64,000 bases of DNA from Streptomyces diastaticus subsp. diastaticus. Lineage in GTDB: Bacteria; Actinomycetota; Actinomycetes; Streptomycetales; Streptomycetaceae. The stretch is from NCBI RefSeq assembly GCF_011170125.1, contig NZ_BLLN01000005.1:744001-808000 (forward strand), given 5' to 3'. The notes under the pieces are model-generated. The model was not told the DNA's origin and did not search any database. It was given only the letters and a program-made list of their open reading frames with translations. A program made the position numbers and the translations under genes. This document shows, piece by piece, positions 1 to 64,000 of the stretch; the first letter of the stretch is position 1; every line of letters begins with the position of its first letter.

Positions 1-1112
1 CCGAGGATCATCGCGCCGGTGGCGCCGAGGGGGTGCCCGAGCGCGATGGCCCCGCCGTTGACGTTGACCTTGTCCAGGCTCAGCCCCATGTCCTTGACGA
101 AGCGCAGGACCACACCGGCGAACGCCTCGTTGATCTCGACGAGGTCGATGTCGTCGATGGTCAGCCCGGCCTTGGCGAGCGCCTTGCGGGTGGCCGGGGC
201 GGGGCCGGTGAGCATGATGGTGGGCTCCGAGCCGGAGACGGCGGCGGAGACGATCCGGGCGCGCGGCGTCAGGCCGTACCGCTCGCCGGTCTCGCGGTTG
301 CCGACGGCGACCAGGGAGGCGCCGTCCACGATGCCGGAGGAGTTGCCCGCGTGGTGGACGTGGTCGATCTTCTCCACCCAGTGGTACTTCTGGAGCGCCA
401 CGGCGTCGAAGCCGCCGAGGTCGCCGATGCCCGCGAAGGACGGCTTGAGGGCGGCGAGGGAGTCGGCGGTGGTGCCGGGCCGCAGGTGCTCGTCGTGGTC
501 GAGGACGGTCAGGCCGTTGCGGTCGCGGACGGGCACGACCGAGCGGGCGAACCGGCCCTCCTTCCAGGCGGTGGCGGCACGCTCCTGGGAGAGAGCGGCG
601 TACTCGTCCACGTCGCGGCGGCTGAAACCCTCGATGGTGGCGATGAGGTCGGCACCGATGCCCTGCGGGGCGAAGCCGGTCTCGAAGCTGGTCATCGGGT
701 CCATCGCCCAGGCGCCGCCGTCGGAGCCCATGGAGACACGGGACATCGACTCGACGCCGCCCGCGAGGACCAGGTCCTCCCAGCCCGAGCGGACCTTGGC
801 GGCGGCGAGGTTGACCGCTTCCAGACCCGAGGCGCAGAAGCGGTTCTCCTGGACGCCCGCGACGGTGTCCGGCAGCCCGGCGGCGATGGCCGCGATCCGG
901 GCGATGTCGGAGCCCTGGTCGCCGATGGGGCTGACCACGCCGAGGACGATGTCGTCGACGGCCGCCGGGTCGAGGTCGGGGAAGCGGGCGCGGATCTCGC
1001 GGATGAGGCCCACGACGAGGTCGATCGGCTTGGTGCCGTGCAGGGAGCCGTTGGCCTTGCCGCGACCGCGCGGGGTGCGGATCGCGTCGTAGACGTACGC
1101 TTCGGTGGTCAA
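1..1112 (-). CDS. Acetyl-CoA C-acyltransferase (thiolase), 3' end outside window
   Basis: Degradative-type thiolase that cleaves 3-ketoacyl-CoA to acetyl-CoA plus a shortened acyl-CoA, the last step of beta-oxidation. About 370 residues are visible. The nucleophile lies in [13 protein letters not shown] (Cys about residue 93), the C-terminal core shows EINEAF, and the HPLGATGA motif is cut by the window edge, so the last few dozen residues are missing. The start is a TTG preceded by GAAAGG at 8 nt; the reading [13 protein letters not shown] fits family N-termini. It is the third gene of a minus-strand operon, 38 bp behind the acyl-CoA dehydrogenase. Family identity is certain; the chain-length or branched-chain preference cannot be read from the sequence. 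Confidence 0.93.
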
Positions 1113-1150
1113 GACTTGAGCCTTTCGGGGAGTGCGGAGCGGCGGGCCGG

Positions 1151-2293
<1,143 letters not shown>

Positions 2294-2377
2294 GCTCGGT
2301 GCCTCCTGGGCGCGGGGTCGCGGGTCGGTTCCCGCCGTGCGGGTCCGCGGGGGTGGGTGTGCTGCGGTGCCGGTACG

Positions 2378-3493
2378 TCAGCGGGCGCCCAGCCCCCAGT
2401 CGCGGGCCACCTCGGCGGTGTCGGCGCCGGGAAGCGCGGGGCCGGTGCGGACGGTGGTCGGGGTGGCGGAGAAGCGCGGGGCCGGGGCGGGCTGCACGCG
2501 GCCGTCGTGGGTGGTGAAGGTCTCCCGGGCGGCGAGGTGCGGGTGACCGGCTGCCTCGGCGAGGGAGAGGACGGGGGCGACGCAGGCGTCGGTGCCGGCG
2601 AACAGCTCGGTCCACTCCTCTCGGGTCCGGGTGGCGAAGCGGGCGGCGACCGTCTCGCGCAGCTCGTCCCAGCGGGCCAGGTCGCCCTGGCCGGGGGCGT
2701 CCTCGGGCAGGCCGAGGACGCGGGCGAACTCGGCGTAGAAACGGGGCTCCAGGGCGCCGACGGCCATGTGGCGGCCGTCGGCGGTGGTGTAGCAGCCGTA
2801 GAAGGGGGCGCCGCCGTCCAGGAGGTTGCCGCGGCGGCGGTCCTGCCAGGCTCCCGCCCCGAGCATCGCGTGGATCATCGTGGTGAGGTGGGCCGTGCCG
2901 TCCACGATGGCGGCGTCGACCACCTGGCCGGTGCCGTGGGCGCGGGCGTGGTGGAGGGCGGCGAGGACGCCGGTGACGAGGTAGAGGGAGCCGCCCGCGT
3001 AGTCGCCGACCAGGTTGGCGGGGACGGCCGGGGGTGCGTCGGGCTCGCCGACCAGGCCGAGGGCACCGGTGACGGCGATGTAGCCGATGTCGTGGCCGGC
3101 GCGGTCGGCCAGCGGTCCGTCCTGGCCCCAGCCGGTCATCCGGCCGTAGACGAGACGGGGATTGCGCTCCAGGCACGCGCCGGGGCCGACGCCGAGCCGT
3201 TCGGCGACGCCGGGGCGGTACCCCTCCACGAGGATGTCGGCGCGCTCCACCAGTTCCAGGACCCGGGCGGCGCCGTCCTCGGTCTTGAGGTCGACCAGGA
3301 CGGAGCGCTTGTTGCGGTTGGTGAGGTCCTGCGCCGGGTCGAGGCCGAGGCCGGGGCCGCCGGGGCGGTCCACGCGGACCACGTCGGCGCCGAGGTCGGC
3401 GAGGAGCATCGCGGCGAACGGGCCGGGGCCGATGCCCGCCAGTTCCACCACCCGCACGCCGTGCAGGGGGCCCGTCGTGGCCGTGTCCGTCAT
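2378..3493 (-). CDS. Alpha-methylacyl-CoA racemase (CaiB/BaiF family)
   Basis: CoA-transferase family III fold protein, 371 residues. It carries the residues used by alpha-methylacyl-CoA racemases: His134 in GHDIGY, Asp164 in VGDYAGG and Glu249 in GALEPRFY, matching the His/Asp/Glu trio described for the Mycobacterium enzyme. These enzymes epimerise 2-methylacyl-CoAs so that only the S form reaches acyl-CoA dehydrogenase, which fits the two genes downstream. ATG at 3493 is chosen over an in-frame upstream TTG because MTDTA aligns with family starts, a GGGGAAG site precedes it, and the upstream codons lie in a dyad-rich promoter. First gene of the operon. Confidence 0.9.
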
Positions 3494-3520
3494 GTCTTCC
3501 CCGCTCCGTCGCGCGCCGAC

Positions 3521-3556
3521 CTTGTGACACAACTGATGTAACAGTGTTGATGTTAT
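3521..3556. promoter_or_regulatory. Dyad-rich promoter/operator of the beta-oxidation operon
   Basis: AT-rich island immediately upstream of the racemase gene. It contains the perfect 11-bp palindrome TTGTGACACAA (3522-3532) and a TAACA-N7-TGTTA inverted repeat (3539-3555), together with a repeated TGATGT(A/T)A element. Such dyads are typical of TetR- or GntR-type repressors of fatty-acid genes. No cognate regulator gene lies nearby, so the binding protein is unknown. Confidence 0.45.
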
Positions 3557-3771
3557 GGACAGGGGGCCCGGCCCACAAGCCCCTGGAAAGCACCCTCGGC
3601 GCCGTCTCGTGGCCTGGGGCGCGGGGGGGTGGTCCCAGGCGTCGTGGCAAGGCTCCCCCGCCCGGCCGGGGGGAGGCGGCCTCGGACGCCGGCGGAGGTG
3701 GGCGCGGTCCGCTGCCGCCGTCCCGGTCGCGGGGGCCCCGGTGCGCCGGCCGGGCTTGGGCCGGTGGGTTC

Positions 3772-3777
3772 TACGCT
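3772..3777 (+). promoter_or_regulatory. Predicted leaderless promoter -10 (TACGCT)
   Basis: TACGCT ends 6 nt before the ATG of the DUF523 gene, which would place the transcript start at or next to the initiation codon. No Shine-Dalgarno sequence is present. Confidence 0.45.
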
Positions 3778-3783
3778 GGCCTC

Positions 3784-4251
3784 ATGAGTGACGAGCGTGC
3801 CGTTCCGCCGGTTCTGGTCAGTGCCTGCCTGCGGGGTGTGCCCTGTCGGTTCGACGGGCGGGACAAGGCGGCCGGAGGGCTCGACGCGCAGTTGGCGGGG
3901 CGGCGGGTGGTGGCGTTCTGCCCGGAGCAGGCGGGTGGGCTGGCGACGCCCCGGGCGGCGGCGGAGCTGGTCGGGGGCGACGGGCACGCGGTGCTGGAGG
4001 GGCGGGCCCGGGTCGTGGACGTCACGGGGGCGGATGTCACCGAGGCGTTCGTGGCGGGGGCCCGGCGGGCGCTCGACGCCGCCCGCCGGACGGGGTGCAC
4101 GGAGGCCGTGCTGATGCCCCGGAGCCCTTCCTGCGGGCGGGGAGAGGTGTACGACGGGGAGTTCCGTGGCGCGCTGGTGCCGGGCGACGGGGTGACGGCG
4201 GCGCTGCTGGAGCGGAACGGGATCGCGGTGCGGCGGGCGCCCGGAGTGTGA
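3784..4251 (+). CDS. DUF523 family protein
   Basis: Soluble protein of 155 residues belonging to the DUF523 family, of unknown biochemical role. Family marks are the N-terminal CLRGVPCRFDG with two cysteines, FCPEQAGGLATPR, AELVGGDG, DVTEAFVAGA and SPSCGRGEVYDG near residue 115, with GVTAALLERNGI close to the C-terminus. The conserved cysteines suggest metal or sulfur chemistry, but this is inference. The ATG start follows a TACGCT promoter element by 6 nt. Convergent with the endonuclease V gene, with only 13 bp between the stop codons. No function should be assigned beyond the family. Confidence 0.85.
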   Translation: MSDERAVPPVLVSACLRGVPCRFDGRDKAAGGLDAQLAGRRVVAFCPEQAGGLATPRAAAELVGGDGHAVLEGRARVVDVTGADVTEAFVAGARRALDAARRTGCTEAVLMPRSPSCGRGEVYDGEFRGALVPGDGVTAALLERNGIAVRRAPGV

Positions 4252-4264
4252 GGCGGCCGGGCGC

Positions 4265-4990
4265 TCAGCCCCGCCCCGCTCCCTCGCCGAGGGCCGCCCT
4301 CAGCGCGGCACGGCACAGGGCGTCGGCCCGGCGGGTCGTCTCGGGGAGCCGGTAGGCCGGTGCGAGGCGCAGGGTGTGGGCGACGGCCCGGTCCAGGGGG
4401 ACGCCGTGGCCGGCGGAGACGTAGACGGGTCTGACCCCCGCGCGGGTGCGGAGGGCCCGGCCGACCTCCTCGGCGCCGTCGGTGAGCGGGGTCTGGTCCC
4501 CGCGCCGGTCGCCCGGTGCCGGGTGGGTGAAGGTGAACGGGTTCTTGGCGACGCCGATGCTCGGCAGCCCGGTCAGCACTCCCAGGTGGCTGGCGAGCCC
4601 GAACCGGCGCGGGTGGGCCACGCCGTAGCCGTCGCAGACGACCAGGCCGGGCGGGGTGGCCAGGGCGGCCAGGGCCGTGAGGACGGCGGGCAGTTCGCGG
4701 AAGGCGAGGAGCCCGGGGACGTACGGGAAGGGGACCGGCCCGACGGCGGTGGCCTCCTCGACCGGCTCCAGGGTGGCCGCGTCCAGGACGACGGCGGCCG
4801 CGGCGACCAGGCCGCGCCCGTCGTCGTAGGCCACGTCGACGCCGGCGGCGGTGCCGGTGCCCGGCTCGGGGCCGGGACCGGTGAGGTCGACGCGGGCTCG
4901 CAGGGTGTCCTGCACGGCGCGGGCCCCGGCCTCGGTGGTGGGCCAGTCGGCGGGGACGGTGACGGCTGCGGGGGCGGGTCGGGCGCGCAT
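4265..4990 (-). CDS. nfi: Endonuclease V (deoxyinosine 3'-endonuclease)
   Basis: Repair nuclease of 241 residues that nicks DNA one nucleotide 3' of deoxyinosine. Diagnostic motifs are GVDVAY (metal-binding Asp52), PFPYVPGLLAFRE with Glu99 and the wedge PYVPG, CDGYGVAHPRRFGLASHLG with Asp120 and His126, and GLPSIGVAKNPF. Length is close to other Nfi proteins. The ATG at 4990 is preceded by TAGCCT eight bases upstream and no clear Shine-Dalgarno site, so translation may be leaderless. It is divergent from the Nudix gene across 61 bp; the two could form a nucleotide-damage pair, but that link is only positional. Confidence 0.92.
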   Translation of the reverse strand: MRARPAPAAVTVPADWPTTEAGARAVQDTLRARVDLTGPGPEPGTGTAAGVDVAYDDGRGLVAAAAVVLDAATLEPVEEATAVGPVPFPYVPGLLAFRELPAVLTALAALATPPGLVVCDGYGVAHPRRFGLASHLGVLTGLPSIGVAKNPFTFTHPAPGDRRGDQTPLTDGAEEVGRALRTRAGVRPVYVSAGHGVPLDRAVAHTLRLAPAYRLPETTRRADALCRAALRAALGEGAGRG

Positions 4991-4998
4991 GGGCGGTG

Positions 4999-5004
4999 AG
5001 GCTA
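4999..5004 (-). promoter_or_regulatory. nfi: Predicted leaderless promoter -10 of nfi (TAGCCT)
   Basis: On the minus strand TAGCCT lies 8 nt before the nfi ATG, without a ribosome binding site in between. Confidence 0.35.
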
Positions 5005-5039
5005 CGCGTTCCGGGCGCGCGAGGTGGCGGCGGGTCGGC

Positions 5040-5045
5040 CAGACT
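5040..5045 (+). promoter_or_regulatory. Predicted leaderless promoter -10 of the Nudix gene (CAGACT)
   Basis: CAGACT is followed by 6 nt and the ATG. The same hexamer and spacing recur before ligC at 30510. Confidence 0.35.
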
Positions 5046-5051
5046 GGGCGG

Positions 5052-5540
5052 ATGGGAGGACGGCGCAGCGCGGGTCTGCTGCTGTACCGGCGGGTGCCGG
5101 ACGGCGTCGAGGTCCTGCTCGGGCACATGGGCGGCCCGTACTGGGCGCGCCAGGACACCGGCGCGTGGACCGTGCCGAAGGGCGAGTACGGCGAGGGCGA
5201 GGACGCCTGGCACGCGGCGCGGCGGGAGTTCCGCGAGGAGCTGGGCCTGGCGCCGCCGGAGGGACGGGTGCGGGAGCTGGGCGAGGTACGGCAGAGCGGG
5301 GGGAAGACGGTCACGGCCTGGGCGGTGGAGGCCGGCCTCGACCCGGCGGCCGTGGTGCCGGGGACGTTCACGATGGAGTGGCCGCGCGGCTCGGGCCGTA
5401 CCCGGGAGTTCCCGGAGCTGGACCGGGTGGCGTGGTGGCCGCCGGGACGGGCGCGGGCACTGCTGGTGGTGGCGCAGCGGGCCTTCGTGGAGCGGCTGGT
5501 GGCGGGGCTGGCCGAGGAGGAGGGCGTGACCGGGGTGTAG
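5052..5540 (+). CDS. Nudix hydrolase
   Basis: Protein of 162 residues with a perfect Nudix box GX5EX7REUXEEXGU at residues 44-66 (G44, E50, REFREELGL), which binds Mg2+ and hydrolyses nucleoside diphosphates linked to another group X. The N-terminal RRSAGLLLYRR and central TGAWTVPKGEYGEGE are typical of the ADP-ribose/NUDT2-like bacterial proteins, and EWPRGSGRTREFPELDR near residue 120 is a common C-terminal block of this group. Starts at an ATG placed 6 nt after a CAGACT -10 element. The substrate cannot be told from the sequence; a diadenosine polyphosphate or damaged nucleotide is plausible. Confidence 0.9.
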   Translation: MGGRRSAGLLLYRRVPDGVEVLLGHMGGPYWARQDTGAWTVPKGEYGEGEDAWHAARREFREELGLAPPEGRVRELGEVRQSGGKTVTAWAVEAGLDPAAVVPGTFTMEWPRGSGRTREFPELDRVAWWPPGRARALLVVAQRAFVERLVAGLAEEEGVTGV

Positions 5541-5684
5541 GCGGCCGGGGCGGGGGCACGGGGCTGGGCGGGGGCCGCGGTGCGCGGTCCCCGCGTCCGT
5601 TTGCGGGGTGCGTGGGCGGGCGGCAGGTTGGTAGGGACGTACGCCGCGCCCAGACCGCGGCGTACCGGAGCGAGAGGTGTGGGC

Positions 5685-7079
5685 ATGGCGATCGCGACGG
5701 TGAATCCGGCGACCGGGGAGACCCTGCGGACGTTCGAGGCGCTGACGTCCGAGGAGATCGAGAAGCGGCTGGTGCGGGCGGAGGAGGCGTACCGCGAGCA
5801 CCGGCTGACCTCCTTCGCGGACCGGTCGCGGCTGCTGCGCCGGGCGGCGGAGCTGCTGGAGGAGGACACACCGGAGATCGCCCGCACCATGACCCTGGAG
5901 ATGGGCAAGACGGTGGGCTCCGCCCGGGCGGAGGCGGCCAAGTGCGTGAAGGCGATGCGCTGGTACGCCGACCGGGCGGAGTCGCTGCTCGCCGACGAGC
6001 ACCCAAAGCAGGCGGACGTCGAGGACTCGGGCGCCGCGCGGGCCCGGGTGGTGTACCGGCCGCTGGGCCCCGTGCTGGCGGTGATGCCGTGGAACTTCCC
6101 GCTGTGGCAGGTGATCCGTTTCGCCGCGCCCGCGCTGATGGCGGGCAACGTGGGGTTGCTGAAGCACGCCTCGAACGTGCCGCAGACCGCCCTGTACCTG
6201 GAGAGCCTCTTCCGCCGCGCCGGGTACCCGGAGGGCTGCTTCCAGACGCTGCTGGTCGGCTCCGGCGCGATCGAGGGGATCCTGCGGGACCCGCGGGTGG
6301 TGGCGGCGACGCTGACCGGCAGCGAGCCGGCCGGGCGCTCGGTGGCCTCGGTGGCGGGCGACGAGATCAAGAAGACGGTGCTGGAGCTGGGCGGCAGCGA
6401 CCCGTACCTGGTGCTGCCCTCGGCCGACGTCGAGCGCGCGGCGAAGACCGCGGTGACGGCACGGGTGCAGAACAACGGCCAGTCCTGCATCGCCGCCAAG
6501 CGGTTCATCGTGCACACCGAGGTGTACGACGTGTTCACCCAGCGGTTCACGGAGGCGATGCGGGCGCTCAGGGTGGGCGACCCGATGGACGACACCACCG
6601 AGGTGGGCCCGCTCTCCAGCGAGCGGGGCCGCAGCGACCTGGCCGAGCTGGTGGACGACGCGGTGGAGCGCGGCGCGGCGGTGCTGTGCGGCGGCGGCCG
6701 CCCCGAGGGGTACGAGGACCGGGGCTGGTTCTACGCGCCCACGGTGCTGGCCGGGGTGGACGCGACGATGCGCGTCCACCGGGAGGAGGCGTTCGGCCCG
6801 GTGGCGACGGTGTACCGGGTGGCCGGCCTGGACGAGGCGGTGGAACTGGCCAACGACACCTCCTTCGGCCTGAGTTCCAACGTCTGGACCCGCGACCGGC
6901 ACGACATCGACCGCTGTGTGCGGGACCTGGAGGCGGGCGGCGTCTTCGTCAACGGCATGACGGCATCGCACCCCGCCCTCCCGTTCGGCGGCGTCAAGCG
7001 CTCCGGGTACGGCCGGGAGCTGGCCGCCGAGGGCATCCGCGAGTTCTGCAACGTGACGACGGTGTGGGAGGCGGACTGA
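5685..7079 (+). CDS. gabD1: NAD(P)-dependent succinate-semialdehyde dehydrogenase, GabD1 type
   Basis: Aldehyde dehydrogenase of 464 residues that oxidises succinate semialdehyde to succinate, linking GABA or 2-oxoglutarate breakdown to the TCA cycle. The N-terminus AIATVNPATGETLRTF and long blocks such as VMPWNFPLWQVIRFAAPALMAG and NNGQSCIAAKRFIVH match the mycobacterial GabD1 group as remembered. Catalytic Cys is residue 268 in GQSC, the general-base Glu is in VLELGGSDPYLV, and the cofactor loop GSEPAGRSV is intact. GAGAGG precedes the ATG. Monocistronic, ending in a long perfect hairpin. No GABA transaminase or 2-oxoglutarate decarboxylase gene is adjacent. Confidence 0.9.
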   Translation: MAIATVNPATGETLRTFEALTSEEIEKRLVRAEEAYREHRLTSFADRSRLLRRAAELLEEDTPEIARTMTLEMGKTVGSARAEAAKCVKAMRWYADRAESLLADEHPKQADVEDSGAARARVVYRPLGPVLAVMPWNFPLWQVIRFAAPALMAGNVGLLKHASNVPQTALYLESLFRRAGYPEGCFQTLLVGSGAIEGILRDPRVVAATLTGSEPAGRSVASVAGDEIKKTVLELGGSDPYLVLPSADVERAAKTAVTARVQNNGQSCIAAKRFIVHTEVYDVFTQRFTEAMRALRVGDPMDDTTEVGPLSSERGRSDLAELVDDAVERGAAVLCGGGRPEGYEDRGWFYAPTVLAGVDATMRVHREEAFGPVATVYRVAGLDEAVELANDTSFGLSSNVWTRDRHDIDRCVRDLEAGGVFVNGMTASHPALPFGGVKRSGYGRELAAEGIREFCNVTTVWEAD

Positions 7080-7094
7080 GCCGGCCCGTGCCTT

Positions 7095-7147
7095 GCACGA
7101 AAGGGGTGCCTCCCGTCCGCTGCGGACGGGAGGCACCCCTTTCGTGC
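7095..7147. terminator. Perfect 26-bp stem terminator after gabD1
   Basis: The arms 7095-7120 and 7122-7147 are exact reverse complements with one central base, so the physical loop is a few nucleotides. There is no T-run, as is common for actinobacterial terminators. Symmetric, so it could work in both directions. Confidence 0.8.
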
Positions 7148-8037
7148 GCGGCGCGGCGGAGCGTCACCCCTCCCCCGGTGGCGGGGGCCGCCCCGGCGCC
7201 TACCGGGGGCGCGGCGATCCGGCCGTGGCCGCGGACCGGGCCGCCGTCGCCGGTGTCCACGCGGGCGCTGTCGAGGCCGCCCGTCGGATCGACGCCGGCG
7301 GTCCCGGCCGGCGGGAACGGGGTCTCGCGGCGCGCCGGGTCCCGGCGGGTCTCACGACCCGCTTCTGTACGAGGACGGCGCCGGCCGGGATGAGCGCGCC
7401 GAAGGCCGGCGTCACGATCAGGCCGGGACGGAGCCACCGCCGCCGGCCGGCCGTGGGCCCGCGGCAAGGGGCGCGGTTCCTCGGGAGTGCCGGCCTGATG
7501 GAGCCAGGCGTGCTGCCCGGGGTCGGCGAGCAGCCGGGCGAGGGCCGCCATGGCGTCGGCGTGGGCCGCGCTGACCTGCGCGGCGAGGGCGACGGCCAGG
7601 TCCACGGGAGCGCCGGCGTCGTGCCCCGCCACGACCGGCCCGGCCGTCCGCGCCGTGCCGATGCGGCGGACGGCGGGCGGAGGGCGGGGCGGGGGACGCG
7701 CCTGGGCGAAGGCGAAGCCGGGCGCGACCGTGACGTACGGACCCCCGCGACCACGTTCGGGTCCATCTCGTCCGTGTACGCGCGCGTGGTCGTGCCGTCC
7801 GTCACCAGGAGGTCGTCCGTTCCGCTCGGACGGGGCGCGCCAGTCGCGGACGGGGGCGCCCCGCTCCGGGACCGCACCGTGGCCGGACCGCCTCCGGACG
7901 CAAGAGCACACCGGGTGCCGCCACGCCCCGAGACCGGCCTGCGGGCGCCCGGGAGGCTGTGCGGTGGCCGGGTCCGGAGCGGGCGTGGGAAGGTCCGGGG
8001 TCGGCTAGGGTGAGCGTTTCGGTCGAGCGGGACAGGG
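7148..8037. other. 890-bp stretch without an intact gene
   Basis: No open frame here has a convincing start, ribosome binding site and continuous protein-like composition. The third-position GC signal breaks between frames. On the minus strand between about 7340 and 7830, protein-like segments appear in alternating frames (see the separate pseudogene entry). The last 100 bases before 8038 probably hold the promoter of the small membrane protein, but no clear hexamers were identified. Confidence 0.5.
7340..7830 (-). pseudogene. Possible decayed gene of unknown function
   Basis: Minus-strand translation shows ordinary protein segments split over two frames: DLLVTDGTTTRAYTDEMDPN (encoded near 7760-7825), then in another frame VDLAVALAAQVSAAHADAMA and LARLLADPGQHAWLHQAG (near 7490-7620), then again in the first frame LIVTPAFGALIPAGAVLVQK (near 7370-7430). 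The pattern fits an old gene with at least two frameshifts. I do not recognise the family, and chance composition in GC-rich DNA is a real alternative. Confidence 0.25.
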
Positions 8038-8514
8038 GTGGAGCAGATGGCGGAGCGGTCGGCGCGCCGCCGCGTCCCGGTGCCCCCGTCCCCCACCGCC
8101 TCCCGGCTGGTGCTGGCGCTGGTCTGCGCCGTGTGGACGGTGATCCTCGCGGTGGCGGGCGCCTCGGTCGGCCTCCCGGGGCAGCAGCCCGCCGCCGGTG
8201 CTGCCGCCGCCGGGTTCGAGCGGGCCCTCCCGGCGCCGCCCGGGGTGCACACCCCGCCGTGGGTGCGGGTGCACGCGCCCACCCGCGAGCGGGCCGACGG
8301 ACACACGGGGGGCGACGCCGAACTCGCCCCCGCCGCCCCGCCCGGCCCCGGCGAGGCCGCACTACTCACCCTCGCCTCGCTTCCGTCCGCCGGTCCCCGG
8401 CAGGCGGCCCGGCCCGGCCGTCTGCTGGACCGGCCGCGCCAGGAGCGGGCCCCGCCCGCCGCCGTACCCGGGCCCTGGTCGGCCCGGGGCCCGCCCTCCC
8501 CGCGGAGCAGTTGA
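8038..8514 (+). CDS. Small membrane-anchored protein of unknown function
   Basis: 158 residues. One hydrophobic segment at about 21-43 (LVLALVCAVWTVILAVAGAS) follows a basic N-terminus, giving an anchor with the rest outside the cell. The remainder is rich in Pro, Ala, Gly and Arg, without a recognisable domain. GTG at 8038 or ATG at 8047 could be the start; GGTGGAG lies just before the ATG at a short distance. It precedes the fused secDF gene by about 140 bp on the same strand. I do not recognise the family; the codon-position bias supports coding in the first two thirds, less so in the low-complexity tail. Confidence 0.5.
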   Translation: MEQMAERSARRRVPVPPSPTASRLVLALVCAVWTVILAVAGASVGLPGQQPAAGAAAAGFERALPAPPGVHTPPWVRVHAPTRERADGHTGGDAELAPAAPPGPGEAALLTLASLPSAGPRQAARPGRLLDRPRQERAPPAAVPGPWSARGPPSPRSS

Positions 8515-8655
8515 CGCCCCGGCGCCGCCCGGGCCCTGTACCCCAGGTACGCGGGCTCGCCGGAAGTGTGCCGTCCCGCCGTTGACCGAGCTTCCCGCGC
8601 ACCCGGCCAAGGACCGCTGTGTCCCCGGGCGGTGCGGGCCGTCCGTGGAGTCCCC

Positions 8656-10956
8656 ATGTCCCGACGTGCCACGGCCTGGCGTGCGCTGATCGCGTTCGCC
8701 GTCGTCGCCGTGTCCCTCTTCCTCGCCCTGACCACGCCTGCCCGACTCGGCCTCGACCTGAGCGGCGGCACCCGCATCGTCCTGGAGGCCCAGGAGGCGC
8801 AGGGCCGTAAGCCCGACGCCGAGTCGACCGACCGTGCCCTGGAGGTGCTGCGGCAGCGGGTGGACGCGCTCGGCGTCGCCGAACCGGAGCTGGTCCGCTC
8901 CGGCTCCGACCGCATCGTGGTGGAACTCCCGGGGGTCCAGGACCCCCGGGAGGCCGCCAAGGTGATCGGCCGCACCGCCCAGCTCACCTTCCACCCCGTC
9001 AAGGGCGAGACCACCTCCGCGGCGCCCAAGGCCGACGACGGCTCGCGTGCCCTCGCCGACCCGGACCGGCCCGACGCCTTCCTGGAGCTCGGGCCGCCCG
9101 CGCTCACCGGAGAGGGCATCGACGACGCCACCCCGGACTTCGACGCCACCTCGGGCGGAGGATGGGCGGTCGCGCTCGCCTTCGAGAAGAAGGCGTCCGG
9201 CGCCTGGGCGAAGCTCACCGGCGAGGCCGCCTGCGCCGCGCCCGGCGACCCGGGCCGGCGGGTGGCGATCGTGCTGGACGACCGGATCGTCTCGGCGCCC
9301 GGCATGCGCGAGACGGTGCCCTGCGGCACCGGGATCACCGGCGGCTCCACCCAGATCACCGGCGGCTTCGACGCCGAGGGCGCCCGCGAACTGGCGGCAC
9401 TGGTCAAGGGCGGCGCGCTGCCGCTGCCGGTGGAGGTCGTCGAACAGTCGACCGTCGGCCCCTCCCTCGGGGCCGAGGCCATCCGGGCGGGCGCCTGGGC
9501 GGCACTGATCGGCCTGGCCTGCACGGCCGTCTTCATCACCGTCGTCTACCGCCTCCTGGGCCTGCTCGCCACGGTGGCGCTCTCCCTGTACGGACTCATC
9601 TCGTACGCCGCGATCGTGGCGCTGGGCGCGACCCTGACCATGCCGGGCATCGCCGGGTTCGTGCTGGCGGTCGGTATGGCGGTCGACGCCAACGTGCTGG
9701 TCTTCGAACGGGCCAGGGAGGAGTACGGTCAGGCGTCCCGGCGGCCGAAGGACCTGCGGCGGCCGCTGGCACGCGGGTTCTCCAAGGCGTGGAGCGCGGT
9801 CCTGGACTCCAACGTCACCACGCTGATCGCGGCCGGGCTGCTCTTCGTGCTGGCGTCGGGCCCGGTGAAGGGCTTCGGCGTGACGCTGGCGGTCGGCGTG
9901 CTCGCCTCGATGATCTCGGCGCTGGTCATCACCCGGATCCTCGCCGACTGGGCGCTGGGCCGGGGGCTGGTGCGGCGGCGCCCGCAGACGAGCGGGATGA
10001 CCGGGAAGGGGCGGCTGCGGACCCGGCTGGAGCAGCGTCCGCCCCGGCTGATGCGCTTCAGCGGCCGCTGGCTGCTCGTCTCGGGCGGTGTGCTGCTGGT
10101 GGCGCTGGCCGGGCTCGGGGTGCGCGGGCTGGAACTGGGCGTGGAGTTCACCGGCGGCCGCCAGACCCAGTACGCCACCGAGCGCCCGGTGGACGCCGAC
10201 ACCGCGCGGGCCGCCGTGAGCGAGGCGGGCTTCCCCGAGGCGGTGGTGCAGCGCACCGACCAGGACGGTTCGTCGCTGGTGACGGTGCGCACCGGACCGC
10301 TGGAGGACTCCGAGGAGCGGCGCGTCCGGGCGGCGCTGGCCGAGCACGGCGGCGAGGTGACCGTCGAACGGGACGACATGGTCGGGCCGAGCCTCGGGAC
10401 GGAGCTGCGGGACAAGGCGGTGCTGGCGCTGGCGGTGGCCGTCGGGGCCCAGCTGCTCTACCTGACCGTGCGGTTCCGGGGAACGCTGGCGCTGGCGGCC
10501 GTGGCGGCGATGGCGCAGGACGTGCTGCTGGTGGTGGGACTCTTCGCGTGGCTGGGCAAGCCGGCGGACAGTGTCTTCCTGGCCGCGCTGCTGACCGTGG
10601 TCGGCTACTCGGTCAACGACACCGTGGTGGTCTTCGACCGGCTGCGGGAGCTGCGCCGGCTGCGCCCCGGAGCGTCCTGGGAGACGCTGGGCGACCTCGC
10701 CGTCGGCCAGACACTGCCACGTACGGTCAACACCGGTCTGGGCGCGATCTTCGTGCTGCTGGCGCTGGCCCTGTCGGGCGGTGGCACGCTGACCGACTTC
10801 GCGGTGGCCCTCCTCGCGGGCATCGGGGTGGGCATCGCCTCCACCATCTTCACCGCGATGCCGCTGGCGGTACGCCTGGAGCGGCGCCGCCGCCCCTCGG
10901 CCTCGCCCGAGAAGCCGAACAAGCGGGTCCGGGAGGGAACGGGGGCCGTCGTCTGA
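8656..10956 (+). CDS. secDF: Fused protein-export membrane protein SecDF
   Basis: RND-family accessory of the Sec translocon, 766 residues, with SecD and SecF in one chain; it uses the proton gradient to pull exported proteins outward. The SecD half shows GLDLSGGTRIVLE (about residue 30), RVDALGVAEPE, GGFDAEGARELAALVKGGALPLP, and the transmembrane motif VGMAVDANVLVFERAREE. The SecF half shows LGVEFTGGRQTQY, VGPSLGTELRDKA, and VGYSVNDTVVVFDRLRE. About 12 membrane segments are expected. GTGGAG precedes the ATG. Streptomyces usually also carry separate secD and secF next to yajC, so this is likely the additional fused paralogue; no yajC or ruv genes are near. Confidence 0.93.
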   Translation: MSRRATAWRALIAFAVVAVSLFLALTTPARLGLDLSGGTRIVLEAQEAQGRKPDAESTDRALEVLRQRVDALGVAEPELVRSGSDRIVVELPGVQDPREAAKVIGRTAQLTFHPVKGETTSAAPKADDGSRALADPDRPDAFLELGPPALTGEGIDDATPDFDATSGGGWAVALAFEKKASGAWAKLTGEAACAAPGDPGRRVAIVLDDRIVSAPGMRETVPCGTGITGGSTQITGGFDAEGARELAALVKGGALPLPVEVVEQSTVGPSLGAEAIRAGAWAALIGLACTAVFITVVYRLLGLLATVALSLYGLISYAAIVALGATLTMPGIAGFVLAVGMAVDANVLVFERAREEYGQASRRPKDLRRPLARGFSKAWSAVLDSNVTTLIAAGLLFVLASGPVKGFGVTLAVGVLASMISALVITRILADWALGRGLVRRRPQTSGMTGKGRLRTRLEQRPPRLMRFSGRWLLVSGGVLLVALAGLGVRGLELGVEFTGGRQTQYATERPVDADTARAAVSEAGFPEAVVQRTDQDGSSLVTVRTGPLEDSEERRVRAALAEHGGEVTVERDDMVGPSLGTELRDKAVLALAVAVGAQLLYLTVRFRGTLALAAVAAMAQDVLLVVGLFAWLGKPADSVFLAALLTVVGYSVNDTVVVFDRLRELRRLRPGASWETLGDLAVGQTLPRTVNTGLGAIFVLLALALSGGGTLTDFAVALLAGIGVGIASTIFTAMPLAVRLERRRRPSASPEKPNKRVREGTGAVV

Positions 10957-10971
10957 CGCGGTGTCACCCCT

Positions 10972-11004
10972 ACGGCGGGGCGGGCCTGGTGCCCGCCCCG
11001 CCGT
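10972..11004. terminator. Hairpin terminator after secDF
   Basis: A 14-bp perfect stem (10972-10985 with 10991-11004) and a 5-nt loop, 15 bp after the secDF stop. Confidence 0.75.
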
Positions 11005-11123
11005 CGGCACGCGGGACGTGACGCATCTCACGTCACCGCCGGTGCACGGACTTCCCTGTTCCACCGTCTAGCCGACTGCCGGGGCCTGACCGCCCCGGCG
11101 GCCTGAGGACCCAGGGGGGCACC

Positions 11124-11540
11124 ATGGACACCGTCATCCAGCAGTCTGTCGAGGCGCAGCTCGTCGCCGCCGCGCCCCGTATGGCGACCATCCCGGCGCG
11201 CCTGCGGTACGACCGCACCGAGCCGTTCGCCGTCACCATGACCTTTCCGGCGCGTTCGACGCTGGAAGGGGTCGAGGTCACCTGGTCGTTCGCCCGGGAC
11301 CTGCTGACGGCGGGGCTCACCGGTGAGGCCGGGATGGGCGACGTGCGGCTGCGGCCGCACGGTGAGGACCAGGTGGTGATGGAGTTCCACGCGCCGGAGG
11401 GGACCGCTGTGGTGCGGGTGTGCGCGGAGGAGCTGCGCCGGTTCGCGGCGCGCACCGTCGCCCTGGTACCGCCGGGCCGCGAGTACCTCCACCTCGACCT
11501 GGACCGGGACCTCGCCCTGCTCATCCGCGACACGCGCTGA
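11124..11540 (+). CDS. SsgA-like protein (SALP) family sporulation/cell-division regulator
   Basis: 138 residues, standard SALP length. This family occurs only in morphologically complex actinomycetes and controls septum placement, cell-wall growth and spore maturation. Family marks are RMATIPARLRYDRTEPFAVTM, STLEGVEVTWSFARDLLTAG, GDVRLRP and VVMEFHAPEGTAVVRV. From memory it resembles SsgD more than SsgA or SsgB, but I cannot confirm the subgroup. A strong AGGGGGG site precedes the ATG. Monocistronic; neighbours give no hint of partners. Confidence 0.88.
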   Translation: MDTVIQQSVEAQLVAAAPRMATIPARLRYDRTEPFAVTMTFPARSTLEGVEVTWSFARDLLTAGLTGEAGMGDVRLRPHGEDQVVMEFHAPEGTAVVRVCAEELRRFAARTVALVPPGREYLHLDLDRDLALLIRDTR

Positions 11541-11885
11541 CCGCGTGCGCGAGCCGCCGGGGCGCGCCCGCGCCCCGGCGGCGGAAAATGCCGTGGCTGC
11601 TCTCCCGGGCCCGCTCGTACCGTCGTGAGCGTTTCTGGCGCCGCCGGTCGCAGTGGGGCGTTGTACGTCTGAGGTCCTGGACACCGCCCGCGCGCCCGCG
11701 GCGTGCGCAGTGCCGTGTGCGACCTCGGCGTTCGAGCCGTCCGCCCGTCCGGCCCTTCCCACGTGACCGCCTCCGGCCCTGAGGGCCGCCGCGGCGCGTC
11801 TCCGGTGCACCAGCCCGCGCCGCCCTTCGCGTCGCCCCCTTCCGTCCGTGTCGCACGACGACGCGTCAGCAACCGCGAGGCCGCC
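11541..11885. other. 345-bp intergenic stretch upstream of the ABC-F pseudogene
   Basis: No convincing gene. Several Arg/Pro-rich open frames run through it but lack ribosome binding sites and codon-position bias. It presumably held the promoter and leader of the now broken ABC-F gene. Confidence 0.45.
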
Positions 11886-12552
11886 ATGTCGACCATCGCA
11901 CCCACCTGTGCCGACCTCGGATTCTCCGGGCCCGGCGGGACCCGGGTCCTGGACGGCTTCCATCTCAGCGTCGGCCCCGGCCGCACCGGGCTGACCGGCG
12001 ACAACGGCTGCGGGAAGTCCACCCTGCTCAAACTCGCCGCCGGGGCGTGACCCCGGCCTCCGGCACCGTCCAGGTCTCCGGCGAGATCGGCCACCTGCCG
12101 CAGCACGCCACGCTCGACACCTCCGTGCGGGTCGACGAGACCCTGGGGCCGACGCGGTCCGGGCCGCGCCGCACGCCGTCGAGGCGGGCGACACGGCCGA
12201 GGAGCACTGCGCGACCGTCGGCGACGACTGGGACGTGGAGGAACGCGCCGTGGCCCTCCTCGCCTCGCTCGGCCTCGGCCTGGACCGCACCGTCGGCGAG
12301 GTGTCCGGCGGCGGGTCCGTACCGCTGCCGGCCCGGCCGCGCGCGCTGCTCCTGGACGAGCCGGCCCGCCACCTCGACCGGGCGAGCGTCCGGCAGCTCA
12401 CCTCGGCCCTGACGGAGTGCCGGGGCGCGCTCCTGGTCGCCGCGCACGACCTGGAGTTCCTGCGGTCGCCGGGGATCACCCGCTGGCTGCTTCTCGACGG
12501 TGAGCTACGGGAACTGGCGGCCGGGGAGGTGGAGGAGGCGCTGAAGGGCTGA
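11886..12552 (+). pseudogene. ABC-F ATPase pseudogene (two frameshifts plus internal deletion)
   Basis: Remnant of an ABC-F protein (ribosome-associated ATPase, many confer antibiotic resistance). Frame one starts at ATG 11886 and contains an intact Walker A, TGDNGCGKSTLLKLAAG, then meets a stop at 12048-12050. A +1/-1 shift continues as TPASGTVQVSGEIGHLPQHA. Near 12155 the frame shifts again to EEHCATVGDDWDVEERAVALL, a decayed signature VGEVSGGGS, a Walker B ALLLDEPARHLD and GITRWLLLDGELRE. Only about 220 residues remain of a usual 530 or more, so the distance from signature to Walker B suggests that most of the protein between the two ATPase halves was deleted. Almost certainly non-functional. 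Confidence 0.82.
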
Positions 12553-12683
12553 CGCCGCGAGAGTGGCTCGGGAAGGTTCCGCGGACCCTGAGAACGGGGC
12601 CGCGAACCCTTTCCGTACCCACGTCCGGCCGGAAGCAGACGTTTGTGCGACCCCCGCTTTCGAGGGCTCTTTACAGCGGGCTT

Positions 12684-12718
12684 AACCTACGGGTTCGTAA
12701 CCTACGTTTCCGTAAGTT
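12684..12718. promoter_or_regulatory. Tandem TACG-N4-CGTA operator of the desaturase gene
   Basis: Two palindromic sites, TACGGGTTCGTA (12688-12699) and TACGTTTCCGTA (12703-12714), lie 15 bp apart centre to centre inside an imperfect 15-bp direct repeat beginning AACCTACG. They lie 43-69 bp before the ATG, where a repressor would block the promoter. The shape is typical of TetR-family operators. The regulator gene is not recognisable nearby. Confidence 0.6.
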
Positions 12719-12756
12719 GCATCATCGCAAGAACTCCCCGTCCCCAGGAGTCCCGC

Positions 12757-13734
12757 ATGACCCTCACCACTCCCCACCTCGCCACGTCCGGCGGATGGAC
12801 CGACGCCCAGTTGCTGCACGCACTGGAGGAGGTCGTGGAGAAGGAGCTCAACCGCCATCTGAAGGTGGCCAAGGACTGGATGCCGCACGACTACGTGCCC
12901 TGGTCCGACGGCCGCAACTTCCCCGGCTTCTTCGAGGACGGCGAGGCGTGGGACAAGGAGCAGTCGCAGGTGACGCCGATCGGCCGCACCGCACTGATCG
13001 TCAACCTCCTCACGGAGGACAATCTGCCGAGCTACCACCACGAGATCGCGTCGCTTTTCGGCCGCGACGGCGCCTGGGGCACCTGGGTGCACCGCTGGAC
13101 CGCCGAGGAGGGGCGGCACGGCATCGTCATGCGGGACTACCTGCTGACCTCGCGGGCGGTCGACCCCGACGAGCTGGAACGGTTCCGGATGGCCCACATG
13201 AGCGAGGGGTTCGAGTCGGACAACCGGCACTCGATGCTCCACTCGGTCGCCTACGTCGCCTTCCAGGAGCTGGCCACCCGCATCTCGCACCGCAACACCG
13301 GCCACCAGTCGGGCGATCCGGTCTGCGACCGGATGCTGGCCCGGATCGCCACCGACGAGAACCTGCACATGGTCTTCTACCGGAACCTGCTCGGCGCCGC
13401 CTTCGAGCTGGCGCCCGACCTGACCATGCAGGCCGTCCGCGACGTCGTGGTCAACTTCCGGATGCCCGGTCACGGAATGCCCGGTTTCGAGCGGGCCGCG
13501 GCGCAGATGGCCATCGGCGAGGTCTACAACCTGCGCATCCACCATGACGACGTGATCCAGCCCGTGCTGCGGTTCCTGAAGGTCATGCAGATCGACGGCC
13601 TGGGCCCGGAGGGTGTGCGCGCCCAGGAGGAGCTGGGACTGTACATGGGCGGGCTGGACGCGGAGGCCGCCAAGTTCGACGAGCGGCTCGCCGCCCGCAA
13701 GGCGCGGATGCGGGCCCGCGCCGACCAGGGCTGA
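12757..13734 (+). CDS. Acyl-[acyl-carrier-protein] desaturase (diiron, soluble)
   Basis: Ferritin-like diiron desaturase of 325 residues that inserts a double bond into acyl-ACP, producing unsaturated membrane fatty acids. Iron-binding signatures are TEDNLPSYHHEI (about residue 88), RWTAEEGRHGIVMRDY (about 115-130) and TDENLHMVFYR (about 205), the usual ExxH pattern pairs. Family starts fit MTLTTPHL with AGGAG 8 nt upstream; a longer in-frame reading through the operator was rejected. The gene stands alone behind a tandem operator, suggesting repression lifted by a lipid signal. Soluble desaturases need ferredoxin; no ferredoxin gene is adjacent. Confidence 0.93.
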   Translation: MTLTTPHLATSGGWTDAQLLHALEEVVEKELNRHLKVAKDWMPHDYVPWSDGRNFPGFFEDGEAWDKEQSQVTPIGRTALIVNLLTEDNLPSYHHEIASLFGRDGAWGTWVHRWTAEEGRHGIVMRDYLLTSRAVDPDELERFRMAHMSEGFESDNRHSMLHSVAYVAFQELATRISHRNTGHQSGDPVCDRMLARIATDENLHMVFYRNLLGAAFELAPDLTMQAVRDVVVNFRMPGHGMPGFERAAAQMAIGEVYNLRIHHDDVIQPVLRFLKVMQIDGLGPEGVRAQEELGLYMGGLDAEAAKFDERLAARKARMRARADQG

Positions 13735-13759
13735 GTCGACGGGCCGGAACACGTGCCGT

Positions 13760-13792
13760 CCCGCCCGTACGGCTGCTGCCGGTACGGGCGGG
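13760..13792. terminator. Hairpin between convergent desaturase and whiB-like genes
   Basis: An 11-bp perfect stem (13760-13770 with 13782-13792) and an 11-nt loop, between the two convergent stops. Confidence 0.6.
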
Positions 13793-13823
13793 CGGGCGGG
13801 CGGCCAAGGGGCGGCGCGGACGG

Positions 13824-14069
13824 TCAGCGTCTGTCGCGCCGCATCCGTTCGCGTTCCTTCTCGGAGAGCCCGCCCCACACGCCGAAGCGCTCGTCGTGGG
13901 CGAGGGCGTAGGCGAGACAGGCCGCCCGCATGTCGCAGGCCTCGCAGATGAGCTTGGCCTCACGCACCGAGCTGCCCGGCTCGGGGAAGAAGAACTCTGA
14001 TCCGGTCTGTGCGCACAGCGCCTGCTCCTGCCAGGCGAGATCGTGCGCGGCCGTACTGTCGATCCGCAT
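13824..14069 (-). CDS. WhiB-family iron-sulfur transcription factor (Wbl)
   Basis: 81-residue Wbl protein with the four cluster-binding cysteines C19, C42, C45 and C51 (C-X22-C-X2-C-X5-C), the turn motif GVWGGLS at 63-69 and a basic C-terminus ERERMRRDRR for DNA contact. Wbl proteins bind a [4Fe-4S] cluster and usually act with the principal sigma factor to control development, redox or drug responses. It is not the short WblE/WhiB1 type and I cannot name the paralogue. A TTGACG element lies about 50 bp upstream of the ATG. Monocistronic. Confidence 0.92.
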   Translation of the reverse strand: MRIDSTAAHDLAWQEQALCAQTGSEFFFPEPGSSVREAKLICEACDMRAACLAYALAHDERFGVWGGLSEKERERMRRDRR

Positions 14070-14137
14070 GGGGCGATGATGACGGCCGGGGAAAAACGAC
14101 TCGTCAACGTCTGATCAACGCGGCCCCCGGACCCGCT

Positions 14138-14941
14138 TCACATGTCGGGGCGGGACTGGGGCGGCAGCGGCTTCAGCACCGCGAAGCGGGCGCCCCACGG
14201 GTCGCCCAGCTTGGCGAGCCGGCCCACCCCCTCCAGATCCGTCGGCTCCATTCGTACGCTGCCACCCTGCTCCCGCGCACGGCGGCACACCGCGTCGGGG
14301 TCGTCGACGGCGAAGTACGGCAGCCAGTGGGCGGCGGAGCCGCGCTCGATGCGCTCGGCGAGGTCGATGAGGCCGCCGAACATCCGGTCCTCCCCCTCCC
14401 CGGCGGGGCCGACCGTGGTGTAGCTGCCCCCGGAGTACGGGACCTCGTAGGTGTTCCAGCCGTAGACGGAGCGGTAGAAGTCGACGGCGTCCTCGACGGT
14501 GGGCCCGTAGTGCTCGACCCAGCAGAGGGCGTTGTCCTCGCCGACCACGCCGAGGCCCTCGGTCGTGCCGGGCTGCCAGACGCCGAAGGCGGCCCCCGCC
14601 CGGTCGTTGAAGAGGGCCAGGCGGCCCTGGTCGTGGACGGCCATGGGACGGAAGGAGACGTGGCCGCCGGCTGCGCGGACCGCGTCGGCGGTGGCGTCGG
14701 CGTCGGCCGTCCGGAAGTACACGGTCCAGGAGGGCGAGGACCGCTCGACCGAGATGTGCATGGCTCCGGCGACGACCCGTCCGCCCAGCTCGAAGAAGCC
14801 GTAGCCGCTCGCCTCCGGCCGCTCGGAGGGGCGGAAGGTCCAGCCGAACAGGGCGCTGTAGAAGTAGGTCGCCGCGCCGGGGTCGGGGGTGCCGAGGTCG
14901 AGCCAGTTCGGCACCCCGTCGACATAGCGGGTGGTGAGCAT
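14138..14941 (-). CDS. VOC family protein with two glyoxalase-like domains
   Basis: 267-residue protein with two vicinal-oxygen-chelate domains, roughly 8-125 and 132-262. Each begins with a WLDLGTPDPGAATYFYSALFGW or WVEHYGPTVEDAVDFYRSVYGW-type beta-alpha-beta unit and ends with an FGVWQPG or FAVLKP strand. Such double-VOC proteins are frequent in actinomycetes and are usually annotated as hydroxylases or antibiotic-resistance-like proteins without experimental proof. AAGGAG lies 7 nt before the chosen ATG; an upstream in-frame extension has no such site. No partner genes; the substrate is unknown. Confidence 0.86.
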   Translation of the reverse strand: MLTTRYVDGVPNWLDLGTPDPGAATYFYSALFGWTFRPSERPEASGYGFFELGGRVVAGAMHISVERSSPSWTVYFRTADADATADAVRAAGGHVSFRPMAVHDQGRLALFNDRAGAAFGVWQPGTTEGLGVVGEDNALCWVEHYGPTVEDAVDFYRSVYGWNTYEVPYSGGSYTTVGPAGEGEDRMFGGLIDLAERIERGSAAHWLPYFAVDDPDAVCRRAREQGGSVRMEPTDLEGVGRLAKLGDPWGARFAVLKPLPPQSRPDM

Positions 14942-15066
14942 GGGTGAGCTCCTTCGTCGGGCCCCGCCGTCGTCACCGGGCCCCTCGCGTGGTCCTGCCA
15001 CGAGTCTGGCACCGGGGTGCCGGGCGCGCCGCCCGGAAGGCGCCGAACGGGAGGGTGCGGCGGCGT

Positions 15067-15726
15067 TCAGTCGTCCTCGGCCCGCAGGTGGGCCAGGACG
15101 GCCAGGACACGGCGGTTGCCCTCGGCCGGGTCGAGGTCCAGCTTCATGAATATGTTGCCGGCGTGCTTCACCACGGACGCCTCGGTGATGTGCAGCCGCC
15201 GGGCGATCGACTGGTTGTTGCGCCCCTCCGCCATGACGGCGAGGACCTCGCGCTCGCGCGGGGTGAGGCGGCTCAGCGGCCGGCTCGCCGTCCGCTGCGC
15301 GAGCAGCACCCGGACCACCTCGGGGTCGACGACCGTCTGCCCGTCGGCGACCCGCCGCAGGCTGTCCATGAACTCCGCGACCTCGCCCACCCGGTCCTTG
15401 AGAAGGTATCCGAGCCCGCCCCCGTCCCGGCCACCGCCGAGCAACTGGGTGGCGTACGCCGTCGCGACGTACTGGGAGAGGACCAGTACGGGCAGCCGCT
15501 GGTGCCGCGAGCGCAGCGCGAGGGCGGCCCGCAGGCCCTCGTCACGGTAGCCGGGCGGCATCCGGACATCGGTGAGGACGATGTCGGGCCGGTGCTCGTC
15601 GACGGCGCGGGCCAGCTCCGTGGCGTCGCCGACCGCGGCCACCACCCGGTGGCCGCCCCGGTCGAGGAGTTCGGCCAGGCCCGCCCGGAGCAGGACGGCG
15701 TCCTCGGCGAGGACTACACGGAGCAC
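15067..15726 (-). CDS. NarL/LuxR-type response regulator
   Basis: 219-residue response regulator. The receiver domain (1-125) has acidic residues at 8-9, phospho-acceptor Asp53 in DIVLTDVRMPP and Lys in GYLLKDRVG; the C-terminal LuxR helix-turn-helix (about 150-205) reads LTPREREVLAVMAEGRNNQSI and continues through the recognition helix. The GTG start overlaps the 3' end of the kinase gene by 13 bp with GGAGG 5 nt upstream, so translation is coupled. It is the partner of the upstream histidine kinase. Target genes are not evident. Confidence 0.94.
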   Translation of the reverse strand: MLRVVLAEDAVLLRAGLAELLDRGGHRVVAAVGDATELARAVDEHRPDIVLTDVRMPPGYRDEGLRAALALRSRHQRLPVLVLSQYVATAYATQLLGGGRDGGGLGYLLKDRVGEVAEFMDSLRRVADGQTVVDPEVVRVLLAQRTASRPLSRLTPREREVLAVMAEGRNNQSIARRLHITEASVVKHAGNIFMKLDLDPAEGNRRVLAVLAHLRAEDD

Positions 15727-17036
15727 GGGACCTCCACCCGGAGCTGGGTCGGACCGCCGGCCGGGCTGGAGACCGACAGCCGGCCCCGCAGGATCGCGAG
15801 CCGGTCCGCCAGCCCCGTCAGACCGGTGCCCGCGGCGGGATCGGCCCCGCCCCTGCCGTCGTCGGTGATCAGCAGGAGGAACCGGCCCCGGGCCATTCTC
15901 CCCTCTATCCCGATCTTCGTGGCACCGCTGTGCTTCACCGCGTTGGCCAGCGCCTCCGTCACCGTGAAGTAGGCGGTCGTCTCCACCAGGGCGGGCAGCC
16001 GGTGCGGCAGGTCGATGGCGACGGCGACCGGGACGGGGACGCGCTCGGCGATCTCGGCCACGGCGGCGGCGAGCCCGTGGTCGGTGAGCACCTGCGGGTG
16101 GATGCCCCGGATCAGGTCCCGCAGCTGGCCCAGCGCGCGCAGGGCCTCCCCCCGGCCCCGGGTCACCAGCGCGGCCGCCCTGGAGTCGGTGTCGGCCAGT
16201 TCCATCTCGGCGAGCCCCAAGGTCATGGTGAGCGCCACCAGTTGCTGCTGGGCGCCGTCGTGGAGGTCGCGCTCGATCCTGCGCCGTTCGGCCTCGAAGG
16301 CGTCGGCGAGCCGCACCCGGGAGCGGGTCAGCTCCAGGACGCGCCTGGTCAGTCCGGAGTCGCGGGGGCCGAGCAGGAACCAGGCCGTACGCACCTGCGC
16401 CACGGCCAGCCAGCCGGCGGCGTAGGCGGCCAGGGCCAGGCCGGCGGCGCCCAGGAGGGTGAACGGCCAGGCGGAGAGCGGTCCGGGGATCGCCTGGCCG
16501 GGGATCACCATGACGGTCTCGGGGGCGAGCGCCCACACCACCACGGGGGTCGCAAGGAGGATCGCCGAGAGGCCCGCGAGGGCGAGCACGCCGAGCCCGG
16601 CGCAGGGGAAGACGGTCGCCAGGAGGGCCGCGTACCCCAGTTCACGCCAGGTGGCGCGTTCCCCGACCCGGTGGCGCAGCCGCCGCCAGGGGTCGTGGGC
16701 GGCGGGGGGTTCGTGCGGGTCGGCGAGCGCGGCCGGCTCCACCAGCCGCAGCCGCCGCCGTTCCACCGCCGCCACGCGGATGCCCAGCGGCGGAACGGCA
16801 GCCAGGACCAGCAGGCCCACCCCCACCGCCGAGAGCACGACGCCCAGTGAGACCGCCGCCACGAGGAGCGCCAGCACCACCGCGCCGAACAGCACCCCGC
16901 CCAGCACGTGCAGCCAGCAGCGCAACGGCCAGGCGGACAGCAGGAACCGCCCCGGGCTGCGCAGCGCCACCCGGACGGCCGGGTGGCGCCGCTCCGCCGC
17001 ACCGGACGCCCCGCCAACGCCCTCCGTGACGCTCAT
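15714..17036 (-). CDS. NarL-family sensor histidine kinase (HisKA_3)
   Basis: 440-residue membrane kinase. N-terminal half holds about four to six hydrophobic segments (roughly 30-90 and 133-215), without a large extracellular domain, so the signal is probably sensed in or near the membrane. The dimerisation/phosphorylation motif RRRIERDLHDGAQQQLVAL puts the phospho-acceptor at His259. The ATP-binding domain shows TVTEALANAVKHSGATK and DDGRGGADPAAGTGLTGLADRL. The first gene of the pair; ATG preceded by GAAGAGGGGG. Divergent from the GT87 gene; the stimulus is unknown, though cell-envelope stress is common for this architecture. Confidence 0.93.
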   Translation of the reverse strand: MSVTEGVGGASGAAERRHPAVRVALRSPGRFLLSAWPLRCWLHVLGGVLFGAVVLALLVAAVSLGVVLSAVGVGLLVLAAVPPLGIRVAAVERRRLRLVEPAALADPHEPPAAHDPWRRLRHRVGERATWRELGYAALLATVFPCAGLGVLALAGLSAILLATPVVVWALAPETVMVIPGQAIPGPLSAWPFTLLGAAGLALAAYAAGWLAVAQVRTAWFLLGPRDSGLTRRVLELTRSRVRLADAFEAERRRIERDLHDGAQQQLVALTMTLGLAEMELADTDSRAAALVTRGRGEALRALGQLRDLIRGIHPQVLTDHGLAAAVAEIAERVPVPVAVAIDLPHRLPALVETTAYFTVTEALANAVKHSGATKIGIEGRMARGRFLLLITDDGRGGADPAAGTGLTGLADRLAILRGRLSVSSPAGGPTQLRVEVPCSV

Positions 17037-17209
17037 CCGCCCCCTCTTCCCCTGTCCGCCGGTGCCCCCACCCGGTGTCCCCGCCGCACTCGGGCGCCGA
17101 CGACGGCCACGACCAGCGGCTCTGCCGCATCCGCGAGCACGGCGGTGCCCGTGATCGCGAGGGACTCTAGCCAAGCGGGGCGGCGGATGTCGGTAGGGGA
17201 AACCCCACC

Positions 17210-18769
17210 ATGAAGCGTCGACCTGGCCGTCATGACCTCGCCGGGGCTCCCGACTGCAATGGACGGGTGCCGAATCGACAGGTGGGAACAGCGACGACCG
17301 CGCCCGTACAGCGGGGCGGCCCCGGTACCGGACTCCGCCGCCGAGCCCTCGGCGGGGGGCGGCGGCTCCGGGTGGCCGGCTGGACGGGGGCCGCGGTGTG
17401 GGCGGCGGGGCTGGTGGCGTTCTCCACCCTGCCGCCGCACCGCCTCTGGGGCGCCTGGGCCGCCGCGGGCTATCTGGGCGCGTCCCTCGCCGCCGCCCTG
17501 CTGCGCGGCCCACGTGCCCGCACGGTCGCCCTCGTCTCCGCCCTGTCCGGCGGGGTAGCGGTGCCCTTCGGCCACCTGCTCCTCACGGGACGGGCGCAGA
17601 GCGAGGTCGGGGTGATCGAGCGGTCGGCCGCGCTGCTGCTGCACCACGGCACGCCGTACCTGGCGCACCCGCAGGCCGTCACCGACTACAACCCGTACCT
17701 GCCCGGGATGGCGCTGTTCGGGCTTCCGGCGGCGCTGCTCGGCGACGGCGGCGCGGTGGCCCGGCTCCTGGGGGACGCCCGGCTGTGGTGCGCGGTGGTC
17801 CTGCTGGTCTGCCTGGCCGGCGGGCGGGCGGTCCTGCGGCGAGGAGCGGACGGCGAGGCGGCCGGGCCGGCGAGTGCGGGCGGCCTGCTCGTCCTGGTCG
17901 CCTCCCCGCTGGTGGCCCTCCCGCTCTGTGTCAGTGGTGTGGACCTCCCGCTCACCGGGCTGTGCTGGCTGGGCCTCGCGCTCGCCACGCGCGGGCGGGC
18001 CGGGGCGGCGGGGCTCGCCCTGGCCGCCGCGTGCGCCCTCAAGTGGACGGCGCTGCCCGCCGTCGCGGTCGCCGCCGCGCTGCTCGCCGGTACCCGCGGC
18101 GGCAGGTCGGCCCTGCGGTGCGCGGCCGCCTGGTCGGCCGCGGTCGTGGCACTGGTCCTGCCCGCCGCCCTGGTCGCGCCGGGCCCACTGGTCGAGCAGG
18201 TCCTCGCGTTCCCCACCGGGCGCGCCGAGGTCGCCACGCCGGCGGCCAGCCCGCTTCCGGGTCGCCTGCTCGCCGAGTGGGGCCCGGCCGGCTGGTACGC
18301 GGCCGTGCTGCTGCTGTTGTGCGGCGGTGCGGCGGTCGCCCTCTCGCTCGTCGTGCGCCCGCCGGCCGGCTGCGTGGCCGCCGCCGACCGGCTCGCCGTC
18401 GGCCTGTGCGTGGCCTTCCTCTTCGCGCCGGCCGGCCGTTTCGGCTACTTCACGCTGCCGTTGCTGCTCGTCGTCTGGTCCCGGTCGGCCACGGGCACCC
18501 TTCCCGGAGCGGGCCACCGCTGGGCGCCGCTCCGGCGGGGCCGGACGGCCGGCCGGGGCGGGCGGCGCCCTCCGTGGCCGACGGCTCGGCCGCTTCCGGC
18601 CGGAACACGCCTGCCGTCTGGGGCCGCCCTTCGCGCACGGGGGACCACGGGCTCCCCGGACGAGGCGACCACCCCGGTCCGTGCCGCCCGCGCCCCGGCG
18701 CGAGCGCCGACAACCGTGGTTCCGGCCCTGGCCGTGCCCCCGCCCGCCCCACCCGGCGGCCCGCGGTGA
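17210..18769 (+). CDS. GT87 / DUF2029-type membrane glycosyltransferase (polyprenyl-phosphate-mannose dependent type)
   Basis: 519-residue polytopic membrane protein with about nine to eleven hydrophobic segments between residues 55 and 430 and the conserved loop TDYNPYLPGMALFGLPAAL near 160, followed by LKWTALPAVAVAAALL. GT87 enzymes add mannose from polyprenyl-phosphate-mannose to lipid-linked glycans outside the membrane. The last 90 residues are Pro/Arg/Ala-rich without membrane segments, which may be a true tail or the result of a late frameshift. The ATG lies directly in a small stem GGGGAAACCCC; a GTG at 17267 is a possible alternative start. Followed by a PimB-like gene, supporting a role in envelope mannan or lipomannan synthesis. 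Confidence 0.72.
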   Translation: MKRRPGRHDLAGAPDCNGRVPNRQVGTATTAPVQRGGPGTGLRRRALGGGRRLRVAGWTGAAVWAAGLVAFSTLPPHRLWGAWAAAGYLGASLAAALLRGPRARTVALVSALSGGVAVPFGHLLLTGRAQSEVGVIERSAALLLHHGTPYLAHPQAVTDYNPYLPGMALFGLPAALLGDGGAVARLLGDARLWCAVVLLVCLAGGRAVLRRGADGEAAGPASAGGLLVLVASPLVALPLCVSGVDLPLTGLCWLGLALATRGRAGAAGLALAAACALKWTALPAVAVAAALLAGTRGGRSALRCAAAWSAAVVALVLPAALVAPGPLVEQVLAFPTGRAEVATPAASPLPGRLLAEWGPAGWYAAVLLLLCGGAAVALSLVVRPPAGCVAAADRLAVGLCVAFLFAPAGRFGYFTLPLLLVVWSRSATGTLPGAGHRWAPLRRGRTAGRGGRRPPWPTARPLPAGTRLPSGAALRARGTTGSPDEATTPVRAARAPARAPTTVVPALAVPPPAPPGGPR

Positions 18770-18954
18770 GCGAACGCCTCCGCGTCGTAGGTCCCGCGCG
18801 GCGTGCGGGCCCCGCCACCCCACGCACGGCGTGCGCCCGCGGTACGCCGGCACGCCCGGCCCTCCGCACTGGCCCGGGGCCGGGCGCGAGAACGCACCGC
18901 CCCTCCCCGGGAAGCTCCCCCCGCTCCCCTCCCCTTCTCACGGAAGCAGCGACC

Positions 18955-20103
18955 ATGGGCACCACACTCGTCGTCACCAACGACTTCCCGCCGCGTCAGG
19001 GCGGCATAGAGACGTTCGTCCACGCCATGGCCGTGCGGGTGCCGGGGGACGACGTGGTCGTGCACACCTCCTCGGAGCCGGGGGCGGCCGCCTTCGACGC
19101 CACGCTGCCGTTCCCCGTCTCGCGTGACCGGAGCCGGACACTGCTGCCCAGCCGCCGCACCACCGAACGCGTCCTCGCGCTGGTCCGCGAACACGGCGTG
19201 GACCGCGTCTGGTTCGGGGCGGCGGCGCCGCTGGCCGCGATGGCGCCCGCGCTGCGGCGGGCCGGGGTCGAGCGGATCGTCGCCACCACGCACGGCCACG
19301 AGATCTGGTGGGCGCGGGTGCCCGGAGCCCGGCGTCTGCTGCGGCGAGTGGGGGAGAGCGCCGACGTGGTCACGTACCTCGGCGGGTACACCCGCGACCG
19401 GATCGCCCCGGCGCTGGGCCCCCGCGCCCGGCTCAGCCGGCTGGTCCCCGGGGTCGACGCGGCAACCTTCCGGCCGGACCGGCCGGACGGGCGGGGCCGC
19501 GCGGTGCGGCAGCGGTACGGGCTTCAGGACCGCAAGGTCGTCCTCAGCGTGGCGCGGCTGGTCCCCCGCAAGGGGCAGGACGTGCTGGTCCGGGCCCTGC
19601 CACTCATCCGGCGCGCCGTCCCGGAGGCGGCCGTGCTCCTGGTGGGTCAGGGACCGGACGAACGGCGGCTGCGGCGGCTGGCCGACGCGTGTCCGGCGGG
19701 CTCGGTGGTCTTCGCGGGCGGGGTCGGACACGAGCGCACACCCGACTTCTACGCGGCCGCCGACGTGTTCGCCATGCCCTGCCGCACCCGTCGTGCCGGC
19801 CTGGAGGCGGAAGGGCTGGGAATCGTCTACCTGGAGGCGGCCGCCAGCGGTCTGCCCGTGGTCGCCGGGAACTCCGGCGGGGCACCGGACGCGGTGCTCG
19901 ACGGCCGCACCGGAGCAGTGGTCGACGGCCGGGACGTGCGGGCGGTCGCGGCCGCCGTCGTCCGGATGCTGACCTCCCCGCAGGGCGCGGCCATGGGCCG
20001 GGAGGGGCGGCGCCGGGTGGAGCGGTCCTGGACGTGGGACGCCTCCGCGGAACACCTGACACGCCTGCTCACGCCGGGGAACGAAGCGGACCGGGCCGGT
20101 TGA
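18955..20103 (+). CDS. pimB: PimB-like GDP-mannose-dependent mannosyltransferase (GT4 family)
   Basis: 382-residue GT-B fold glycosyltransferase. N-terminal NDFPPRQGGIETFVHAMA, central HGHEIWWARVPGARRLLR and SVARLVPRKGQDVLVRALP, and the nucleotide-sugar block EAEGLGIVYLEAAASGLPVV match the family that transfers mannose to phosphatidylinositol mannoside at the inner membrane face. ATG preceded by GGAAG at a proper distance. It lies 185 bp after the GT87 gene on the same strand, so the two may be cotranscribed. The family is sure; which mannose it adds (PIM or another glycolipid) is inferred from similarity to PimB as remembered. Confidence 0.84.
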   Translation: MGTTLVVTNDFPPRQGGIETFVHAMAVRVPGDDVVVHTSSEPGAAAFDATLPFPVSRDRSRTLLPSRRTTERVLALVREHGVDRVWFGAAAPLAAMAPALRRAGVERIVATTHGHEIWWARVPGARRLLRRVGESADVVTYLGGYTRDRIAPALGPRARLSRLVPGVDAATFRPDRPDGRGRAVRQRYGLQDRKVVLSVARLVPRKGQDVLVRALPLIRRAVPEAAVLLVGQGPDERRLRRLADACPAGSVVFAGGVGHERTPDFYAAADVFAMPCRTRRAGLEAEGLGIVYLEAAASGLPVVAGNSGGAPDAVLDGRTGAVVDGRDVRAVAAAVVRMLTSPQGAAMGREGRRRVERSWTWDASAEHLTRLLTPGNEADRAG

Positions 20104-20455
20104 GGCACCGCCCCGGTCCGGCGGAGGACGGGCCTCGGCGCCGCCGGGCGCGGAGCCCTCGCACGGTCCGGGGAGGGCGACGAGGCGGCCGCGCGGCACG
20201 CGCCGGCCGCCCCGGGGCCGAAACTCGTCGCCGGGCGAGGCGGCTCCGCGCGGACGACACCGGAACCGCACCACCACACGCACGCTCACCCACCATCGAC
20301 TTTCAGCCGTTTGGAAAATATGAGAGCGCTCTCAACCTGATCCCTTGACGCGTTCATTCCACCCCGCAACAGTGGGGGCCAGCCGCAGCGGCCACCCCCC
20401 ACTCCCCCCACGGCCCGGCGGCGTACCCCCACACGTACAGAGCCAGGAGGCTTCC
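20104..20455. other. Intergenic region with the beta-glucanase control sequences
   Basis: 352 bp between pimB and the GH64 gene. No gene was seen. It holds the LacI-type operator at 20321-20334 and, 38 bp after it, a C-rich leader ending in the AGGAGG ribosome binding site of the GH64 gene. Confidence 0.55.
20321..20334. promoter_or_regulatory. LacI-family operator TGAGAGCGCTCTCA
   Basis: Perfect 14-bp palindrome with central CG, 122 bp upstream of the GH64 start in an AT-rich island (TTTGGAAAATA just before it). This is the shape of operators bound by LacI-family sugar regulators such as CebR and BglR. A LacI-family gene lies directly after the GH64 gene in opposite orientation and is the obvious candidate. 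Confidence 0.78.
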
Positions 20456-21688
20456 GTGATCTCACGCAGAGTGTTCCTCACCGGTGTCGCGGGCGCGGCC
20501 GGAGCCGCCGCCGCCCTCGGCGTCCCGCAGCTCTCCGCCGCCACCACGCGGTCCCGGGCGGCGGCGCCCGAGACCTGCGAACTGGCGTTGCAGAACACCT
20601 CGTTGCCGGGTCAGGTCAACGCCTATGTGACCGGGCGCGAGCTGGCCACGGACCGCTGGATCATCCTCCGCGCCGACGGCAGCGTCTTCCGCCCGGACTC
20701 CCCCGCCGAGCCCAACACCCCGCTGCCCGACGACTGCGCGATCCCGCTGCCGTCGGCGGGCTCCGACCCGCTGGTTCTGACGCTGCCGCAGATGTACGGC
20801 TCGCGGGTGTACTTCGTCCGCGACGACACCCTGGACTTCTACCTGAACCCGGGCCCGTCCCTGGTGGAGCCCGCCTTCGCCTCGCCGGACGACCCCAACT
20901 ACGGGCGCGTCTGGTCGTTCTGCGAGTTCACCTTCAACACCACGCAGCTCTACTCGAACATCAGCTACGTCGACCTGGTCACCGCGCTGCCGATCGGCAT
21001 CACCCTGAAGGGCGACGGCACGCACGAGGTCGCGCCGATGCCGGACGGGGCCGTGGACCGGATCGCCGCCGACCTGGAGGCACAGGCACAGGCCGACGGA
21101 CAGCCCTGGGACCAGCTGGTCATCCGGGGCGACGACGGCAAGGTGCTCCGGGTGGTCTCGCCGCAGTCCGTCATGGCTCCCTGGTTCGGCGAGCCCGACC
21201 GGATGCCGTTCAAGGACGTCTGGGAGCCGTACATCGACCAGGTCTGGGAGAAGTACCGGAACGAGGACCTGAGGATCGACCTCCAGGGCGGCCGGGGCGT
21301 GTTCACCGGCCGGGTCCAGGGCGACGTGCTGACCTTCAACGGCGGCCACGAGTTCCCCCGCCCGGTCTCGCGGGACATCTTCACCTGCGACCACGGCCCG
21401 TTCACCAACGACCCGAACGACTCGGACGAGAAGAAGGGGCTGCTGGCACGGCTCGCCGCCGGGTTCAACCGGAGCACCCTGCTGACCCACCCGGACCAGC
21501 CGGGCGGCGGTGCGGACGACTACTACCGCGACCCGGTCACCAACCACTGGTCGCGCGTGGTCCACGCCAACTCCCCCATCGGATACGCCTTCCCGTACGA
21601 CGACGTGCGTCCCGACGGGGAGCCCGACGTCTCCGGCGCGGCACACGACGACAACCCGGTGCGGTTCACCGTGCGGGTCGGCGCCTGA
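20456..21688 (+). CDS. Tat-exported GH64 beta-1,3-glucanase
   Basis: 410-residue secreted enzyme of glycoside hydrolase family 64, which cuts beta-1,3-glucan (laminarin, fungal walls), usually releasing laminaripentaose. The N-terminus SRRVFLTGVAGAAGAAAALG is a twin-arginine signal with cleavage near residue 30. GH64 marks are LALQNTSLPGQVNAYVTG, RWIILRADGSVFRP, RVYFVRDDTLDFYLNPGP and YGRVWSFCEFTFN, with thaumatin-like spacing. GTG start with AGGAGG 5 nt upstream. Only the catalytic domain is present, no carbohydrate-binding module. Control by the adjacent LacI protein through the 20321 operator is inferred. Confidence 0.9.
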   Translation: MISRRVFLTGVAGAAGAAAALGVPQLSAATTRSRAAAPETCELALQNTSLPGQVNAYVTGRELATDRWIILRADGSVFRPDSPAEPNTPLPDDCAIPLPSAGSDPLVLTLPQMYGSRVYFVRDDTLDFYLNPGPSLVEPAFASPDDPNYGRVWSFCEFTFNTTQLYSNISYVDLVTALPIGITLKGDGTHEVAPMPDGAVDRIAADLEAQAQADGQPWDQLVIRGDDGKVLRVVSPQSVMAPWFGEPDRMPFKDVWEPYIDQVWEKYRNEDLRIDLQGGRGVFTGRVQGDVLTFNGGHEFPRPVSRDIFTCDHGPFTNDPNDSDEKKGLLARLAAGFNRSTLLTHPDQPGGGADDYYRDPVTNHWSRVVHANSPIGYAFPYDDVRPDGEPDVSGAAHDDNPVRFTVRVGA

Positions 21689-21703
21689 CACCACCCGCTC
21701 CCC

Positions 21704-21747
21704 GCGCCCGGGCGCGGCCCCTCACCGGGGCTGCCGCGCCCGGGCGC
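21704..21747. terminator. Bidirectional hairpin between GH64 and lacI-type genes
   Basis: A 15-bp perfect stem (21704-21718 with 21733-21747) ends exactly at the stop codon of the convergent regulator gene. Confidence 0.7.
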
Positions 21748-22794
21748 TCACGCGCTCGCGCGACGGACCAGGGTCGTGGGAAGGATGACGCCGTCCCGCT
21801 TCGCGCTCTCGGGAGATCCGGCACGGTCCCCGGCGTCCAGCAGGCTGCGGGCCATCAGCCGGCCCATCTCCTCGATGTCCTGGCGGACGGTGGTCAGCGG
21901 CGGCTCGGTGTGCTGCGCGACGGTCCGCAGATCGTCGAAGCCGACCACCGCGACGTCCTCGGGCACCCGCAGCCCCGCGTCGCGCAGCGCCCACAGCGCC
22001 CCCGAGGCGGTCAGGTCGGAGGCGGCGAAGACCCCGTCGAGGTCGGGGCGCCGCTCCAGCAGGGCACTCATCGCCCGGGCGCCGCCCTCGGGGGTGAAGT
22101 CGCCGGAGGCCAGCAGGCCGGGACCGGCCTCGAGTCCGGAGCCGGCGGCCTCCGTGATGTCCCGCCAGCCGTCGAGCCGGTCGACCGCCGAGGTCTGGTC
22201 GAGCGGTCCGCTGATGTGCGCGATCCGGCGCCGCCCGAGCGAGGCCAGGTGGCGGACGGCCGCACGGGCGCCGCCCCGGTTGTCACAGTCGACGTAGGGC
22301 GTGGCGGCCGGGTCGCCGGGGCGGCCGCCGAAGACGGCGGGCAGCCCCGCCCGGCGGACCAGACCGGGCAGCGGATCGTCGAGGTGGACGGAGAAGACCA
22401 GGGCGCCGTCGACGTGGCCGCCGGCCAGGTAGCGGCCGACACGTTCGCTGTCTTCGTCACCACGGGTCAACATCAGCACCAACTGCGCGTCGCGCGCGGT
22501 GAGTTCATCGCTGATACCGCGCAACTGGAGGGCGAAGAACGGGTCGGTGAACACCCGGGTCTCCGGCTCGGCGATGACGACGGCGACGGCGTCGTGGCGC
22601 CGGGTCACCAGGGCGCGGGCGGCGCGGTTGGGGACGTAGCCGAGTTCGTCCACGGCCCGGCGGACCCGCGCGGCGAGCTGCTCCGTGACGCCCGCGCCGC
22701 CGTTGACGACGCGGGAGACGGTCGCCCGGGACACCCCCGCCCGGGCCGCGACGGCCTCCAGGGTCGGGCGTGGGGTGGCGGGCGGTACGGGCAC
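21748..22794 (-). CDS. LacI-family transcriptional regulator
   Basis: 348 residues: N-terminal LacI helix-turn-helix TLEAVAARAGVSRATVSRVV (10-30) with hinge YVPNRAARAL, then a periplasmic-binding-protein-like sensor domain (65-335) with the typical VAVVGFDDLRTVAQHTEPPLTTVRQDIEEMG block. GTG start with AGGAG 8 nt upstream. Position, convergence with the GH64 gene and the palindrome TGAGAGCGCTCTCA upstream of that gene suggest it represses beta-1,3-glucan use until an oligosaccharide binds. No sugar ABC transporter is adjacent. Confidence 0.92.
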   Translation of the reverse strand: MPVPPATPRPTLEAVAARAGVSRATVSRVVNGGAGVTEQLAARVRRAVDELGYVPNRAARALVTRRHDAVAVVIAEPETRVFTDPFFALQLRGISDELTARDAQLVLMLTRGDEDSERVGRYLAGGHVDGALVFSVHLDDPLPGLVRRAGLPAVFGGRPGDPAATPYVDCDNRGGARAAVRHLASLGRRRIAHISGPLDQTSAVDRLDGWRDITEAAGSGLEAGPGLLASGDFTPEGGARAMSALLERRPDLDGVFAASDLTASGALWALRDAGLRVPEDVAVVGFDDLRTVAQHTEPPLTTVRQDIEEMGRLMARSLLDAGDRAGSPESAKRDGVILPTTLVRRASA

Positions 22795-22871
22795 GGCGGG
22801 CGCTCCTGCGGGACGGCGGACGGTCGTGGTTCGCCGGTCAGCGTACGCCGCGCGCCCTGTCAGGGGCCGGG

Positions 22872-23966
22872 TCAGTGGTGTGCGTGATCCCCGGAGTCCG
22901 CCTGACTCCCCTTGCCGGACTGGGCCTCGCCCTTCTCCTCGGCGGCCTTCTTCTCCTCGGCGGCGTCCTTGGAGGACTTCTCCGGCGCGGCGTGGTGGGG
23001 CGCGTCCGGGTCGTAGCCGGGGATGGTGCCGTCGGCCTTGGCGATGAGGAAGAGCCCGGCCATCCCCATGTCGGAGTGGCTCTGGACGTGGCAGTGGTAC
23101 ATCCAGGCGCCCGCGCCGACGCCCTCACCGGCGATGAACTGGAAGCCGAAGGAGTCGGCGGGGCCGGTGATCTTGTTGTCGATGACCGGACTGGGATCGT
23201 CGGGGCCGGTCAGCAGGCCGGTGCGGTTGTCGGCCCAGCGGTGCCCGTGCATGTGGAAGGTGTGGTAGAACTCGCCGTGCGTGATCGACAGGACCTCGAT
23301 CCGGTCGCCCACCTCGGCCTCGAAGTCGGGGCTCTGGTCGCCGGGCCTGTTGTTGATCGTCATGTCGTTGAAGACGATCTGGAAGGTCTTGTCGGGCAGG
23401 ATGTCGCCCTCGCGCCGGACGATGAGCCCGCCGTAGAGCCCCTGCCGCAGTCCCCCGGTGCCGTGGTCGGTGCCGACGACGTGGTCGTGGTAGTTCCAGT
23501 ATCCGGCGCTGCCGGGCCGCCAGGTGCCGTCCTTGCGGCGGCCGGGGGCGTGGGTGCGCCAGGTGTAGGTGCGACTGCCGCCGGGCTCGACGTGGCTGTT
23601 GCTGGCGCGGGTGCCGTCGCTGCTGATCTCGTAGTCGACGCCGTGCGCGTGGAGGCTGGCGTCCACGTCGAGGAGGTTGTGGAACTCGATGTGCAGGGTG
23701 TCGCCCTCGTTGAGCTCGATGAGCGGGCCGGGGATGGAGGGCTTGCCCTTCTCCAGGCCGTAGCCCGTCATGCCGTCGGCCATCTTCTCGCAGTACATGG
23801 TGAGGTGTTTGACCTCGCCGCCGGCCGGCGCGGTCCTCGGCGGGGTGTCCGCCGCCGCCGAGGACTGCGACATCGATGTCAGACCCCCGGTGGCGAGGAC
23901 CGCTCCGCCTGCCAGGAGACCGCGGTGGAAGCCACGCCTGCCGATGGACCCGTTCGCCTCGCTCAT
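22872..23966 (-). CDS. Two-domain small laccase (SLAC-type multicopper oxidase), Tat-exported
   Basis: 364-residue extracellular laccase that oxidises phenols or copper-redox partners and reduces O2 to water; active as a trimer in known Streptomyces homologues. The Tat signal [20 protein letters not shown] is followed by two cupredoxin domains. Copper ligands are visible: H106/H108 (HAHG), H160/H162 (HDH), H235/H238/H240 (HTFHMH), and H291-C292-H293, H297, M302 ([12 protein letters not shown]). A charged Lys/Glu/Ala tail ending in DHAHH (about 315-364) extends past the core. ATG with GAGGAG 8 nt upstream. Divergent from the ThuA/PQQ dehydrogenase operon across 211 bp. Confidence 0.94.
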
Positions 23967-24054
23967 CGCCTGAACTCCTCGGAACAGTGGGGGTGTTGGG
24001 CGGGGCCGACGCAGCCTTGGGGCGCCGACGACGGCCATACGGTATCGGCGCGCC

Positions 24055-24081
24055 CTTTGTTTATCCACACTCAGGACAAAG
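24055..24081. promoter_or_regulatory. Inverted repeat in the divergent laccase / sugar-dehydrogenase promoter
   Basis: CTTTGT (24055-24060) and ACAAAG (24076-24081) form an inverted repeat with a 15-bp AT-rich spacer in the middle of the shared 211-bp intergenic region. A regulator binding here could control both directions. Hexamers could not be assigned with confidence. Confidence 0.35.
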
Positions 24082-24177
24082 TTCGATCGATTGCGGTCAT
24101 AGCCCTTGGCGACTTGCGAAAAGAGGTCTAGCTTCATCCGCGCTGTTTCCTGTGACCGACGAGGGGTGGGTGAACAC

Positions 24178-26712
24178 ATGCGGTTGCTACCGCATCGGCG
24201 ACCCGGCACACCAGGCGGGACACCGGGGCCACGAGGCTCCGGCGCACGGGCCGGCAGAGCCGCCGGCCGCACCGCGGCCGCGGCCGTGGTCTCGGGCGCG
24301 CTGCTGACCGGCATGCTCTCCGGCGGGACGGCCAGCGCGCGGCCGTTGACCGACGAGCCCGGCAGGACAACGATGTCGCTGCCGTCCCCGCCAGGCGGCG
24401 CCGAGACCCGCGTACTGGTCTTCCACGGGTCCACCGGCGCCGAGCCGCCCAACGTGGACGCGGGCATCGAGGCGATCGAGAAGATCGGCAACACCGGGCC
24501 CGCCGAGGAACGCTTCGTCACCGAGGCCGGCTCCGACGCCTCGGTCTTCACCAACGAGCGCAAGCTCGGCCGCTACCACGCCATCGTCTTCCTCACCGGC
24601 GGAGGGGACATCCTCGACGCCGAGCAGGAGGCGGGCCTGGAGGCGTACGTGGAGGCCGGCGGCGGCTTCCTCGGCATTCACGACGCGGCCCGCACCGAGC
24701 CGTACTCCACCTGGTTCGGCGAGCTGATCGGGGCCCGGCCCACCGCGGGCAGCGGCGCCAAGGCGCAGCGCGCCACCGTGGAGGTCGGCGACCGGGTCCA
24801 CCCGGCGGCCGAGAACCTGCCGCTGGAGTGGAAGCGGCCCGACAAGTGGCTGAACTGGAAGGAGAACCCGTCCGGGAAGGTCCACACGATCGCCCGCGTC
24901 CGGGAGGCCACCTACACCCCGGGGGAGGGTGCCAACGGCGCCGACCACCCCGTCTCCTGGTGCCGCGACTACGACGGCGGCCGCTCCTTCTACACCGCGA
25001 TGGGCGGCACCGCCGAGAGCTTCGCCGAGGCCGACTTCCGCGACCACCTGCGCGGCGCCCTGATGTGGACGGCCCGCCTGACCCAGGCCGACTGCAAGGC
25101 GTCCATCGACGCCAACTACAAGGCGGAGCGGCTCACCAAGCCCAACCAGCCGGGCCAGAACGACCAGATCGGCGAGCCGCACGGCCTGGTCACCGCCGAG
25201 GACGGCCGGGTCTTCTACATCGGCCGCGGCGGCGCGGACTCCTCCCAGCCGGTGGTCACCGACTGGGACGACCCGGACGTCGGCAAGGGCCAGGGCCAGG
25301 TCCACGTCTGGGACCCGGAGACGGGCGAGGTGAGCCTCGCCGCCTCGCTGACCGTCTTCGGCAACAAGGGCGGCGGCGACGAGCTGGTCAAGAACGAGGA
25401 GGGGCTGCTCGGCATCGAGCTGGACCCCCGGTTCGAGGACAACGGCTGGGTCTACCTGCACTACAGCCCGCACTCGGAGATCGACCGGGAGAAGCACGTC
25501 GGCGAGCGCCGCGTCTCCCGCTTCACCTTCGAGGAGTCCACCGGCGAGCTGGACCTCGCCTCCGAGAAGGTGCTGCTGAACTGGCCGGTGCAGATCCACA
25601 GCTGCTGCCACGCCGGCGGCGGCCTGGCCTGGGACTCGGACGACAACCTCTACATCGCCACCGGTGACACCAACTCCAGCCAGTTCACCGACGGCTACTC
25701 GGGCAACAACCCCGAGCCGGACTTCAAGGGCCTCTCCTTCGCCGACGCCCGCCGCACCTCCGGCAACACCAACAACCTCAACGGCAAGATCCTGCGCATC
25801 CACCCCGAGGACGACGGCACGTACACCCTGCCGAAGGGCAACCTCTTCACCGGCGAGGAGCCCGACGAGGGCGGCGGCAAGACCCGCGGCGAGATCTACG
25901 TGATGGGCGTGCGCAACCCGGCCCGCATCGCCGTCGACAAGAAGACCGACACGCTCTACGCGGGCTGGGTCGGCCCGGACGCCGGCGCGCCCTCCACCAC
26001 CTGGGGCCCGGCCAAGTACGACACCTTCGCCGCCATCACCGGCCCCGGCAACCACGGATGGCCCTACTGCATGGGCAACAAGCAGCCCTACCGGGACCGG
26101 AACCTGCCCGACCCGGCCAAGCCGCTCGGCTGGTACGACTGCGACGCCCCCAAGAACGAGTCGCCCCACAACGACGGCCTGGTCGACCTGCCGCCGGTGA
26201 CCGGCAACACCATCTGGTACTCGCCCGACGGCGGCGGCCCCGACTTCCCGCGTGACGAGAACGGGGTGCCCTCCTACGACAAGGACGAGCAGTTCTTCCG
26301 GCTGCCCTGGCTCAAGGGCGGCGGGCAGGCCGCGATGAACGGCCCCGTGTACCGCTTCGACGCCGACAGCGACAGCGACGTCAAGTGGCCCGCCTACTGG
26401 GACGGCAAGTGGTTCGTCGGCGACCTCTACGACGCCGACCAGCCGCGCCACGCCGTGCTGACCGACCCGAAGACGGTCGGCAAGGGCGGCCTGCCGGTGC
26501 ACGCCGAGTCGCTGAAGAAGATCGTGCCCGTCGGCGAACAGGGGATCCGCAACCTCATGGACTGGAAGTTCGGTCCGGACGGTGCCCTGTACGTCCTCGA
26601 CTACGGACGCGGCTTCTTCACCTCGGACGACAAGTCGGCGCTGTGGCGCGTGACCTACACCGGCGGCGGGCCCACCCCGGCCGCCGGCGACCTGGCCGGG
26701 AAGGGGAAGTGA
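24178..26712 (+). CDS. Secreted ThuA-domain and PQQ-type sugar dehydrogenase fusion
   Basis: 844 residues with a basic, hydrophobic export signal (about 1-55). Residues 78-300 are a ThuA-like (glutamine-amidotransferase fold, trehalose-utilisation) domain: [33 protein letters not shown]. Residues about 330-835 are a six-blade propeller of the PQQ-dependent glucose/sorbosone dehydrogenase family: [78 protein letters not shown]. It would oxidise a sugar outside the cell and needs an electron acceptor. ATG at 24178 follows GAGGGG; GTG 24166 is an alternative. TGATG overlap with the next gene shows an operon. Cofactor supply (PQQ) is not encoded here. Confidence 0.88.
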
Positions 26713-28931
26713 TGAGAAGGACACGGCGGGGCGGACCCCCGCGCGTGGGCACCGCGCTGATCGCGGCGCTGCTGATGCTGCTGGGGCTGACCGCCCCCGC
26801 CGCGGCCGGCGAGATCGGCGGCGGTGACCCGAGGGCGGCGGCGCAGACGCTCACCTGGACGGCCGGCAACGACATCGACAAGTACCTGTCGGCGCCCGCC
26901 ACCGCGGCCCCGGGGCCGACCACGATCGTCTTCGAGAACAGCGAGGCGACCGGCAACACCACGTCGATGCCGCACACCCTGACGTTCGACACCGGCAACC
27001 CCGACTACAACAGCGACGTCCAGCTCAACATCCTCGCCAACCCCTCGGACGCCAACGGCGGCAAGCACACCGCCGAGGTGGTGCTCACCCCGGGCACCTA
27101 CCGCTACCACTGCACCATCCCGGGCCACGGGCAGATGCAGGGCACCCTCGTGGTGAGCGAGGACGGCGGCGGCGAGGACGACACCACCGCCCCCGAGGTC
27201 ACCGCCTCCGTCGACGGCCAGCAGAACGCCGACGGCGACTACGTCGACAGCGCCACCGTCTCGCTGGACGCGAAGGACGAGGGCTCGGGCGTCGACGCGA
27301 TCGAGTTCGCCCGCGGCGCCGACGGTGCCTGGGAGCCGTACTCGGAGCCGGTCGTGGTGAACGAGGTCGGCGACCACGTGATCCGCTACCGCGCCACCGA
27401 CAAGGCGGGGAACCAGTCGCAGGAGAAGTCCGCCGAGTTCACGGTGGCCAGCCCGGACACCGACGACACCGACCCGCCCGAGACCTCGGCGACCGTCGCC
27501 GGGGACCAGGACGCGGACGGCGCGTACGTCGGCATGGCGACGGTCACCGTGACCGCCTCGGACACCGGCTCGGGCGTCAACACCATCGAGTACGCGCTCG
27601 GCGCGGACGGCGCCTGGCAGGCGTACGACGCACCGGTGATGGTGCACGAGGTGGGCGAGCACCGGTTCCGCTACCGCGCCACCGACAAGGCGGGCAACCG
27701 CTCCGAGCCGCGGACCACCGAGTTCACCGTGGTGGAGCAGCCGGCCGAGGACACCACCGCACCGGAGGTCTCGGCCGCCCTGTCCGGCGACCGCAACTCC
27801 GCCGGGGCCTACCTCGGCAAGGCCACGGTCACGGTGAAGGCGACCGACGAGGAGTCGGGCGTCGAGAAGGCCGAGTACTCGCTCGACGGCGGCCCCTACC
27901 TCACCTACGAGGACCCGGTCGTCGTCGACCGGGTGGGCCGCCACACCTTCGCCTACCGGGCGAGTGACAAGGCGGGCAACACCTCCGAGGCCCGCCAGGT
28001 GTCGTTCTCGGTGATCGGCGGCGACGTGCCGGCTCCGCCGTGCGCGGAGTTCGACGAGCGGGAGACCGTCTTCGTCGGCGACCAGAACAGCGGTGTCCCC
28101 AACCGGATCACGGACAACCGCTGCCGGATCAACGAGCGGATCGAGGACGAGCGTGAGTGGTCCTCGAACGCCCTCTTCCTCAAGCACGTCGAGACGGTGC
28201 TGACCGCGCTCGGCAAGGAAGGCGTCATCGACGACCGGGAGACCCGCCAGATCCGGCAGGCCGCCAAGGCCTCCGGCATCGGCAAGCCCGGCCAGACCGA
28301 GGGCTACCGCAAGCTCTTCGACGGCACCGAGAAGTCCTTCGCCCAGTGGGAGCAGGCCGGCGGCGGCGCCTTCGACCTGAACGAGGACGGCTCCATGACC
28401 AGCTCGACCGAGGTCGAGGGCATGGGCATGCTGTGGTTCCCGGAGCGCAAGTACGACGACTTCTCGCTGAAGCTCCAGTGGCGGGACGACGCGCCGGAGG
28501 GCGGCAACGCCAACGCGGGCGTCTTCGCCCGCTTCCCCCACCCCTACGACCACCCGGAGGAGTCCCGCCCCGAGTGGGTGGCCATCAAGTACGGCCATGA
28601 GCTCCAGATCCTGGACCGCCCCGACGGCGACATCTACAAGTCGGGCTCGGTCTACGGCTTCGACCGGGTCGGCCTCGGCGGCGCCGGGGTGACCCCGAAG
28701 GGCACCTGGAACGACTACGAGATCAAGGTGACCGGCCAGCACTACGAGATCTACCGCAACGGCACCCTGATCAACGAGTTCGACAACACCGGCGGGCAGT
28801 CCTTCAACCCGCCGCGGGACGACGACCCGGGCACCGACGGCCGGCGCTACGCCTCCGGCTACATCGGCCTCCAGGTCCACGGCGTCACCGACGTCATCTC
28901 GTACCGCGACATCCGCATCAAGGAGCTGTGA
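26712..28931 (+). CDS. Secreted cupredoxin, OmpL47-repeat and DUF1080 multidomain protein
   Basis: 739 residues. Signal peptide 1-32. Residues 44-150 form a plastocyanin-like cupredoxin with a full type-1 copper set: H88 (MPHTL), C134 (YHC), H139 (IPGH) and M142. Three repeats of about 90 residues follow (156-248, 251-341, 343-433), each with VxxKDEGSG or similar, a G-Y or AWxxY turn, and YRATDKAGN: the OmpL47-type beta domain. A helical linker with two cysteines (440-520) leads to a DUF1080 concanavalin-like domain (530-738; [38 protein letters not shown]), a family with 3-ketoglycoside hydrolases. Translated in the same operon as the upstream dehydrogenase (1-nt overlap); electron transfer between them is inferred. 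Confidence 0.88.
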
Positions 28932-28953
28932 CCTGGTCCCAGCGGGAAACCGG

Positions 28954-28983
28954 GGGCCGTCGGCGCGTGCGCCGGCGGCCCCC
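28954..28983. terminator. Hairpin terminator after the cupredoxin-DUF1080 gene
   Basis: A 14-bp stem with one G-T pair (28954-28967 with 28970-28983). A second GC-rich hairpin with arms CGCCGCCGTG and CACGGCGGCG follows at once. Confidence 0.6.
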
Positions 28984-29109
28984 GCCGCCGTGCGGGGTGG
29001 CTCCCCCCACGGCGGCGTGCGCTGGCGGCGGCCGGGGCGGGCCCTCAGGCTGGGAAGGGTGGGCGCCGGGCCTCCGGTGCCCGTACGGCCGAATCCGAGG
29101 AGCGCCGGT

Positions 29110-29382
29110 ATGAAGCAGAACGACCCCGCGTACGGCCCCGTCGTCTTCCGTGACAAGTCGGCCGGGTACGCCTTCCTGACCCGCTCGACGGCGACCAGCG
29201 ACCGGACGATCGACTGGGACGACGGCAACACCTATCCGGTGATCGACGTGGAGATCTCCTCCGAGAGCCACCCCTTCTACACCGGCAAGGCCCGCACGGT
29301 GGACACGGAGGGCCGCGTCGCCCAGTTCGAGCGGCGCTACGGCCGGGCGGACGGGTCGGCGCCGCAGGGGCCGGGAGCGTAG
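29110..29382 (+). CDS. rpmE2: Type B ribosomal protein L31 (zinc-independent paralogue)
   Basis: 90-residue L31 of the type B class: [20 protein letters not shown] at the N-terminus, [19 protein letters not shown] in the middle and [12 protein letters not shown] at the end. The CXXC zinc ligands of type A L31 are absent, so it can replace RpmE on the ribosome when zinc is short. GAGGAG lies 9 nt before the ATG. Such genes are normally repressed by Zur together with other zinc-free paralogues; here it stands alone and I see no clear Zur box between it and the upstream terminators. Confidence 0.93.
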
Positions 29383-29427
29383 GCGTACGCGCCGGGGGCG
29401 GGCCGGAGCCGCGCGCCCCGGCCCGCC

Positions 29428-30468
29428 TCAGCCGGCGGCCTCGCCATCGGGCTCGTCGCGGTCGCGGCGGGCCCGGCTGGGCTGCACGCGGCGGGGCTCG
29501 CCGGGCATCTTGGGGTGATCGGGCGGGTAGGGCAGATCCTCCAGGCCGTGTTCGCGGGCGTCGCGGGCGGCCAGCTCCAGGAGCGGGTCGAGGCGGTAGG
29601 CGTGGTCGTCGATGTCGGCGTGCACGTCACCGAGGGCGGCGTAGCGGTCCTGCATGGTGAGCAGGTCGAAGTCGCGGGGGTCGGCGTCGCCGAGCTCGTC
29701 CCAGCGCAGCGGGGCGGAGACGGGGGCGTGCGGCTTGCCGCGGACGGAGTAGGCGCCGGCGATGGTGCGGTCCCGGGCGGTCTGGTTGTAGTCCACGAAG
29801 ATGCGCTCGCCGCGCTCCTCCTTCCACCAGGCGGTGGTGACCGCCTCGGGCATACGGCGCTCGATCTCGCGGGCCAGCGCGATGGCGGCCCGGCGCACCT
29901 CCACGAACGGCTCGACCGGCTCGATCGGGATGAAGACGTGCAGGCCGCGCCCGCCGGAGGTCTTGGGCCAGCCGCACATGCCGTACTCCTCGAGGATCTC
30001 GCGGAGCGTGCGGGCGGCGGCGACGGCGTCGCGGAAGTCCGTGCCCGGCTGCGGGTCGAGGTCGACGCGCAGCTCGTCGGGGTGCTCGGTGTCGGGAGCG
30101 CGCACCGGCCAGGGGTGGAAGGTGAGGCAGCCGAGGTTGACGGCCCACAGGAGGGCGGCCGGGGACTCGGGGCAGATCTCGTCGGCGTGGCGGCCGCTGG
30201 GGAAGGAGATGCGGGCGGTGTCGAGCCAGGCGGGCTTGTTCTTCGGTGCGCGCTTCTGGTAGAAGAACTCGCCGTCCACGCCGTCGGGGAACCGCTGGAG
30301 GGTGGTGGGCCTGCGGCGCAGGGCCCGCGTGGCACCGTCCTGGACGGCGAGGAAGTACCGCGCCACGTCCAGCTTGGTGAAGCCGCGCTCGGGGAACCAC
30401 ACCTTGTCCGGGTTGGAGAGCCGCACCGTGTGGCCGCCGACCTCGAGTTGCACCGCTTCCGATCCCAT
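29428..30468 (-). CDS. Stand-alone LigD-type NHEJ polymerase/primase
   Basis: 346-residue archaeo-eukaryotic primase-type polymerase equal to the polymerase domain of LigD, which fills gaps and adds ribonucleotides at double-strand breaks during non-homologous end joining. Visible are the N-terminal VRLSNPDKVWFPERGFTKLD, the metal-binding DLDPQPG (about residue 136), SGGRGLHVFIPIEP, and VDYNQTARDRTIAGAYSVRG. Neither ligase nor phosphoesterase domain is fused, as usual in Streptomyces. The ATG is 6 nt from a TACGGT -10 and is likely leaderless. Divergent from ligC, 53 bp apart. No ku gene in the window. Confidence 0.93.
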   Translation of the reverse strand: MGSEAVQLEVGGHTVRLSNPDKVWFPERGFTKLDVARYFLAVQDGATRALRRRPTTLQRFPDGVDGEFFYQKRAPKNKPAWLDTARISFPSGRHADEICPESPAALLWAVNLGCLTFHPWPVRAPDTEHPDELRVDLDPQPGTDFRDAVAAARTLREILEEYGMCGWPKTSGGRGLHVFIPIEPVEPFVEVRRAAIALAREIERRMPEAVTTAWWKEERGERIFVDYNQTARDRTIAGAYSVRGKPHAPVSAPLRWDELGDADPRDFDLLTMQDRYAALGDVHADIDDHAYRLDPLLELAARDAREHGLEDLPYPPDHPKMPGEPRRVQPSRARRDRDEPDGEAAG

Positions 30469-30474
30469 GCGGCC

Positions 30475-30480
30475 ACCGTA
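30475..30480 (-). promoter_or_regulatory. Predicted leaderless promoter -10 (TACGGT) of the LigD-type polymerase gene
   Basis: TACGGT on the minus strand, then 6 nt, then ATG. Confidence 0.4.
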
Positions 30481-30509
30481 GGCCGCCAGCGAATATGCCG
30501 CATATCGGG

Positions 30510-30515
30510 CAGACT
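30510..30515 (+). promoter_or_regulatory. ligC: Predicted leaderless promoter -10 (CAGACT) of ligC
   Basis: CAGACT, then 6 nt, then ATG; no ribosome binding site in the 53-bp divergent spacer. Confidence 0.4.
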
Positions 30516-30521
30516 CGGGGT

Positions 30522-31589
30522 ATGGACCTGCCGGTGATGCCCCCCGTGAAGCCGATGCTCGCCAAGTCCGTGACGCGGATTCCGCCGGGGATGCAGTACG
30601 AGGCGAAGTGGGACGGCTTCCGGGCCCTGGTCTTCCGGGACGGGCCGGAGCTGGAGCTCGGCAGCCGTACCGGCAAGACGCTCACCCGCTACTTCCCGGA
30701 GCTGGTGGCGGCACTGCTGGAGCGGCTGCCGCGGCGGTGCGTGGTGGACGGCGAGATCGTGATGGCGCGGGAGGGACGCCTCGACTTCGAGCTGCTCTCC
30801 GAGCGCATCCACCCGGCCGCCTCCCGGGTGCGGATGCTGGCGGAACGGAACCCGGCCTCCTTGGTCGCCTTCGACCTGCTGGCCCTCGGCGACGACAACC
30901 TGACGGCCCGGCCCCTCACCGAGCGGCGGGCGCTGCTGGAGGAGGAGCTGGGCGAGGCGGGCCCGCCGCTGCACGTGGCCCCGGCGACCCGCGACGCGGA
31001 GCTGGCGGAGCGGTGGTTCGACCAGTTCGAGGGGGCCGGGCTCGACGGGGTGGTGGCCAAACCGCTGAACCTCGGGTACCGGCCGAACGAGCGGGTCATG
31101 TACAAGATCAAGCACGGCCGCACCGCCGACTGCGTGGTGGCCGGGTACCGCACCCACCGGGGCGGCACCGGCGTCGGTTCGCTGCTGCTGGGCCTCTACG
31201 ACGACGCGGGCACGCTCCAGCACGTCGGCGTCTGCGCCGCCTTCACCGCACGGCGGCGCACCGAGCTGATCGCCGAACTGGAGCCGCTGCGTCTCGCATC
31301 CGTCGCCGACCACCCGTGGGCGGCCTGGGGTGAGGCGGCCGCCCACGAGCAGGCCCGGCTGCCCGGCGCGCCGAGCCGCTGGTCGGGGACGAAGGACCTG
31401 TCCTGGGTACCGCTCCGCCCGGAGCGGGTCTGCGAGGTCGGCTACGACCACATGGAGGGCACCCGGTTCCGCCACACCACCCAGTTCAAGCGGTGGCGGC
31501 CGGACCGGACCCCGGAGAGCTGCACGTACGCCCAGCTCGCGGAGCCGGTCCGGTACGACCTCGGGGCCGTGCTCGGCGAGGAGGGCTGA
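30522..31589 (+). CDS. ligC: ATP-dependent DNA ligase, LigC type
   Basis: 355-residue ATP-dependent ligase. The nucleotidyl-accepting lysine is K29 in MQYEAKWDGFRAL (motif I); further motifs are LGSRTGKTLTRYFPEL, CVVDGEIVM (motif III), SLVAFDLLALG, GLDGVVAKPLNLGY (motif IV) and VMYKIKHGRTADCVVAGYR (motif V). The C-terminal OB domain ends with RFRHTTQFKRWRPDRTPESC. It seals breaks in repair, as a backup to NAD-dependent LigA. Divergent with the LigD-type polymerase, together a minimal gap-filling and joining pair. Confidence 0.93.
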   Translation: MDLPVMPPVKPMLAKSVTRIPPGMQYEAKWDGFRALVFRDGPELELGSRTGKTLTRYFPELVAALLERLPRRCVVDGEIVMAREGRLDFELLSERIHPAASRVRMLAERNPASLVAFDLLALGDDNLTARPLTERRALLEEELGEAGPPLHVAPATRDAELAERWFDQFEGAGLDGVVAKPLNLGYRPNERVMYKIKHGRTADCVVAGYRTHRGGTGVGSLLLGLYDDAGTLQHVGVCAAFTARRRTELIAELEPLRLASVADHPWAAWGEAAAHEQARLPGAPSRWSGTKDLSWVPLRPERVCEVGYDHMEGTRFRHTTQFKRWRPDRTPESCTYAQLAEPVRYDLGAVLGEEG

Positions 31590-31606
31590 CCGGACGGGGC
31601 CGCCCG

Positions 31607-32662
31607 TCAGCCGAGGCCCAGTTCGCGGCCCTCGCCGAGCGGGGCGAAGGCGGCGGCCACCGCCTCGTCGGTGACGGCGTCCAGCGTCGCGGGCAGCCAC
31701 GCCGGCGCCCGGTCCTTGTCGACCACCTGGGCGCGGACGCCCTCGGCGAGGTCGGGCCAGGTCAGCGCGTGCGCGGAGACGCGGTACTCCTGGTCCAGCA
31801 CCGCTTCGAGACCGGGCAGCGCGCGGGCTCTGCGCACGGCGGCGAGGGCCGTCTTCAGGGCGAGCGGGGAGCGGCCCCGGACCGTCTCGGCGGTCTCCTT
31901 GGCGGCCGGTTCGCCCGAGGCGTCGAGCCGCTCCAGCGCCTCCTCGACGGTGGGCGCGGACCAGCAGGCGTCGATCCAGTCGCGCTGGGCGGCGAGTTCC
32001 CCCTCGGGCGCGGGGTGCGCGAGGCGGGCGACGGTGGCCGCGGCGTCCTCGCCGGCCGGAGCCTGCGCCAGTGCCTCGACCAGGCCGGGGAGTCCGGCGA
32101 CCGGGAGGTAGTGGTCGGCGAGGCCGCAGTGCAGCGCGTCACCAGCACCGACGGGCCGTCCGGTGAGGGCGAGGTGGGTGCCGAGTTCGCCGGGGGCGCG
32201 GGAGAGCAGGTACGTGCCGCCGACGTCCGGCACGAACCCGATCCCGGTCTCGGGCATGGCCACCAGCGACCGCTCGGTGACGACACGGACGCCGCCGTGG
32301 GCGGAGATGCCGACGCCGCCGCCCATGACGATGCCGTCCATCAGGGCGACGTACGGTTTCGGGTAGCGGGCGATCCGGGCGTTGAGCCGGTACTCGTCGC
32401 GCCAGAAGGCGAGCGGCGCCTCCAGCTCGCCGCGCAGGGCGTCCTCCCGGATGGCCCGGACGTCCCCGCCCGCGCACAGGCCCCGCTCCCCCGCGCCCTC
32501 CATGACGACGGTGGTGACGGCCGGGTCGTGCTCCCAGGCGTCCAGGGCCCCGGCGATCCGGTCCACCATGGCGTGGTTGAGGGCGTTGAGCGCACGCGGC
32601 CGGTTCAGCGTGATCCGTCCGACCCGCCCCTCCACCCGCACGCGTACCGCTTCCTCGGTCAT
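31607..32662 (-). CDS. 3-hydroxyisobutyryl-CoA hydrolase (crotonase family)
   Basis: 351-residue crotonase-fold protein of the HIBYL-CoA hydrolase group, which releases 3-hydroxyisobutyrate in valine breakdown. The oxyanion-hole glycines are in CAGGDVRAI and VMGGGVGIS, and the catalytic acids are Glu138 and Asp146 in MPETGIGFVPDVGGTYLLSR. The longer C-terminal region (about 230-351), absent from plain enoyl-CoA hydratases, is present. ATG preceded by GGGAGAGGGG. Convergent with ligC, only 17 bp between stops. A plain enoyl-CoA hydratase is less likely because of the length and acidic pair. Confidence 0.9.
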   Translation of the reverse strand: MTEEAVRVRVEGRVGRITLNRPRALNALNHAMVDRIAGALDAWEHDPAVTTVVMEGAGERGLCAGGDVRAIREDALRGELEAPLAFWRDEYRLNARIARYPKPYVALMDGIVMGGGVGISAHGGVRVVTERSLVAMPETGIGFVPDVGGTYLLSRAPGELGTHLALTGRPVGAGDALHCGLADHYLPVAGLPGLVEALAQAPAGEDAAATVARLAHPAPEGELAAQRDWIDACWSAPTVEEALERLDASGEPAAKETAETVRGRSPLALKTALAAVRRARALPGLEAVLDQEYRVSAHALTWPDLAEGVRAQVVDKDRAPAWLPATLDAVTDEAVAAAFAPLGEGRELGLG

Positions 32663-32792
32663 CGCCGTCCCCTCTCCCGCTGAGCAGTGATCGACTCCAG
32701 CCTAGGCGTTCGAGTCCTCGGACAGAAGTGCCGGTCAGAGATGGTGCACGGGGCGCCGGGCGGGAGCGCCGGCGGGGCAGGGCGGTGCGGGC

Positions 32793-35453
32793 TCACCCGA
32801 GCCCCCGGCCCTCCCGCAGCACCGCGCGGGCCCGGGCGGCCAACGCGTCGGCACCGCAAGCCCGGGCCAGGGCCAGACCCCGGGTCAGTTCCCGGGCGTC
32901 GCGTGCCGCGATCCCGTAGGCGACTCTCGCCTCGGCGTGCTCGTAGGCGCCGGGGGAGGATTCCAGGTACGCCACCGAGCGGGCCAGCAGGCTGGTCGCG
33001 CGCGGGCCCGTCTCCAGGGCGGCGGCGCAGCGCAGCGCCTCCCCTATGGCGGTGTCGGTGCCGAAGCGTTCGGCCTGGCGGCGTGCGTCGGCGGCCAGTT
33101 CCCTCGCGCGGCGCGGGTCGCGCGGGCCGACGGCGCGGGCGAGGAGGAGCTGCCAGGGAGCGAGGACGGTGTTGTAGCGGTCGGTCTCGGCGGCGGCGTG
33201 CGAGGCGGCCTCCAGTTCCTCGATCGCCTCCTTGGTACGGCCCTGCGCGAGGAGCAGCCTGCCGCGGACCGACTGGGCGTCGGGCAGGATCAGGGTGGAG
33301 GGGTAGGGCGGGCCGAAGTGGTAGCGCTCGGCGACCTCCTGGGCCTTGCCGAGGTGGCCGCGGCAGAGCAGCGTGTCGATGAGCATGCAGGCGGCGTCCC
33401 AGTGCATGGGCAGCTCCTCGCCGACGCGGTCGGCGAGTCTGAGGCTCTCACGCAGGAACCCCTCCGCCTCGACCAGCCGGCCGCGCCGGCGGTGGACGTA
33501 GCCGACGAAGGCGTGGGCGATGGCGAGGTGGCCGCCGCTCCAGCCGGAGATCTCGTAGATGCGCAGGGCCTCGCCGAAGAGCGCCTCGGCGCGGTCGAGG
33601 CGGTCGGCGAAGAGGTAGCTGCCGCCGAGCATGATGAGGAGTTCGAAGCTCCACTCGGTGTCGGTCCAGCCGAGTCCCGGCGCGAGGCGGCCGTTGACGA
33701 GGGCGCGGTCGCAGAGTTCCACGACGAGTTCGGCGTTCTCGCCGCGCGTCATGGCGTCGAAGGCGCGCAGGATCAGCAGGGCGCGCTCGGAGTTGTCGCG
33801 CCCGGTGAGCGGCTGGGCGATCTCGCGCAGCACGCGGGAGCGTTCGAGGGCGTCGGCCTCGCCGGTGTGGATGCCCTCCCACATGTAGTGGACGGCCTGG
33901 AGGCGCAGCCGGTCGGGGCCCGGCTCCAGCCGGGCGGCCTCGCGCTCGATGGTCTGCACGGCCTCGCTGACGTGGCCGAGGTGGACGAGGGCCTGCGAGA
34001 GACGGCAGACCGCGTCGATGCGGGCACCGGGTTCGAGGCCGTCCATGGCGAGGGCCGCACGCAGGTGGGCGACGGTGCCGTTGGGTGAGGTGAGCAGGGC
34101 GGCACAGCCGAGTTCGTAGAGCACGGTGGCGTGCGTCTCGGGCAGCGGGGGTTCGGCCAGGGCCCGGTCCAGGCAGCGGTAGGCGGCCTCGGGCGCGCCG
34201 ACGGCGAGGTGTTCGCGGGCGGCCCGGCGCAGTTGCTCGACGATCTCGGGGTCGTCGTCGGGATGGACCTCCAGCAGGTGGCGGGAGGCTTCGGCGGCGC
34301 TGCGGCCGGAGCGGGTGACGGCCCAGGCGGCCTGGCCGTGCAGGGCGGTGCGGGCGGCCGCGGGTACGGAGCGGTAGACGGCGGTGGCGATCAGCGGGTG
34401 GGCGAATTCGAGGGCGTCGTCCTCGCCGCTGAGGATGCGGGCCTCCCGCAGGACGCGGGCGCAGTGGGCGGCGGATTCGGCGCTGAGCCCGGTGAGTTCG
34501 TCGGCGAGCCGCAGGGTGATGTTGGTGCCGAGGACGGCGGCGGACCAGGCGAGGCGGGTGGCCTCGGTGCCGAGCCCTTCGAGGGTGGCCACCAGCCCGC
34601 GGCCGCGCGCCTTGGCGTTGAGGTCGCGCAGCGCGGCGGCGTTCGACTCGACCGGCTCCGTCCCGGCGCCGCGGACCTTGGCGAGGAGTTCGACGGTCTC
34701 GTACGGGTTGCCGCCGGTGACCGCCCAGACCTCGCGGCAGAACGGGTCGTCGGCCTCGGGCCCGAGCGTGGCGCGGGTCAGTCCGGCGGTGGCGTCGGGG
34801 GTGAAGGCGGTGAGGGTGGCGAGGCTGGTGCCGGGGCGCGCGGCCCGGCCGACGGTTCTCAGATGGCGGGCGCTCTCGCCGGTGGCCTCGTCGTCCCGGT
34901 GGGCGACGACGAGCAGGACGGGCAGTTCGTCGAGGTGCTGGGCGAAGCCGGCGAGCCAGCGCAGGGACTCCTGGTCGGCCCAGTGGGCGTCGTCGATGAC
35001 GAGGACCAGCGGCCAGTGCAGGGTGACCAGGCGGCTGACGGCGGCGACCAGCCCGTCGACGACGCCCTGCGGGTCGGCCTGGCGGCCGCCGGGCCGGGCG
35101 ATCCCGAGGGCGGGGCCGGCGATGTCGTACCAGTCGCCGAGGTACTCGCGGGCCTCGGCGGCGCTGAGGGAGACCAGGGCGGGCTGGAGCAGCTGGCGGA
35201 CGACGTGGAAGGGGACGGAGGTGACGGTCTCGCCGCCGCGGGCCGTCCAGACGGTGCAGCGGCCGGAGGCTATGCGCCGGACCTGGCGGAGCACGGCCGT
35301 CTTGCCGATGCCCGCCTCGCCGGTGAAGACGAGCAGGCCGCCGGTGCTGCTCCCCTCGCAGAGCGCGTCGACCGCGCCGGTGACGGCGGCGAGTTCCGCG
35401 TCCCGTTCCCAGAGCGGTCCGGACGGTACGGCCTCCGCGTGCTCCGGTGCCAT
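32793..35453 (-). CDS. LAL-like AAA/STAND ATPase lacking the LuxR DNA-binding domain
   Basis: 886 residues. N-terminal ATPase: Walker A GEAGIGKT (45-52), Walker B LVLVIDDAHWAD (near 160), sensor-type VWAVTGGNPYETVELL. Residues about 400-870 are helical tetratricopeptide-like repeats. This is the layout of large LuxR-type (LAL/MalT-like) regulators, but the protein stops at ARARAVLREGRGLG, just where the linker to a LuxR helix-turn-helix normally begins. No LuxR-like sequence follows in any frame before 32700. ATG with GGAGGAG 5 nt upstream. It may be a truncated regulator or a signalling ATPase working through protein contacts. Confidence 0.85.
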   Translation of the reverse strand: MAPEHAEAVPSGPLWERDAELAAVTGAVDALCEGSSTGGLLVFTGEAGIGKTAVLRQVRRIASGRCTVWTARGGETVTSVPFHVVRQLLQPALVSLSAAEAREYLGDWYDIAGPALGIARPGGRQADPQGVVDGLVAAVSRLVTLHWPLVLVIDDAHWADQESLRWLAGFAQHLDELPVLLVVAHRDDEATGESARHLRTVGRAARPGTSLATLTAFTPDATAGLTRATLGPEADDPFCREVWAVTGGNPYETVELLAKVRGAGTEPVESNAAALRDLNAKARGRGLVATLEGLGTEATRLAWSAAVLGTNITLRLADELTGLSAESAAHCARVLREARILSGEDDALEFAHPLIATAVYRSVPAAARTALHGQAAWAVTRSGRSAAEASRHLLEVHPDDDPEIVEQLRRAAREHLAVGAPEAAYRCLDRALAEPPLPETHATVLYELGCAALLTSPNGTVAHLRAALAMDGLEPGARIDAVCRLSQALVHLGHVSEAVQTIEREAARLEPGPDRLRLQAVHYMWEGIHTGEADALERSRVLREIAQPLTGRDNSERALLILRAFDAMTRGENAELVVELCDRALVNGRLAPGLGWTDTEWSFELLIMLGGSYLFADRLDRAEALFGEALRIYEISGWSGGHLAIAHAFVGYVHRRRGRLVEAEGFLRESLRLADRVGEELPMHWDAACMLIDTLLCRGHLGKAQEVAERYHFGPPYPSTLILPDAQSVRGRLLLAQGRTKEAIEELEAASHAAAETDRYNTVLAPWQLLLARAVGPRDPRRARELAADARRQAERFGTDTAIGEALRCAAALETGPRATSLLARSVAYLESSPGAYEHAEARVAYGIAARDARELTRGLALARACGADALAARARAVLREGRGLG

Positions 35454-35703
35454 GCCGCTCCTCCCCGTCAGATCGCGGTCCGGCGCCCGGACCTGGCTGC
35501 ACTGCGGCTCCGAGCGTAGCCAACAGGGGCGTTCCGCGGTGCACACTCCGTGCGTTCCCTGGTGCGCGGGGTGAGAATCACGGGGGGACGAGCGGGGAGA
35601 TACGCCGGATTGCGGACACCCGGTCGACGCCCGACGGTGGAAGTGCCGTCGTGGCGCCCGCTTCTCGGCCCGCCCCTCTCATGACTCCCTCACTCGGGGC
35701 TCA

Positions 35704-35709
35704 TACTGT
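35704..35709 (+). promoter_or_regulatory. Predicted leaderless promoter -10 (TACTGT)
   Basis: TACTGT, 7 nt, then the ATG of the DUF2510 gene at 35717. Confidence 0.45.
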
Positions 35710-35716
35710 GGCGCCC

Positions 35717-36628
35717 ATGACACAGGTGACTCCCCCCGGCTGGTACCCCGACCCCGGCCACGCAGGTGACGGCCCCCGCCAGGAACGCTGGTGGGACGGC
35801 GGACAGTGGACGGACAGCCTCCGCCCGGCGGGCGGGCCGGCGGGCGCCGCCCCGGGAACCGGCCAGGGCTGGGGCCGTCCCGCGCCCTGGGGCCCCGGCC
35901 CCGGGCAGCCGTACACCGCGCCGCCGAAGTCGCGGCGGACGGCCCGGACGGTGGTCGCCGCGGTGGTGGGCCTGGTGGTTCTCGCCGGGATCGGCGGCGG
36001 CGTGTACGCCCTCACCCAGGACGGCCCGGACGAGCGGGCCGGCGCAGCCGGGGACGACGGCGCGCGGGACCGGCGGGCACCGGGGGACGGCGCGGCGGAC
36101 GCGGCGACCGACGGGGCCAGCGGCATCGCCCTGCCGGTGCTGGAGGGGTGGACCGGGGAGTCGGGTGAGGCGGGCGCGCAGGTGACGACGCGTCCGTACC
36201 CGTGCCCCGGGGCGGCGGAGCTGACCTGTGTGCGCAGCGGGGCCTTCTCGATGCCCGCCCAGGCCATGGGGCTGAAGGAGAGGACCGCCCGCGCCACGGC
36301 GGAGGCCGACATCGAGGCCAACATCGAGGAGGCGTACGGCGGCGAGACGTACGGCTCGATCACCGCGCGGGAGGAGGTGGCGGCCAAGGCGGTGACGGTG
36401 GCCGGGCAGCGCGGCCATCTGGTGCGCTGGAAGGTGGAGACGGCCTCGGGCGTCGACGGGTACGTGCAGTCCCTGGCCTTCCCCTCCCCGGCCTCGCCAC
36501 GGCTGATGGTGCTGGTCCGCTTCGGGCTGGACGACCATCCGAAGGCGCCGAGGCCGACCGTGCTGGACCAGATACCCCGGGCGATACAGAAGGCGGAGCT
36601 GGGGACGGGGCCCGGCCGGGAGGTCTGA
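35717..36628 (+). CDS. DUF2510 membrane-anchored protein
   Basis: 303 residues. The N-terminal DUF2510 motif PPGWYPDPGHAGDGPRQERWW and WTDSLRP (about 6-35) faces the cytoplasm; a single membrane segment (TVVAAVVGLVVLAGIGGGVYAL, about 77-97) is followed by an extracellular region with a disordered Asp/Ala/Gly stretch and a folded domain from about 140 (LPVLEGWTGESGEAGAQVTT, two cysteines in YPCPGAAELTC). The fold resembles small lipoprotein-like domains, but no function is known. The start at 35717 is chosen over ATG 35681 since it directly follows a -10 element. Convergent with the TetR gene. Confidence 0.85.
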   Translation: MTQVTPPGWYPDPGHAGDGPRQERWWDGGQWTDSLRPAGGPAGAAPGTGQGWGRPAPWGPGPGQPYTAPPKSRRTARTVVAAVVGLVVLAGIGGGVYALTQDGPDERAGAAGDDGARDRRAPGDGAADAATDGASGIALPVLEGWTGESGEAGAQVTTRPYPCPGAAELTCVRSGAFSMPAQAMGLKERTARATAEADIEANIEEAYGGETYGSITAREEVAAKAVTVAGQRGHLVRWKVETASGVDGYVQSLAFPSPASPRLMVLVRFGLDDHPKAPRPTVLDQIPRAIQKAELGTGPGREV

Positions 36629-36694
36629 GCGAGGCACGCCCCGGGTGGCCGCGGCCGGCTCGCCGCCGGGCACGGACCCCCGCGCCCGGCGGGA

Positions 36695-36732
36695 GACCGG
36701 GCGGGCCCCCCTCGGAGGAGTCCCGCCCGGTC
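36695..36732. terminator. Hairpin between convergent DUF2510 and tetR-type genes
   Basis: An 11-bp perfect stem (36695-36705 with 36722-36732), 16-nt loop. Confidence 0.55.
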
Positions 36733-36784
36733 CCGCGGCGCGCCGCGCCCGTCCCCACGGAGCGGCGCCTCGGGCCGCCGTCCC

Positions 36785-37483
36785 TCATCCGCGAGGACGG
36801 CGGCCCCGTCTGTCGTCCCCCGCGGGCCCGCCCGTCCGCGGCGGAGGTCCGGCCGGAGAGGTGAGGCCCAGCGCGGGCAGGATACAGATGTCGACAAAGC
36901 GTTGAAGGTACGCGGCGTCCTCGGCCGGGTGGGGGCGGCGGCCCTCCAGGACGGGCCGCACCCGCAGGACGCCGAAGATCTGCGCGGCGACGAACTCCCG
37001 GGCGGGGTGGCCGACGGGAATCTCCCCGCGCCCCTCGGCCCGGTCCAGCATGGCGTCGACCATGCTGGTCTCCGGATGGACGAGTGCCTCGCGCAGCGCC
37101 TGCTGGAGGTCCTCGTCCTGGAGGACGGCGTGGGCGAGCGCCTGCACCAGGAGGCCGTCGCGGTCGCCGCGTTCGGCTCCGGCGCGCGCGGCCTCGCGCA
37201 GGTCCCCGGCGAGCGAGCCGGTGTCGATCCCGGAGAAGCGGACGCGGCGCTGGGCCCGCAGGGCAGCGGCGACGAGCCGGGGCTTGCCGCCCCACTGCCG
37301 GTAGAGCGTGGACTTGCCACAGCGGGTGCGGGCCGCGATCCCCTCCATGGTCAGCGCCTCGTACCCGCCCTCGCGGAGCAGGTCGAGGGTGGCCTCGTAC
37401 AGCTCGCGCTCGCGCTCGGGGGTGATCTTGGAGCGGGGGGAGGAGAGCCCGCCGCGCTCTTCGCTACGACTCTGCGACGTCAT
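36785..37483 (-). CDS. TetR-family transcriptional repressor
   Basis: 232 residues. The N-terminal helix-turn-helix reads EALTMEGIAARTRCGKSTLY then RQWGGKPRLV (about 42-72), typical TetR. The ligand domain (75-205) belongs to the TetR_C_16-like group (LAHAVLQDEDLQQALREAL; FVAAQIFGVLRVRPVLEG). ATG at 37483 with GAGAGGG upstream. It faces a PAP2-EamA operon across a 195-bp spacer with a 54-bp perfect palindrome, so it very likely represses both itself and that operon. The inducer is unknown; substrates of the EamA-type exporter or a lipid are candidates. Confidence 0.93.
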   Translation of the reverse strand: MTSQSRSEERGGLSSPRSKITPERERELYEATLDLLREGGYEALTMEGIAARTRCGKSTLYRQWGGKPRLVAAALRAQRRVRFSGIDTGSLAGDLREAARAGAERGDRDGLLVQALAHAVLQDEDLQQALREALVHPETSMVDAMLDRAEGRGEIPVGHPAREFVAAQIFGVLRVRPVLEGRRPHPAEDAAYLQRFVDICILPALGLTSPAGPPPRTGGPAGDDRRGRRPRG

Positions 37484-37561
37484 ACGCCCAACCCTCTCGT
37501 CTCCCGACGGCGGGCGGCCGCCGGACGGCTCCCCGGGGCACCCTTTCCGGCCACACAGCCC

Positions 37562-37615
37562 ATCGATACGCCAGTGTACCGATACGGACGCGTATCGGTA
37601 CACTGGCGTATCGAT
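37562..37615. promoter_or_regulatory. 54-bp perfect palindromic operator between tetR-type and PAP2 genes
   Basis: Arms 37562-37585 and 37592-37615 are exact reverse complements (24 bp each) around a 6-bp centre GGACGC. Each arm also contains CGATAC twice and the dyad GTAC. It lies 78 bp from the TetR start and 63 bp from the PAP2 start, so promoters for both directions overlap it. Two TetR dimers could bind. Confidence 0.85.
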
Positions 37616-37678
37616 CCGGCCGCCGACCCGACCGCATCCGCCCGCACACGTCCACACCGTCAGCAAAGGGGCCGGGGC

Positions 37679-38461
37679 ATGACAGCCCGTTCCGCGCCTG
37701 CCGCGGAGGACCGGCCGGACCTCGCTCCCCGGCCGCCGCTCGTCCGCGAACTCCTCCTCGTCGCCGGACTCTTCCTCGTCTACAAGTGCGGCCGTCTGCT
37801 CGCCGCCGGTGAGACGGCCGCGGCCTTCCGTCACGCCGACGGCGTCCGGCACGCGGAGCGCGCCCTGGGCCTGCCCGACGAGGCCGCCGTGCAGCGTCTG
37901 CTGCTGCACGGCGACACCCTGATACGCATCGCCAACACGTACTACGCCACCGTCCACTTCCCGGCGACCGCGCTCTTCCTCGTCTGGCTGTACCGGCGCA
38001 GGCCCCGCCACTACCTGTGGTCCCGGCGGGTCCTGGCGGTGCTGACGGGCGCCGCGCTCGCCCTGCACCTGCTGGTCCCCCTCGCCCCGCCCCGGATGCC
38101 GGCGGCGGCCGGTCTGGTCGACACCGGCCAGGTGTACGGCCCGACGGTCTACGGCAGGGCGCCGGAGGCCGACCCGCTGGCCAACCAGTTCGCGGCGATG
38201 CCCTCCCTGCACTTCGGCTGGGCGCTGATGGTGGCCGTCGGCCTGATCGCGGCCACCCGCTCCCGGTGGCGGTACCTCTGGCTGCTCCACCCCGCCCTGA
38301 CCCTGCTCGTGGTGGTCGGCACCGCCAACCACTACTGGCTCGACGCGCTGGCCGCCACCGGCCTGCTCGCCGCCGCCCTGGCCACCGTCCGGCTGGTGGG
38401 GACGGCCGGCTCCCGGGGCCGCCTGCGGGGGCGCGTACCGCTGCCGGGCGGCCGTCGATGA
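37679..38461 (+). CDS. PAP2-superfamily membrane phosphatase/phosphotransferase
   Basis: 260 residues with about six membrane segments. The PAP2-type catalytic blocks are PSLHFGWALMVAVGL (His in SLH, about residue 178) and NHYWLDALAATGL (His about 219), the arrangement of inositol-phosphorylceramide-synthase-like PAP2 proteins, where the first Lys/Arg motif is weak. Such enzymes act on lipid phosphates at the outer membrane face. AAAGGGG lies 8 nt before the ATG. First gene of an operon with the EamA transporter (ATGA overlap), controlled by the divergent TetR protein. The lipid substrate is unknown. Confidence 0.88.
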   Translation: MTARSAPAAEDRPDLAPRPPLVRELLLVAGLFLVYKCGRLLAAGETAAAFRHADGVRHAERALGLPDEAAVQRLLLHGDTLIRIANTYYATVHFPATALFLVWLYRRRPRHYLWSRRVLAVLTGAALALHLLVPLAPPRMPAAAGLVDTGQVYGPTVYGRAPEADPLANQFAAMPSLHFGWALMVAVGLIAATRSRWRYLWLLHPALTLLVVVGTANHYWLDALAATGLLAAALATVRLVGTAGSRGRLRGRVPLPGGRR

Positions 38462-39378
38462 CCGCGGACCTGGCCGTCGCGGTCGCCGTCTCCCTCGTGT
38501 CCGCCCTCGCCTACGCCGCCGCCGCGGTGGCCCAGGAACGCCTCGCCGCGCGCACGGCGCCCGGCGCCTCCCGCGATCTGGCGCGACTGCTCAGGGCCGG
38601 CGCCTGGTGGGGCGCGGTCGGCCTCAACACCGCGGGCGCCCTGCTGCACGTCGTCGCCCTGCGGTTCGGCCCGCTCACGCTCGTCCAGCCGCTCGGGGCG
38701 CTCACCCTGGTCGCGGCGGTCCCGCTGGGCGCGCGGTACGCGGGGCGCCGGGTGGCCCGGCGCGAATGGCGCGGCGCGCTGCTCACCCTCGGAGGGCTCG
38801 CCCTGCTGATGTCCGCGGCGTCCGGCCCCGCGCCCGAGGACAGCCTCACCCTCACCGAGGCCCTGGCGGTCGGCGCGACGAGCCTGCTGCTGATCGGCGC
38901 GCTCGGCCGCCCGGGGCGGGGTCCGGGGCTGCGCCACGCCACGGCCTCGGGCCTCGCCTCCGGGATCGCCTCGGCGCTCACCCAGACGGTCACCGTGGCC
39001 CTGGCCGCCCCGGGGAGACCGGGCCCGCCCCTCCTCCCGACGGTCCTGCTCGCCCTGCTGGTCGCCGCCTTCGCCACGGCCGGGCTGCTCCTGGCCCAGA
39101 CCGCCTACCGCTCCGGTCTCGGCGCGCCCCTGGCCGTCGTCACCCTGACCAACCCGCTCGCCGCCTCGGCCGTGGGCCTCACCCTCCTCGGCGAACGGCT
39201 CCACGGCGGAGCCGCGGGGGTACTGCCCGCGCTGGCGGGGGCGCTGGTGGCGGGCCGGGGCGTGGTGGCGCTGAGCAGGGCGGCGGGACGCCACGCGGGG
39301 AAGACGCCGGTCCCGCAGGCGGGACCGGGCACGCGCACGCGACCGCCCGGGCGGACCGTGGGCGCGGCCGGCGGCTGA
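38458..39378 (+). CDS. EamA/DMT-family transporter
   Basis: 306-residue drug/metabolite transporter-like protein with nine to ten membrane segments in two inverted halves (about 5-120 and 128-275): ALYVVALRFGPLTLVQPLGALTL-type helix near 60-85 and its second-half equivalent YRSGLGAPLAVVTLTNPLAA near 220. The tail of 35 residues is basic and disordered. The ATG overlaps the PAP2 stop codon (ATGA), so expression is coupled. Paired lipid phosphatase and DMT transporter genes suggest transport of a lipid carrier or a small metabolite, but this is inference. Confidence 0.86.
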   Translation: MTADLAVAVAVSLVSALAYAAAAVAQERLAARTAPGASRDLARLLRAGAWWGAVGLNTAGALLHVVALRFGPLTLVQPLGALTLVAAVPLGARYAGRRVARREWRGALLTLGGLALLMSAASGPAPEDSLTLTEALAVGATSLLLIGALGRPGRGPGLRHATASGLASGIASALTQTVTVALAAPGRPGPPLLPTVLLALLVAAFATAGLLLAQTAYRSGLGAPLAVVTLTNPLAASAVGLTLLGERLHGGAAGVLPALAGALVAGRGVVALSRAAGRHAGKTPVPQAGPGTRTRPPGRTVGAAGG

Positions 39379-39874
39379 ACCGCCGGTCCGGCGACGGACC
39401 GGGAGGCTTCCCGCGGGACCGTCCGGGCGGCGCGGCCGGGAGGTCCCGGAGCCCGCGCACCGGTACGCGCGGGGAGAACCGGACGGGCACCGGCCGCGGT
39501 GGCCGGCCGGACACGTCCGCGGACACGCGCCCGGAGGCGCCCGGCCGACCTTCCGGCGTCCCGGTGGAACGGCCCGGTACCCCCCGCGCGACGAGAACCG
39601 ACGTGCCCGGGCCGGGCCGCGGAAGCCCCCTTGTTTCCGCGCAGCCCCGCGGGCGCGCGCGGACAGGTCGCCGCGCCCCGGTGGCGGACGGCGCCGGGCC
39701 GCCGCACGCCGAAGCGCCGGCACCTCCCGCCAGGAGGCGTCGGCGCCCGCACCCCCGCCGCCGGACCGGCGGCGCGCTCCCGGCCGGCGGCTCCCACAGC
39801 CGTGCGCCGGGGCCCAACCCCGACCCTTCGCACGCGTTTTGGGGGTCCGTCACCTTCTTCAATAGGATCCGCCG
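39379..39874. other. 496-bp gene-free stretch before the VWA gene
   Basis: Arg/Pro/Gly-rich open frames on both strands lack ribosome binding sites and protein-like composition, and I accept none. The only feature I support is the promoter of the VWA gene at the right end (TAGGAT at 39863). Confidence 0.5.
39863..39868 (+). promoter_or_regulatory. Predicted leaderless promoter -10 (TAGGAT)
   Basis: TAGGAT, 6 nt, then the ATG of the VWA gene; CACCTTCTTCAA precedes it. Confidence 0.5.
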
Positions 39875-41173
39875 ATGATCACAACAAGACGGGCAGCGGT
39901 CGTGGTGGCCGCGCTGACGACGGTGCTGGCGGGGGCTCTCCCCGCCGCGTCGACGGCGACCGCGGCCACCACCGCCGACGGGCCCACCGCACGTCCCGCG
40001 CCCAAGGTCGAGCTGGTGCTCGACGTGAGCGGCTCCATGAAGGCCCGCGACATCGACGGGCAGTCCCGCATGTCGGCGGCGAAGCAGGCGTTCAACGACG
40101 TCATCGACGCCGTGCCCGAGGAGGTCGAACTCGGCATCCGCACCCTGGGCGCCGACTACCCGGGCGAGGACAAGGCACGCGGCTGCAAGGACACGCGGCA
40201 GCTCTACCCGGTCGGGCCCATCGACCGCACCGAGGCCAAGGCGGCGGTGGCGACGCTCAGTCCGACGGGCTGGACCCCGATAGGCCCGGCGCTGCTCGGC
40301 GCCGCCGAGGACCTGGACGGCGACGACGGCGGCAGCCGCCGCATCGTGCTGATCAGCGACGGCGAGGACACCTGCGGGCCCCTCGACCCGTGCGAGGTGG
40401 CGCGGGAGATCGCGGCCAAGGGCGTCGACCTCGTCATCGACACCCTCGGGCTGGTTCCCAACGCCAAGATCCGCCAGCAGCTCTCCTGCATCTCCGACGC
40501 CACCGGCGGCACCTACACCGCCGTGCAGCACAAGGACGACCTCTCCGACAAGGTGAAGCAGCTGGTGGACCGCGCGGCCGACCCGGTGGTCACACCGGTG
40601 CCGGTGGAGGGTGCGGCGGCCTGCGCCGAGGCCCCGAAGATCGAGCCCGGCCTGTACACCGACCGCCAGCCGCTGGGCACCCACCGGTGGTACCGGGTGG
40701 ACGTGCTGCCCGGCCAGGAGCTGCGCGCCTCGGTGAGCGTGGCGGCCGACCGGCCGCTCGCCGACGACTACGGCGTACTGCTCCGCGCGGTGACCGCGCA
40801 CGGGCGCGAGCTGGTACGCGGCTCCGAGGCGGGCAGCGGCCGGACCGACGTGATCTCGTCGGGGCTGCGCCACCCGGAGCGGGAGCGCCCGGACGCCGAC
40901 GGCGGCGAGCCGGCCGCGACACCGGTCTGCCTGGAGGTCAGCAACTCCTTCGCCGCCGCCTCCGCCAAGGCCGCCGACGCCTCGGCGCCGGGCATGCCGC
41001 TGGAGCTGACGGTCGACGTGGTCGACGGCCCGGACGACGCCTCGGACACCGCCGCCTTCGGGCTGGGGCGTGGCTGGTGGCTGCTGGGTGTGCTGGTACT
41101 CGCCGGGTTCCTCGGCGGGCTGATCTTCGGCTGGCTGTCGCGCTGGCGCTTCGCCGTCTGGAGGACCCACTGA
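39875..41173 (+). CDS. Secreted, membrane-anchored VWA-domain protein
   Basis: 432 residues: signal peptide (about 1-31), von Willebrand factor A domain (45-230) with the MIDAS motif DVSGSM (Asp50, Ser52, Ser54), the conserved Thr in SPTGWTPIGPAL and Asp in ISDGEDTCG, then an extracellular beta-rich region and one C-terminal membrane helix (about 403-425, WWLLGVLVLAGFLGGLIFGW) with a short cytoplasmic tail. Cysteines in GCKDTR, DTCGPLDPCEV and LSCISD may pair. It likely binds a protein partner outside the cell. It overlaps the next gene by TGATG; both are type I anchored and probably form a complex. Confidence 0.9.
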   Translation: MITTRRAAVVVAALTTVLAGALPAASTATAATTADGPTARPAPKVELVLDVSGSMKARDIDGQSRMSAAKQAFNDVIDAVPEEVELGIRTLGADYPGEDKARGCKDTRQLYPVGPIDRTEAKAAVATLSPTGWTPIGPALLGAAEDLDGDDGGSRRIVLISDGEDTCGPLDPCEVAREIAAKGVDLVIDTLGLVPNAKIRQQLSCISDATGGTYTAVQHKDDLSDKVKQLVDRAADPVVTPVPVEGAAACAEAPKIEPGLYTDRQPLGTHRWYRVDVLPGQELRASVSVAADRPLADDYGVLLRAVTAHGRELVRGSEAGSGRTDVISSGLRHPERERPDADGGEPAATPVCLEVSNSFAAASAKAADASAPGMPLELTVDVVDGPDDASDTAAFGLGRGWWLLGVLVLAGFLGGLIFGWLSRWRFAVWRTH

Positions 41174-42093
41174 TGCGTACCGCTCTCCGTACCCGGCCCC
41201 TGGCCACCGCAGCCGGCGGACGGGGGGCCGCACCGGGCCGGCGTCCCCTCGGGCGCGCCGTCGCGGGGGCCGTGCTGGCCGCCGCCACGCTGTTCACCAC
41301 GGCTCCGCGGGCGCTCGCCGACACCTCCCCCTCGCCGTCGGCCTCGCAGGACGAGGAGGCCGAGGCCGGCCCGACCGAGGCGGGCACCGCGTTCCGCACC
41401 GCCGCGCGGCTCGCGCAGGGGCAGCGCGGCACGGCCTCCGCCTCGACCGGTGACTACCTCTACTGGGTCTTCCCCGCCGACACCGGGCAGCGTCCCACGA
41501 TCGAGGCGACCGTGTCGCTCCCCGCCGAGCAGGCCCGGCAGGGCGCCTCGACCTGGCGGATCGACGTCTACGACGGACTCCGCCGCCGCCAGCCCTGCAC
41601 CTACGGGCACCAGGAGCGCCGGGCCGCCGAGGACGCCTCCGAGGTGCGGCTGACCTGCACGCTGCGTACGGTGCGGGCGTTCGCCGAGCCGTGGGCGCAC
41701 GACCCGCTGCCCGGCGCGTACTACATCCGGCTGACGGTCTCGCGGCTCGCCGCCGACGACCTGGGGCGGCCCTTCAGGGCCGAGGTCGGGGTGGAGTCGC
41801 AGGAGACGGGCGGCTCCACCGCGGTCGGCGGGAAGCTCTCGGGACCGCTGCTGCCGGGGATCTCCGCCCTGCCGGCCGCCTCCGACGAGGAGACGGCCGA
41901 CGAGGACGGGGAGGCGCAGGCACCGCGCCCGGCGGCGCTGGCCGCGCCGGAGGACGGCTGGTCGTCCGGCTGGTGGACCGACCGGTGGCTGTGGACGGCG
42001 GGAGGCGCCGTCCTGGCCGCCCTCGCGGGCATCTTCGGCTACACGCTGACCCGGGGCAGCGGCCGTCCCCACCGGGTACCGCCGGGCGTCTGA
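41173..42093 (+). CDS. Membrane-anchored extracellular partner protein of the VWA protein
   Basis: 306 residues with an N-terminal export signal (hydrophobic 27-48, AVAGAVLAAATLFTTAPRAL), an extracellular beta-rich domain (about 70-215; TGDYLYWVFPADTGQRPTIEAT, CTLRTVRAFAEPWAHDPLPG, GAYYIRLTVS), an acidic linker and a C-terminal membrane helix (about 275-297, WLWTAGGAVLAALAGIFGY). Two cysteines (PCTYG, LTCTL) may form a disulfide. The same anchored layout as the upstream VWA protein and the 1-nt overlap indicate joint function. No known domain name can be given. Confidence 0.82.
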   Translation: MRTALRTRPLATAAGGRGAAPGRRPLGRAVAGAVLAAATLFTTAPRALADTSPSPSASQDEEAEAGPTEAGTAFRTAARLAQGQRGTASASTGDYLYWVFPADTGQRPTIEATVSLPAEQARQGASTWRIDVYDGLRRRQPCTYGHQERRAAEDASEVRLTCTLRTVRAFAEPWAHDPLPGAYYIRLTVSRLAADDLGRPFRAEVGVESQETGGSTAVGGKLSGPLLPGISALPAASDEETADEDGEAQAPRPAALAAPEDGWSSGWWTDRWLWTAGGAVLAALAGIFGYTLTRGSGRPHRVPPGV

Positions 42094-42101
42094 CGGCGCG
42101 C

Positions 42102-42139
42102 CGGCTCCGCGCGCCCCCGGCGGGAGGCGCGCGGAGCCG
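42102..42139. terminator. Hairpin after the VWA operon
   Basis: A 14-bp perfect stem (42102-42115 with 42126-42139), 10-nt loop, shortly after the stop codon. Confidence 0.65.
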
Positions 42140-42299
42140 CCACCGGCGCACGGTGGTGAACACCCCCGTCGCCCCTGGCCCGCACGTGCGGGGCGCTGTA
42201 GGTTGCCGAGCCGGCCACCCGTCAGGTGGGCGAGGGGCCGGGTCGCGGCGACCGAGCACGGGTGTGTACGCGGCCCGGGGGGAGAACGGAGGCGACCCG

Positions 42300-44117
42300 G
42301 TGCGGGAAGTGAGTGTGGCGCGCCTGGTCGCCCCGCAGGTCTCCGGCGGCCTCGCCGACTCGGTCCACCAGGCGGCCGAGACCCACCCGGACCGCCCTCA
42401 ACTGGCCCTGGAGCCCGTCGAGGCGGGCGGCCCCTGGCGCACGGTGACGGCGGGCCGGTTCCGCGACGAGGTGCTGGCACTGGCCCGGGGGCTGCGGGCC
42501 GAGGGCGTGGGGCCGGGCGACCGGGTGGTACTGATGTCGCGCACCCGCCCCGAGTGGACGCTCCTGGCGTATGCGCTGTGGTCGCTGGGCGCCGAGCTGG
42601 TACCGGTCTACCCCACCTCCTCCATCGAGCAGGTGCGCTGGGTCCTCGCCGACGCGGGGGTCCGGGCGGCGGTCGTGGAGCACAGCGGGCAGGCGATGAC
42701 GGTGGCGGCCGCCTGCGCGGCCCCGGGGACCCTGCTCGGGCTCTGGCAGCTCGACCTGGGGTGCGCGGACGAACTCGTCGAGCGCGGCGCCGAGGTGACG
42801 GAGGACGAGGTACGGCGGCTGCGGGCGGCGGTCCGCCCGGAGTCGACGGCCGTCATCTGCTACACCTCGGGCACCACCGGCACCGCCAAGGGCTGCGTGA
42901 TCAGCCACGGCAACCTGGCCGCCGAGTGCGACACCCTCATCGCGGGGTGGGGCCACCTGCTGGCCACCGACGGGGCGCAGCCCTCCGTCCTCGCCTTCCT
43001 GCCGCTCGCCCACTGCTACTGCCTGATGGTGGCCGTCACCTGCGTACGCGGCGGCTATCTCCTCGCCCACCAGCCGGAGATGGCCCCGGCGCTGCTGCTG
43101 CCCGCCCTCGCCTCCTTCCGGCCCACCTTCCTCTTCGCCGTCCCCTACGTCTTCGAGCGGATCTTCGACGAGGCCTGCCGGGAGGCCGAGGCGGCCGGGC
43201 AGGGCGCGCTCTTCGAGAAGGCACGGGCGGCCGCCGTCGCGCACGCCCAGGCGCGGGAGGAGCGGGCGGCGGGCACCGGGCACGGCCCGGGACCCGTCGC
43301 CAGACTCCGGCACTCGGTCTACGAGCGTGCCGTGTACTCCAGGGTGCGGGCGGTCTTCGGCGGGCGGGTCCGCGCCGCGGTCTCGGGCGGCTCGCCGCTC
43401 CGCCGCGAACTGGGCCTGTTCTTCGCGGGCGCCGGGGTGACGGTGTACGACGGCTACGGGCTGACCGAGACCACGGCGGCGGTGACCGCGCAGCCGCCGG
43501 GCCGGGTCCGCTTCGGCACCGTGGGCCGCCCGCTGCCGGGTTCGACGGTGCGGATCGCCGACGACGGCGAGGTGTGGGTGCGCGGCGACACGGTCTTCCA
43601 GGGCTACCTGCACGGCCCGCCGGCGCTCGCGGGCGGCTGGCTGGCGACCGGGGACACCGGCCGGCTCGACCCGGACGGCTACCTGGTCATCACCGGCCGC
43701 AAAAAGGACATCATCATCACCAGCGGCGGCAAGAGCGTCTCCCCGCAACTGCTGGAGGAGCGGTTGCGCCGTCATCCGCTGATCGCGCAGTGCCTGGTGG
43801 TCGGCGACGACCGCCCCTACGTGGCGGCGCTGCTCACCGTCGACCCGGAGGCACTGGCGCACTGGCGGCGGCTGCGTGGGGCGTCCGGCCGGGCGCCGGC
43901 GGCCCCGGCGGACGACGCGGAGCTGCGGGCCCAGCTCCAGCGGGCGGTCAACCAGGCCAACACCCTGGTGTCGCGGGCGGAGTCGATCCGGGCCTTCGAG
44001 GTCCTGCCGGTCGACTTCACCCTCCAGGAGGGGTTGATGACACCCTCGTTCAAGCTCCGTCGCAGCGCCGTGGCGCACGCCTACGCGGACGTCATCGAGG
44101 CGCTGTACGCGCGCTGA
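42300..44117 (+). CDS. Long-chain acyl-CoA synthetase (AMP-forming)
   Basis: 605-residue adenylate-forming enzyme that activates fatty acids to acyl-CoA with ATP. Motifs: P-loop YTSGTTGTAKG (about residue 190), YDGYGLTETTAAVTAQ, WLATGDTGRLDPDGYLVITG and GRKKDIIITSGGKSVSP, and the C-terminal catalytic Lys in LTPSFKLRR-type TPSFKLRRS. Length and LAFLPLAHCYCLMVAVTCVRGG match the long-chain FadD15-like group. GTG start with GGAGG 7 nt upstream. Monocistronic, ending with a strong terminator; probably general lipid metabolism. Confidence 0.92.
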   Translation: MREVSVARLVAPQVSGGLADSVHQAAETHPDRPQLALEPVEAGGPWRTVTAGRFRDEVLALARGLRAEGVGPGDRVVLMSRTRPEWTLLAYALWSLGAELVPVYPTSSIEQVRWVLADAGVRAAVVEHSGQAMTVAAACAAPGTLLGLWQLDLGCADELVERGAEVTEDEVRRLRAAVRPESTAVICYTSGTTGTAKGCVISHGNLAAECDTLIAGWGHLLATDGAQPSVLAFLPLAHCYCLMVAVTCVRGGYLLAHQPEMAPALLLPALASFRPTFLFAVPYVFERIFDEACREAEAAGQGALFEKARAAAVAHAQAREERAAGTGHGPGPVARLRHSVYERAVYSRVRAVFGGRVRAAVSGGSPLRRELGLFFAGAGVTVYDGYGLTETTAAVTAQPPGRVRFGTVGRPLPGSTVRIADDGEVWVRGDTVFQGYLHGPPALAGGWLATGDTGRLDPDGYLVITGRKKDIIITSGGKSVSPQLLEERLRRHPLIAQCLVVGDDRPYVAALLTVDPEALAHWRRLRGASGRAPAAPADDAELRAQLQRAVNQANTLVSRAESIRAFEVLPVDFTLQEGLMTPSFKLRRSAVAHAYADVIEALYAR

Positions 44118-44250
44118 CCGCGAAGGCGCTGCGGGCCGTGCGCGGCCGTGCGGAGAGGAGCCCGCCGGGAGGGGCATGGGCGCGCCGGGCCGGGGCACAC
44201 GCCCCTCAGACCGACCTGAAGGCCCTTCCCCCTGGCCTGGCAGGTTGCCT

Positions 44251-44301
44251 CGGCCCCACCGGGCTTCCCCCCTTCGGCCCGGTGGGGCCGCCCCCTTTTC
44301 C
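44251..44301 (+). terminator. Intrinsic terminator after the acyl-CoA synthetase gene
   Basis: A 14-bp perfect stem (44251-44264 with 44277-44290), followed by CCCCCTTTTCCC: one of the few hairpins here with a T-run. Confidence 0.8.
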
Positions 44302-44327
44302 CGTTGCCCGCGCCCCGACGCGCGCCC

Positions 44328-44333
44328 GACGAT
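44328..44333 (+). promoter_or_regulatory. Predicted leaderless promoter -10 (GACGAT)
   Basis: GACGAT, 6 nt, then ATG of the GNAT gene. Weaker match than the other sites. Confidence 0.3.
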
Positions 44334-44339
44334 GCGGGT

Positions 44340-44846
44340 ATGCGGATCAAAGCGGTGCACCACGGGGAACTGACGGCACTCCAGGAGATCGAGCGGGCCG
44401 CCGGCGTGTGGTTCCGGGAGGCCGGGATGGCGGAGATCGCGGACGACGAGCCGCTGCCGGCCGCCGAGCTGGGCCGGTACGTGCGGGCGGGGCTCGCCTG
44501 GGCGGCGGTCGACGGGGCCGGCCGGCCTGTCGCGTACCTGATCGCCGACCGGGTGGACGGGAACCTCCACGTCGAGCAGGTGTCGGTCCACCCGGCCTGC
44601 GCGCGCCGGGGCGTCGGCCGGTCCCTGCTGGACCACGCCGCCGGCCGGGCCAGGGCCGAGGGGGCTCCCGCCCTGACGCTGACCACCTTCACCGAGGTGC
44701 CGTGGAACGCCCCGTACTACGCACGCTGCGGCTTCCGGCTCCTGGCGGACCGCGAACTGACGCCCGGCCTGCGGGAGATCCGGCGGAGCGAGGCGGCGCA
44801 CGGCCTGGACCGGTGGCCCCGCAGCTGTATGCGCCGGGAGGTGTGA
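44340..44846 (+). CDS. GNAT-family N-acetyltransferase
   Basis: 168-residue acetyl-CoA-dependent acetyltransferase. The core strands and acetyl-CoA loop are VAYLIADRVDGNLHVEQVSV, HPACARRGVGRSLLDHAAGRA (motif A with RRGVGR), and APYYARCGFRLL (motif B). The acetylated substrate (amine, peptide or small molecule) cannot be read. The ATG is 6 nt after GACGAT, so translation may be leaderless. It is a single gene between the acyl-CoA synthetase terminator and the peptide-export locus and is probably not part of either. Confidence 0.9.
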   Translation: MRIKAVHHGELTALQEIERAAGVWFREAGMAEIADDEPLPAAELGRYVRAGLAWAAVDGAGRPVAYLIADRVDGNLHVEQVSVHPACARRGVGRSLLDHAAGRARAEGAPALTLTTFTEVPWNAPYYARCGFRLLADRELTPGLREIRRSEAAHGLDRWPRSCMRREV

Positions 44847-45462
44847 GCGCGTTGCGGCCGCCTCGGAGAATCGCCCGGCGGGCCTCGCCGCGGCCTTTTC
44901 GCAGTGCGCAGGAATTCGCCGGCCGGGGGCAGTTCCCACGCGCCCGCTCCTTCTTCTTCCCGCACCGGGCGCCATTTCTCCACATTCACGGGACACGGTC
45001 TTTCCACCCGCCCCCGTACGGGAATCCAGAAAAGCCCAGGACGGATTCACCTGCGGCGAATCTGCACAGCCGTGCCGCACCTCCGTCACCGTCGGCCATA
45101 CCTTCACCCCGTGCGGACGGCCGAGGTCGACGCCCCGCACCAGGGCTTCACACCGAGGCCCGCGGTGTACACGCCGACGTGACCCCGTCCGTCGCGCGGG
45201 CGAGACGGTGTGAAGGTGCTGACGTCCTCCTGTGCCTGGTTCTGCACGCGCCGGGAAGAAGAACGGCACCGGCCGCCGAATTCCGCTCCCGCCGACTGGC
45301 CGCTCCGCGCACCGGCGTGCTTTGATCCATCGCACTGCGGCACCGCCTCCGGATCTCCGGTTCAGCGCCTTTCGTCCGGGGGCCGTCGAAAGATTTCCCC
45401 TTCTTCCGCACGAGTGCGCCGCAGTGGCTATTTCCGTCAGTGATGCGAAGGGAACTTCCCCC
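44847..45462. other. 616-bp regulatory-type region upstream of the peptide gene
   Basis: Lower GC than its surroundings (for example TTTCTCCACATTCACGGG and GGGAATCCAGAAAAGCCC segments), no open frame with a ribosome binding site. It holds a set of CTTCAC-type repeats (see separate entry) and, close to the peptide gene, AAGATTTCCCCTTC and GAAGGGAAC segments. This composition fits an extended control region for the peptide-export operon. Confidence 0.5.
45146..45215. repeat. Inverted CTTCACACCG repeats in the peptide promoter region
   Basis: CTTCACACCG (45146-45155) and its exact reverse complement CGGTGTGAAG (45206-45215) are 50 bp apart; a third similar copy CTTCACCCCG lies at 45102-45111. 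The palindrome GTGTACAC (45165-45172) lies between them. Likely binding sites for a regulator not encoded here. Confidence 0.5.
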
Positions 45463-45678
45463 ATGAGCCACACCCCCCAGGTCGAGACCGCCGAGATCGC
45501 CGACAGCGAGCTGGACAACATCTCCGGCGGCCTCGTCAGCGGCCTCGTCGGCTCGGTCACGGCCGGCGTCGACTCCGTCGCCCCGGTCAGCGAGACCCTC
45601 GGCGCCGTCACCGGCACCGTGGAGCAGACCACCGGTCTGAACACCGCCCCGGTCACCGGCCTCGTCGCCGGTCTCTGA
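45463..45678 (+). CDS. Double-glycine leader peptide (bacteriocin-like precursor)
   Basis: 71-residue precursor. The leader (1-23) ends in SELDNISGG, the classical ELxxIxGG signal for C39-peptidase exporters. The predicted core of 48 residues runs from LVSGLVGSVTAG to VTGLVAGL. It has no Cys, Lys, Arg, His, Trp, Tyr or Phe, three acidic residues, 10 Val, 8 Gly, 8 Thr and 4 Ser, and repeats of the kind VTG-TV and GLV-GL. AAGGGAAC lies upstream of the ATG. It heads a set of export genes with matching specificity. No lanthionine, sactionine or other maturation enzyme is encoded nearby, so the product may be unmodified; its activity is unknown. Confidence 0.85.
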   Translation: MSHTPQVETAEIADSELDNISGGLVSGLVGSVTAGVDSVAPVSETLGAVTGTVEQTTGLNTAPVTGLVAGL

Positions 45679-45730
45679 GACCCCCGCGCGTCGCCCGACG
45701 ACGCGTGCGGCCCGCTTCGGCGGACCGCAC

Positions 45731-45772
45731 CGGCCGGTGCCGGGGACCCGAGCGGGTCCCGGGCACCGGCCG
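45731..45772 (+). terminator. Strong hairpin between peptide gene and exporter genes (probable attenuator)
   Basis: A 20-bp stem with a single mismatch (45731-45750 with 45753-45772) 53 bp after the peptide stop, with CCCCCTTG after it. It would stabilise the peptide mRNA and let only part of the transcripts continue into the exporter genes. Confidence 0.65.
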
Positions 45773-45925
45773 CCCCCTTGCCCTCCCCCGGGCGTCCGCG
45801 CGACGTCCGCCCCGAACTCCCGGACGCACCGGCGCACCCGCGCGCACGCGTCCGGCGCACCACGGCGACACCGGCCGGCCCCGGCCGGGGCAGCGGCCGG
45901 TGCCCGGCAGTCGAGGAAGTCTCCC

Positions 45926-46732
45926 GTGCGCTTTCGCCAGCAGGCCCTGACCAAACTCCAGTCGCCCGAACAACTCGACCTGCCGGTGCGGTTCGCCCGC
46001 CCGCAGGGGCTCCTGGTCCTCGCCGTCACCCTCGTCGTGATGGCCGCGGGCGGCGTCTGGGCCGTGACGGGTTCGGTCGCCACCACTCTGACCGCTCCCG
46101 GCGTCCTCACCCACGCCCAGGGCAGCTACATCGTCCAGAGCACCGTCCCGGGCCAGGTCACCGCCGTCCGTACCGCCGAAGGCCGGCGTGTCGCGCGCGG
46201 CACGCCGCTGCTCACCGTCCGCACCGCCCGGGGCGACGTGACGATCCGTGCCCTGGCCGCCGGGCGGATCACCGCGCTGGCCGCCGTCCAGGGAGCCGTC
46301 GTCACCACCGGCACCGATCTCGCCGCCGTGGAGCGACAGGCCCGCGCCGACGACCCGCTCCTCGCGGTGGTCTACGCCCCCTCCGACAGCGGCGGTTCTC
46401 TCAGCGAGGGCGCGGAGGTCGACCTCACCGTGCGGTCGGTGCCCGCGCAGAGCTACGGCGTGCTGCGCGGCACGGTGAAGTCGGTCGGCCGGACTCCCCG
46501 GACACGGCAGCAGATCTCCGCCGATCTCGGCTCGGCCCAGCTCGGCGAGGAGTTCTCCCGGGGCGGGCCGCCGATCGCCGTCGAGGTCCGCCTGCGCCCC
46601 TCGAAGAGCACCCGCAGCGGCTACACCTGGTCGACCTCCGACGGCCCGCCGCACCCGCTCACCACCCTCACCCTCGTCGACGGCGCCGTCCACCTCGACG
46701 AACAGCGCCCGGCCGATTGGCTCCTCCCGTGA
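45926..46732 (+). CDS. HlyD-like membrane adaptor of the peptide exporter
   Basis: 268 residues: cytoplasmic N-terminus (FRQQALTKLQSPEQLDLPV), one membrane helix (about 28-50, GLLVLAVTLVVMAAGGVWAV), then an extracellular adaptor with a lipoyl-type half (GVLTHAQGSYIVQSTVPGQVTAV, GRVTALAAVQGAVV) and a beta-barrel region. This is the adaptor class found in NHLM-type export operons (NHLM_HlyD). GTG start with GAGGAAG upstream. Four-nt overlap with the C39-ABC gene. In a Gram-positive cell it probably guides the peptide through the cell wall. Confidence 0.82.
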   Translation: MRFRQQALTKLQSPEQLDLPVRFARPQGLLVLAVTLVVMAAGGVWAVTGSVATTLTAPGVLTHAQGSYIVQSTVPGQVTAVRTAEGRRVARGTPLLTVRTARGDVTIRALAAGRITALAAVQGAVVTTGTDLAAVERQARADDPLLAVVYAPSDSGGSLSEGAEVDLTVRSVPAQSYGVLRGTVKSVGRTPRTRQQISADLGSAQLGEEFSRGGPPIAVEVRLRPSKSTRSGYTWSTSDGPPHPLTTLTLVDGAVHLDEQRPADWLLP

Positions 46733-49029
46733 CCGCACCCGCCGACGCCCCCGCCGCCGGGACCGGCCCCACCGCCCCGCCCACCCCGGGCGGCCGCCGG
46801 GGCCGCCGCGCCGCCCCGCCCTCCTCCGGCCGCCGCCGCGCCGCGCCCCCGCGCCGCAGGTCCGGGCGGCGCCTCGTGCGTACCCCCACCGTGCTCCAGA
46901 TGGAGGCGGTGGAGTGCGGCGCCGCCTGCCTCGCGATGGTCCTGGCCCACCACGGGCGCCACGTCCCGCTGGAGGAGCTGCGGATCGCCTGCGGCGTCTC
47001 GCGCGACGGGTCGCGTGCCAGCAACGTCCTGAAGGCGGCCCGCGGTTACGGGCTGACCGCGAAGGGGATGCAGATGGAACCGGCCGCGCTGCGGGAAGTG
47101 CGGGCCCCGGCGGTGCTGTTCTGGGAGTTCAACCACTACGTCGTCCACGAAGGGTTCCTGCGGCGCCCCGGGCGGCGCGGCGCGGCGCGCCTCAACGACC
47201 CCGACAAGGGACGCCGGGTGGTGAGCGCGGAGGAGTTCGACGCCTCCTTCACGGGGGTCGCCCTGCTCCTCGAGCCGGGCCCGTCCTTCCGCGGGGGCGG
47301 CCGCCGGCCCGGTCTGCTCGGCGCGCTCCCCGCCCGGCTGCGCGGCACCGGCGCCACCCTGCTGACGGCGCTCCTGGCCAGCCTGCTGCTGGTCGTCGTG
47401 GGCGCCGCGCTGCCCGCGCTCAGCCGGACGTACATCGACCTGTTCCTGATCGGGGAGCGCGGTTCGGTGCTCGGGCCGCTCTTCGCGGCGATGGGCGCGC
47501 TGGTGGCGCTGACCGCCTCGCTCACCGCGCTCCAGCAGGCCAACCTGCTGCGCGGGCGGATCATCTCCTCGACGCTGAGCGGCGCCCGGTTCCTGCGCCA
47601 TCTGCTGCGACTGCCGGTGACCTTCTTCGCCCAGCGCTCCCCCGCCGACCTGGTGCAGCGGCTCCAGTCGAACGACACGGTGGCCGAGACCCTGGCCCGC
47701 GACCTGGCGGCGGCCGCCGTGGACGGGGTGGTGGTGGTGCTGTACGCGCTGCTGCTGTGGACGTACGACCCGCAGCTCACCCTGGTCGGGGTGGGGATCG
47801 CGCTGCTGAACATCGTGGCGATGCGGGTGGTGATCCACCTGCGGGCCACCCGGACCCGGAAGCTGCGGGCGGACAACGCCCGGCTGACCACCACCGCGTA
47901 CACCGGCCTCCAGCTCATCGAGACGATGAAGGCGACCGGTGGCGAGGACGGCTTCTTCCGCCGGTGGGCGGGTCAGCACGCGACGACGCTGGAGGAGCAG
48001 CAGCGGCTCGGGGTGCCGACGGCGGTGCTGTCGGTGGTGGCTCCGGCGCTGGCCACCTTCAACAGCGCGCTCATCCTGTGGATCGGCGGGCTGCGGGCGG
48101 TCGAGGGGCATCTCTCGGTCGGGCTGCTGGTGGCGTTCCAGGCGCTCATGGTGCGGTTCACGGCGCCGCTGACCCGGCTCAACGGCGTCGCGGGCCGCAT
48201 CCAGGACTTCGCGGCGGACGTGACCCGGCTGCGCGACGTGGAGGCGTTCCCGGCGGACGGGCTGTACCTCCGGGAGGGCACGGCCGGCGGCGGGGCGGAC
48301 ACCCGGCGGCTGGCGGGCCGGGTGGAACTGGACGGGCTGACCTTCGGCTACAGCCCGCTGGACCCGCCGCTGCTGAGGGACTTCTCGCTGACGGTCGGCC
48401 CGGGGCGCCAGGTGGCGCTGGTCGGCGGTTCGGGCAGCGGCAAGTCGACCGTCTCGCGGCTGCTGGCGGGCTTGTACCAGCCGTGGGAGGGCACCATCCG
48501 CATCGACGGGCGGCCGCTCACCGAGATCCCGCGCCCGGCGCTGGCCGCCTCGGTCTCCTTCGTCGACCAGGACATCTTCCTCTTCGAGGGCACCGTGCGG
48601 GAGAACGTCACGCTGTGGGACCCCTCGCTCCCCGACGAGGCGGTGCGCACGGCGCTGCGCGACGCCGGCCTGGAGGAGGTGGTCGCCCGCCGCCCCGACG
48701 GCGTCCACGCCCGGGTCGAGCAGGACGGACGGAACTTCTCCGGCGGCCAGCGGCAGCGGCTGGAGATCGCCCGGGCCCTGGTGCGCCGCCCCAGCGTGCT
48801 GGTGCTGGACGAGGTGACCAGCGCGCTCGACGCGGAGACCGAGCAGCGGGTGATGGCGGCCCTGCGGCGACGCGGCTGCGCCTGCGTGATCATCGCGCAC
48901 CGGCTCTCCACCGTCCGCGACAGCGACGAGATCGTGGTGCTGGACGGCGGCCGCGTCGTGGAACGCGGCCGCCACGCCGAACTGGTCGCCCGGGGCGGGG
49001 CGTACGCGGCCCTGGTCGAGGAGAAGTGA
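46729..49029 (+). CDS. C39-peptidase ABC exporter (NHLM-type, ABC1)
   Basis: 766 residues. A Pro/Arg-rich N-terminus (1-50) precedes the C39 cysteine peptidase domain (about 52-185): Gln57 and catalytic Cys63 in QMEAVECGAACLAM, His in NHYVVHEG (about 136) and Asp in RLNDPDKGR. Then six membrane segments (about 205-480) and an ATPase with Walker A GGSGSGKST, signature FSGGQRQRLEIARALVRRP and Walker B VLVLDEVTSALD. It cuts the leader after Gly-Gly and exports the core. GTG start overlaps the adaptor stop (GTGA). Substrate is almost certainly the upstream double-glycine peptide. Confidence 0.93.
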   Translation: MTAPADAPAAGTGPTAPPTPGGRRGRRAAPPSSGRRRAAPPRRRSGRRLVRTPTVLQMEAVECGAACLAMVLAHHGRHVPLEELRIACGVSRDGSRASNVLKAARGYGLTAKGMQMEPAALREVRAPAVLFWEFNHYVVHEGFLRRPGRRGAARLNDPDKGRRVVSAEEFDASFTGVALLLEPGPSFRGGGRRPGLLGALPARLRGTGATLLTALLASLLLVVVGAALPALSRTYIDLFLIGERGSVLGPLFAAMGALVALTASLTALQQANLLRGRIISSTLSGARFLRHLLRLPVTFFAQRSPADLVQRLQSNDTVAETLARDLAAAAVDGVVVVLYALLLWTYDPQLTLVGVGIALLNIVAMRVVIHLRATRTRKLRADNARLTTTAYTGLQLIETMKATGGEDGFFRRWAGQHATTLEEQQRLGVPTAVLSVVAPALATFNSALILWIGGLRAVEGHLSVGLLVAFQALMVRFTAPLTRLNGVAGRIQDFAADVTRLRDVEAFPADGLYLREGTAGGGADTRRLAGRVELDGLTFGYSPLDPPLLRDFSLTVGPGRQVALVGGSGSGKSTVSRLLAGLYQPWEGTIRIDGRPLTEIPRPALAASVSFVDQDIFLFEGTVRENVTLWDPSLPDEAVRTALRDAGLEEVVARRPDGVHARVEQDGRNFSGGQRQRLEIARALVRRPSVLVLDEVTSALDAETEQRVMAALRRRGCACVIIAHRLSTVRDSDEIVVLDGGRVVERGRHAELVARGGAYAALVEEK

Positions 49030-49030
49030 G

Positions 49031-51859
49031 ATGACGGGTGTGCGGCAGGCCGCCCGTGCCGCGGCGGCCGACCCGGTGACGGCGGTACTCGGCGGGCTCG
49101 GCGCGCCGGTGGAGGCGGCCGACGGGACGGTGCTGCCGCTCGGTGGCCCCTCCGCGCTCTGGCTGGTCACCGGGGGCGGCCTCGACCTCTTCGCGGTGGC
49201 GGCGGCCGAGGACGGCCACTGGCACTTCCTGGGCCGTCTGGAGGCCGGCACGCTGCTGCTGGGCGCGGTCGAGGGTCCCCGCCACACCCTGGTGGGCCGC
49301 CCCTCCTCCCGGTGCGCCCTGCGCCGCCTGCCGCTGCGCGAGCTGTACGCGCCGCCGGGCCGCCCCGAGGCGTACGAGGGGTGGGCGCCGGCCCCGGGGC
49401 CACTGGAGCACGCGGTGGCGCTCGGCCTCGGCCGGGGACTCGCCGTGCTGTTCGCCGCGCCGCAGGCGGACGGCCCGGCGCCGGCGGCGGGGCCCGCCGA
49501 CGAGGACGTGCTGTGGGTGGACGTGCCGCCGGGCAGCGTCCGCCTCGGCGCCGACTTCGCGGCCGAGGCGGCGGCCGACCTGCTGGTCGACGGGGCGCTG
49601 TGGCAGTCCCTGGTGGACCAGCAGCACCGGCTGCTGACCGCCGTCGACGGGTGGGTGGAGCGGCTGGAGCGGGCCCACGAGGACCGTGCGGCGGCCGGTG
49701 TCCGCGCCGGCGAGGCGGTACGGGAGCGCGCCGACCAGGCCCTGCTCGACTCCATCGGCCGCCGCGACCGGTCCGTCCGGGCGCCCGGCGAGGCGGGCGA
49801 CGACGCGGTGTACGCGGTCTTCCGCCAGGTGGCGCGGGCCAGCGGCATCCCCCTCCCGGAGGCGGCGGCGCGTTCGGTGGCGGGCGGCGCCCGGCTCGAT
49901 CCGGTGGAGCGGATGGCGGCCGCCGCACGGCTCCGGACCCGCCCGGTGCGGCTGGCCGGCGCGTGGTGGCGCGCCGACGCCGGTCCGCTGGTGGGCCGGC
50001 GCGCCAAGTCCGGCGCCCCCGTCGCCCTGCTGTGGCGGCGCGGCCGGTACGAGGCGCTCAGCCCGGCCACCGGTGCCCGCATCCGGATCGGCGCGAAGGA
50101 GGCCGCCGACTTCGAGGAACGCGCCACGATGCTCCACCGGCCGCTGCCCGGCGGTCCGCTGACGCTGCGCCGGCTGATGCTGTTCAGCCTGCGCGGCTCC
50201 CGGGGCGACCTGCGCAACCTCGCCCTCAGCGGTCTGGTCACCGTGGCACTGGGCGCCCTGGTGCCGGTGGCGACCGGGCAGGTGCTCGGCGCGTACGTGC
50301 CGAGTGCGCGGACCGGGCTGATCGCGCAGATGTGTGTGGCGGTGATGGTGGCCGGGGTGGTCTCGGCGGCGTTCACGCTGCTCCAGTCGCTGACCTTGCT
50401 GCGTCTGGAGGGACGGATCGAGGCGGCGTTGCAGCCGGCCGTCTGGGACCGGCTGCTGCGGCTGCCGACGGCGTTCTTCGCGGACCGGTCCACCGGCGAG
50501 CTGGCCAGTGCCGCGATGGGTGTCAGCGCGATCCGCCGGGTGCTGTCGGGAATCGGGCCGACGGCCGTGCAGTCGGTGACGGTGGCCGTCGTCAACCTGG
50601 TGCTGCTGCTGGTGCACAGCGTGCCGATGGCGCTGGCGGCCATCGGGGTGCTGCTGGTGGTCTCGGTGGTCTTCCTGGTGCTGGGGCTCTGGCAGGTGAA
50701 GTGGCAGCGCAGGCTGGTGGAGCTGGGCAACCGGCTGAACAACCAGGCGTTCCAGACTCTGCGGGGGCTGCCGAAGCTGCGGGTGGCGGCGGCGGAGAGC
50801 TTCGCGTACGCCGCGTGGGCGCGCGGCTTCGCGCGCAGCCGCCGGATGCAGCAGAGGGCCGGGCGGATCCGGAACCTGTCCACGGTGCTGAGCGCGGTGT
50901 ACCTGCCGCTCTGCTCGCTGCTGATGTTCGTGCTGCTGGCCGGTCCGGCGCGCGGCACCCTGTCGGCGGCCGAGTTCCTCACCTTCAACACCGCCGTGAC
51001 GATGATGCTGACCTCGGTGACGCAGTTGACCGGCGCCCTGGTCTCGGCGGTCGCGGTACTGCCGCTGTACGAGCAGGTGCGTCCGGTGCTGGACGCGGAG
51101 CCGGAGGTCCGCGCCTCGGCGAGCGCCCCCGGCGAGCTGACCGGTGAGCTGCGGGCCCGGGGGCTGTCCTTCCGGTACACGGAGGACGGGCCGCTGGTCC
51201 TGGACGACGTGTCGCTGTCGGTGCGGGCCGGGGAGTTCGTGGCGGTGGTCGGCCCGAGCGGCAGCGGGAAGTCGACGCTGCTGCGGCTGCTGATCGGCTT
51301 CGACCGGCCGCTGTCCGGCGCGGTCCTCTACGACGGCCAGGACCTGGCCGCGCTCGACCAGGCGGCGGTGCGGCGGCAGTTGGGCGTGGTGCTGCAGAAC
51401 GCCCAGCCCCTCACCGGCACCGTGCTGGACTGCGTCTGCGGGGCGGAGGTGTTCACGCAGGAGGAGGCGTGGGCGGCGGCCGAGGCGGCGGGGCTCGCGG
51501 AGGACGTCCGGCGGATGCCGATGGGCCTGCACACCATGATCGCGCAGGGCGGCGCGGTCTCCGGCGGCCAGCGCCAGCGGCTGATGATCGCCCAGGCGCT
51601 GATCCGCCGTCCCAGGCTGCTCTTCCTGGACGAGGCGACCAGCGCCCTGGACAACGGCACGCAGCGCACCGTGATGGAGTCGACGCGGGCCCTCCGGGCG
51701 ACCCGGATCGTGGTGGCACACCGCCTGTCGACGGTGCTGGACGCGGACCGGGTGCTGGTCATGGACGGCGGCCGGATCGTGGAGGAGGGCTCCCCCGCCG
51801 AGCTGCTGGCCCGGCCCGAGGGCCGGTTGCGGGCGCTGGTGCGCAGGCAACTGGCGTGA
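49031..51859 (+). CDS. Second NHLM-type ABC exporter (ABC2, no peptidase)
   Basis: 942 residues. The first 385 form a long cytoplasmic region without a C39 motif (LPLGGPSALWLVTGGGLDLF; ends with RIGAKEAADFEERATMLH), as in the ABC2 component of NHLM bacteriocin systems. Membrane domain (about 390-680) and ATPase with GPSGSGKST, VSGGQRQRLMIAQALIRRP and LLFLDEATSALD. Starts one base after the stop of the C39 exporter. It likely pairs with that protein as a heterodimer, or forms a second exporter; the split of work is unknown. Confidence 0.9.
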   Translation: MTGVRQAARAAAADPVTAVLGGLGAPVEAADGTVLPLGGPSALWLVTGGGLDLFAVAAAEDGHWHFLGRLEAGTLLLGAVEGPRHTLVGRPSSRCALRRLPLRELYAPPGRPEAYEGWAPAPGPLEHAVALGLGRGLAVLFAAPQADGPAPAAGPADEDVLWVDVPPGSVRLGADFAAEAAADLLVDGALWQSLVDQQHRLLTAVDGWVERLERAHEDRAAAGVRAGEAVRERADQALLDSIGRRDRSVRAPGEAGDDAVYAVFRQVARASGIPLPEAAARSVAGGARLDPVERMAAAARLRTRPVRLAGAWWRADAGPLVGRRAKSGAPVALLWRRGRYEALSPATGARIRIGAKEAADFEERATMLHRPLPGGPLTLRRLMLFSLRGSRGDLRNLALSGLVTVALGALVPVATGQVLGAYVPSARTGLIAQMCVAVMVAGVVSAAFTLLQSLTLLRLEGRIEAALQPAVWDRLLRLPTAFFADRSTGELASAAMGVSAIRRVLSGIGPTAVQSVTVAVVNLVLLLVHSVPMALAAIGVLLVVSVVFLVLGLWQVKWQRRLVELGNRLNNQAFQTLRGLPKLRVAAAESFAYAAWARGFARSRRMQQRAGRIRNLSTVLSAVYLPLCSLLMFVLLAGPARGTLSAAEFLTFNTAVTMMLTSVTQLTGALVSAVAVLPLYEQVRPVLDAEPEVRASASAPGELTGELRARGLSFRYTEDGPLVLDDVSLSVRAGEFVAVVGPSGSGKSTLLRLLIGFDRPLSGAVLYDGQDLAALDQAAVRRQLGVVLQNAQPLTGTVLDCVCGAEVFTQEEAWAAAEAAGLAEDVRRMPMGLHTMIAQGGAVSGGQRQRLMIAQALIRRPRLLFLDEATSALDNGTQRTVMESTRALRATRIVVAHRLSTVLDADRVLVMDGGRIVEEGSPAELLARPEGRLRALVRRQLA

Positions 51860-51897
51860 GGTCCCGGCCGCGCTCCCCCGAGGGCCGGCGGGCAGGC

Positions 51898-51924
51898 CCC
51901 CCGCCCCGGCGAACGAGGCGGGGG
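51898..51924. terminator. Hairpin after the peptide-export operon
   Basis: Stem CCCCCGCC (51898-51905) with GGCGGGGG (51917-51924), 11-nt loop, about 40 bp after the last stop. Confidence 0.5.
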
Positions 51925-52034
51925 AGAGCCGAGCCGTCCGGCGAGGACCAGGCGGCGGCCACGGCCGCTCCGACAGCCGCGGCCGCTTCGCCCGCCGCCA
52001 CGAGACGGTCTTCACAGCCGGACTCCCGGCCGCC

Positions 52035-52245
52035 ACCTGGTCGCCGTCCGGGTCGTCCCCGCGCTACGGCCGGCGGGCGATGTTCCTCGTCGGTGCCCAG
52101 CCGGTACTGATCGGCGCTGCTCCCTCACGGTGTCCCCGGGTCGCCGCGCCGCCTGTCGGCGAAGGGGCGGGCCGAGGAGGCGGAGGCGATCGTCGCGCGG
52201 ATCGAGCGGGAGGACGAGGAGACCGTCCGCGAGCCGTTTGGCGGG
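52035..52245 (+). pseudogene. Remnant of an MFS (metabolite:H+ / sugar porter type) transporter
   Basis: Two frames hold linked pieces of an MFS protein: RYGRRAMFLVGAQPVLIGAA (with ATG 52080), the usual loop GRRxMFLxGAxPALL after membrane segments, and, one frame over, SPRRLSAKGRAEEAEAIVAR and IEREDEETV (52141-52215), like the PESPRWLLxKGRxEEAEAIV block of these transporters. The intervening segment is compressed and a frameshift separates them. The rest of 51925-52500 shows no gene. Non-functional. Confidence 0.55.
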
Positions 52246-52519
52246 CACCCGCACGCCGAGACCGCGCGGGGCCCGGCGTGCGGCGCCCAGGCCCTTCCGT
52301 GCCTGCGAGGGGGGCACCGCGCCCCGGACTCCCCCGCCACCGTACGGGCCCCTGCCCCGCCCCGGCGCCTCGCCGGGCCCCGCCCTCCGGACCCGTTCCG
52401 CCCCTCGCCGCCCGCGCCCACCAGGAAACGCGGCGGCGTCACCCGCCAAGCGCTTCCGGAGGGCCGGCGGGCGCAGGAGGAGCCCCGGCGGCTTCGGGTG
52501 GCCCGCCCGAAGTCTTCAC

Positions 52520-52572
52520 TTGAACTCTCAACCATCCGCTATGCTCAGGCGGAGCCATGCTTGACCTTTCAA
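52520..52572. promoter_or_regulatory. Promoter and twin TTGA-N4-TCAA operators of doxX
   Basis: TTGAACTCTCAA (52520-52531) and TTGACCTTTCAA (52561-52572; extended to GCTTGACCTTTCAAGC) are both perfect dyads with 4-bp centres, 41 bp apart. A -10-like TATGCT (52540-52545) lies between them. MarR- or HxlR-type repressors often bind such sites. The regulator is not encoded adjacently. Confidence 0.6.
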
Positions 52573-52622
52573 GCAAGGGCGCTGTGTCCGCCTGCCCCCA
52601 CACCATGCGGGAGTACCCCTCC

Positions 52623-53177
52623 ATGACGGCCCCCAGCACCTCCCCCACCCTCTCGGCCTGTCCCGGCCGTTCCACCGCCCCGGCCCTCCGCCCGGCCGGT
52701 CTCGACGCCGGACTGCTGCTCCTGCGGATCGCGGTCGGCGCGATCATGGCCGCGCACGGCGCGCAGAAGCTGTTCGGCTGGTTCGGCGGCGGCGGCATCG
52801 ACGGGACCGCCCAGTTCTTCACCTCCGTCGGCTACCCGGCCGGGGAGACGATGGCCACCGTCGCCGCGCTCACCGAGACCTTCGGCGGCCTGGCCCTGAT
52901 CCTCGGCCTGCTCACCCCGCTGGCCGCCGCCGCGGTCACCGGCACCATGCTCAACGCCCTCGCGGTCAAGTGGGACGGCGGCTTCTTCGCCCCGGAGGGC
53001 GTCGAGTACGAGCTGCTCCTCGTCGCCGCCGCGGCGGCCCTCGCCCTGACCGGCCCGGGCCGCCTCGCCGCCGACCGCGCCCTGCCGCCGCTGCGCGAGC
53101 ACCGCACCACGCACGGCGTCGGGGCCCTGGCCCTCGCCGTGGTCACGGCGGGCGTCGTCCTGCTGCTGCGGGCCTGA
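52623..53177 (+). CDS. DoxX-family membrane protein
   Basis: 184 residues with four membrane segments (about 32-60, 80-102, 106-125, 160-183). Family pattern: LLLRIAVGAIMAAHGAQKLFGWFGGGG, then GYPAGETMATVAALTETFGG and VKWDGGFFAPEGVEYELLLV. DoxX proteins are linked to thiol and oxidative stress in actinobacteria (with SodA and SseA in mycobacteria). Start chosen at ATG 52623 behind GGGAG; in-frame ATGs at 52557 and 52605 are alternatives. Twin operators upstream suggest a stress-responsive repressor. Confidence 0.88.
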   Translation: MTAPSTSPTLSACPGRSTAPALRPAGLDAGLLLLRIAVGAIMAAHGAQKLFGWFGGGGIDGTAQFFTSVGYPAGETMATVAALTETFGGLALILGLLTPLAAAAVTGTMLNALAVKWDGGFFAPEGVEYELLLVAAAAALALTGPGRLAADRALPPLREHRTTHGVGALALAVVTAGVVLLLRA

Positions 53178-53258
53178 CCTGCCCCGACCGCCCGGGGCCG
53201 CCCGACGGTCCTGGGCGGCCGGCCCGCGCGCCCGGACTGCCCGGCACCCGTGATGGGG

Positions 53259-53264
53259 TACACC
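53259..53264 (+). promoter_or_regulatory. Possible leaderless promoter -10 (TACACC)
   Basis: TACACC, 6 nt, then ATG at 53271 of the N-formylglutamate amidohydrolase gene; no ribosome binding site. Confidence 0.3.
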
Positions 53265-53270
53265 CACCTC

Positions 53271-54074
53271 ATGACCCCGACTCCGGCTTCCGCCCCGTAC
53301 CGTCTCCTCCCCGGCGCCGAGGACTCCCCCGTACTGCTCCACGTCCCGCACTCCTCGCGGACCGTCCCGCCCGAGGTCCGTCGCGGTCTGCTGCTGGACG
53401 ACGCGGCGCTCGCCCGCGAACTGGATCTGCTGACCGACGCGCACACCGCCGAACTGGCCGCCCTCGCCACGGCGCTGGCCCCGCACACCCCCTGGCGGTT
53501 CGTCAACGGCCTGTCCCGGCTCGTCGTCGATCCCGAGCGCTTCCCCGACGACCGCGAGGAGATGAGCGCGGCCGGCATGGGCGCCGTCTACACCCGTACC
53601 GCCCACCGGGCCCCCCTGCGGCCCGACGGTTTCGACCCGGTCCCGCTGCTCGACCGCTACTTCCACCCCTACGCCGAGGCGATGACCGGGGCCGTGCAGG
53701 ACCGCCTCGACGCCACCGGCCGCGCCGTCATCCTCGATGTGCACTCCTACCCGGCCCGGCCGCTTCCGTACGAGCTGCCGCCCACCGGTCCGCGCCCACC
53801 GGTCTGCCTGGGCACCGACGCCTTCCACACGCCGCCCGCCCTGCTCGCCCACGCCCGGGCGGCGTTCGGCGACGCGCCGGACAGCGACCTCGACACGCCG
53901 TTCGCCGGGGCTTACGTACCGCTGCGCTTCCACGGCACGGACGCCCGCGTCACCGCGCTCATGCTGGAGCTGCGCCGCGACACCTACCTCACCGAGCCGG
54001 CCGGTCCCACCCACGCGGGTCTCACCACGCTCGCCAAGTCCCTCGCCGGCCTGGTCGACCGCGTCTCGGGCTGA
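53271..54074 (+). CDS. N-formylglutamate amidohydrolase family protein
   Basis: 267-residue zinc amidohydrolase family member. Typical blocks are SPVLLHVPHSSRTVPPEVR (metal His in HVPHSS), DLLTDAHTAELA, RFVNGLSRLVVDPERFPDD, GAVYTR, and ILDVHSYPARPLPYE. Members remove the formyl group from N-formylglutamate in histidine breakdown (HutG-like), or act on related formyl/acyl amino acids. No hut genes are adjacent, so the role is uncertain. Start at 53271 because a TACACC element lies 6 nt before; an upstream in-frame GTG at 53250 is possible. Confidence 0.87.
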   Translation: MTPTPASAPYRLLPGAEDSPVLLHVPHSSRTVPPEVRRGLLLDDAALARELDLLTDAHTAELAALATALAPHTPWRFVNGLSRLVVDPERFPDDREEMSAAGMGAVYTRTAHRAPLRPDGFDPVPLLDRYFHPYAEAMTGAVQDRLDATGRAVILDVHSYPARPLPYELPPTGPRPPVCLGTDAFHTPPALLAHARAAFGDAPDSDLDTPFAGAYVPLRFHGTDARVTALMLELRRDTYLTEPAGPTHAGLTTLAKSLAGLVDRVSG

Positions 54075-54149
54075 GCCGGGCCCGTGACGACGCGCGTCCC
54101 GCACCCCGGGGAAGGGGTACGGGACGCGTGCGCCGGGCGACGCGGGGGT

Positions 54150-54539
54150 TCAGAAGAAGACCCCGCACCGCAGGGAGACGTTGGCGTACGGAGTCGCCTC
54201 GCCGGTGCGGACCACCAGTCGGGCCCGCGCGGTGCGTGCCTTCAGCTCCTCATGGCTGACGTGGTCCAGCCCGGGCAGCCGCTCGGCGAGCATCCCGGCG
54301 GTGCCGGGCGCGGCGGTGCGCACCTCCTCGGCGGCCGTCGCGCCTTCCACCACCAGCTCCGCGAGGAGCCCGTCGAGGACCTCGGCGAAGGAGGGGACCC
54401 CGGCCCGGAAGGCCAGGTCGACCACGCGCGGACCCGGCGGTATCGGCATGCCCGCGTCGCAGACGAGGACCTCGTCGCCGTGGCCGAGTTCGGCCAGCGC
54501 CCCGGCGAGGTGCCGGTTGAGGATGCCGGAGCGCTTCAC
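54150..54539 (-). CDS. rbsD: D-ribose pyranase
   Basis: 129 residues, RbsD family, converting beta-pyranose ribose to the furanose form used by ribokinase. Conserved features: KRSGILNRHLAGALAELGHGDE with catalytic His near residue 10-20, VCDAGMPIPPG, VDLAF and the C-terminal GEATPYANVSLRCGV. GTG start overlaps the rbsK stop by 4 nt (GTGA), the last gene of the ribose operon. Intact. Confidence 0.94.
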   Translation of the reverse strand: MKRSGILNRHLAGALAELGHGDEVLVCDAGMPIPPGPRVVDLAFRAGVPSFAEVLDGLLAELVVEGATAAEEVRTAAPGTAGMLAERLPGLDHVSHEELKARTARARLVVRTGEATPYANVSLRCGVFF

Positions 54540-55474
54540 GAGGCGCCCACCTCCTCGGCGGTCGGGTACGACGCCTGGGCGCCGGGCCGGGTGACGGCGG
54601 CGGCACCGACCCGCACCGCGTACCGGGCCGCCTCGGCCAGGCTCTCGCCGAGGCCGAGCCGCCAGGCGAGAGCGGCCGTGAAGGCGTCGCCCGCGCCGGT
54701 GGTGTCGACCGCCTCGACCTTGAGGCTCGGCACCCGTACGCCCTCCGGGGCACCGGCCTCGGCGACCAGCGCGCCGTCCGCGCCGAGGGTGACGACCACC
54801 GAGCGCGGGCCGAGGGCCAGCAGCCCTCGCGCCCACTCCCCGGGGGCCTCGCCCGCCGCCTCGCCCAGGATGAACCGGGCCTCGTGCTCGTTGACCACCA
54901 GCGGGTCGCAGGCGGCCAGCACCTCGGCGGGCAACGGCGCGGGCGGCGACGGGTTGAGCACCAGCCGCCCCTCGGGGGGCAGGGTCCGCACCAGCTCCGC
55001 CACCGTCTCCAGCGGGATCTCCAGCATGGTGGAGACCACCCGCGCCCCCGCCACGAGGGGCGCGGCGGCCCGCACGTCGGCCGGGGTGAGCCGGGCGTTG
55101 GCCCCCGGGGAGACGACGATGCTGTTGTCGCCCGAGGGGTCCACGGTGATCAGGGCGACTCCGGTGGGCGCCCCGCCGGCCAGTACCCCGGAGGTGTCGG
55201 TGCCGGCCGCGCGCTGCGCGTCGAGCAGCAGCCGGCCGTGGGCGTCGTCGCCGACCCGCGCCAGCAGCGCCGTACGGGCGCCGAGGCGGGCGGCGGCGAC
55301 GGCCTGGTTGCCGCCCTTGCCGCCAGGGTGGACCGCGAGATCGGAGCCGAGCACCGTCTCGCCGGGGGCCGGCCTGCGTTCGACACCGATCACCAGGTCG
55401 GCGTTGGCCGAACCGACGACCAGCAGGTCGTGGCCCGCGTGCTCTTCCTGCACGATGGTTTCCCGCTTCCTCAA
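54536..55474 (-). CDS. rbsK: Ribokinase
   Basis: 312-residue PfkB-family kinase that phosphorylates ribose to ribose 5-phosphate. Signatures: VGSANADLVIGVERRPAPGE, HPGGKGGNQAVAAARLG (family signature 1), LNPSPPAPLP, NEHEARFI and DTTGAGDAFTAALAWRL (catalytic Asp in GAGD). TTG start at 55474 chosen because GAGGAAG is 7 nt upstream; GTG at 55453 is an alternative that would drop seven residues. Twelve bp after the fused transporter gene. Confidence 0.93.
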   Translation of the reverse strand: MRKRETIVQEEHAGHDLLVVGSANADLVIGVERRPAPGETVLGSDLAVHPGGKGGNQAVAAARLGARTALLARVGDDAHGRLLLDAQRAAGTDTSGVLAGGAPTGVALITVDPSGDNSIVVSPGANARLTPADVRAAAPLVAGARVVSTMLEIPLETVAELVRTLPPEGRLVLNPSPPAPLPAEVLAACDPLVVNEHEARFILGEAAGEAPGEWARGLLALGPRSVVVTLGADGALVAEAGAPEGVRVPSLKVEAVDTTGAGDAFTAALAWRLGLGESLAEAARYAVRVGAAAVTRPGAQASYPTAEEVGAS

Positions 55475-55485
55475 CTCGGTCTTCC

Positions 55486-57447
55486 TCAGGAGAAGTCGGC
55501 GACGTTCTTCGCGGTGACGACCTTGACCGGCACCATCACCTGGGCCTCGGTCTTCTCCCCGCGCGCGGCCTTGACGGCGTTCTGCACGGCGGCCTTGCCG
55601 AGTTCGTCGGGCTGCTGGGCGACGGAGGCGAACAGGGTTCCCGCCTCGACCGCCTTCAGCCCGTCGGGCGTCCCGTCGAAGCCGACCACGGCGACATCCT
55701 TGCCCGCCTTGGCGCCGAGCGCCTTCGCCGCGCCGAGCGCCATCTCGTCGTTCTCGGCGAAGACGCCGTCGATGTCGCCGTTGCCCTGGAGCAGGTTGGT
55801 CATGACGTCCAGGCCCTTGGAGCGGTCGAAGTCGGCCGGCTGCTTGGCGACGACCTTGATGTCCGGGAACTCCTTGAGCCCCTCGGCGAAGCCGGCGCCG
55901 CGCTCACGGCTGGCGGAGGTGCCGGCCGTGCCCTGGAGGACGACGATCTTGCCCTTGCCGCCCAGCTCCCCGGCGAGCGACCGGGCGGCGAGCTTGCCGC
56001 CCTCGACGTTGTCGGAGGCGACGAACGCGGCCGTGTCGGCCTTGTTGACCCCGCGGTCGGCGGCGATCACCGGGATCTCCGCCTTGTTGGCACCGCGCAC
56101 GGCGGGGCCCACGGCGTCGGAGTCGACCGGGTTGACGATGACCGAGGCCACGCCGGAGCTGGTGAAGTTCTGGAGCTGGTTGGCCTGCTGGGAGGCGTCG
56201 TTCTGGGCGTCGGTGACGGTCAGTTCGACCCCGGCGGCCTTCGCCTCGGCCTGGGCGCCCTCCTTCATCTGGACGAAGAAGGGGTTGTTGAGGGTGGAGA
56301 GCGACATGCCGATCTTGGTGGTGGTCGAGGACGAGCCCGGGTTGAGCACCGAGACGGCGGCGACCACGGCGGCCACGACGAGGGCGGCTGTACCGAACTT
56401 GGCCGCGTTCTTCTTCCTGCCGCCCGAGCCCGGCGCTCCCGGTGCTCCGGCGGCGCCCGCCGTGGAGCCGGTGCGGCGGCGCAGCGTGTCGAGGAGGACG
56501 GCGAGCGCGATGACGACGCCGATGACGACCTGCTGCCAGAAGGCGGAGACGGAGAGGAGGTTGAGGCCGTTGCGGAGCACGGCGAGGATCAGCGCGCCGA
56601 TGAGGGTGCCCGACGCCTTGCCGACACCGCCGGCGAGGCTGGCGCCGCCGATGACGACGGCGGCGATGGCGTCCAGCTCGTACCCCTGGGCGGCCTGCGG
56701 CTGCGCGGAGGAGAGGCGGGAGGCGAGGACGACGCCGGCGACGGCCGCGAAGAGGCCGGAGAGGGCGTAGATGACGAGCTTCTGGCGCTTGACGCGGATG
56801 CCGGAGAGGCGGGCCGCCTCCTCGTTGCCGCCGATCGCGTACATCGAGCGGCCGATGTAGGTGCGGCGCAGCACGACAGCGGTGATCAGGCCCATCGCGA
56901 TCATGACCAGCACGGGCACCGGCAGCCAGCCGCCGAGGGTGTCACCGAGCTTGGAGACCGAGTCGGGGAAGGCGATGGGGCTGCCCTGCGAGATGACCAG
57001 GGAGAGACCGCGTCCGATGGAGAGCATGGCCAGCGTCGCGATGAACGGCGGGAGTTTGCCGTACGAGATGAGCGCGCCGTTGACCAGGCCGCAGGCGAGG
57101 CCGGTGGCGGCGGCGAGCAGCACCGCGAGGACGACGGGTACGCCTTCACTGGTGGCCAGCCAGGCCAGCACGGTGGCCGACAGGGCGGCGACCGAGCCGA
57201 CCGAGAGGTCGATGCCGGCCGAGACGATGACGAAGGTGACGCCGAAGGCGAGGATCGCGGTGACCGCGGCCTGGACGCCGACGTTGAGCAGGTTGTCCGT
57301 GGTCAGGAAGTCGCCGGAGAGCACCGACATGGCGACGACCAGGACCACCAGGGCGCTGAGCGCGCCGTTGTCGAGCAGGACGCGGCGCAGTGCCGAGGCG
57401 GAGCCGCCGCCGCTGCCCGTGTTGTTCTTGACGGTGTCAGTGGCCAC
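55486..57447 (-). CDS. Fused ribose ABC permease and substrate-binding protein (RbsC-RbsB)
   Basis: 653 residues in one chain. Residues 1-335 are an RbsC-type permease with about ten membrane helices (LAFGVTFVIVSAGIDLSVGS; NEEAARLSGIRVKRQK, the ATPase-contact loop; AIAAVVIGGASLAGGVGKASG). A Gly/Ala/Pro-rich linker, then an extra helix (about 350-367), then a periplasmic-binding-protein domain (377-653) like RbsB: IGMSLSTLNNPFFVQMKEGA, NPVDSDAVGPAV, FAENDEMALGAAKAL, VVGFDGTPDG. The binding protein is thereby tethered to its permease. GTG start overlaps rbsA by 11 nt. No separate rbsB or rbsC exists here. Confidence 0.93.
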   Translation of the reverse strand: MATDTVKNNTGSGGGSASALRRVLLDNGALSALVVLVVAMSVLSGDFLTTDNLLNVGVQAAVTAILAFGVTFVIVSAGIDLSVGSVAALSATVLAWLATSEGVPVVLAVLLAAATGLACGLVNGALISYGKLPPFIATLAMLSIGRGLSLVISQGSPIAFPDSVSKLGDTLGGWLPVPVLVMIAMGLITAVVLRRTYIGRSMYAIGGNEEAARLSGIRVKRQKLVIYALSGLFAAVAGVVLASRLSSAQPQAAQGYELDAIAAVVIGGASLAGGVGKASGTLIGALILAVLRNGLNLLSVSAFWQQVVIGVVIALAVLLDTLRRRTGSTAGAAGAPGAPGSGGRKKNAAKFGTAALVVAAVVAAVSVLNPGSSSTTTKIGMSLSTLNNPFFVQMKEGAQAEAKAAGVELTVTDAQNDASQQANQLQNFTSSGVASVIVNPVDSDAVGPAVRGANKAEIPVIAADRGVNKADTAAFVASDNVEGGKLAARSLAGELGGKGKIVVLQGTAGTSASRERGAGFAEGLKEFPDIKVVAKQPADFDRSKGLDVMTNLLQGNGDIDGVFAENDEMALGAAKALGAKAGKDVAVVGFDGTPDGLKAVEAGTLFASVAQQPDELGKAAVQNAVKAARGEKTEAQVMVPVKVVTAKNVADFS

Positions 57448-58975
57448 GGGGGGCCTCCACTTCCTTCACTGCGGGGTCGTTCGAGGGGGGTGTGGTGACG
57501 GCGAGGGCCATCACGGCGTCCTGGGTGGCGGCGTCACCGGTGAGTTCACCGGCGAGGCGGCCCTGGGCCATGACCAGGACGCGGTCGCTCATGCCGAGGA
57601 CCTCGGGCAGGTCGCTGGAGATCATCAGCACGGCGTGGCCGGAGGCGGTCAGCTCGTTCATGAGCTGGTAGATCTCCACCTTGGCGCCCACGTCGATGCC
57701 GCGGGTGGGCTCGTCGAGGATGAGCACCTTGGTGTCGGCCAGCAGCCACTTGCCGATGACGACCTTCTGCTGGTTGCCGCCGGAGAGGGTGCGCACGTGC
57801 TGGCCGAGGCCCGCCATCCGCACGCCGAGTTGTTCGGCGATGCGGGCGGCGGCGGTGCGCTGGCCCTTGAGGTCGACCAGGCCGCCGCGCGAGGCGGACC
57901 TGAGGGTGACCAGGCCGAGGTTCTCCTGCACGGAGGCGTCGAGCACCAGCCCCTGGCCCTTGCGGTCCTCGGGGACCAGCCCGAGCCCGGCGGCCATGGC
58001 GGCGTTGACGTCGTGGCGGGGCAGCTCACGGCCGAGCACCTCGACGCTGCCCCGGTCGTACGGGTCGGCGCCGAAGACGGCACGGGCGACCTCGGTGCGT
58101 CCGGCACCGACCAGTCCGGCGAGGCCGACGATCTCTCCGGCCCGGACTTCGAAGGCGACGTCCTGGAAGACGCCGTTTTGGGTGAGACCGCGCACGGTCA
58201 GCAGCGGCTCGCCCTGTTCCGGGTGCTCCCGCGGGTACTGCTGGTCGATGCTGCGGCCGACCATCAGGCGGACCAGTTCGTCCTCCGGCGTGGAGGCGGG
58301 GACCTGCTCGACGGAGCGGCCGTCGCGCAGCACGGTGACGCGGTCGCCGAGGGCGGCGATCTCCTCCAGGTGGTGGGTGATGAAGATGATGCCGACGCCG
58401 TCGGCGCGGAGCTGCCGCACGATGGCGAAGAGCTTCTCCACCTCCTCGGAGGTGAGGACGGCGGTCGGCTCGTCCATGATCAGCACGCGCGCGTCGAGGC
58501 TGAGCGCCTTGGCGATCTCCACCATCTGGAGGCGGGCGATGCCGAGGTCGCGGACCCGGGCGCGCGGGGAGACCTGGACGCCGACGCGGCGCAGCAGTTC
58601 CTCGGCGTCGGCCTCCATCTTCCTTCGGTCGATGAGGCCGAACCGGCGCGGCTGGCGGCCGAGGAAGATGTTCTCGGCGACCGTGAGGTCCGGTACCAGG
58701 TTGAACTCCTGGTAGATGGTGGCGATCCCCAGACGCTCGGCGTCCTGGGCGCTCTGGATGCGCACCTCGCGGCCCTCGGCGTAGAGGGTGCCGCTGTCGG
58801 GGCGGTAGGCGCCGGAGAGCATCTTGATCAGGGTGCTCTTGCCGGCCCCGTTCTCACCGAGCAGCACGTGCACCTCGCCGCGGCGCAGGTCGAAGTCGAC
58901 CGAGTCGAGGGCGACGACGCCGGGGAAGGTCTTGCGGATGTTCTCGATGCGCAGCAACTCGTCCGGGTTGCTCAC
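57437..58975 (-). CDS. rbsA: Ribose ABC transporter ATP-binding protein
   Basis: 512-residue double ATPase of the sugar CUT2 class. First half: Walker A GENGAGKST, signature DLGIARLQMVEIAKALS and Walker B VLIMDEPTAVL. Second half: the usual degenerate Walker A GLVGAGRTEVARAVF, signature LSGGNQQKVVIGKWL and VLILDEPTRGIDVGAK. Energises uptake by the fused permease. GTG start overlaps rbsR stop by 4 nt, so the regulator is the first gene of the operon. Confidence 0.95.
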   Translation of the reverse strand: MSNPDELLRIENIRKTFPGVVALDSVDFDLRRGEVHVLLGENGAGKSTLIKMLSGAYRPDSGTLYAEGREVRIQSAQDAERLGIATIYQEFNLVPDLTVAENIFLGRQPRRFGLIDRRKMEADAEELLRRVGVQVSPRARVRDLGIARLQMVEIAKALSLDARVLIMDEPTAVLTSEEVEKLFAIVRQLRADGVGIIFITHHLEEIAALGDRVTVLRDGRSVEQVPASTPEDELVRLMVGRSIDQQYPREHPEQGEPLLTVRGLTQNGVFQDVAFEVRAGEIVGLAGLVGAGRTEVARAVFGADPYDRGSVEVLGRELPRHDVNAAMAAGLGLVPEDRKGQGLVLDASVQENLGLVTLRSASRGGLVDLKGQRTAAARIAEQLGVRMAGLGQHVRTLSGGNQQKVVIGKWLLADTKVLILDEPTRGIDVGAKVEIYQLMNELTASGHAVLMISSDLPEVLGMSDRVLVMAQGRLAGELTGDAATQDAVMALAVTTPPSNDPAVKEVEAPRGH

Positions 58976-60006
58976 AGCTTGCTCCTTGCGTCGCGGGGGT
59001 CGGGTGCCGTCGTGGCGGGCTCGCCGCAGGAACGGCGGACGACGAGGTGGGAGGGGAGGATGACCGACTGCGGTTCCCTGCCCTCGATGAGGTCGGCCAG
59101 GGCACGCACGGCGGCCCGGCCGAGGTCTGCGGTGGGCTGGGCGACGGCGGTGATCGGCGGCCCGGTGTGCACGAACCAGGGGATGTCGTCGAAGGCCGCG
59201 AGGCCGATGTCGTCCGGGACCGCGAGGCCCCGGGCGCGGATCGCGTCGAGCGCGCCGAGCGCCATCAGGTTGTCGGCGGCGAAGACCACGTCGGGTGGCT
59301 CGGGCAGGGCGAGGAACCCCTCGGTGACGCGCCGTCCGCTGTCCGCCTGGAAGTCGCCCTGGCCGACGAGTTCGGCGGGGAGCGGGATGCCGTGGGCGCG
59401 CAGGGCCTGGCGGAAGGCCTCGACGCGCTCGTGCCCGGTGGTGGTCGCGGCGGGTCCGGCGATGATGGCGAGCCTGCGGTGGCCGAGGCCGTGCAGGTGG
59501 GCGACGAGGTCCCGGATGGCACCGGTGCCGTCGGACCGGACCACGGGGACGTCGAGGCCCGGCATCCAGCGGTCGACGAAGACCATCGGGGTGGGGCCCT
59601 CGGCGGTCTGCCGCATCAGCGGGGAGCTGCCGTCGGCGGGGGAGACGAGGAGTCCGTCGATCCGCCGGTCGAGCAGGGTCCGCACGTGGTGGTCCTGGAG
59701 GTCGGGCCGCTCGTTGGCGTTACCGATGACGACGCTGTAGCCGAGCGCCCGCGCCTCCTCCTCCACCGACCGGGCCAGTTCGGTGAAGTACGGGTTGAGC
59801 ACGTCACTGATGACCAGGCCGAGGGTCCGCGTCTGGTCGGTGCGCAGCGACCGGGCGAGGGCGTTGGGCCGGTATCCGAGCCCTTCCACGGCGGCCATCA
59901 CCCGGGTGCGGGCGCCTTCGCTCACCGACGGGTGCCCGTTCAGCACCCGCGAGACCGTGGCGACGGAAAGCCCCGCCGCCGCGGCGACATCCTTGATGCC
60001 CGCCAT
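58972..60006 (-). CDS. rbsR: LacI-family repressor of the ribose operon
   Basis: 344 residues: helix-turn-helix IKDVAAAAGLSVATVSRVLNG (4-24) with hinge YRPNALARSLRT, then a sugar-binding sensor domain (60-335; LGLVISDVLNPYFTELARSV, AADNLMALGALDAIRARG). ATG with AGGAGG 10 nt upstream. As first gene of rbsRA(CB)KD it controls itself and the uptake genes; two GGAAACGATTACA sites upstream are its probable targets. The inducer is presumably ribose or ribose 5-phosphate. Confidence 0.94.
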   Translation of the reverse strand: MAGIKDVAAAAGLSVATVSRVLNGHPSVSEGARTRVMAAVEGLGYRPNALARSLRTDQTRTLGLVISDVLNPYFTELARSVEEEARALGYSVVIGNANERPDLQDHHVRTLLDRRIDGLLVSPADGSSPLMRQTAEGPTPMVFVDRWMPGLDVPVVRSDGTGAIRDLVAHLHGLGHRRLAIIAGPAATTTGHERVEAFRQALRAHGIPLPAELVGQGDFQADSGRRVTEGFLALPEPPDVVFAADNLMALGALDAIRARGLAVPDDIGLAAFDDIPWFVHTGPPITAVAQPTADLGRAAVRALADLIEGREPQSVILPSHLVVRRSCGEPATTAPDPRDARSKL

Positions 60007-60077
60007 GTCCGGACCACCTCCTTGTGGCTCCGTCCGCCGTGGCGCCAGGCAGCACTGAGCTGAGGGACCACGGGGCG

Positions 60078-60113
60078 TGGAAACGATTACAAGGATGATT
60101 GGAAACGATTACA
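60078..60113. promoter_or_regulatory. Two tandem operators upstream of rbsR
   Basis: TGGAAACGATTACA occurs twice in exact copies (60078-60091 and 60100-60113), 22 bp apart, about two helical turns. The central CG and AAACGNTT shape fit LacI-family sites, so autoregulation by RbsR is likely. A further palindrome TGAGCGCGCTCA lies at 60159-60170. Confidence 0.75.
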
Positions 60114-60246
60114 GGGGCGGAAGGCAAGGGGGTGCGGAGGTGAGAAATCAGATCGTGATGAGCGCGCTCAGATGAGCGACACGGCGGGTGCGGCCGGAGG
60201 GGGCCCGGGCGCGCGGAGGGCGGGAACGACCGAGGGCGGACAGGCG

Positions 60247-60288
60247 GAGGGCGCCTCCCCCCGTGCGGTCACGGGGGGAGGCGCCCTC
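60247..60288. terminator. Strong hairpin after the holin-like operon
   Basis: A 19-bp perfect stem (60247-60265 with 60270-60288), 4-nt loop. It lies 51 bp after the DUF4235 stop and ends the minus-strand operon 61371-60339. The 332-bp spacer 60007-60338 holds no gene, only this hairpin and the rbsR operators. Confidence 0.78.
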
Positions 60289-60338
60289 GGCGCGGATGTC
60301 CGCGCGGCCCGGCGACCGGGCCCTACGCGGCTCGTCCC

Positions 60339-60605
60339 TCAGGCCGGCCAGGAACCGGTGAGCCGCTTGACGGTGGTGGCGCCGCTGCGGTCCACCACCG
60401 CCTTGACGGCCGCGAAGATCGCGCCCTGCAGGGCCGCCGCCAGGACGATCTCGCGCCAGCCGCGTTCCTGGTCGGTGGCGCCGGGCGCCTCGTCGTCGTG
60501 GCCGATGGCCTTCCACACCTTCCGGAAGACCGCCCCGGCCAGTGCGCCGCCGGCCGCCCCCAGGGCCATGCCGAACGGCTTGTAGAGCACCTTGGACGCC
60601 TTCAT
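60339..60605 (-). CDS. DUF4235 family small membrane protein
   Basis: 88 residues with two hydrophobic segments (about 8-27, KPFGMALGAAGGALAGAVFR, and 50-72, WREIVLAAALQGAIFAAVKA). Family of unknown role found in actinobacteria together with DUF3618 and holin-like proteins. The ATG overlaps the stop of the DUF3618 gene (ATGA). Last gene of a tightly coupled three-gene operon, which suggests a shared envelope or stress role. Confidence 0.86.
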   Translation of the reverse strand: MKASKVLYKPFGMALGAAGGALAGAVFRKVWKAIGHDDEAPGATDQERGWREIVLAAALQGAIFAAVKAVVDRSGATTVKRLTGSWPA

Positions 60606-60937
60606 CGCCGCCTCCTGCCCCGCGCCACGACGACGTACAGGGCGAGGACCGCCAGGCCGGCGCCGAGCAGCGGCCCGGCCTTGCCGCCCCGGGCGGCCTC
60701 GGTCACCTGGTACGCCTTCTCGCGCACCGGCTGCGGGGCCCGGTCCAGGGCGTCCGCCGCCCTGGCCCGCGCCTGCGCCTTGAGGTCGGAGGCCTTCGCC
60801 TGGGCCTGGGCCTTCACGTCCGCCTTGGCTGCCAGGGCCTCCACGGTCATGCCGAGCTCCTCCCGGGCGCCCTCCACCTGTTCGCGGAGTTCCTCGGGGG
60901 TCGGCGTGGAGTCGTCATCGCCGGCTTGCGGGGTCAT
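60602..60937 (-). CDS. DUF3618 family membrane-anchored protein
   Basis: 111 residues. The N-terminal PEELREQVEGAREELGMTVEALAAKADVKA is the DUF3618 signature, followed by a long Ala/Lys/Arg-rich amphipathic helix (about 40-75) and a C-terminal membrane segment (about 88-105). The family is of unknown function and always sits near a DUF1469/holin-like gene. Overlaps both neighbours by 4 nt. Confidence 0.88.
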   Translation of the reverse strand: MTPQAGDDDSTPTPEELREQVEGAREELGMTVEALAAKADVKAQAQAKASDLKAQARARAADALDRAPQPVREKAYQVTEAARGGKAGPLLGAGLAVLALYVVVARGRRRR

Positions 60938-61371
60938 CGACGGGTTCCTTCCTTGATCTGGGCCACGTCGGCCTTCACGTTGTCCACGACTTCCTCGGGC
61001 ACGGGCGGCGCGGCCCGGCCGAGCTGCTTCTTGCCGAGCGCGGCGAGCAGTCCGGCCAGCGCCCCGAGGACGAGCGCCACCACCAGGGCGGCGCACCAGA
61101 GGGGCCACACCAGGGACAGCGCGGCGATCGCGGTCGCCACCAGAGCCGCCAGGGCGAGGAAGCCGATGATCCCGGCGGCGCCGAAGAGGCCGCCGCCGAG
61201 CCCCGCGCGTCTACCCTTCTCAGCCATCTCGGCCCGGGCCAGGCGCAGTTCCTGCCGGGTCAGCTCGGCGATCTGCTCGGAGGCCTGTTTCACGAGGTCG
61301 CCGACGGACTGCTGGCCGTTCGTCCCTGCCGGGCCCTCAGGAGACGGGGGCCTGCCGGAGGGGGTGCTCAT
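60934..61371 (-). CDS. Phage holin family (DUF1469) membrane protein
   Basis: 145 residues: a helix SVGDLVKQASEQIAELTRQELRLARAEM (about 22-50), two membrane segments (about 60-80 and 85-110) and an acidic C-terminus. Family name comes from a distant phage holin relation; in actinobacteria it is a chromosomal gene of unknown role. AAGGAG lies 7 nt before the ATG. First gene of the operon with DUF3618 and DUF4235. No lysis genes are near, so it is not evidence of a prophage. Confidence 0.86.
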   Translation of the reverse strand: MSTPSGRPPSPEGPAGTNGQQSVGDLVKQASEQIAELTRQELRLARAEMAEKGRRAGLGGGLFGAAGIIGFLALAALVATAIAALSLVWPLWCAALVVALVLGALAGLLAALGKKQLGRAAPPVPEEVVDNVKADVAQIKEGTRR

Positions 61372-61530
61372 CCTCGCTCCTTCCTGCGGTGCGGTGGTGC
61401 GGTCAGGTGAAAGATGGCGGACAGGCCGCCCGGCCGCCACTCGGCGTCCGGCGCGGCGTCCCGGCCGCCTACCCCGCCGGGCGCACGGGATGTACTCCGT
61501 ACGGGTGGGCTCCCGGGCCGGGGTCGCGTC

Positions 61531-62595
61531 TCAGCCGCTCTCGGCCTCCCGGTGGTCCTCCTCGGACCACGACCGGGTGTCACGCGGCTCGACGTACGGC
61601 TCCTCGTCCACCGGGTGGCCGCCGACCACGGCCCGCTCCCGCGCCAGCTCGGCGTCGAACTCCAGGCCGAGGAGGATCGCGATGTTGCTGATCCACAGCC
61701 AGACGAGGAAGACGACGACGCCCGCCAGCGCGCCGTACGTCTTGTTGTACGAACCGAAGTTGGCCACGTAGACGGCGAACCCGGCCGAGGCCAGGATCCA
61801 GATCAGCAGCGCCAGGAAACTCCCCGGCGAGACCCAGCGGAAGCCCTTGGTCCTGGCGTTGGGGGCGGCCCAGAACAGCAGCGCGATCATGAGGGTCACC
61901 AGGAACAGCAGGACGGGCCACTTGGCGAGCGACCACACGGTCAGCGCGGTGTCGCCCACCCCCAGTACGGACCCCGCGCGCCGGGCCAGGTCACCGGTGA
62001 GGACGACGATCAGCCCGCTCGCGCCCGCCATGGCCAGCAGGGCCACGGTGATCCCGAGCCGTACCGGGAGCACCTTCCACACCGGCCGCCCCTCCGGCAT
62101 GTCGTAGACGGCGTTGGAGGAGCGGATGAAGGCGCCCACGTATCCCGAGGCCGACCACAGGGCGGCGAGCACACCGACGACGGCGAGCAGGGAGCCCAGC
62201 CCGCCGGCGCCCTGCAACTGCTCCACCGCGCTGGTGACGACGTCCCGCGCGGGACCCGGCGCCATCTTCTTGATGGCGTCCAGCACCCGCCGGGTCGCCG
62301 ACTCCCCCGCCATCCCGAGCAGCGACACCAGCACCAGCAGCCCCGGGAAGAGCGCGAGCACGCCGTAGTACGTGAGGGCCGCCGCCCGGTCGGCCAGCTC
62401 GTCGTCGTTGAACTCGGCCGCCGTCCGCCGCAACACCGCCTTCCACGATTTCTTCCGCAGGTCGGTGGGCTGCTCGGGTGCCTCCCGCTCGACCTCGGGC
62501 GAGGGCCCCGGCTCCGCGGAGCCCTCGTCCCCGCGCTCCGGCCGCAGGCCGGGCGGCGACGTGTCGTCCTTCGTTCCATCCCTGTTCGGTGCCAT
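61531..62595 (-). CDS. YihY/BrkB-family membrane protein
   Basis: 354 residues, once annotated as ribonuclease BN, but a six-helix inner-membrane protein. Core from about residue 55: FNDDELADRAAALTYYGVLALFPGLLVLVSL, SASGYVGAFIRSSNAVYDMPEGRPVWKVLPVRLGI and SYNKTYGALAGVVVFLVWLW. The N-terminal 45 and C-terminal 35 residues are charged and disordered. Function is unknown; a transporter or membrane-remodelling role has been suggested for the family. Monocistronic on the minus strand. Confidence 0.9.
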   Translation of the reverse strand: MAPNRDGTKDDTSPPGLRPERGDEGSAEPGPSPEVEREAPEQPTDLRKKSWKAVLRRTAAEFNDDELADRAAALTYYGVLALFPGLLVLVSLLGMAGESATRRVLDAIKKMAPGPARDVVTSAVEQLQGAGGLGSLLAVVGVLAALWSASGYVGAFIRSSNAVYDMPEGRPVWKVLPVRLGITVALLAMAGASGLIVVLTGDLARRAGSVLGVGDTALTVWSLAKWPVLLFLVTLMIALLFWAAPNARTKGFRWVSPGSFLALLIWILASAGFAVYVANFGSYNKTYGALAGVVVFLVWLWISNIAILLGLEFDAELARERAVVGGHPVDEEPYVEPRDTRSWSEEDHREAESG

Positions 62596-62773
62596 ACCGG
62601 TAGGCGTAACCCGGATCGGCCGCACCGAACGTCCCACCGGACGGTCCGAGGCCGCGGGCCCTCCTGGGCGGCCTGAGGGCGGCCTCGGTTCGGTGAGCGG
62701 CGAACCGTCCGGTCGATAGCGTGCCGGGACCGGTGCGGGAGCCGCCCGCACGGCATCCCGGAAGGACCACCTG

Positions 62774-63370
62774 ATGTCGGACACGGAGCTGAGAGAGCGG
62801 CTCGCCGCGCGGTTTCGCGAGGTCAACGGCGACCACCCCATGAGCGCGGCCGACGACGCCTACGTCAGTGCGCAGTTCGCCGGGCTGGACGCCGTGTGCG
62901 CGGGCCGGGGCGGCGGTGCGGCGGCCCGGCGGCTGATGCTGGAGGGCCGGCTGCCGCTTCCGGGTTACCTGCGCTCCGACGGGACGGAGATGGTGCCGCG
63001 CGACCTGTTCTGCCTCGCCGACGCGGCGGGCGGTGTGGACGGGCTGGAGGCGTGGTTCACCGGGCACTGGGCCGACCCGGCCGAGGGGAGGGCGGAGTGG
63101 GCGGCGTATCTGAGCGGGCGGTACGTCTGCCTGCGCTCGGTGAGCCCGGCCACGATCCGGCGGAAGGAGCACCTGACGGCGGCGATCGCCGCCGCCGCGG
63201 ACGGGCCAGGCGCGGGCCCGGGGCCGTGGGCGGAGCGGCTGCACGCGCTGATCGACGAGCTCGACCGGCTGGAACCGGCGTTCTGCGCCTACGACCGTCT
63301 CAGGTTCGGCGGTCCCACGTCACGCGACCTCTTCGTCGACGCGATGCGCGCCCGTCTCCCGCGCCCGTGA
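62774..63370 (+). CDS. DUF6058-like protein
   Basis: 198-residue soluble protein. The segments GYLRSDGTEMVPRDLFCLAD, GLEAWFTGHW, YLSGRYVCLRSVSPATIRRK and CAYDRLRFGGPTSRDLFVDA match, from memory, a Streptomyces family now called DUF6058. Biochemical role unknown; the name is sometimes linked to natural-product loci, but here no such genes are adjacent. ATG with AAGGA 8 nt upstream. Ends in a terminator shared with the tRNA gene. Confidence 0.75.
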   Translation: MSDTELRERLAARFREVNGDHPMSAADDAYVSAQFAGLDAVCAGRGGGAAARRLMLEGRLPLPGYLRSDGTEMVPRDLFCLADAAGGVDGLEAWFTGHWADPAEGRAEWAAYLSGRYVCLRSVSPATIRRKEHLTAAIAAAADGPGAGPGPWAERLHALIDELDRLEPAFCAYDRLRFGGPTSRDLFVDAMRARLPRP

Positions 63371-63396
63371 GCCGGCCGCTTCCAGCCGTCACACGG

Positions 63397-63427
63397 GAAG
63401 AACCCCGCACGGGGTGCGGGGTTCTTC
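63397..63427. terminator. Bidirectional hairpin between DUF6058 gene and tRNA-Leu
   Basis: A 14-bp perfect stem (63397-63410 with 63414-63427), 3-nt loop, ending in TTCTTCTT on the plus strand. Confidence 0.8.
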
Positions 63428-63432
63428 TTGAG

Positions 63433-63517
63433 TGTCCGGGGGGGGACTTGAACCCCCACGCCCGATAAAGGGCACTAGCACCTCAAGCTAGCGCGTCTGC
63501 CATTCCGCCACCCGGAC
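63433..63517 (-). tRNA. tRNA-Leu (anticodon GAG)
   Basis: 85-nt tRNA with a long variable arm as expected for leucine. The acceptor GTCCGGG pairs with CCCGGAC, D arm GGCGGAATGGCAGAC, anticodon stem CTAGC/GCTAG with loop TTGAGGT (anticodon GAG, reading CUC and CUU), and T arm GGGGGTTCAAGTCCCCC. Discriminator base is A; the CCA end is not encoded. Confidence 0.93.
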
Positions 63518-63650
63518 AAGGTGTCTGCCTTCGCGGGGTGTTTCCCGCGCTGACAGAGAAAACTCTACCAGGGGTTCGGAGTGCTGTTCACCGGCATATC
63601 GGGTGGTCAGGGGTGGGGCGGCGCACAAGGTGACCGGATGGTCGCGCGGT

Positions 63651-63706
63651 GTGCCGGGAGGGTGGGGGAAGGGCCCCCACGGCCTCTTCCCCCGTCCTCC
63701 CGGCAC
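63651..63706. terminator. Long hairpin downstream of the isomerase gene
   Basis: A 21-bp stem with two mismatches (63651-63671 with 63686-63706), 14-nt loop, immediately after the minus-strand stop at 63714. Confidence 0.65.
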
Positions 63707-63713
63707 GGGCCTG

Positions 63714-64000
63714 TCAGCGCCTCTTCTTGCGGAGGGAGTGCAGGTGGGCGCTGGAGCGGCGGGCGAAGCGGAGGGAGTCGGCGGGGTTGTCGTGCTCGGT
63801 CTGCCAGTGGTGGGCGCGGCGGTGGCCGCGCAGTCCGGTGACGGTGGAGATGAAGTGCCGGTAGTCGATGTCGCCGTCGCCCACGTCGGTCATGCGGTAT
63901 CCGTCGGTGGTCGTCTCGTCGTGCTCGCCGTCCTTGACGTGGAAGAGCGGGTAGCGGTCGGGCTGTTCGAGGACGTAGGCGAGCGGGTCGAGCGGGGCCG
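63714..64000 (-). CDS. Sugar phosphate isomerase/epimerase family protein, C-terminal part
   Basis: Only the last 94 residues are in the window; the start lies beyond base 64000. The reading ends PLDPLAYVLEQPDRYPLFHV followed by KDG, then MTDVGDGDIDYRHFI and HHWQTEHDNPADSL, matching the C-terminal metal-binding region of the xylose isomerase-like TIM-barrel family (His in HVKDG, Glu and His in TEHDN). The stop is TGA at 63716-63714. Substrate unknown; such genes often belong to inositol or keto-sugar metabolism. Confidence 0.8.
   Translation of the reverse strand, partial: APLDPLAYVLEQPDRYPLFHVKDGEHDETTTDGYRMTDVGDGDIDYRHFISTVTGLRGHRRAHHWQTEHDNPADSLRFARRSSAHLHSLRKKRR

Follow-up and report, generated by a model that had tools for sequence, protein, structure and literature searches.

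A short double-glycine peptide gene that is followed by two ABC exporters, with no modification enzyme beside them, raises the question of what such a unit releases and what the product does for the cell. The window, a stretch of 64,000 nucleotides from Streptomyces diastaticus subsp. diastaticus (contig NZ_BLLN01000005.1, positions 744,001 to 808,000), carries such a unit on its plus strand. In this study, we believe that the unit is an offshoot of the three-gene NHLP cassette that lacks a maturase and would release a 48-residue, Cys-free, hydrophobic and anionic peptide without conventional modification, most likely for a role at the envelope or surface. As a whole, we hold this reading to lie just on the probable side.

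Architecture of the four-gene unit

The unit consists of the genes for the precursor, an HlyD adaptor, a C39 ABC exporter and a second ABC exporter, all on the plus strand. The initial annotation had described a 71-residue precursor with an ELDNISGG leader followed by these three genes, and the ORFs and profile matches agreed with it. The 71-aa precursor gene, placed by its ORF and homologs, runs from the ATG at 45463 to 45678 (stop codon, 45676-45678). The HlyD-type, TIGR03794-like adaptor was placed at 45926..46732 by profile matches and homologs; the mechanical ORF opens at 45737, and the homolog matches begin at GTG 45926. Its gene overlaps by 4 nt with that of the C39 peptidase ABC exporter (TIGR03796; GTG 46729..49029), after which the second ABC exporter without peptidase (TIGR03797) occupies 49031..51859, both by profile matches. 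Against NCBIfam, the C39 and second ABC exporters scored 987.5 and 838 bits, respectively, above the cut-offs of 853.3 and 709.4, and the HlyD adaptor, scanned with an over-long start, scored 155.4 bits against a cut-off of 156.2. These profiles identify the exporter genes as the known NHLP cassette of three genes. The second ABC exporter has an N-terminal extension of 256 residues, for which there was no Pfam or PDB sequence match, and an Rfam scan gave no match at gathering score inside the unit.

The peptidase C39 domain (PF03412; 46882..47283, plus strand) has LahT150 (6mpz) as its closest solved relative (131 bits), and the Cys, His and Asp motifs of the active site align and are intact. 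Studies have shown that C39 double-glycine substrates carry hydrophobic residues at -4, -7 and -12 and Glu at -8 (PMC6363468, from the available text). The window leader, 23 aa of double-glycine type ending in ELDNISGG (45463..45531, plus strand), has Ile-4, Leu-7, Glu-8 and Ile-12 before Gly-Gly and agrees with this rule. The earlier claim that a double-glycine peptide is encoded next to the exporter that probably carries it is borne out by the leader, the intact active-site motifs and the conserved gene order, and the predicted cleavage and export appear well supported at the level of sequence. We infer that, in this strain, the precursor would be made from a promoter bearing TGCTTTGATCC, the 23-residue leader would dock on the first ABC exporter at its C39 domain, and this domain would cut after Gly-Gly. 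The ABC pair and the HlyD adaptor would then release the 48-residue core without conventional modification, and the released peptide may act at the hyphal envelope or surface as a coat or surfactant-like molecule instead of an arms-race toxin.

Composition and conservation of the core

The predicted 48-residue core (LVSG...GLVAGL; 45532..45675, plus strand) has a monoisotopic mass of 4464.39 if unmodified. It contains 1 D and 2 E, zero C, K, R, H, F, W or Y, and 12 Ser/Thr, a composition that upholds its first description as Cys-free, hydrophobic and anionic. Among 119 parsed homologous cores, Cys occurred in none, and the ending LVAGL was present in 112. Over 75 loci plus the window, dN/dS was 0.30, 0.55 and 0.33 for the leader, the core and residues 57-71, respectively; these are fairly close relatives with GC-biased third positions. 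The alignments indicate that the core is under purifying selection and that its C-terminus is near-invariant.

The AlphaFold2 model was poor (mean pLDDT, 65.8; pTM, 0.26). An amphipathic helix was not supported: the hydrophobic periodicity over all angles was non-significant (p 0.60 for the window, 0.24 for the consensus), with uncorrected single-angle values of p 0.035 at 100 degrees (window) and p 0.011 at 110 degrees (consensus). The database name "type A2 lantipeptide" is unfitting because there is no Cys in the window core or in any of the 119 parsed homologs. Lantibiotic precursor models stayed below their cut-offs (PF04604, 13.9 versus 21.7 bits; NF040664, 12.6 versus 46), as did the model for the TigB methyl-cyclopropylglycine RiPP (NF047709, 15 bits versus 70), which was also rejected.

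Neighbouring genes and the modification of the core

An enzyme from another part of the genome, or from the neighbourhood of the unit in some lineages, could modify the core through oxazoline formation at Ser/Thr, dehydration, oxidation or methylation, as in the TOMM-type relatives of the cassette. The 12 Ser/Thr of the core would offer substrates for this, and the nearest cassettes of other types carry YcaO/SagB heterocycle enzymes. The window-type cassette is without them: a tblastn search with one YcaO and one SagB query (L166 proteins) found no relative in the window or in 80 comparison loci, the best 80 of 392 found. For these two queries, the earlier statement that no maturase lies beside the unit in the window therefore stands. 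YcaO/SagB were also absent near 17 dispersed leader-bearing peptides, and the neighbours of ten dispersed peptides included no common maturase, with one methyltransferase and one FAD oxidoreductase among them. The absence of Cys precludes lanthionine or thiazole, and the leader also argues against modification of this kind, as the precursor gave no match up to E 1 to the NHLP/Nif11 leader models TIGR03793 or TIGR03798 (NCBIfam). A single LanC-like (lanthionine cyclase) gene was matched by PF05147 in the genome, at C5:148021, about 640 kb from the unit; it would leave room for modification in trans.

The initial annotation also held that the unit contains nothing else. This was right for the window, whose own neighbours are rarely shared by relatives (acyl ligase at 2, GNAT at 1 and DoxX at 0 of 80 loci), but other lineages have recurring neighbours. 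Elsewhere in Streptomyces, the stretch 1.5-2.5 kb downstream contains genes for an iron-containing redox enzyme (39/80 loci) and a methyltransferase (30/80), which would favour a modified core. Neither was present in the window or at any of the 12 diverged cassette loci checked, and they therefore look like lineage synteny. Altogether, we consider modification of the core rather unlikely and prefer release of the core as it is cut.

In 64 of the 80 loci, a gene for a PAS/GAF/SpoIIE-type regulator is located about 2.6 kb upstream. It would suit a cell-to-cell signal, in which a receptor detects either the whole mature peptide or a fragment from its conserved C-terminus (GLNTAPVTGLVAGL). The C-terminus is constrained about as much as the leader, quorum peptides are also C39 exporter cargo (PMC6363468), and expression in S. 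coelicolor goes along with a two-component system, according to the available text (PMC6629963). However, the regulator was not found in the window and was found only weakly in one (L198) of the 12 diverged cassette loci, and an identical C-terminus across species speaks against a species-specific signal. We regard a signalling role as improbable, and a surface role remains the preferred reading.

Upstream region and promoter-like element

An alignment of 81 Streptomyces upstream regions revealed a conserved region at 45209..45340 (plus strand), with the blocks TGTGAAG..., CTGCACG... and GACTGG... and the element TGCTTTGATCC. The promoter-like element TGCTTTGATCCATCGCACTGCGG (45318..45340, plus strand) precedes the ATG by 145 nt and may be a kind of extended -10, to judge by its shape; GCTTTGAT was found in 76/81 upstream regions. 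The same alignment placed a ribosome-binding site, GAAGGGAA, at 45447..45454 (plus strand). A sigma-70 scan found no promoter. TGYTTTGATC occurs just twice in the entire genome of this strain; the second exact match (C2:1103605), which has no GCAC part, sits where a putative glyoxalase-like gene ends and points towards that gene, and it was therefore not counted as a promoter.

The promoter-like TGCTTTGATCC precedes the precursor and also many dispersed peptides, though not every one. Several results speak against a shared element. In a first set of 17 dispersed peptides and 136 controls, 6 of the 17 beat all controls with the 23-base form of the element. With the 12-base core, a form picked after the first results were known, just 2 of the 17 beat every control because one control scored 18.3. 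The peptide L160 escaped the leader pattern and hence was outside these 17; it was without the element. In a first run on a second set of 11 dispersed peptides, 6 were recognised, and one control stood at 6.3, which is the score of the unrecognised peptide gene L212; a repeat by coordinates covered all 11. The homologous pairs L144/L146, L151/L159 and L153/L157 among the dispersed peptides are not independent. Among the diverged precursors that are borne on the cassette (L084-L096), 3 of 13 loci had a strong 23-base form (L084, L086 and L088), and several other of these loci had no good match.

Co-occurrence with the cassette and dispersed peptides

Precursor homologs amounted to 202 proteins at E <= 0.001, own copy included. 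The order of precursor, HlyD and C39 ABC was kept in 80/80 other loci, a few of them partial, and the second ABC was clear in 78 (L013 stops before it, and L076 is scrambled). Absence of the precursor beside the exporters of relatives had been named as a finding that would speak against the original reading, and the reverse was found. With 202 matches and this conserved order, the unit is no chance arrangement.

The leader consensus was ETxEIsDxELDnvSGG. Over 295 Streptomyces genomes, 218 had both leader and cassette, 0 the leader only, 3 the cassette only (two TOMM-related cassettes and one truncated contig) and 74 neither. None of 268 genomes from other genera had the leader, and at 12 divergent cassettes no candidate came out of a strict search for it. 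At least two leader peptides were present in 99 of the 218 genomes; the window's genome has one. We checked 25 additional leader-peptide loci, all of which were away from the cassette and had different cores. Among the dispersed peptides, one has a His-rich core and one lies beside a Tad-like pilus cluster. We consider it an even call that one maturase-free NHLP-type exporter per genome would serve in trans a co-regulated group of scattered small secreted peptides with a common leader and promoter element and unrelated Gly/Ala/Val/Ser/Thr-rich cores. Such a group would amount to a plug-in secretome of peptides specific to the genus, with a function that is probably envelope-related.

The distribution also bears on whether the product is a bacteriocin, an unmodified antibacterial peptide aimed at relatives. 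The cassette families are named for bacteriocin export, and the term is used in papers on S. coelicolor. However, the cassette with at least one tagged peptide occurs in about three quarters of the sampled Streptomyces genomes, the core is anionic, evolves under purifying selection and keeps its C-terminus almost unchanged, and no immunity-like gene was recognised in the 14 commonest neighbour clusters (ORFs of at least 60 aa called). A bacteriocin is, in our view, as improbable as a signal, and an envelope or surface role fits these data better.

Comparison with known systems

SapB is a secreted lantibiotic-like peptide with a morphogenic surface role, which needs Cys. By description, the window peptide is likened to SapB, a Streptomyces surfactant mentioned in PMC6629963, by the proposed surface role, whereas only SapB has Cys.

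The cassette TIGR03794/03796/03797 of NHLP/Nif11 systems has the same exporter genes as the window unit and serves several precursors, some far from the export genes (PMC2887384). In contrast, the leaders of its precursors are long and of nitrile-hydratase or Nif11-like type, with Gly-Gly at average positions 83 and 70, compared with 23 residues here, and these systems have TOMM or lanthionine enzymes, whereas no enzyme lies beside the window unit (PMC2887384, available text). Cyanobacterial group V bacteriocin clusters are described as having HlyD, a short C39 exporter and a peptidase-less second ABC, as in the window, but their precursors, about three per cluster, are of NHLP, N11P and other types (PMC3140520). 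The window unit differs from the prochlorosin system in having no Cys and no LanM beside it. Prochlorosins have Nif11-type leaders, and their lanthionines are made by ProcM. Many double-Gly precursors with few processing genes are common to both (PMC10783134, PMC6363468).

SCO0753-SCO0756 of S. coelicolor has the identical four-gene order, with a hydrophobic Cys-free peptide, HlyD and two ABC components (PMC6629963, PMC5733086, PMC6414726), and published work already describes SCO0753 as a hydrophobic, bacteriocin-like peptide without Cys. We infer orthology on the basis of gene order and description rather than of the SCO sequences. Since the window unit matches this published one, the unit itself is not new. 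SCO0753 is given as 77 aa, from an upstream start, compared with 71 aa in the window, and L083 likewise reads 77 aa. Of all genes, SCO0753 was the most strongly over-expressed (log2 6.3) in a kinase mutant with dispersed mycelium, whereas in the null mutant the SCO0753-0756 unit was nearly silent; the authors propose export by the SCO system and an effect on the hyphal surface (PMC6629963). This expression in another species, together with the composition of the core, makes a surface role the most likely one by analogy. The available text of the SCO0753-SCO0756 accounts gives expression data without a leader family, co-occurrence, dispersed peptides or a shared element. New here are the co-occurrence of leader and cassette, the dispersed leader peptides, the promoter-like element and the contrast with YcaO/SagB-bearing cassettes.

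The tagged peptide is widely labelled a lantipeptide despite having no Cys. Both the leader and the promoter-like element are simple handles for listing members and for probing function in S. coelicolor. If the exporter serves a co-regulated set of peptides, the best-studied antibiotic producers would have a secretion route reserved for unmodified peptides, and a mistaken gene-cluster label could be put right.

Genes of the unit

The initial annotation had reported a double-glycine peptide precursor with its own exporters, and this unit is real and conserved, as judged from the cassette family matches and the homologs across many Streptomyces. All four genes are on the plus strand. The precursor gene (45463–45678) starts with ATG, encodes 71 aa and has GAAGGGAA ahead of its start. 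After a gap of 247 nt come the exporter genes, namely the HlyD adaptor (mechanical ORF start 45737, homolog matches beginning at GTG 45926), the C39 exporter (GTG 46729, with a 4-nt overlap with the adaptor stop) and the second ABC exporter (start 49031); on account of this overlap and the position of the last start, we read the three exporter genes as one operon. In NCBIfam, the exporters exceeded the cut-offs of TIGR03796 and TIGR03797, and the adaptor scored slightly below the cut-off of TIGR03794. The second ABC exporter begins with an N-terminal stretch of 256 residues (49031–49798) for which sequence searches gave no Pfam or PDB match; its cyanobacterial counterparts carry a CAP_ED domain, according to the part of the paper available (PMC3140520). 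Among the named loci in the best 80 of 392, the closest unit was that of Streptomyces albidoflavus (L002), with the precursor and the C39 exporter being 89% and 96% identical, respectively. An Rfam ASdes sRNA match was also observed in the window at 13108–13175 on the minus strand (51.7 bits, gathering threshold 40).

Leader, core and predicted cleavage

The closest solved relative of the C39 domain was LahT150 (6mpz, 131 bits), and the ECGAA, FNH and NDP motifs, which we take to be the site of the catalytic Cys, His and Asp, were aligned. The window leader has Ile-4, Leu-7, Glu-8 and Ile-12. As excerpted, one study states that a hydrophobic groove of LahT takes residues -4, -7 and -12, and that ComA reads Leu-12, Glu-8 and Leu-7 (PMC6363468). 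Judging from the sequence, cleavage and export of the precursor are likely, and the product is probably released without modification.

Of 120 homologs listed, 119 were parsed, P0026 being left out as AAG replaces GG. No core contained Cys, K/R/H and aromatic residues occurred in 9 and 2 cores, respectively, the net charge was -2 or -3 in 113, and the terminus LVAGL was found in 112. In equal-length genes from 75 loci and the window (out of 79 and the window), the dN/dS of the leader, the core and the last 15 residues was 0.30, 0.55 and 0.33, respectively, so the C-terminus is constrained about as strongly as the leader.

Related cassettes and neighbouring genes

Among 14 cassettes of another type, the fetched stretch held both heterocycle enzymes, YcaO and SagB, in six (L161, L163, L166, L167, L168, L184), YcaO alone in three (L162; L164 and L165 weakly), SagB alone in one (L186) and neither in four (L169–L172); family models were checked for L161, L163 and L166. 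An ORF resembling NHLP was also present in L161, with a score below the cut-off. In a FastTree tree of 36 C39 exporters, a single branch (support 1.000) had all 22 of the window type on the same side. Because the root is not fixed, loss of the maturases is likely but not proven.

Neighbours were counted over the best 80 of 392 loci, with one member per neighbour family scanned. On the upstream side, 66 loci have a divergent serine protease gene with alpha-lytic prodomain and trypsin domain at about 760 nt (L031:7611–9185 and relatives in 65 others), and 64 have a PAS/GAF/SpoIIE gene at about 2.6 kb. A Ppx/GppA gene follows directly downstream in 50; 1.5–2.5 kb downstream, an iron-containing redox enzyme gene occurs in 39 (e.g., L057:17738–19225) and a methyltransferase gene in 30 (e.g., L052:18670–19344). 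It is possible that these neighbours trim or modify the peptide in those lineages, and the last two may be tailoring enzymes or plain synteny. The window lacks all five families, and so do 12 diverged cassette loci, apart from a weak SpoIIE/GAF hit in L198. Their pattern resembles synteny inherited within one part of the genus.

Co-distribution of leader and cassette

We searched 295 Streptomyces genomes with TIGR03797 and with a leader-only profile (A2) built from 25 leaders, some of which came from these genomes. At the TIGR03797 cut-off, 217 genomes were positive; fragments in G001 and G119 and an odd match in G038 fell below it. With the cassette scored as present at best E < 1e-150, 218 genomes had both, 3 the cassette only, 74 neither, and no genome had the leader without the cassette. 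The Fisher p of 9e-67 overstates the association because related genomes are not independent. Among the cassette-only genomes, G188 has YcaO and SagB adjoining the cassette, G038 clusters with the YcaO/SagB-type cassettes and has SagB adjoining, and G120 has a window-type cassette on a 5.4-kb contig starting at the C39 exporter. In genomes sampled evenly across the class, the leader was found in 22/28 genomes of the genus and in 0/268 others; of the six remaining, four lacked the cassette and two had a YcaO-type cassette (L167, L168).

Dispersed leader peptides and a shared upstream element

In at least 99 of the 218 genomes the leader occurs on two or more peptides, with at least 339 matches overall, a lower bound since scoring covered the best candidates only. 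The genome holding the window has a single one, that of the unit. Fifteen genomes picked for multiple or weak matches gave 34 matches, from which 30 loci were fetched; 16 adjoin the cassette (L082–L096, L104), and around the other 14 no cassette gene lies within 1.5 kb. At 17 dispersed places, the surrounding 7 to 12 kb were searched with one YcaO, one SagB and the genes of the cassette as queries, and the sole hit was a generic ABC ATPase in L160. Eleven further leader peptides (L205–L215) also lie away from the cassette of their own genome. No maturase recurred among ten neighbour genes at six dispersed places; one of these genes encodes a methyltransferase, one an FAD oxidoreductase and one a cation ATPase.

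The dispersed short ORFs (L144–L160, L205–L215) have a common double-glycine leader and varying cores. The 17 cores of a first set of dispersed peptides (set 1) form a few mutually unlike families rich in G/A/V/L/S/T, with Cys, aromatic residues and K or R in 2, 9 and 8, respectively, compared with Cys in none of 81 distinct cassette-borne cores; the dispersed cores are thus less uniform. At L147:5988–6221, a His-rich leader peptide whose core contains GHHGHHGHHGMHG, with a metal-binding look, adjoins a P-type cation ATPase gene. The L153/L157 leader peptide adjoins a Tad/type-IV-pilus-like cluster, and L157 also has a 1522-residue ORF after a small, presumably WXG100-like ORF.

In 76 of 81 upstream regions, the element GCTTTGAT precedes the precursor by 80–169 (median 138) nt, and TGYTTTGATC has two copies in the window's own genome (7.08 Mb), one being this unit's site. 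A 23-base matrix built from these elements placed 6/17 set-1 peptides above all 136 controls (upstream regions from the same stretches) and 6/11 further peptides above all 32 controls. A 12-base core, picked later, placed 9/11 further peptides above all 32 controls. In set 1, one control reached 18.3 with this core; this sole high-scoring control is an exonuclease/phosphatase-family gene (L145:7119–8138) with TGCTCTGATCCA upstream, which adjoins two tandem leader peptides. Exact TGNTTTGATC was found at 5/17 set-1 peptides vs 0/136 controls, and at 6/11 further peptides. Roughly half of the dispersed peptide genes have no clear copy. The sharing would be explained by co-regulation or by a single 5' end that was duplicated and passed on, and in either case many of the dispersed genes would be linked to the operon of the exporters.

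Relation to earlier reports

Homologs in many Streptomyces are named "type A2 lantipeptide" at NCBI. From gene order and description, we take the unit and SCO0753-0756 as orthologs. In the accessible text of one study, SCO0753-0756 is a hydrophobic peptide without cysteine plus a secretion system, SCO0753 shows the strongest over-expression of any gene in a kinase mutant whose mycelium is dispersed, the unit is nearly silent in the null mutant, and a hyphal surface effect is proposed (PMC6629963); the passages available from two others call the system a bacteriocin (PMC5733086, PMC6414726). Going by these excerpts, both the finding and a good part of its interpretation are therefore already in print. 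Likewise, the portions available of PMC2887384 and PMC3140520 already describe the cassette, precursors encoded far from it, and cyanobacterial clusters that contain it. In the open literature, with subscription papers mostly outside, we found no report of multi-cargo or dispersed double-glycine peptides in Streptomyces. What this study adds is the co-distribution of leader and exporter, together with the dispersed peptides, some of which share the upstream element.
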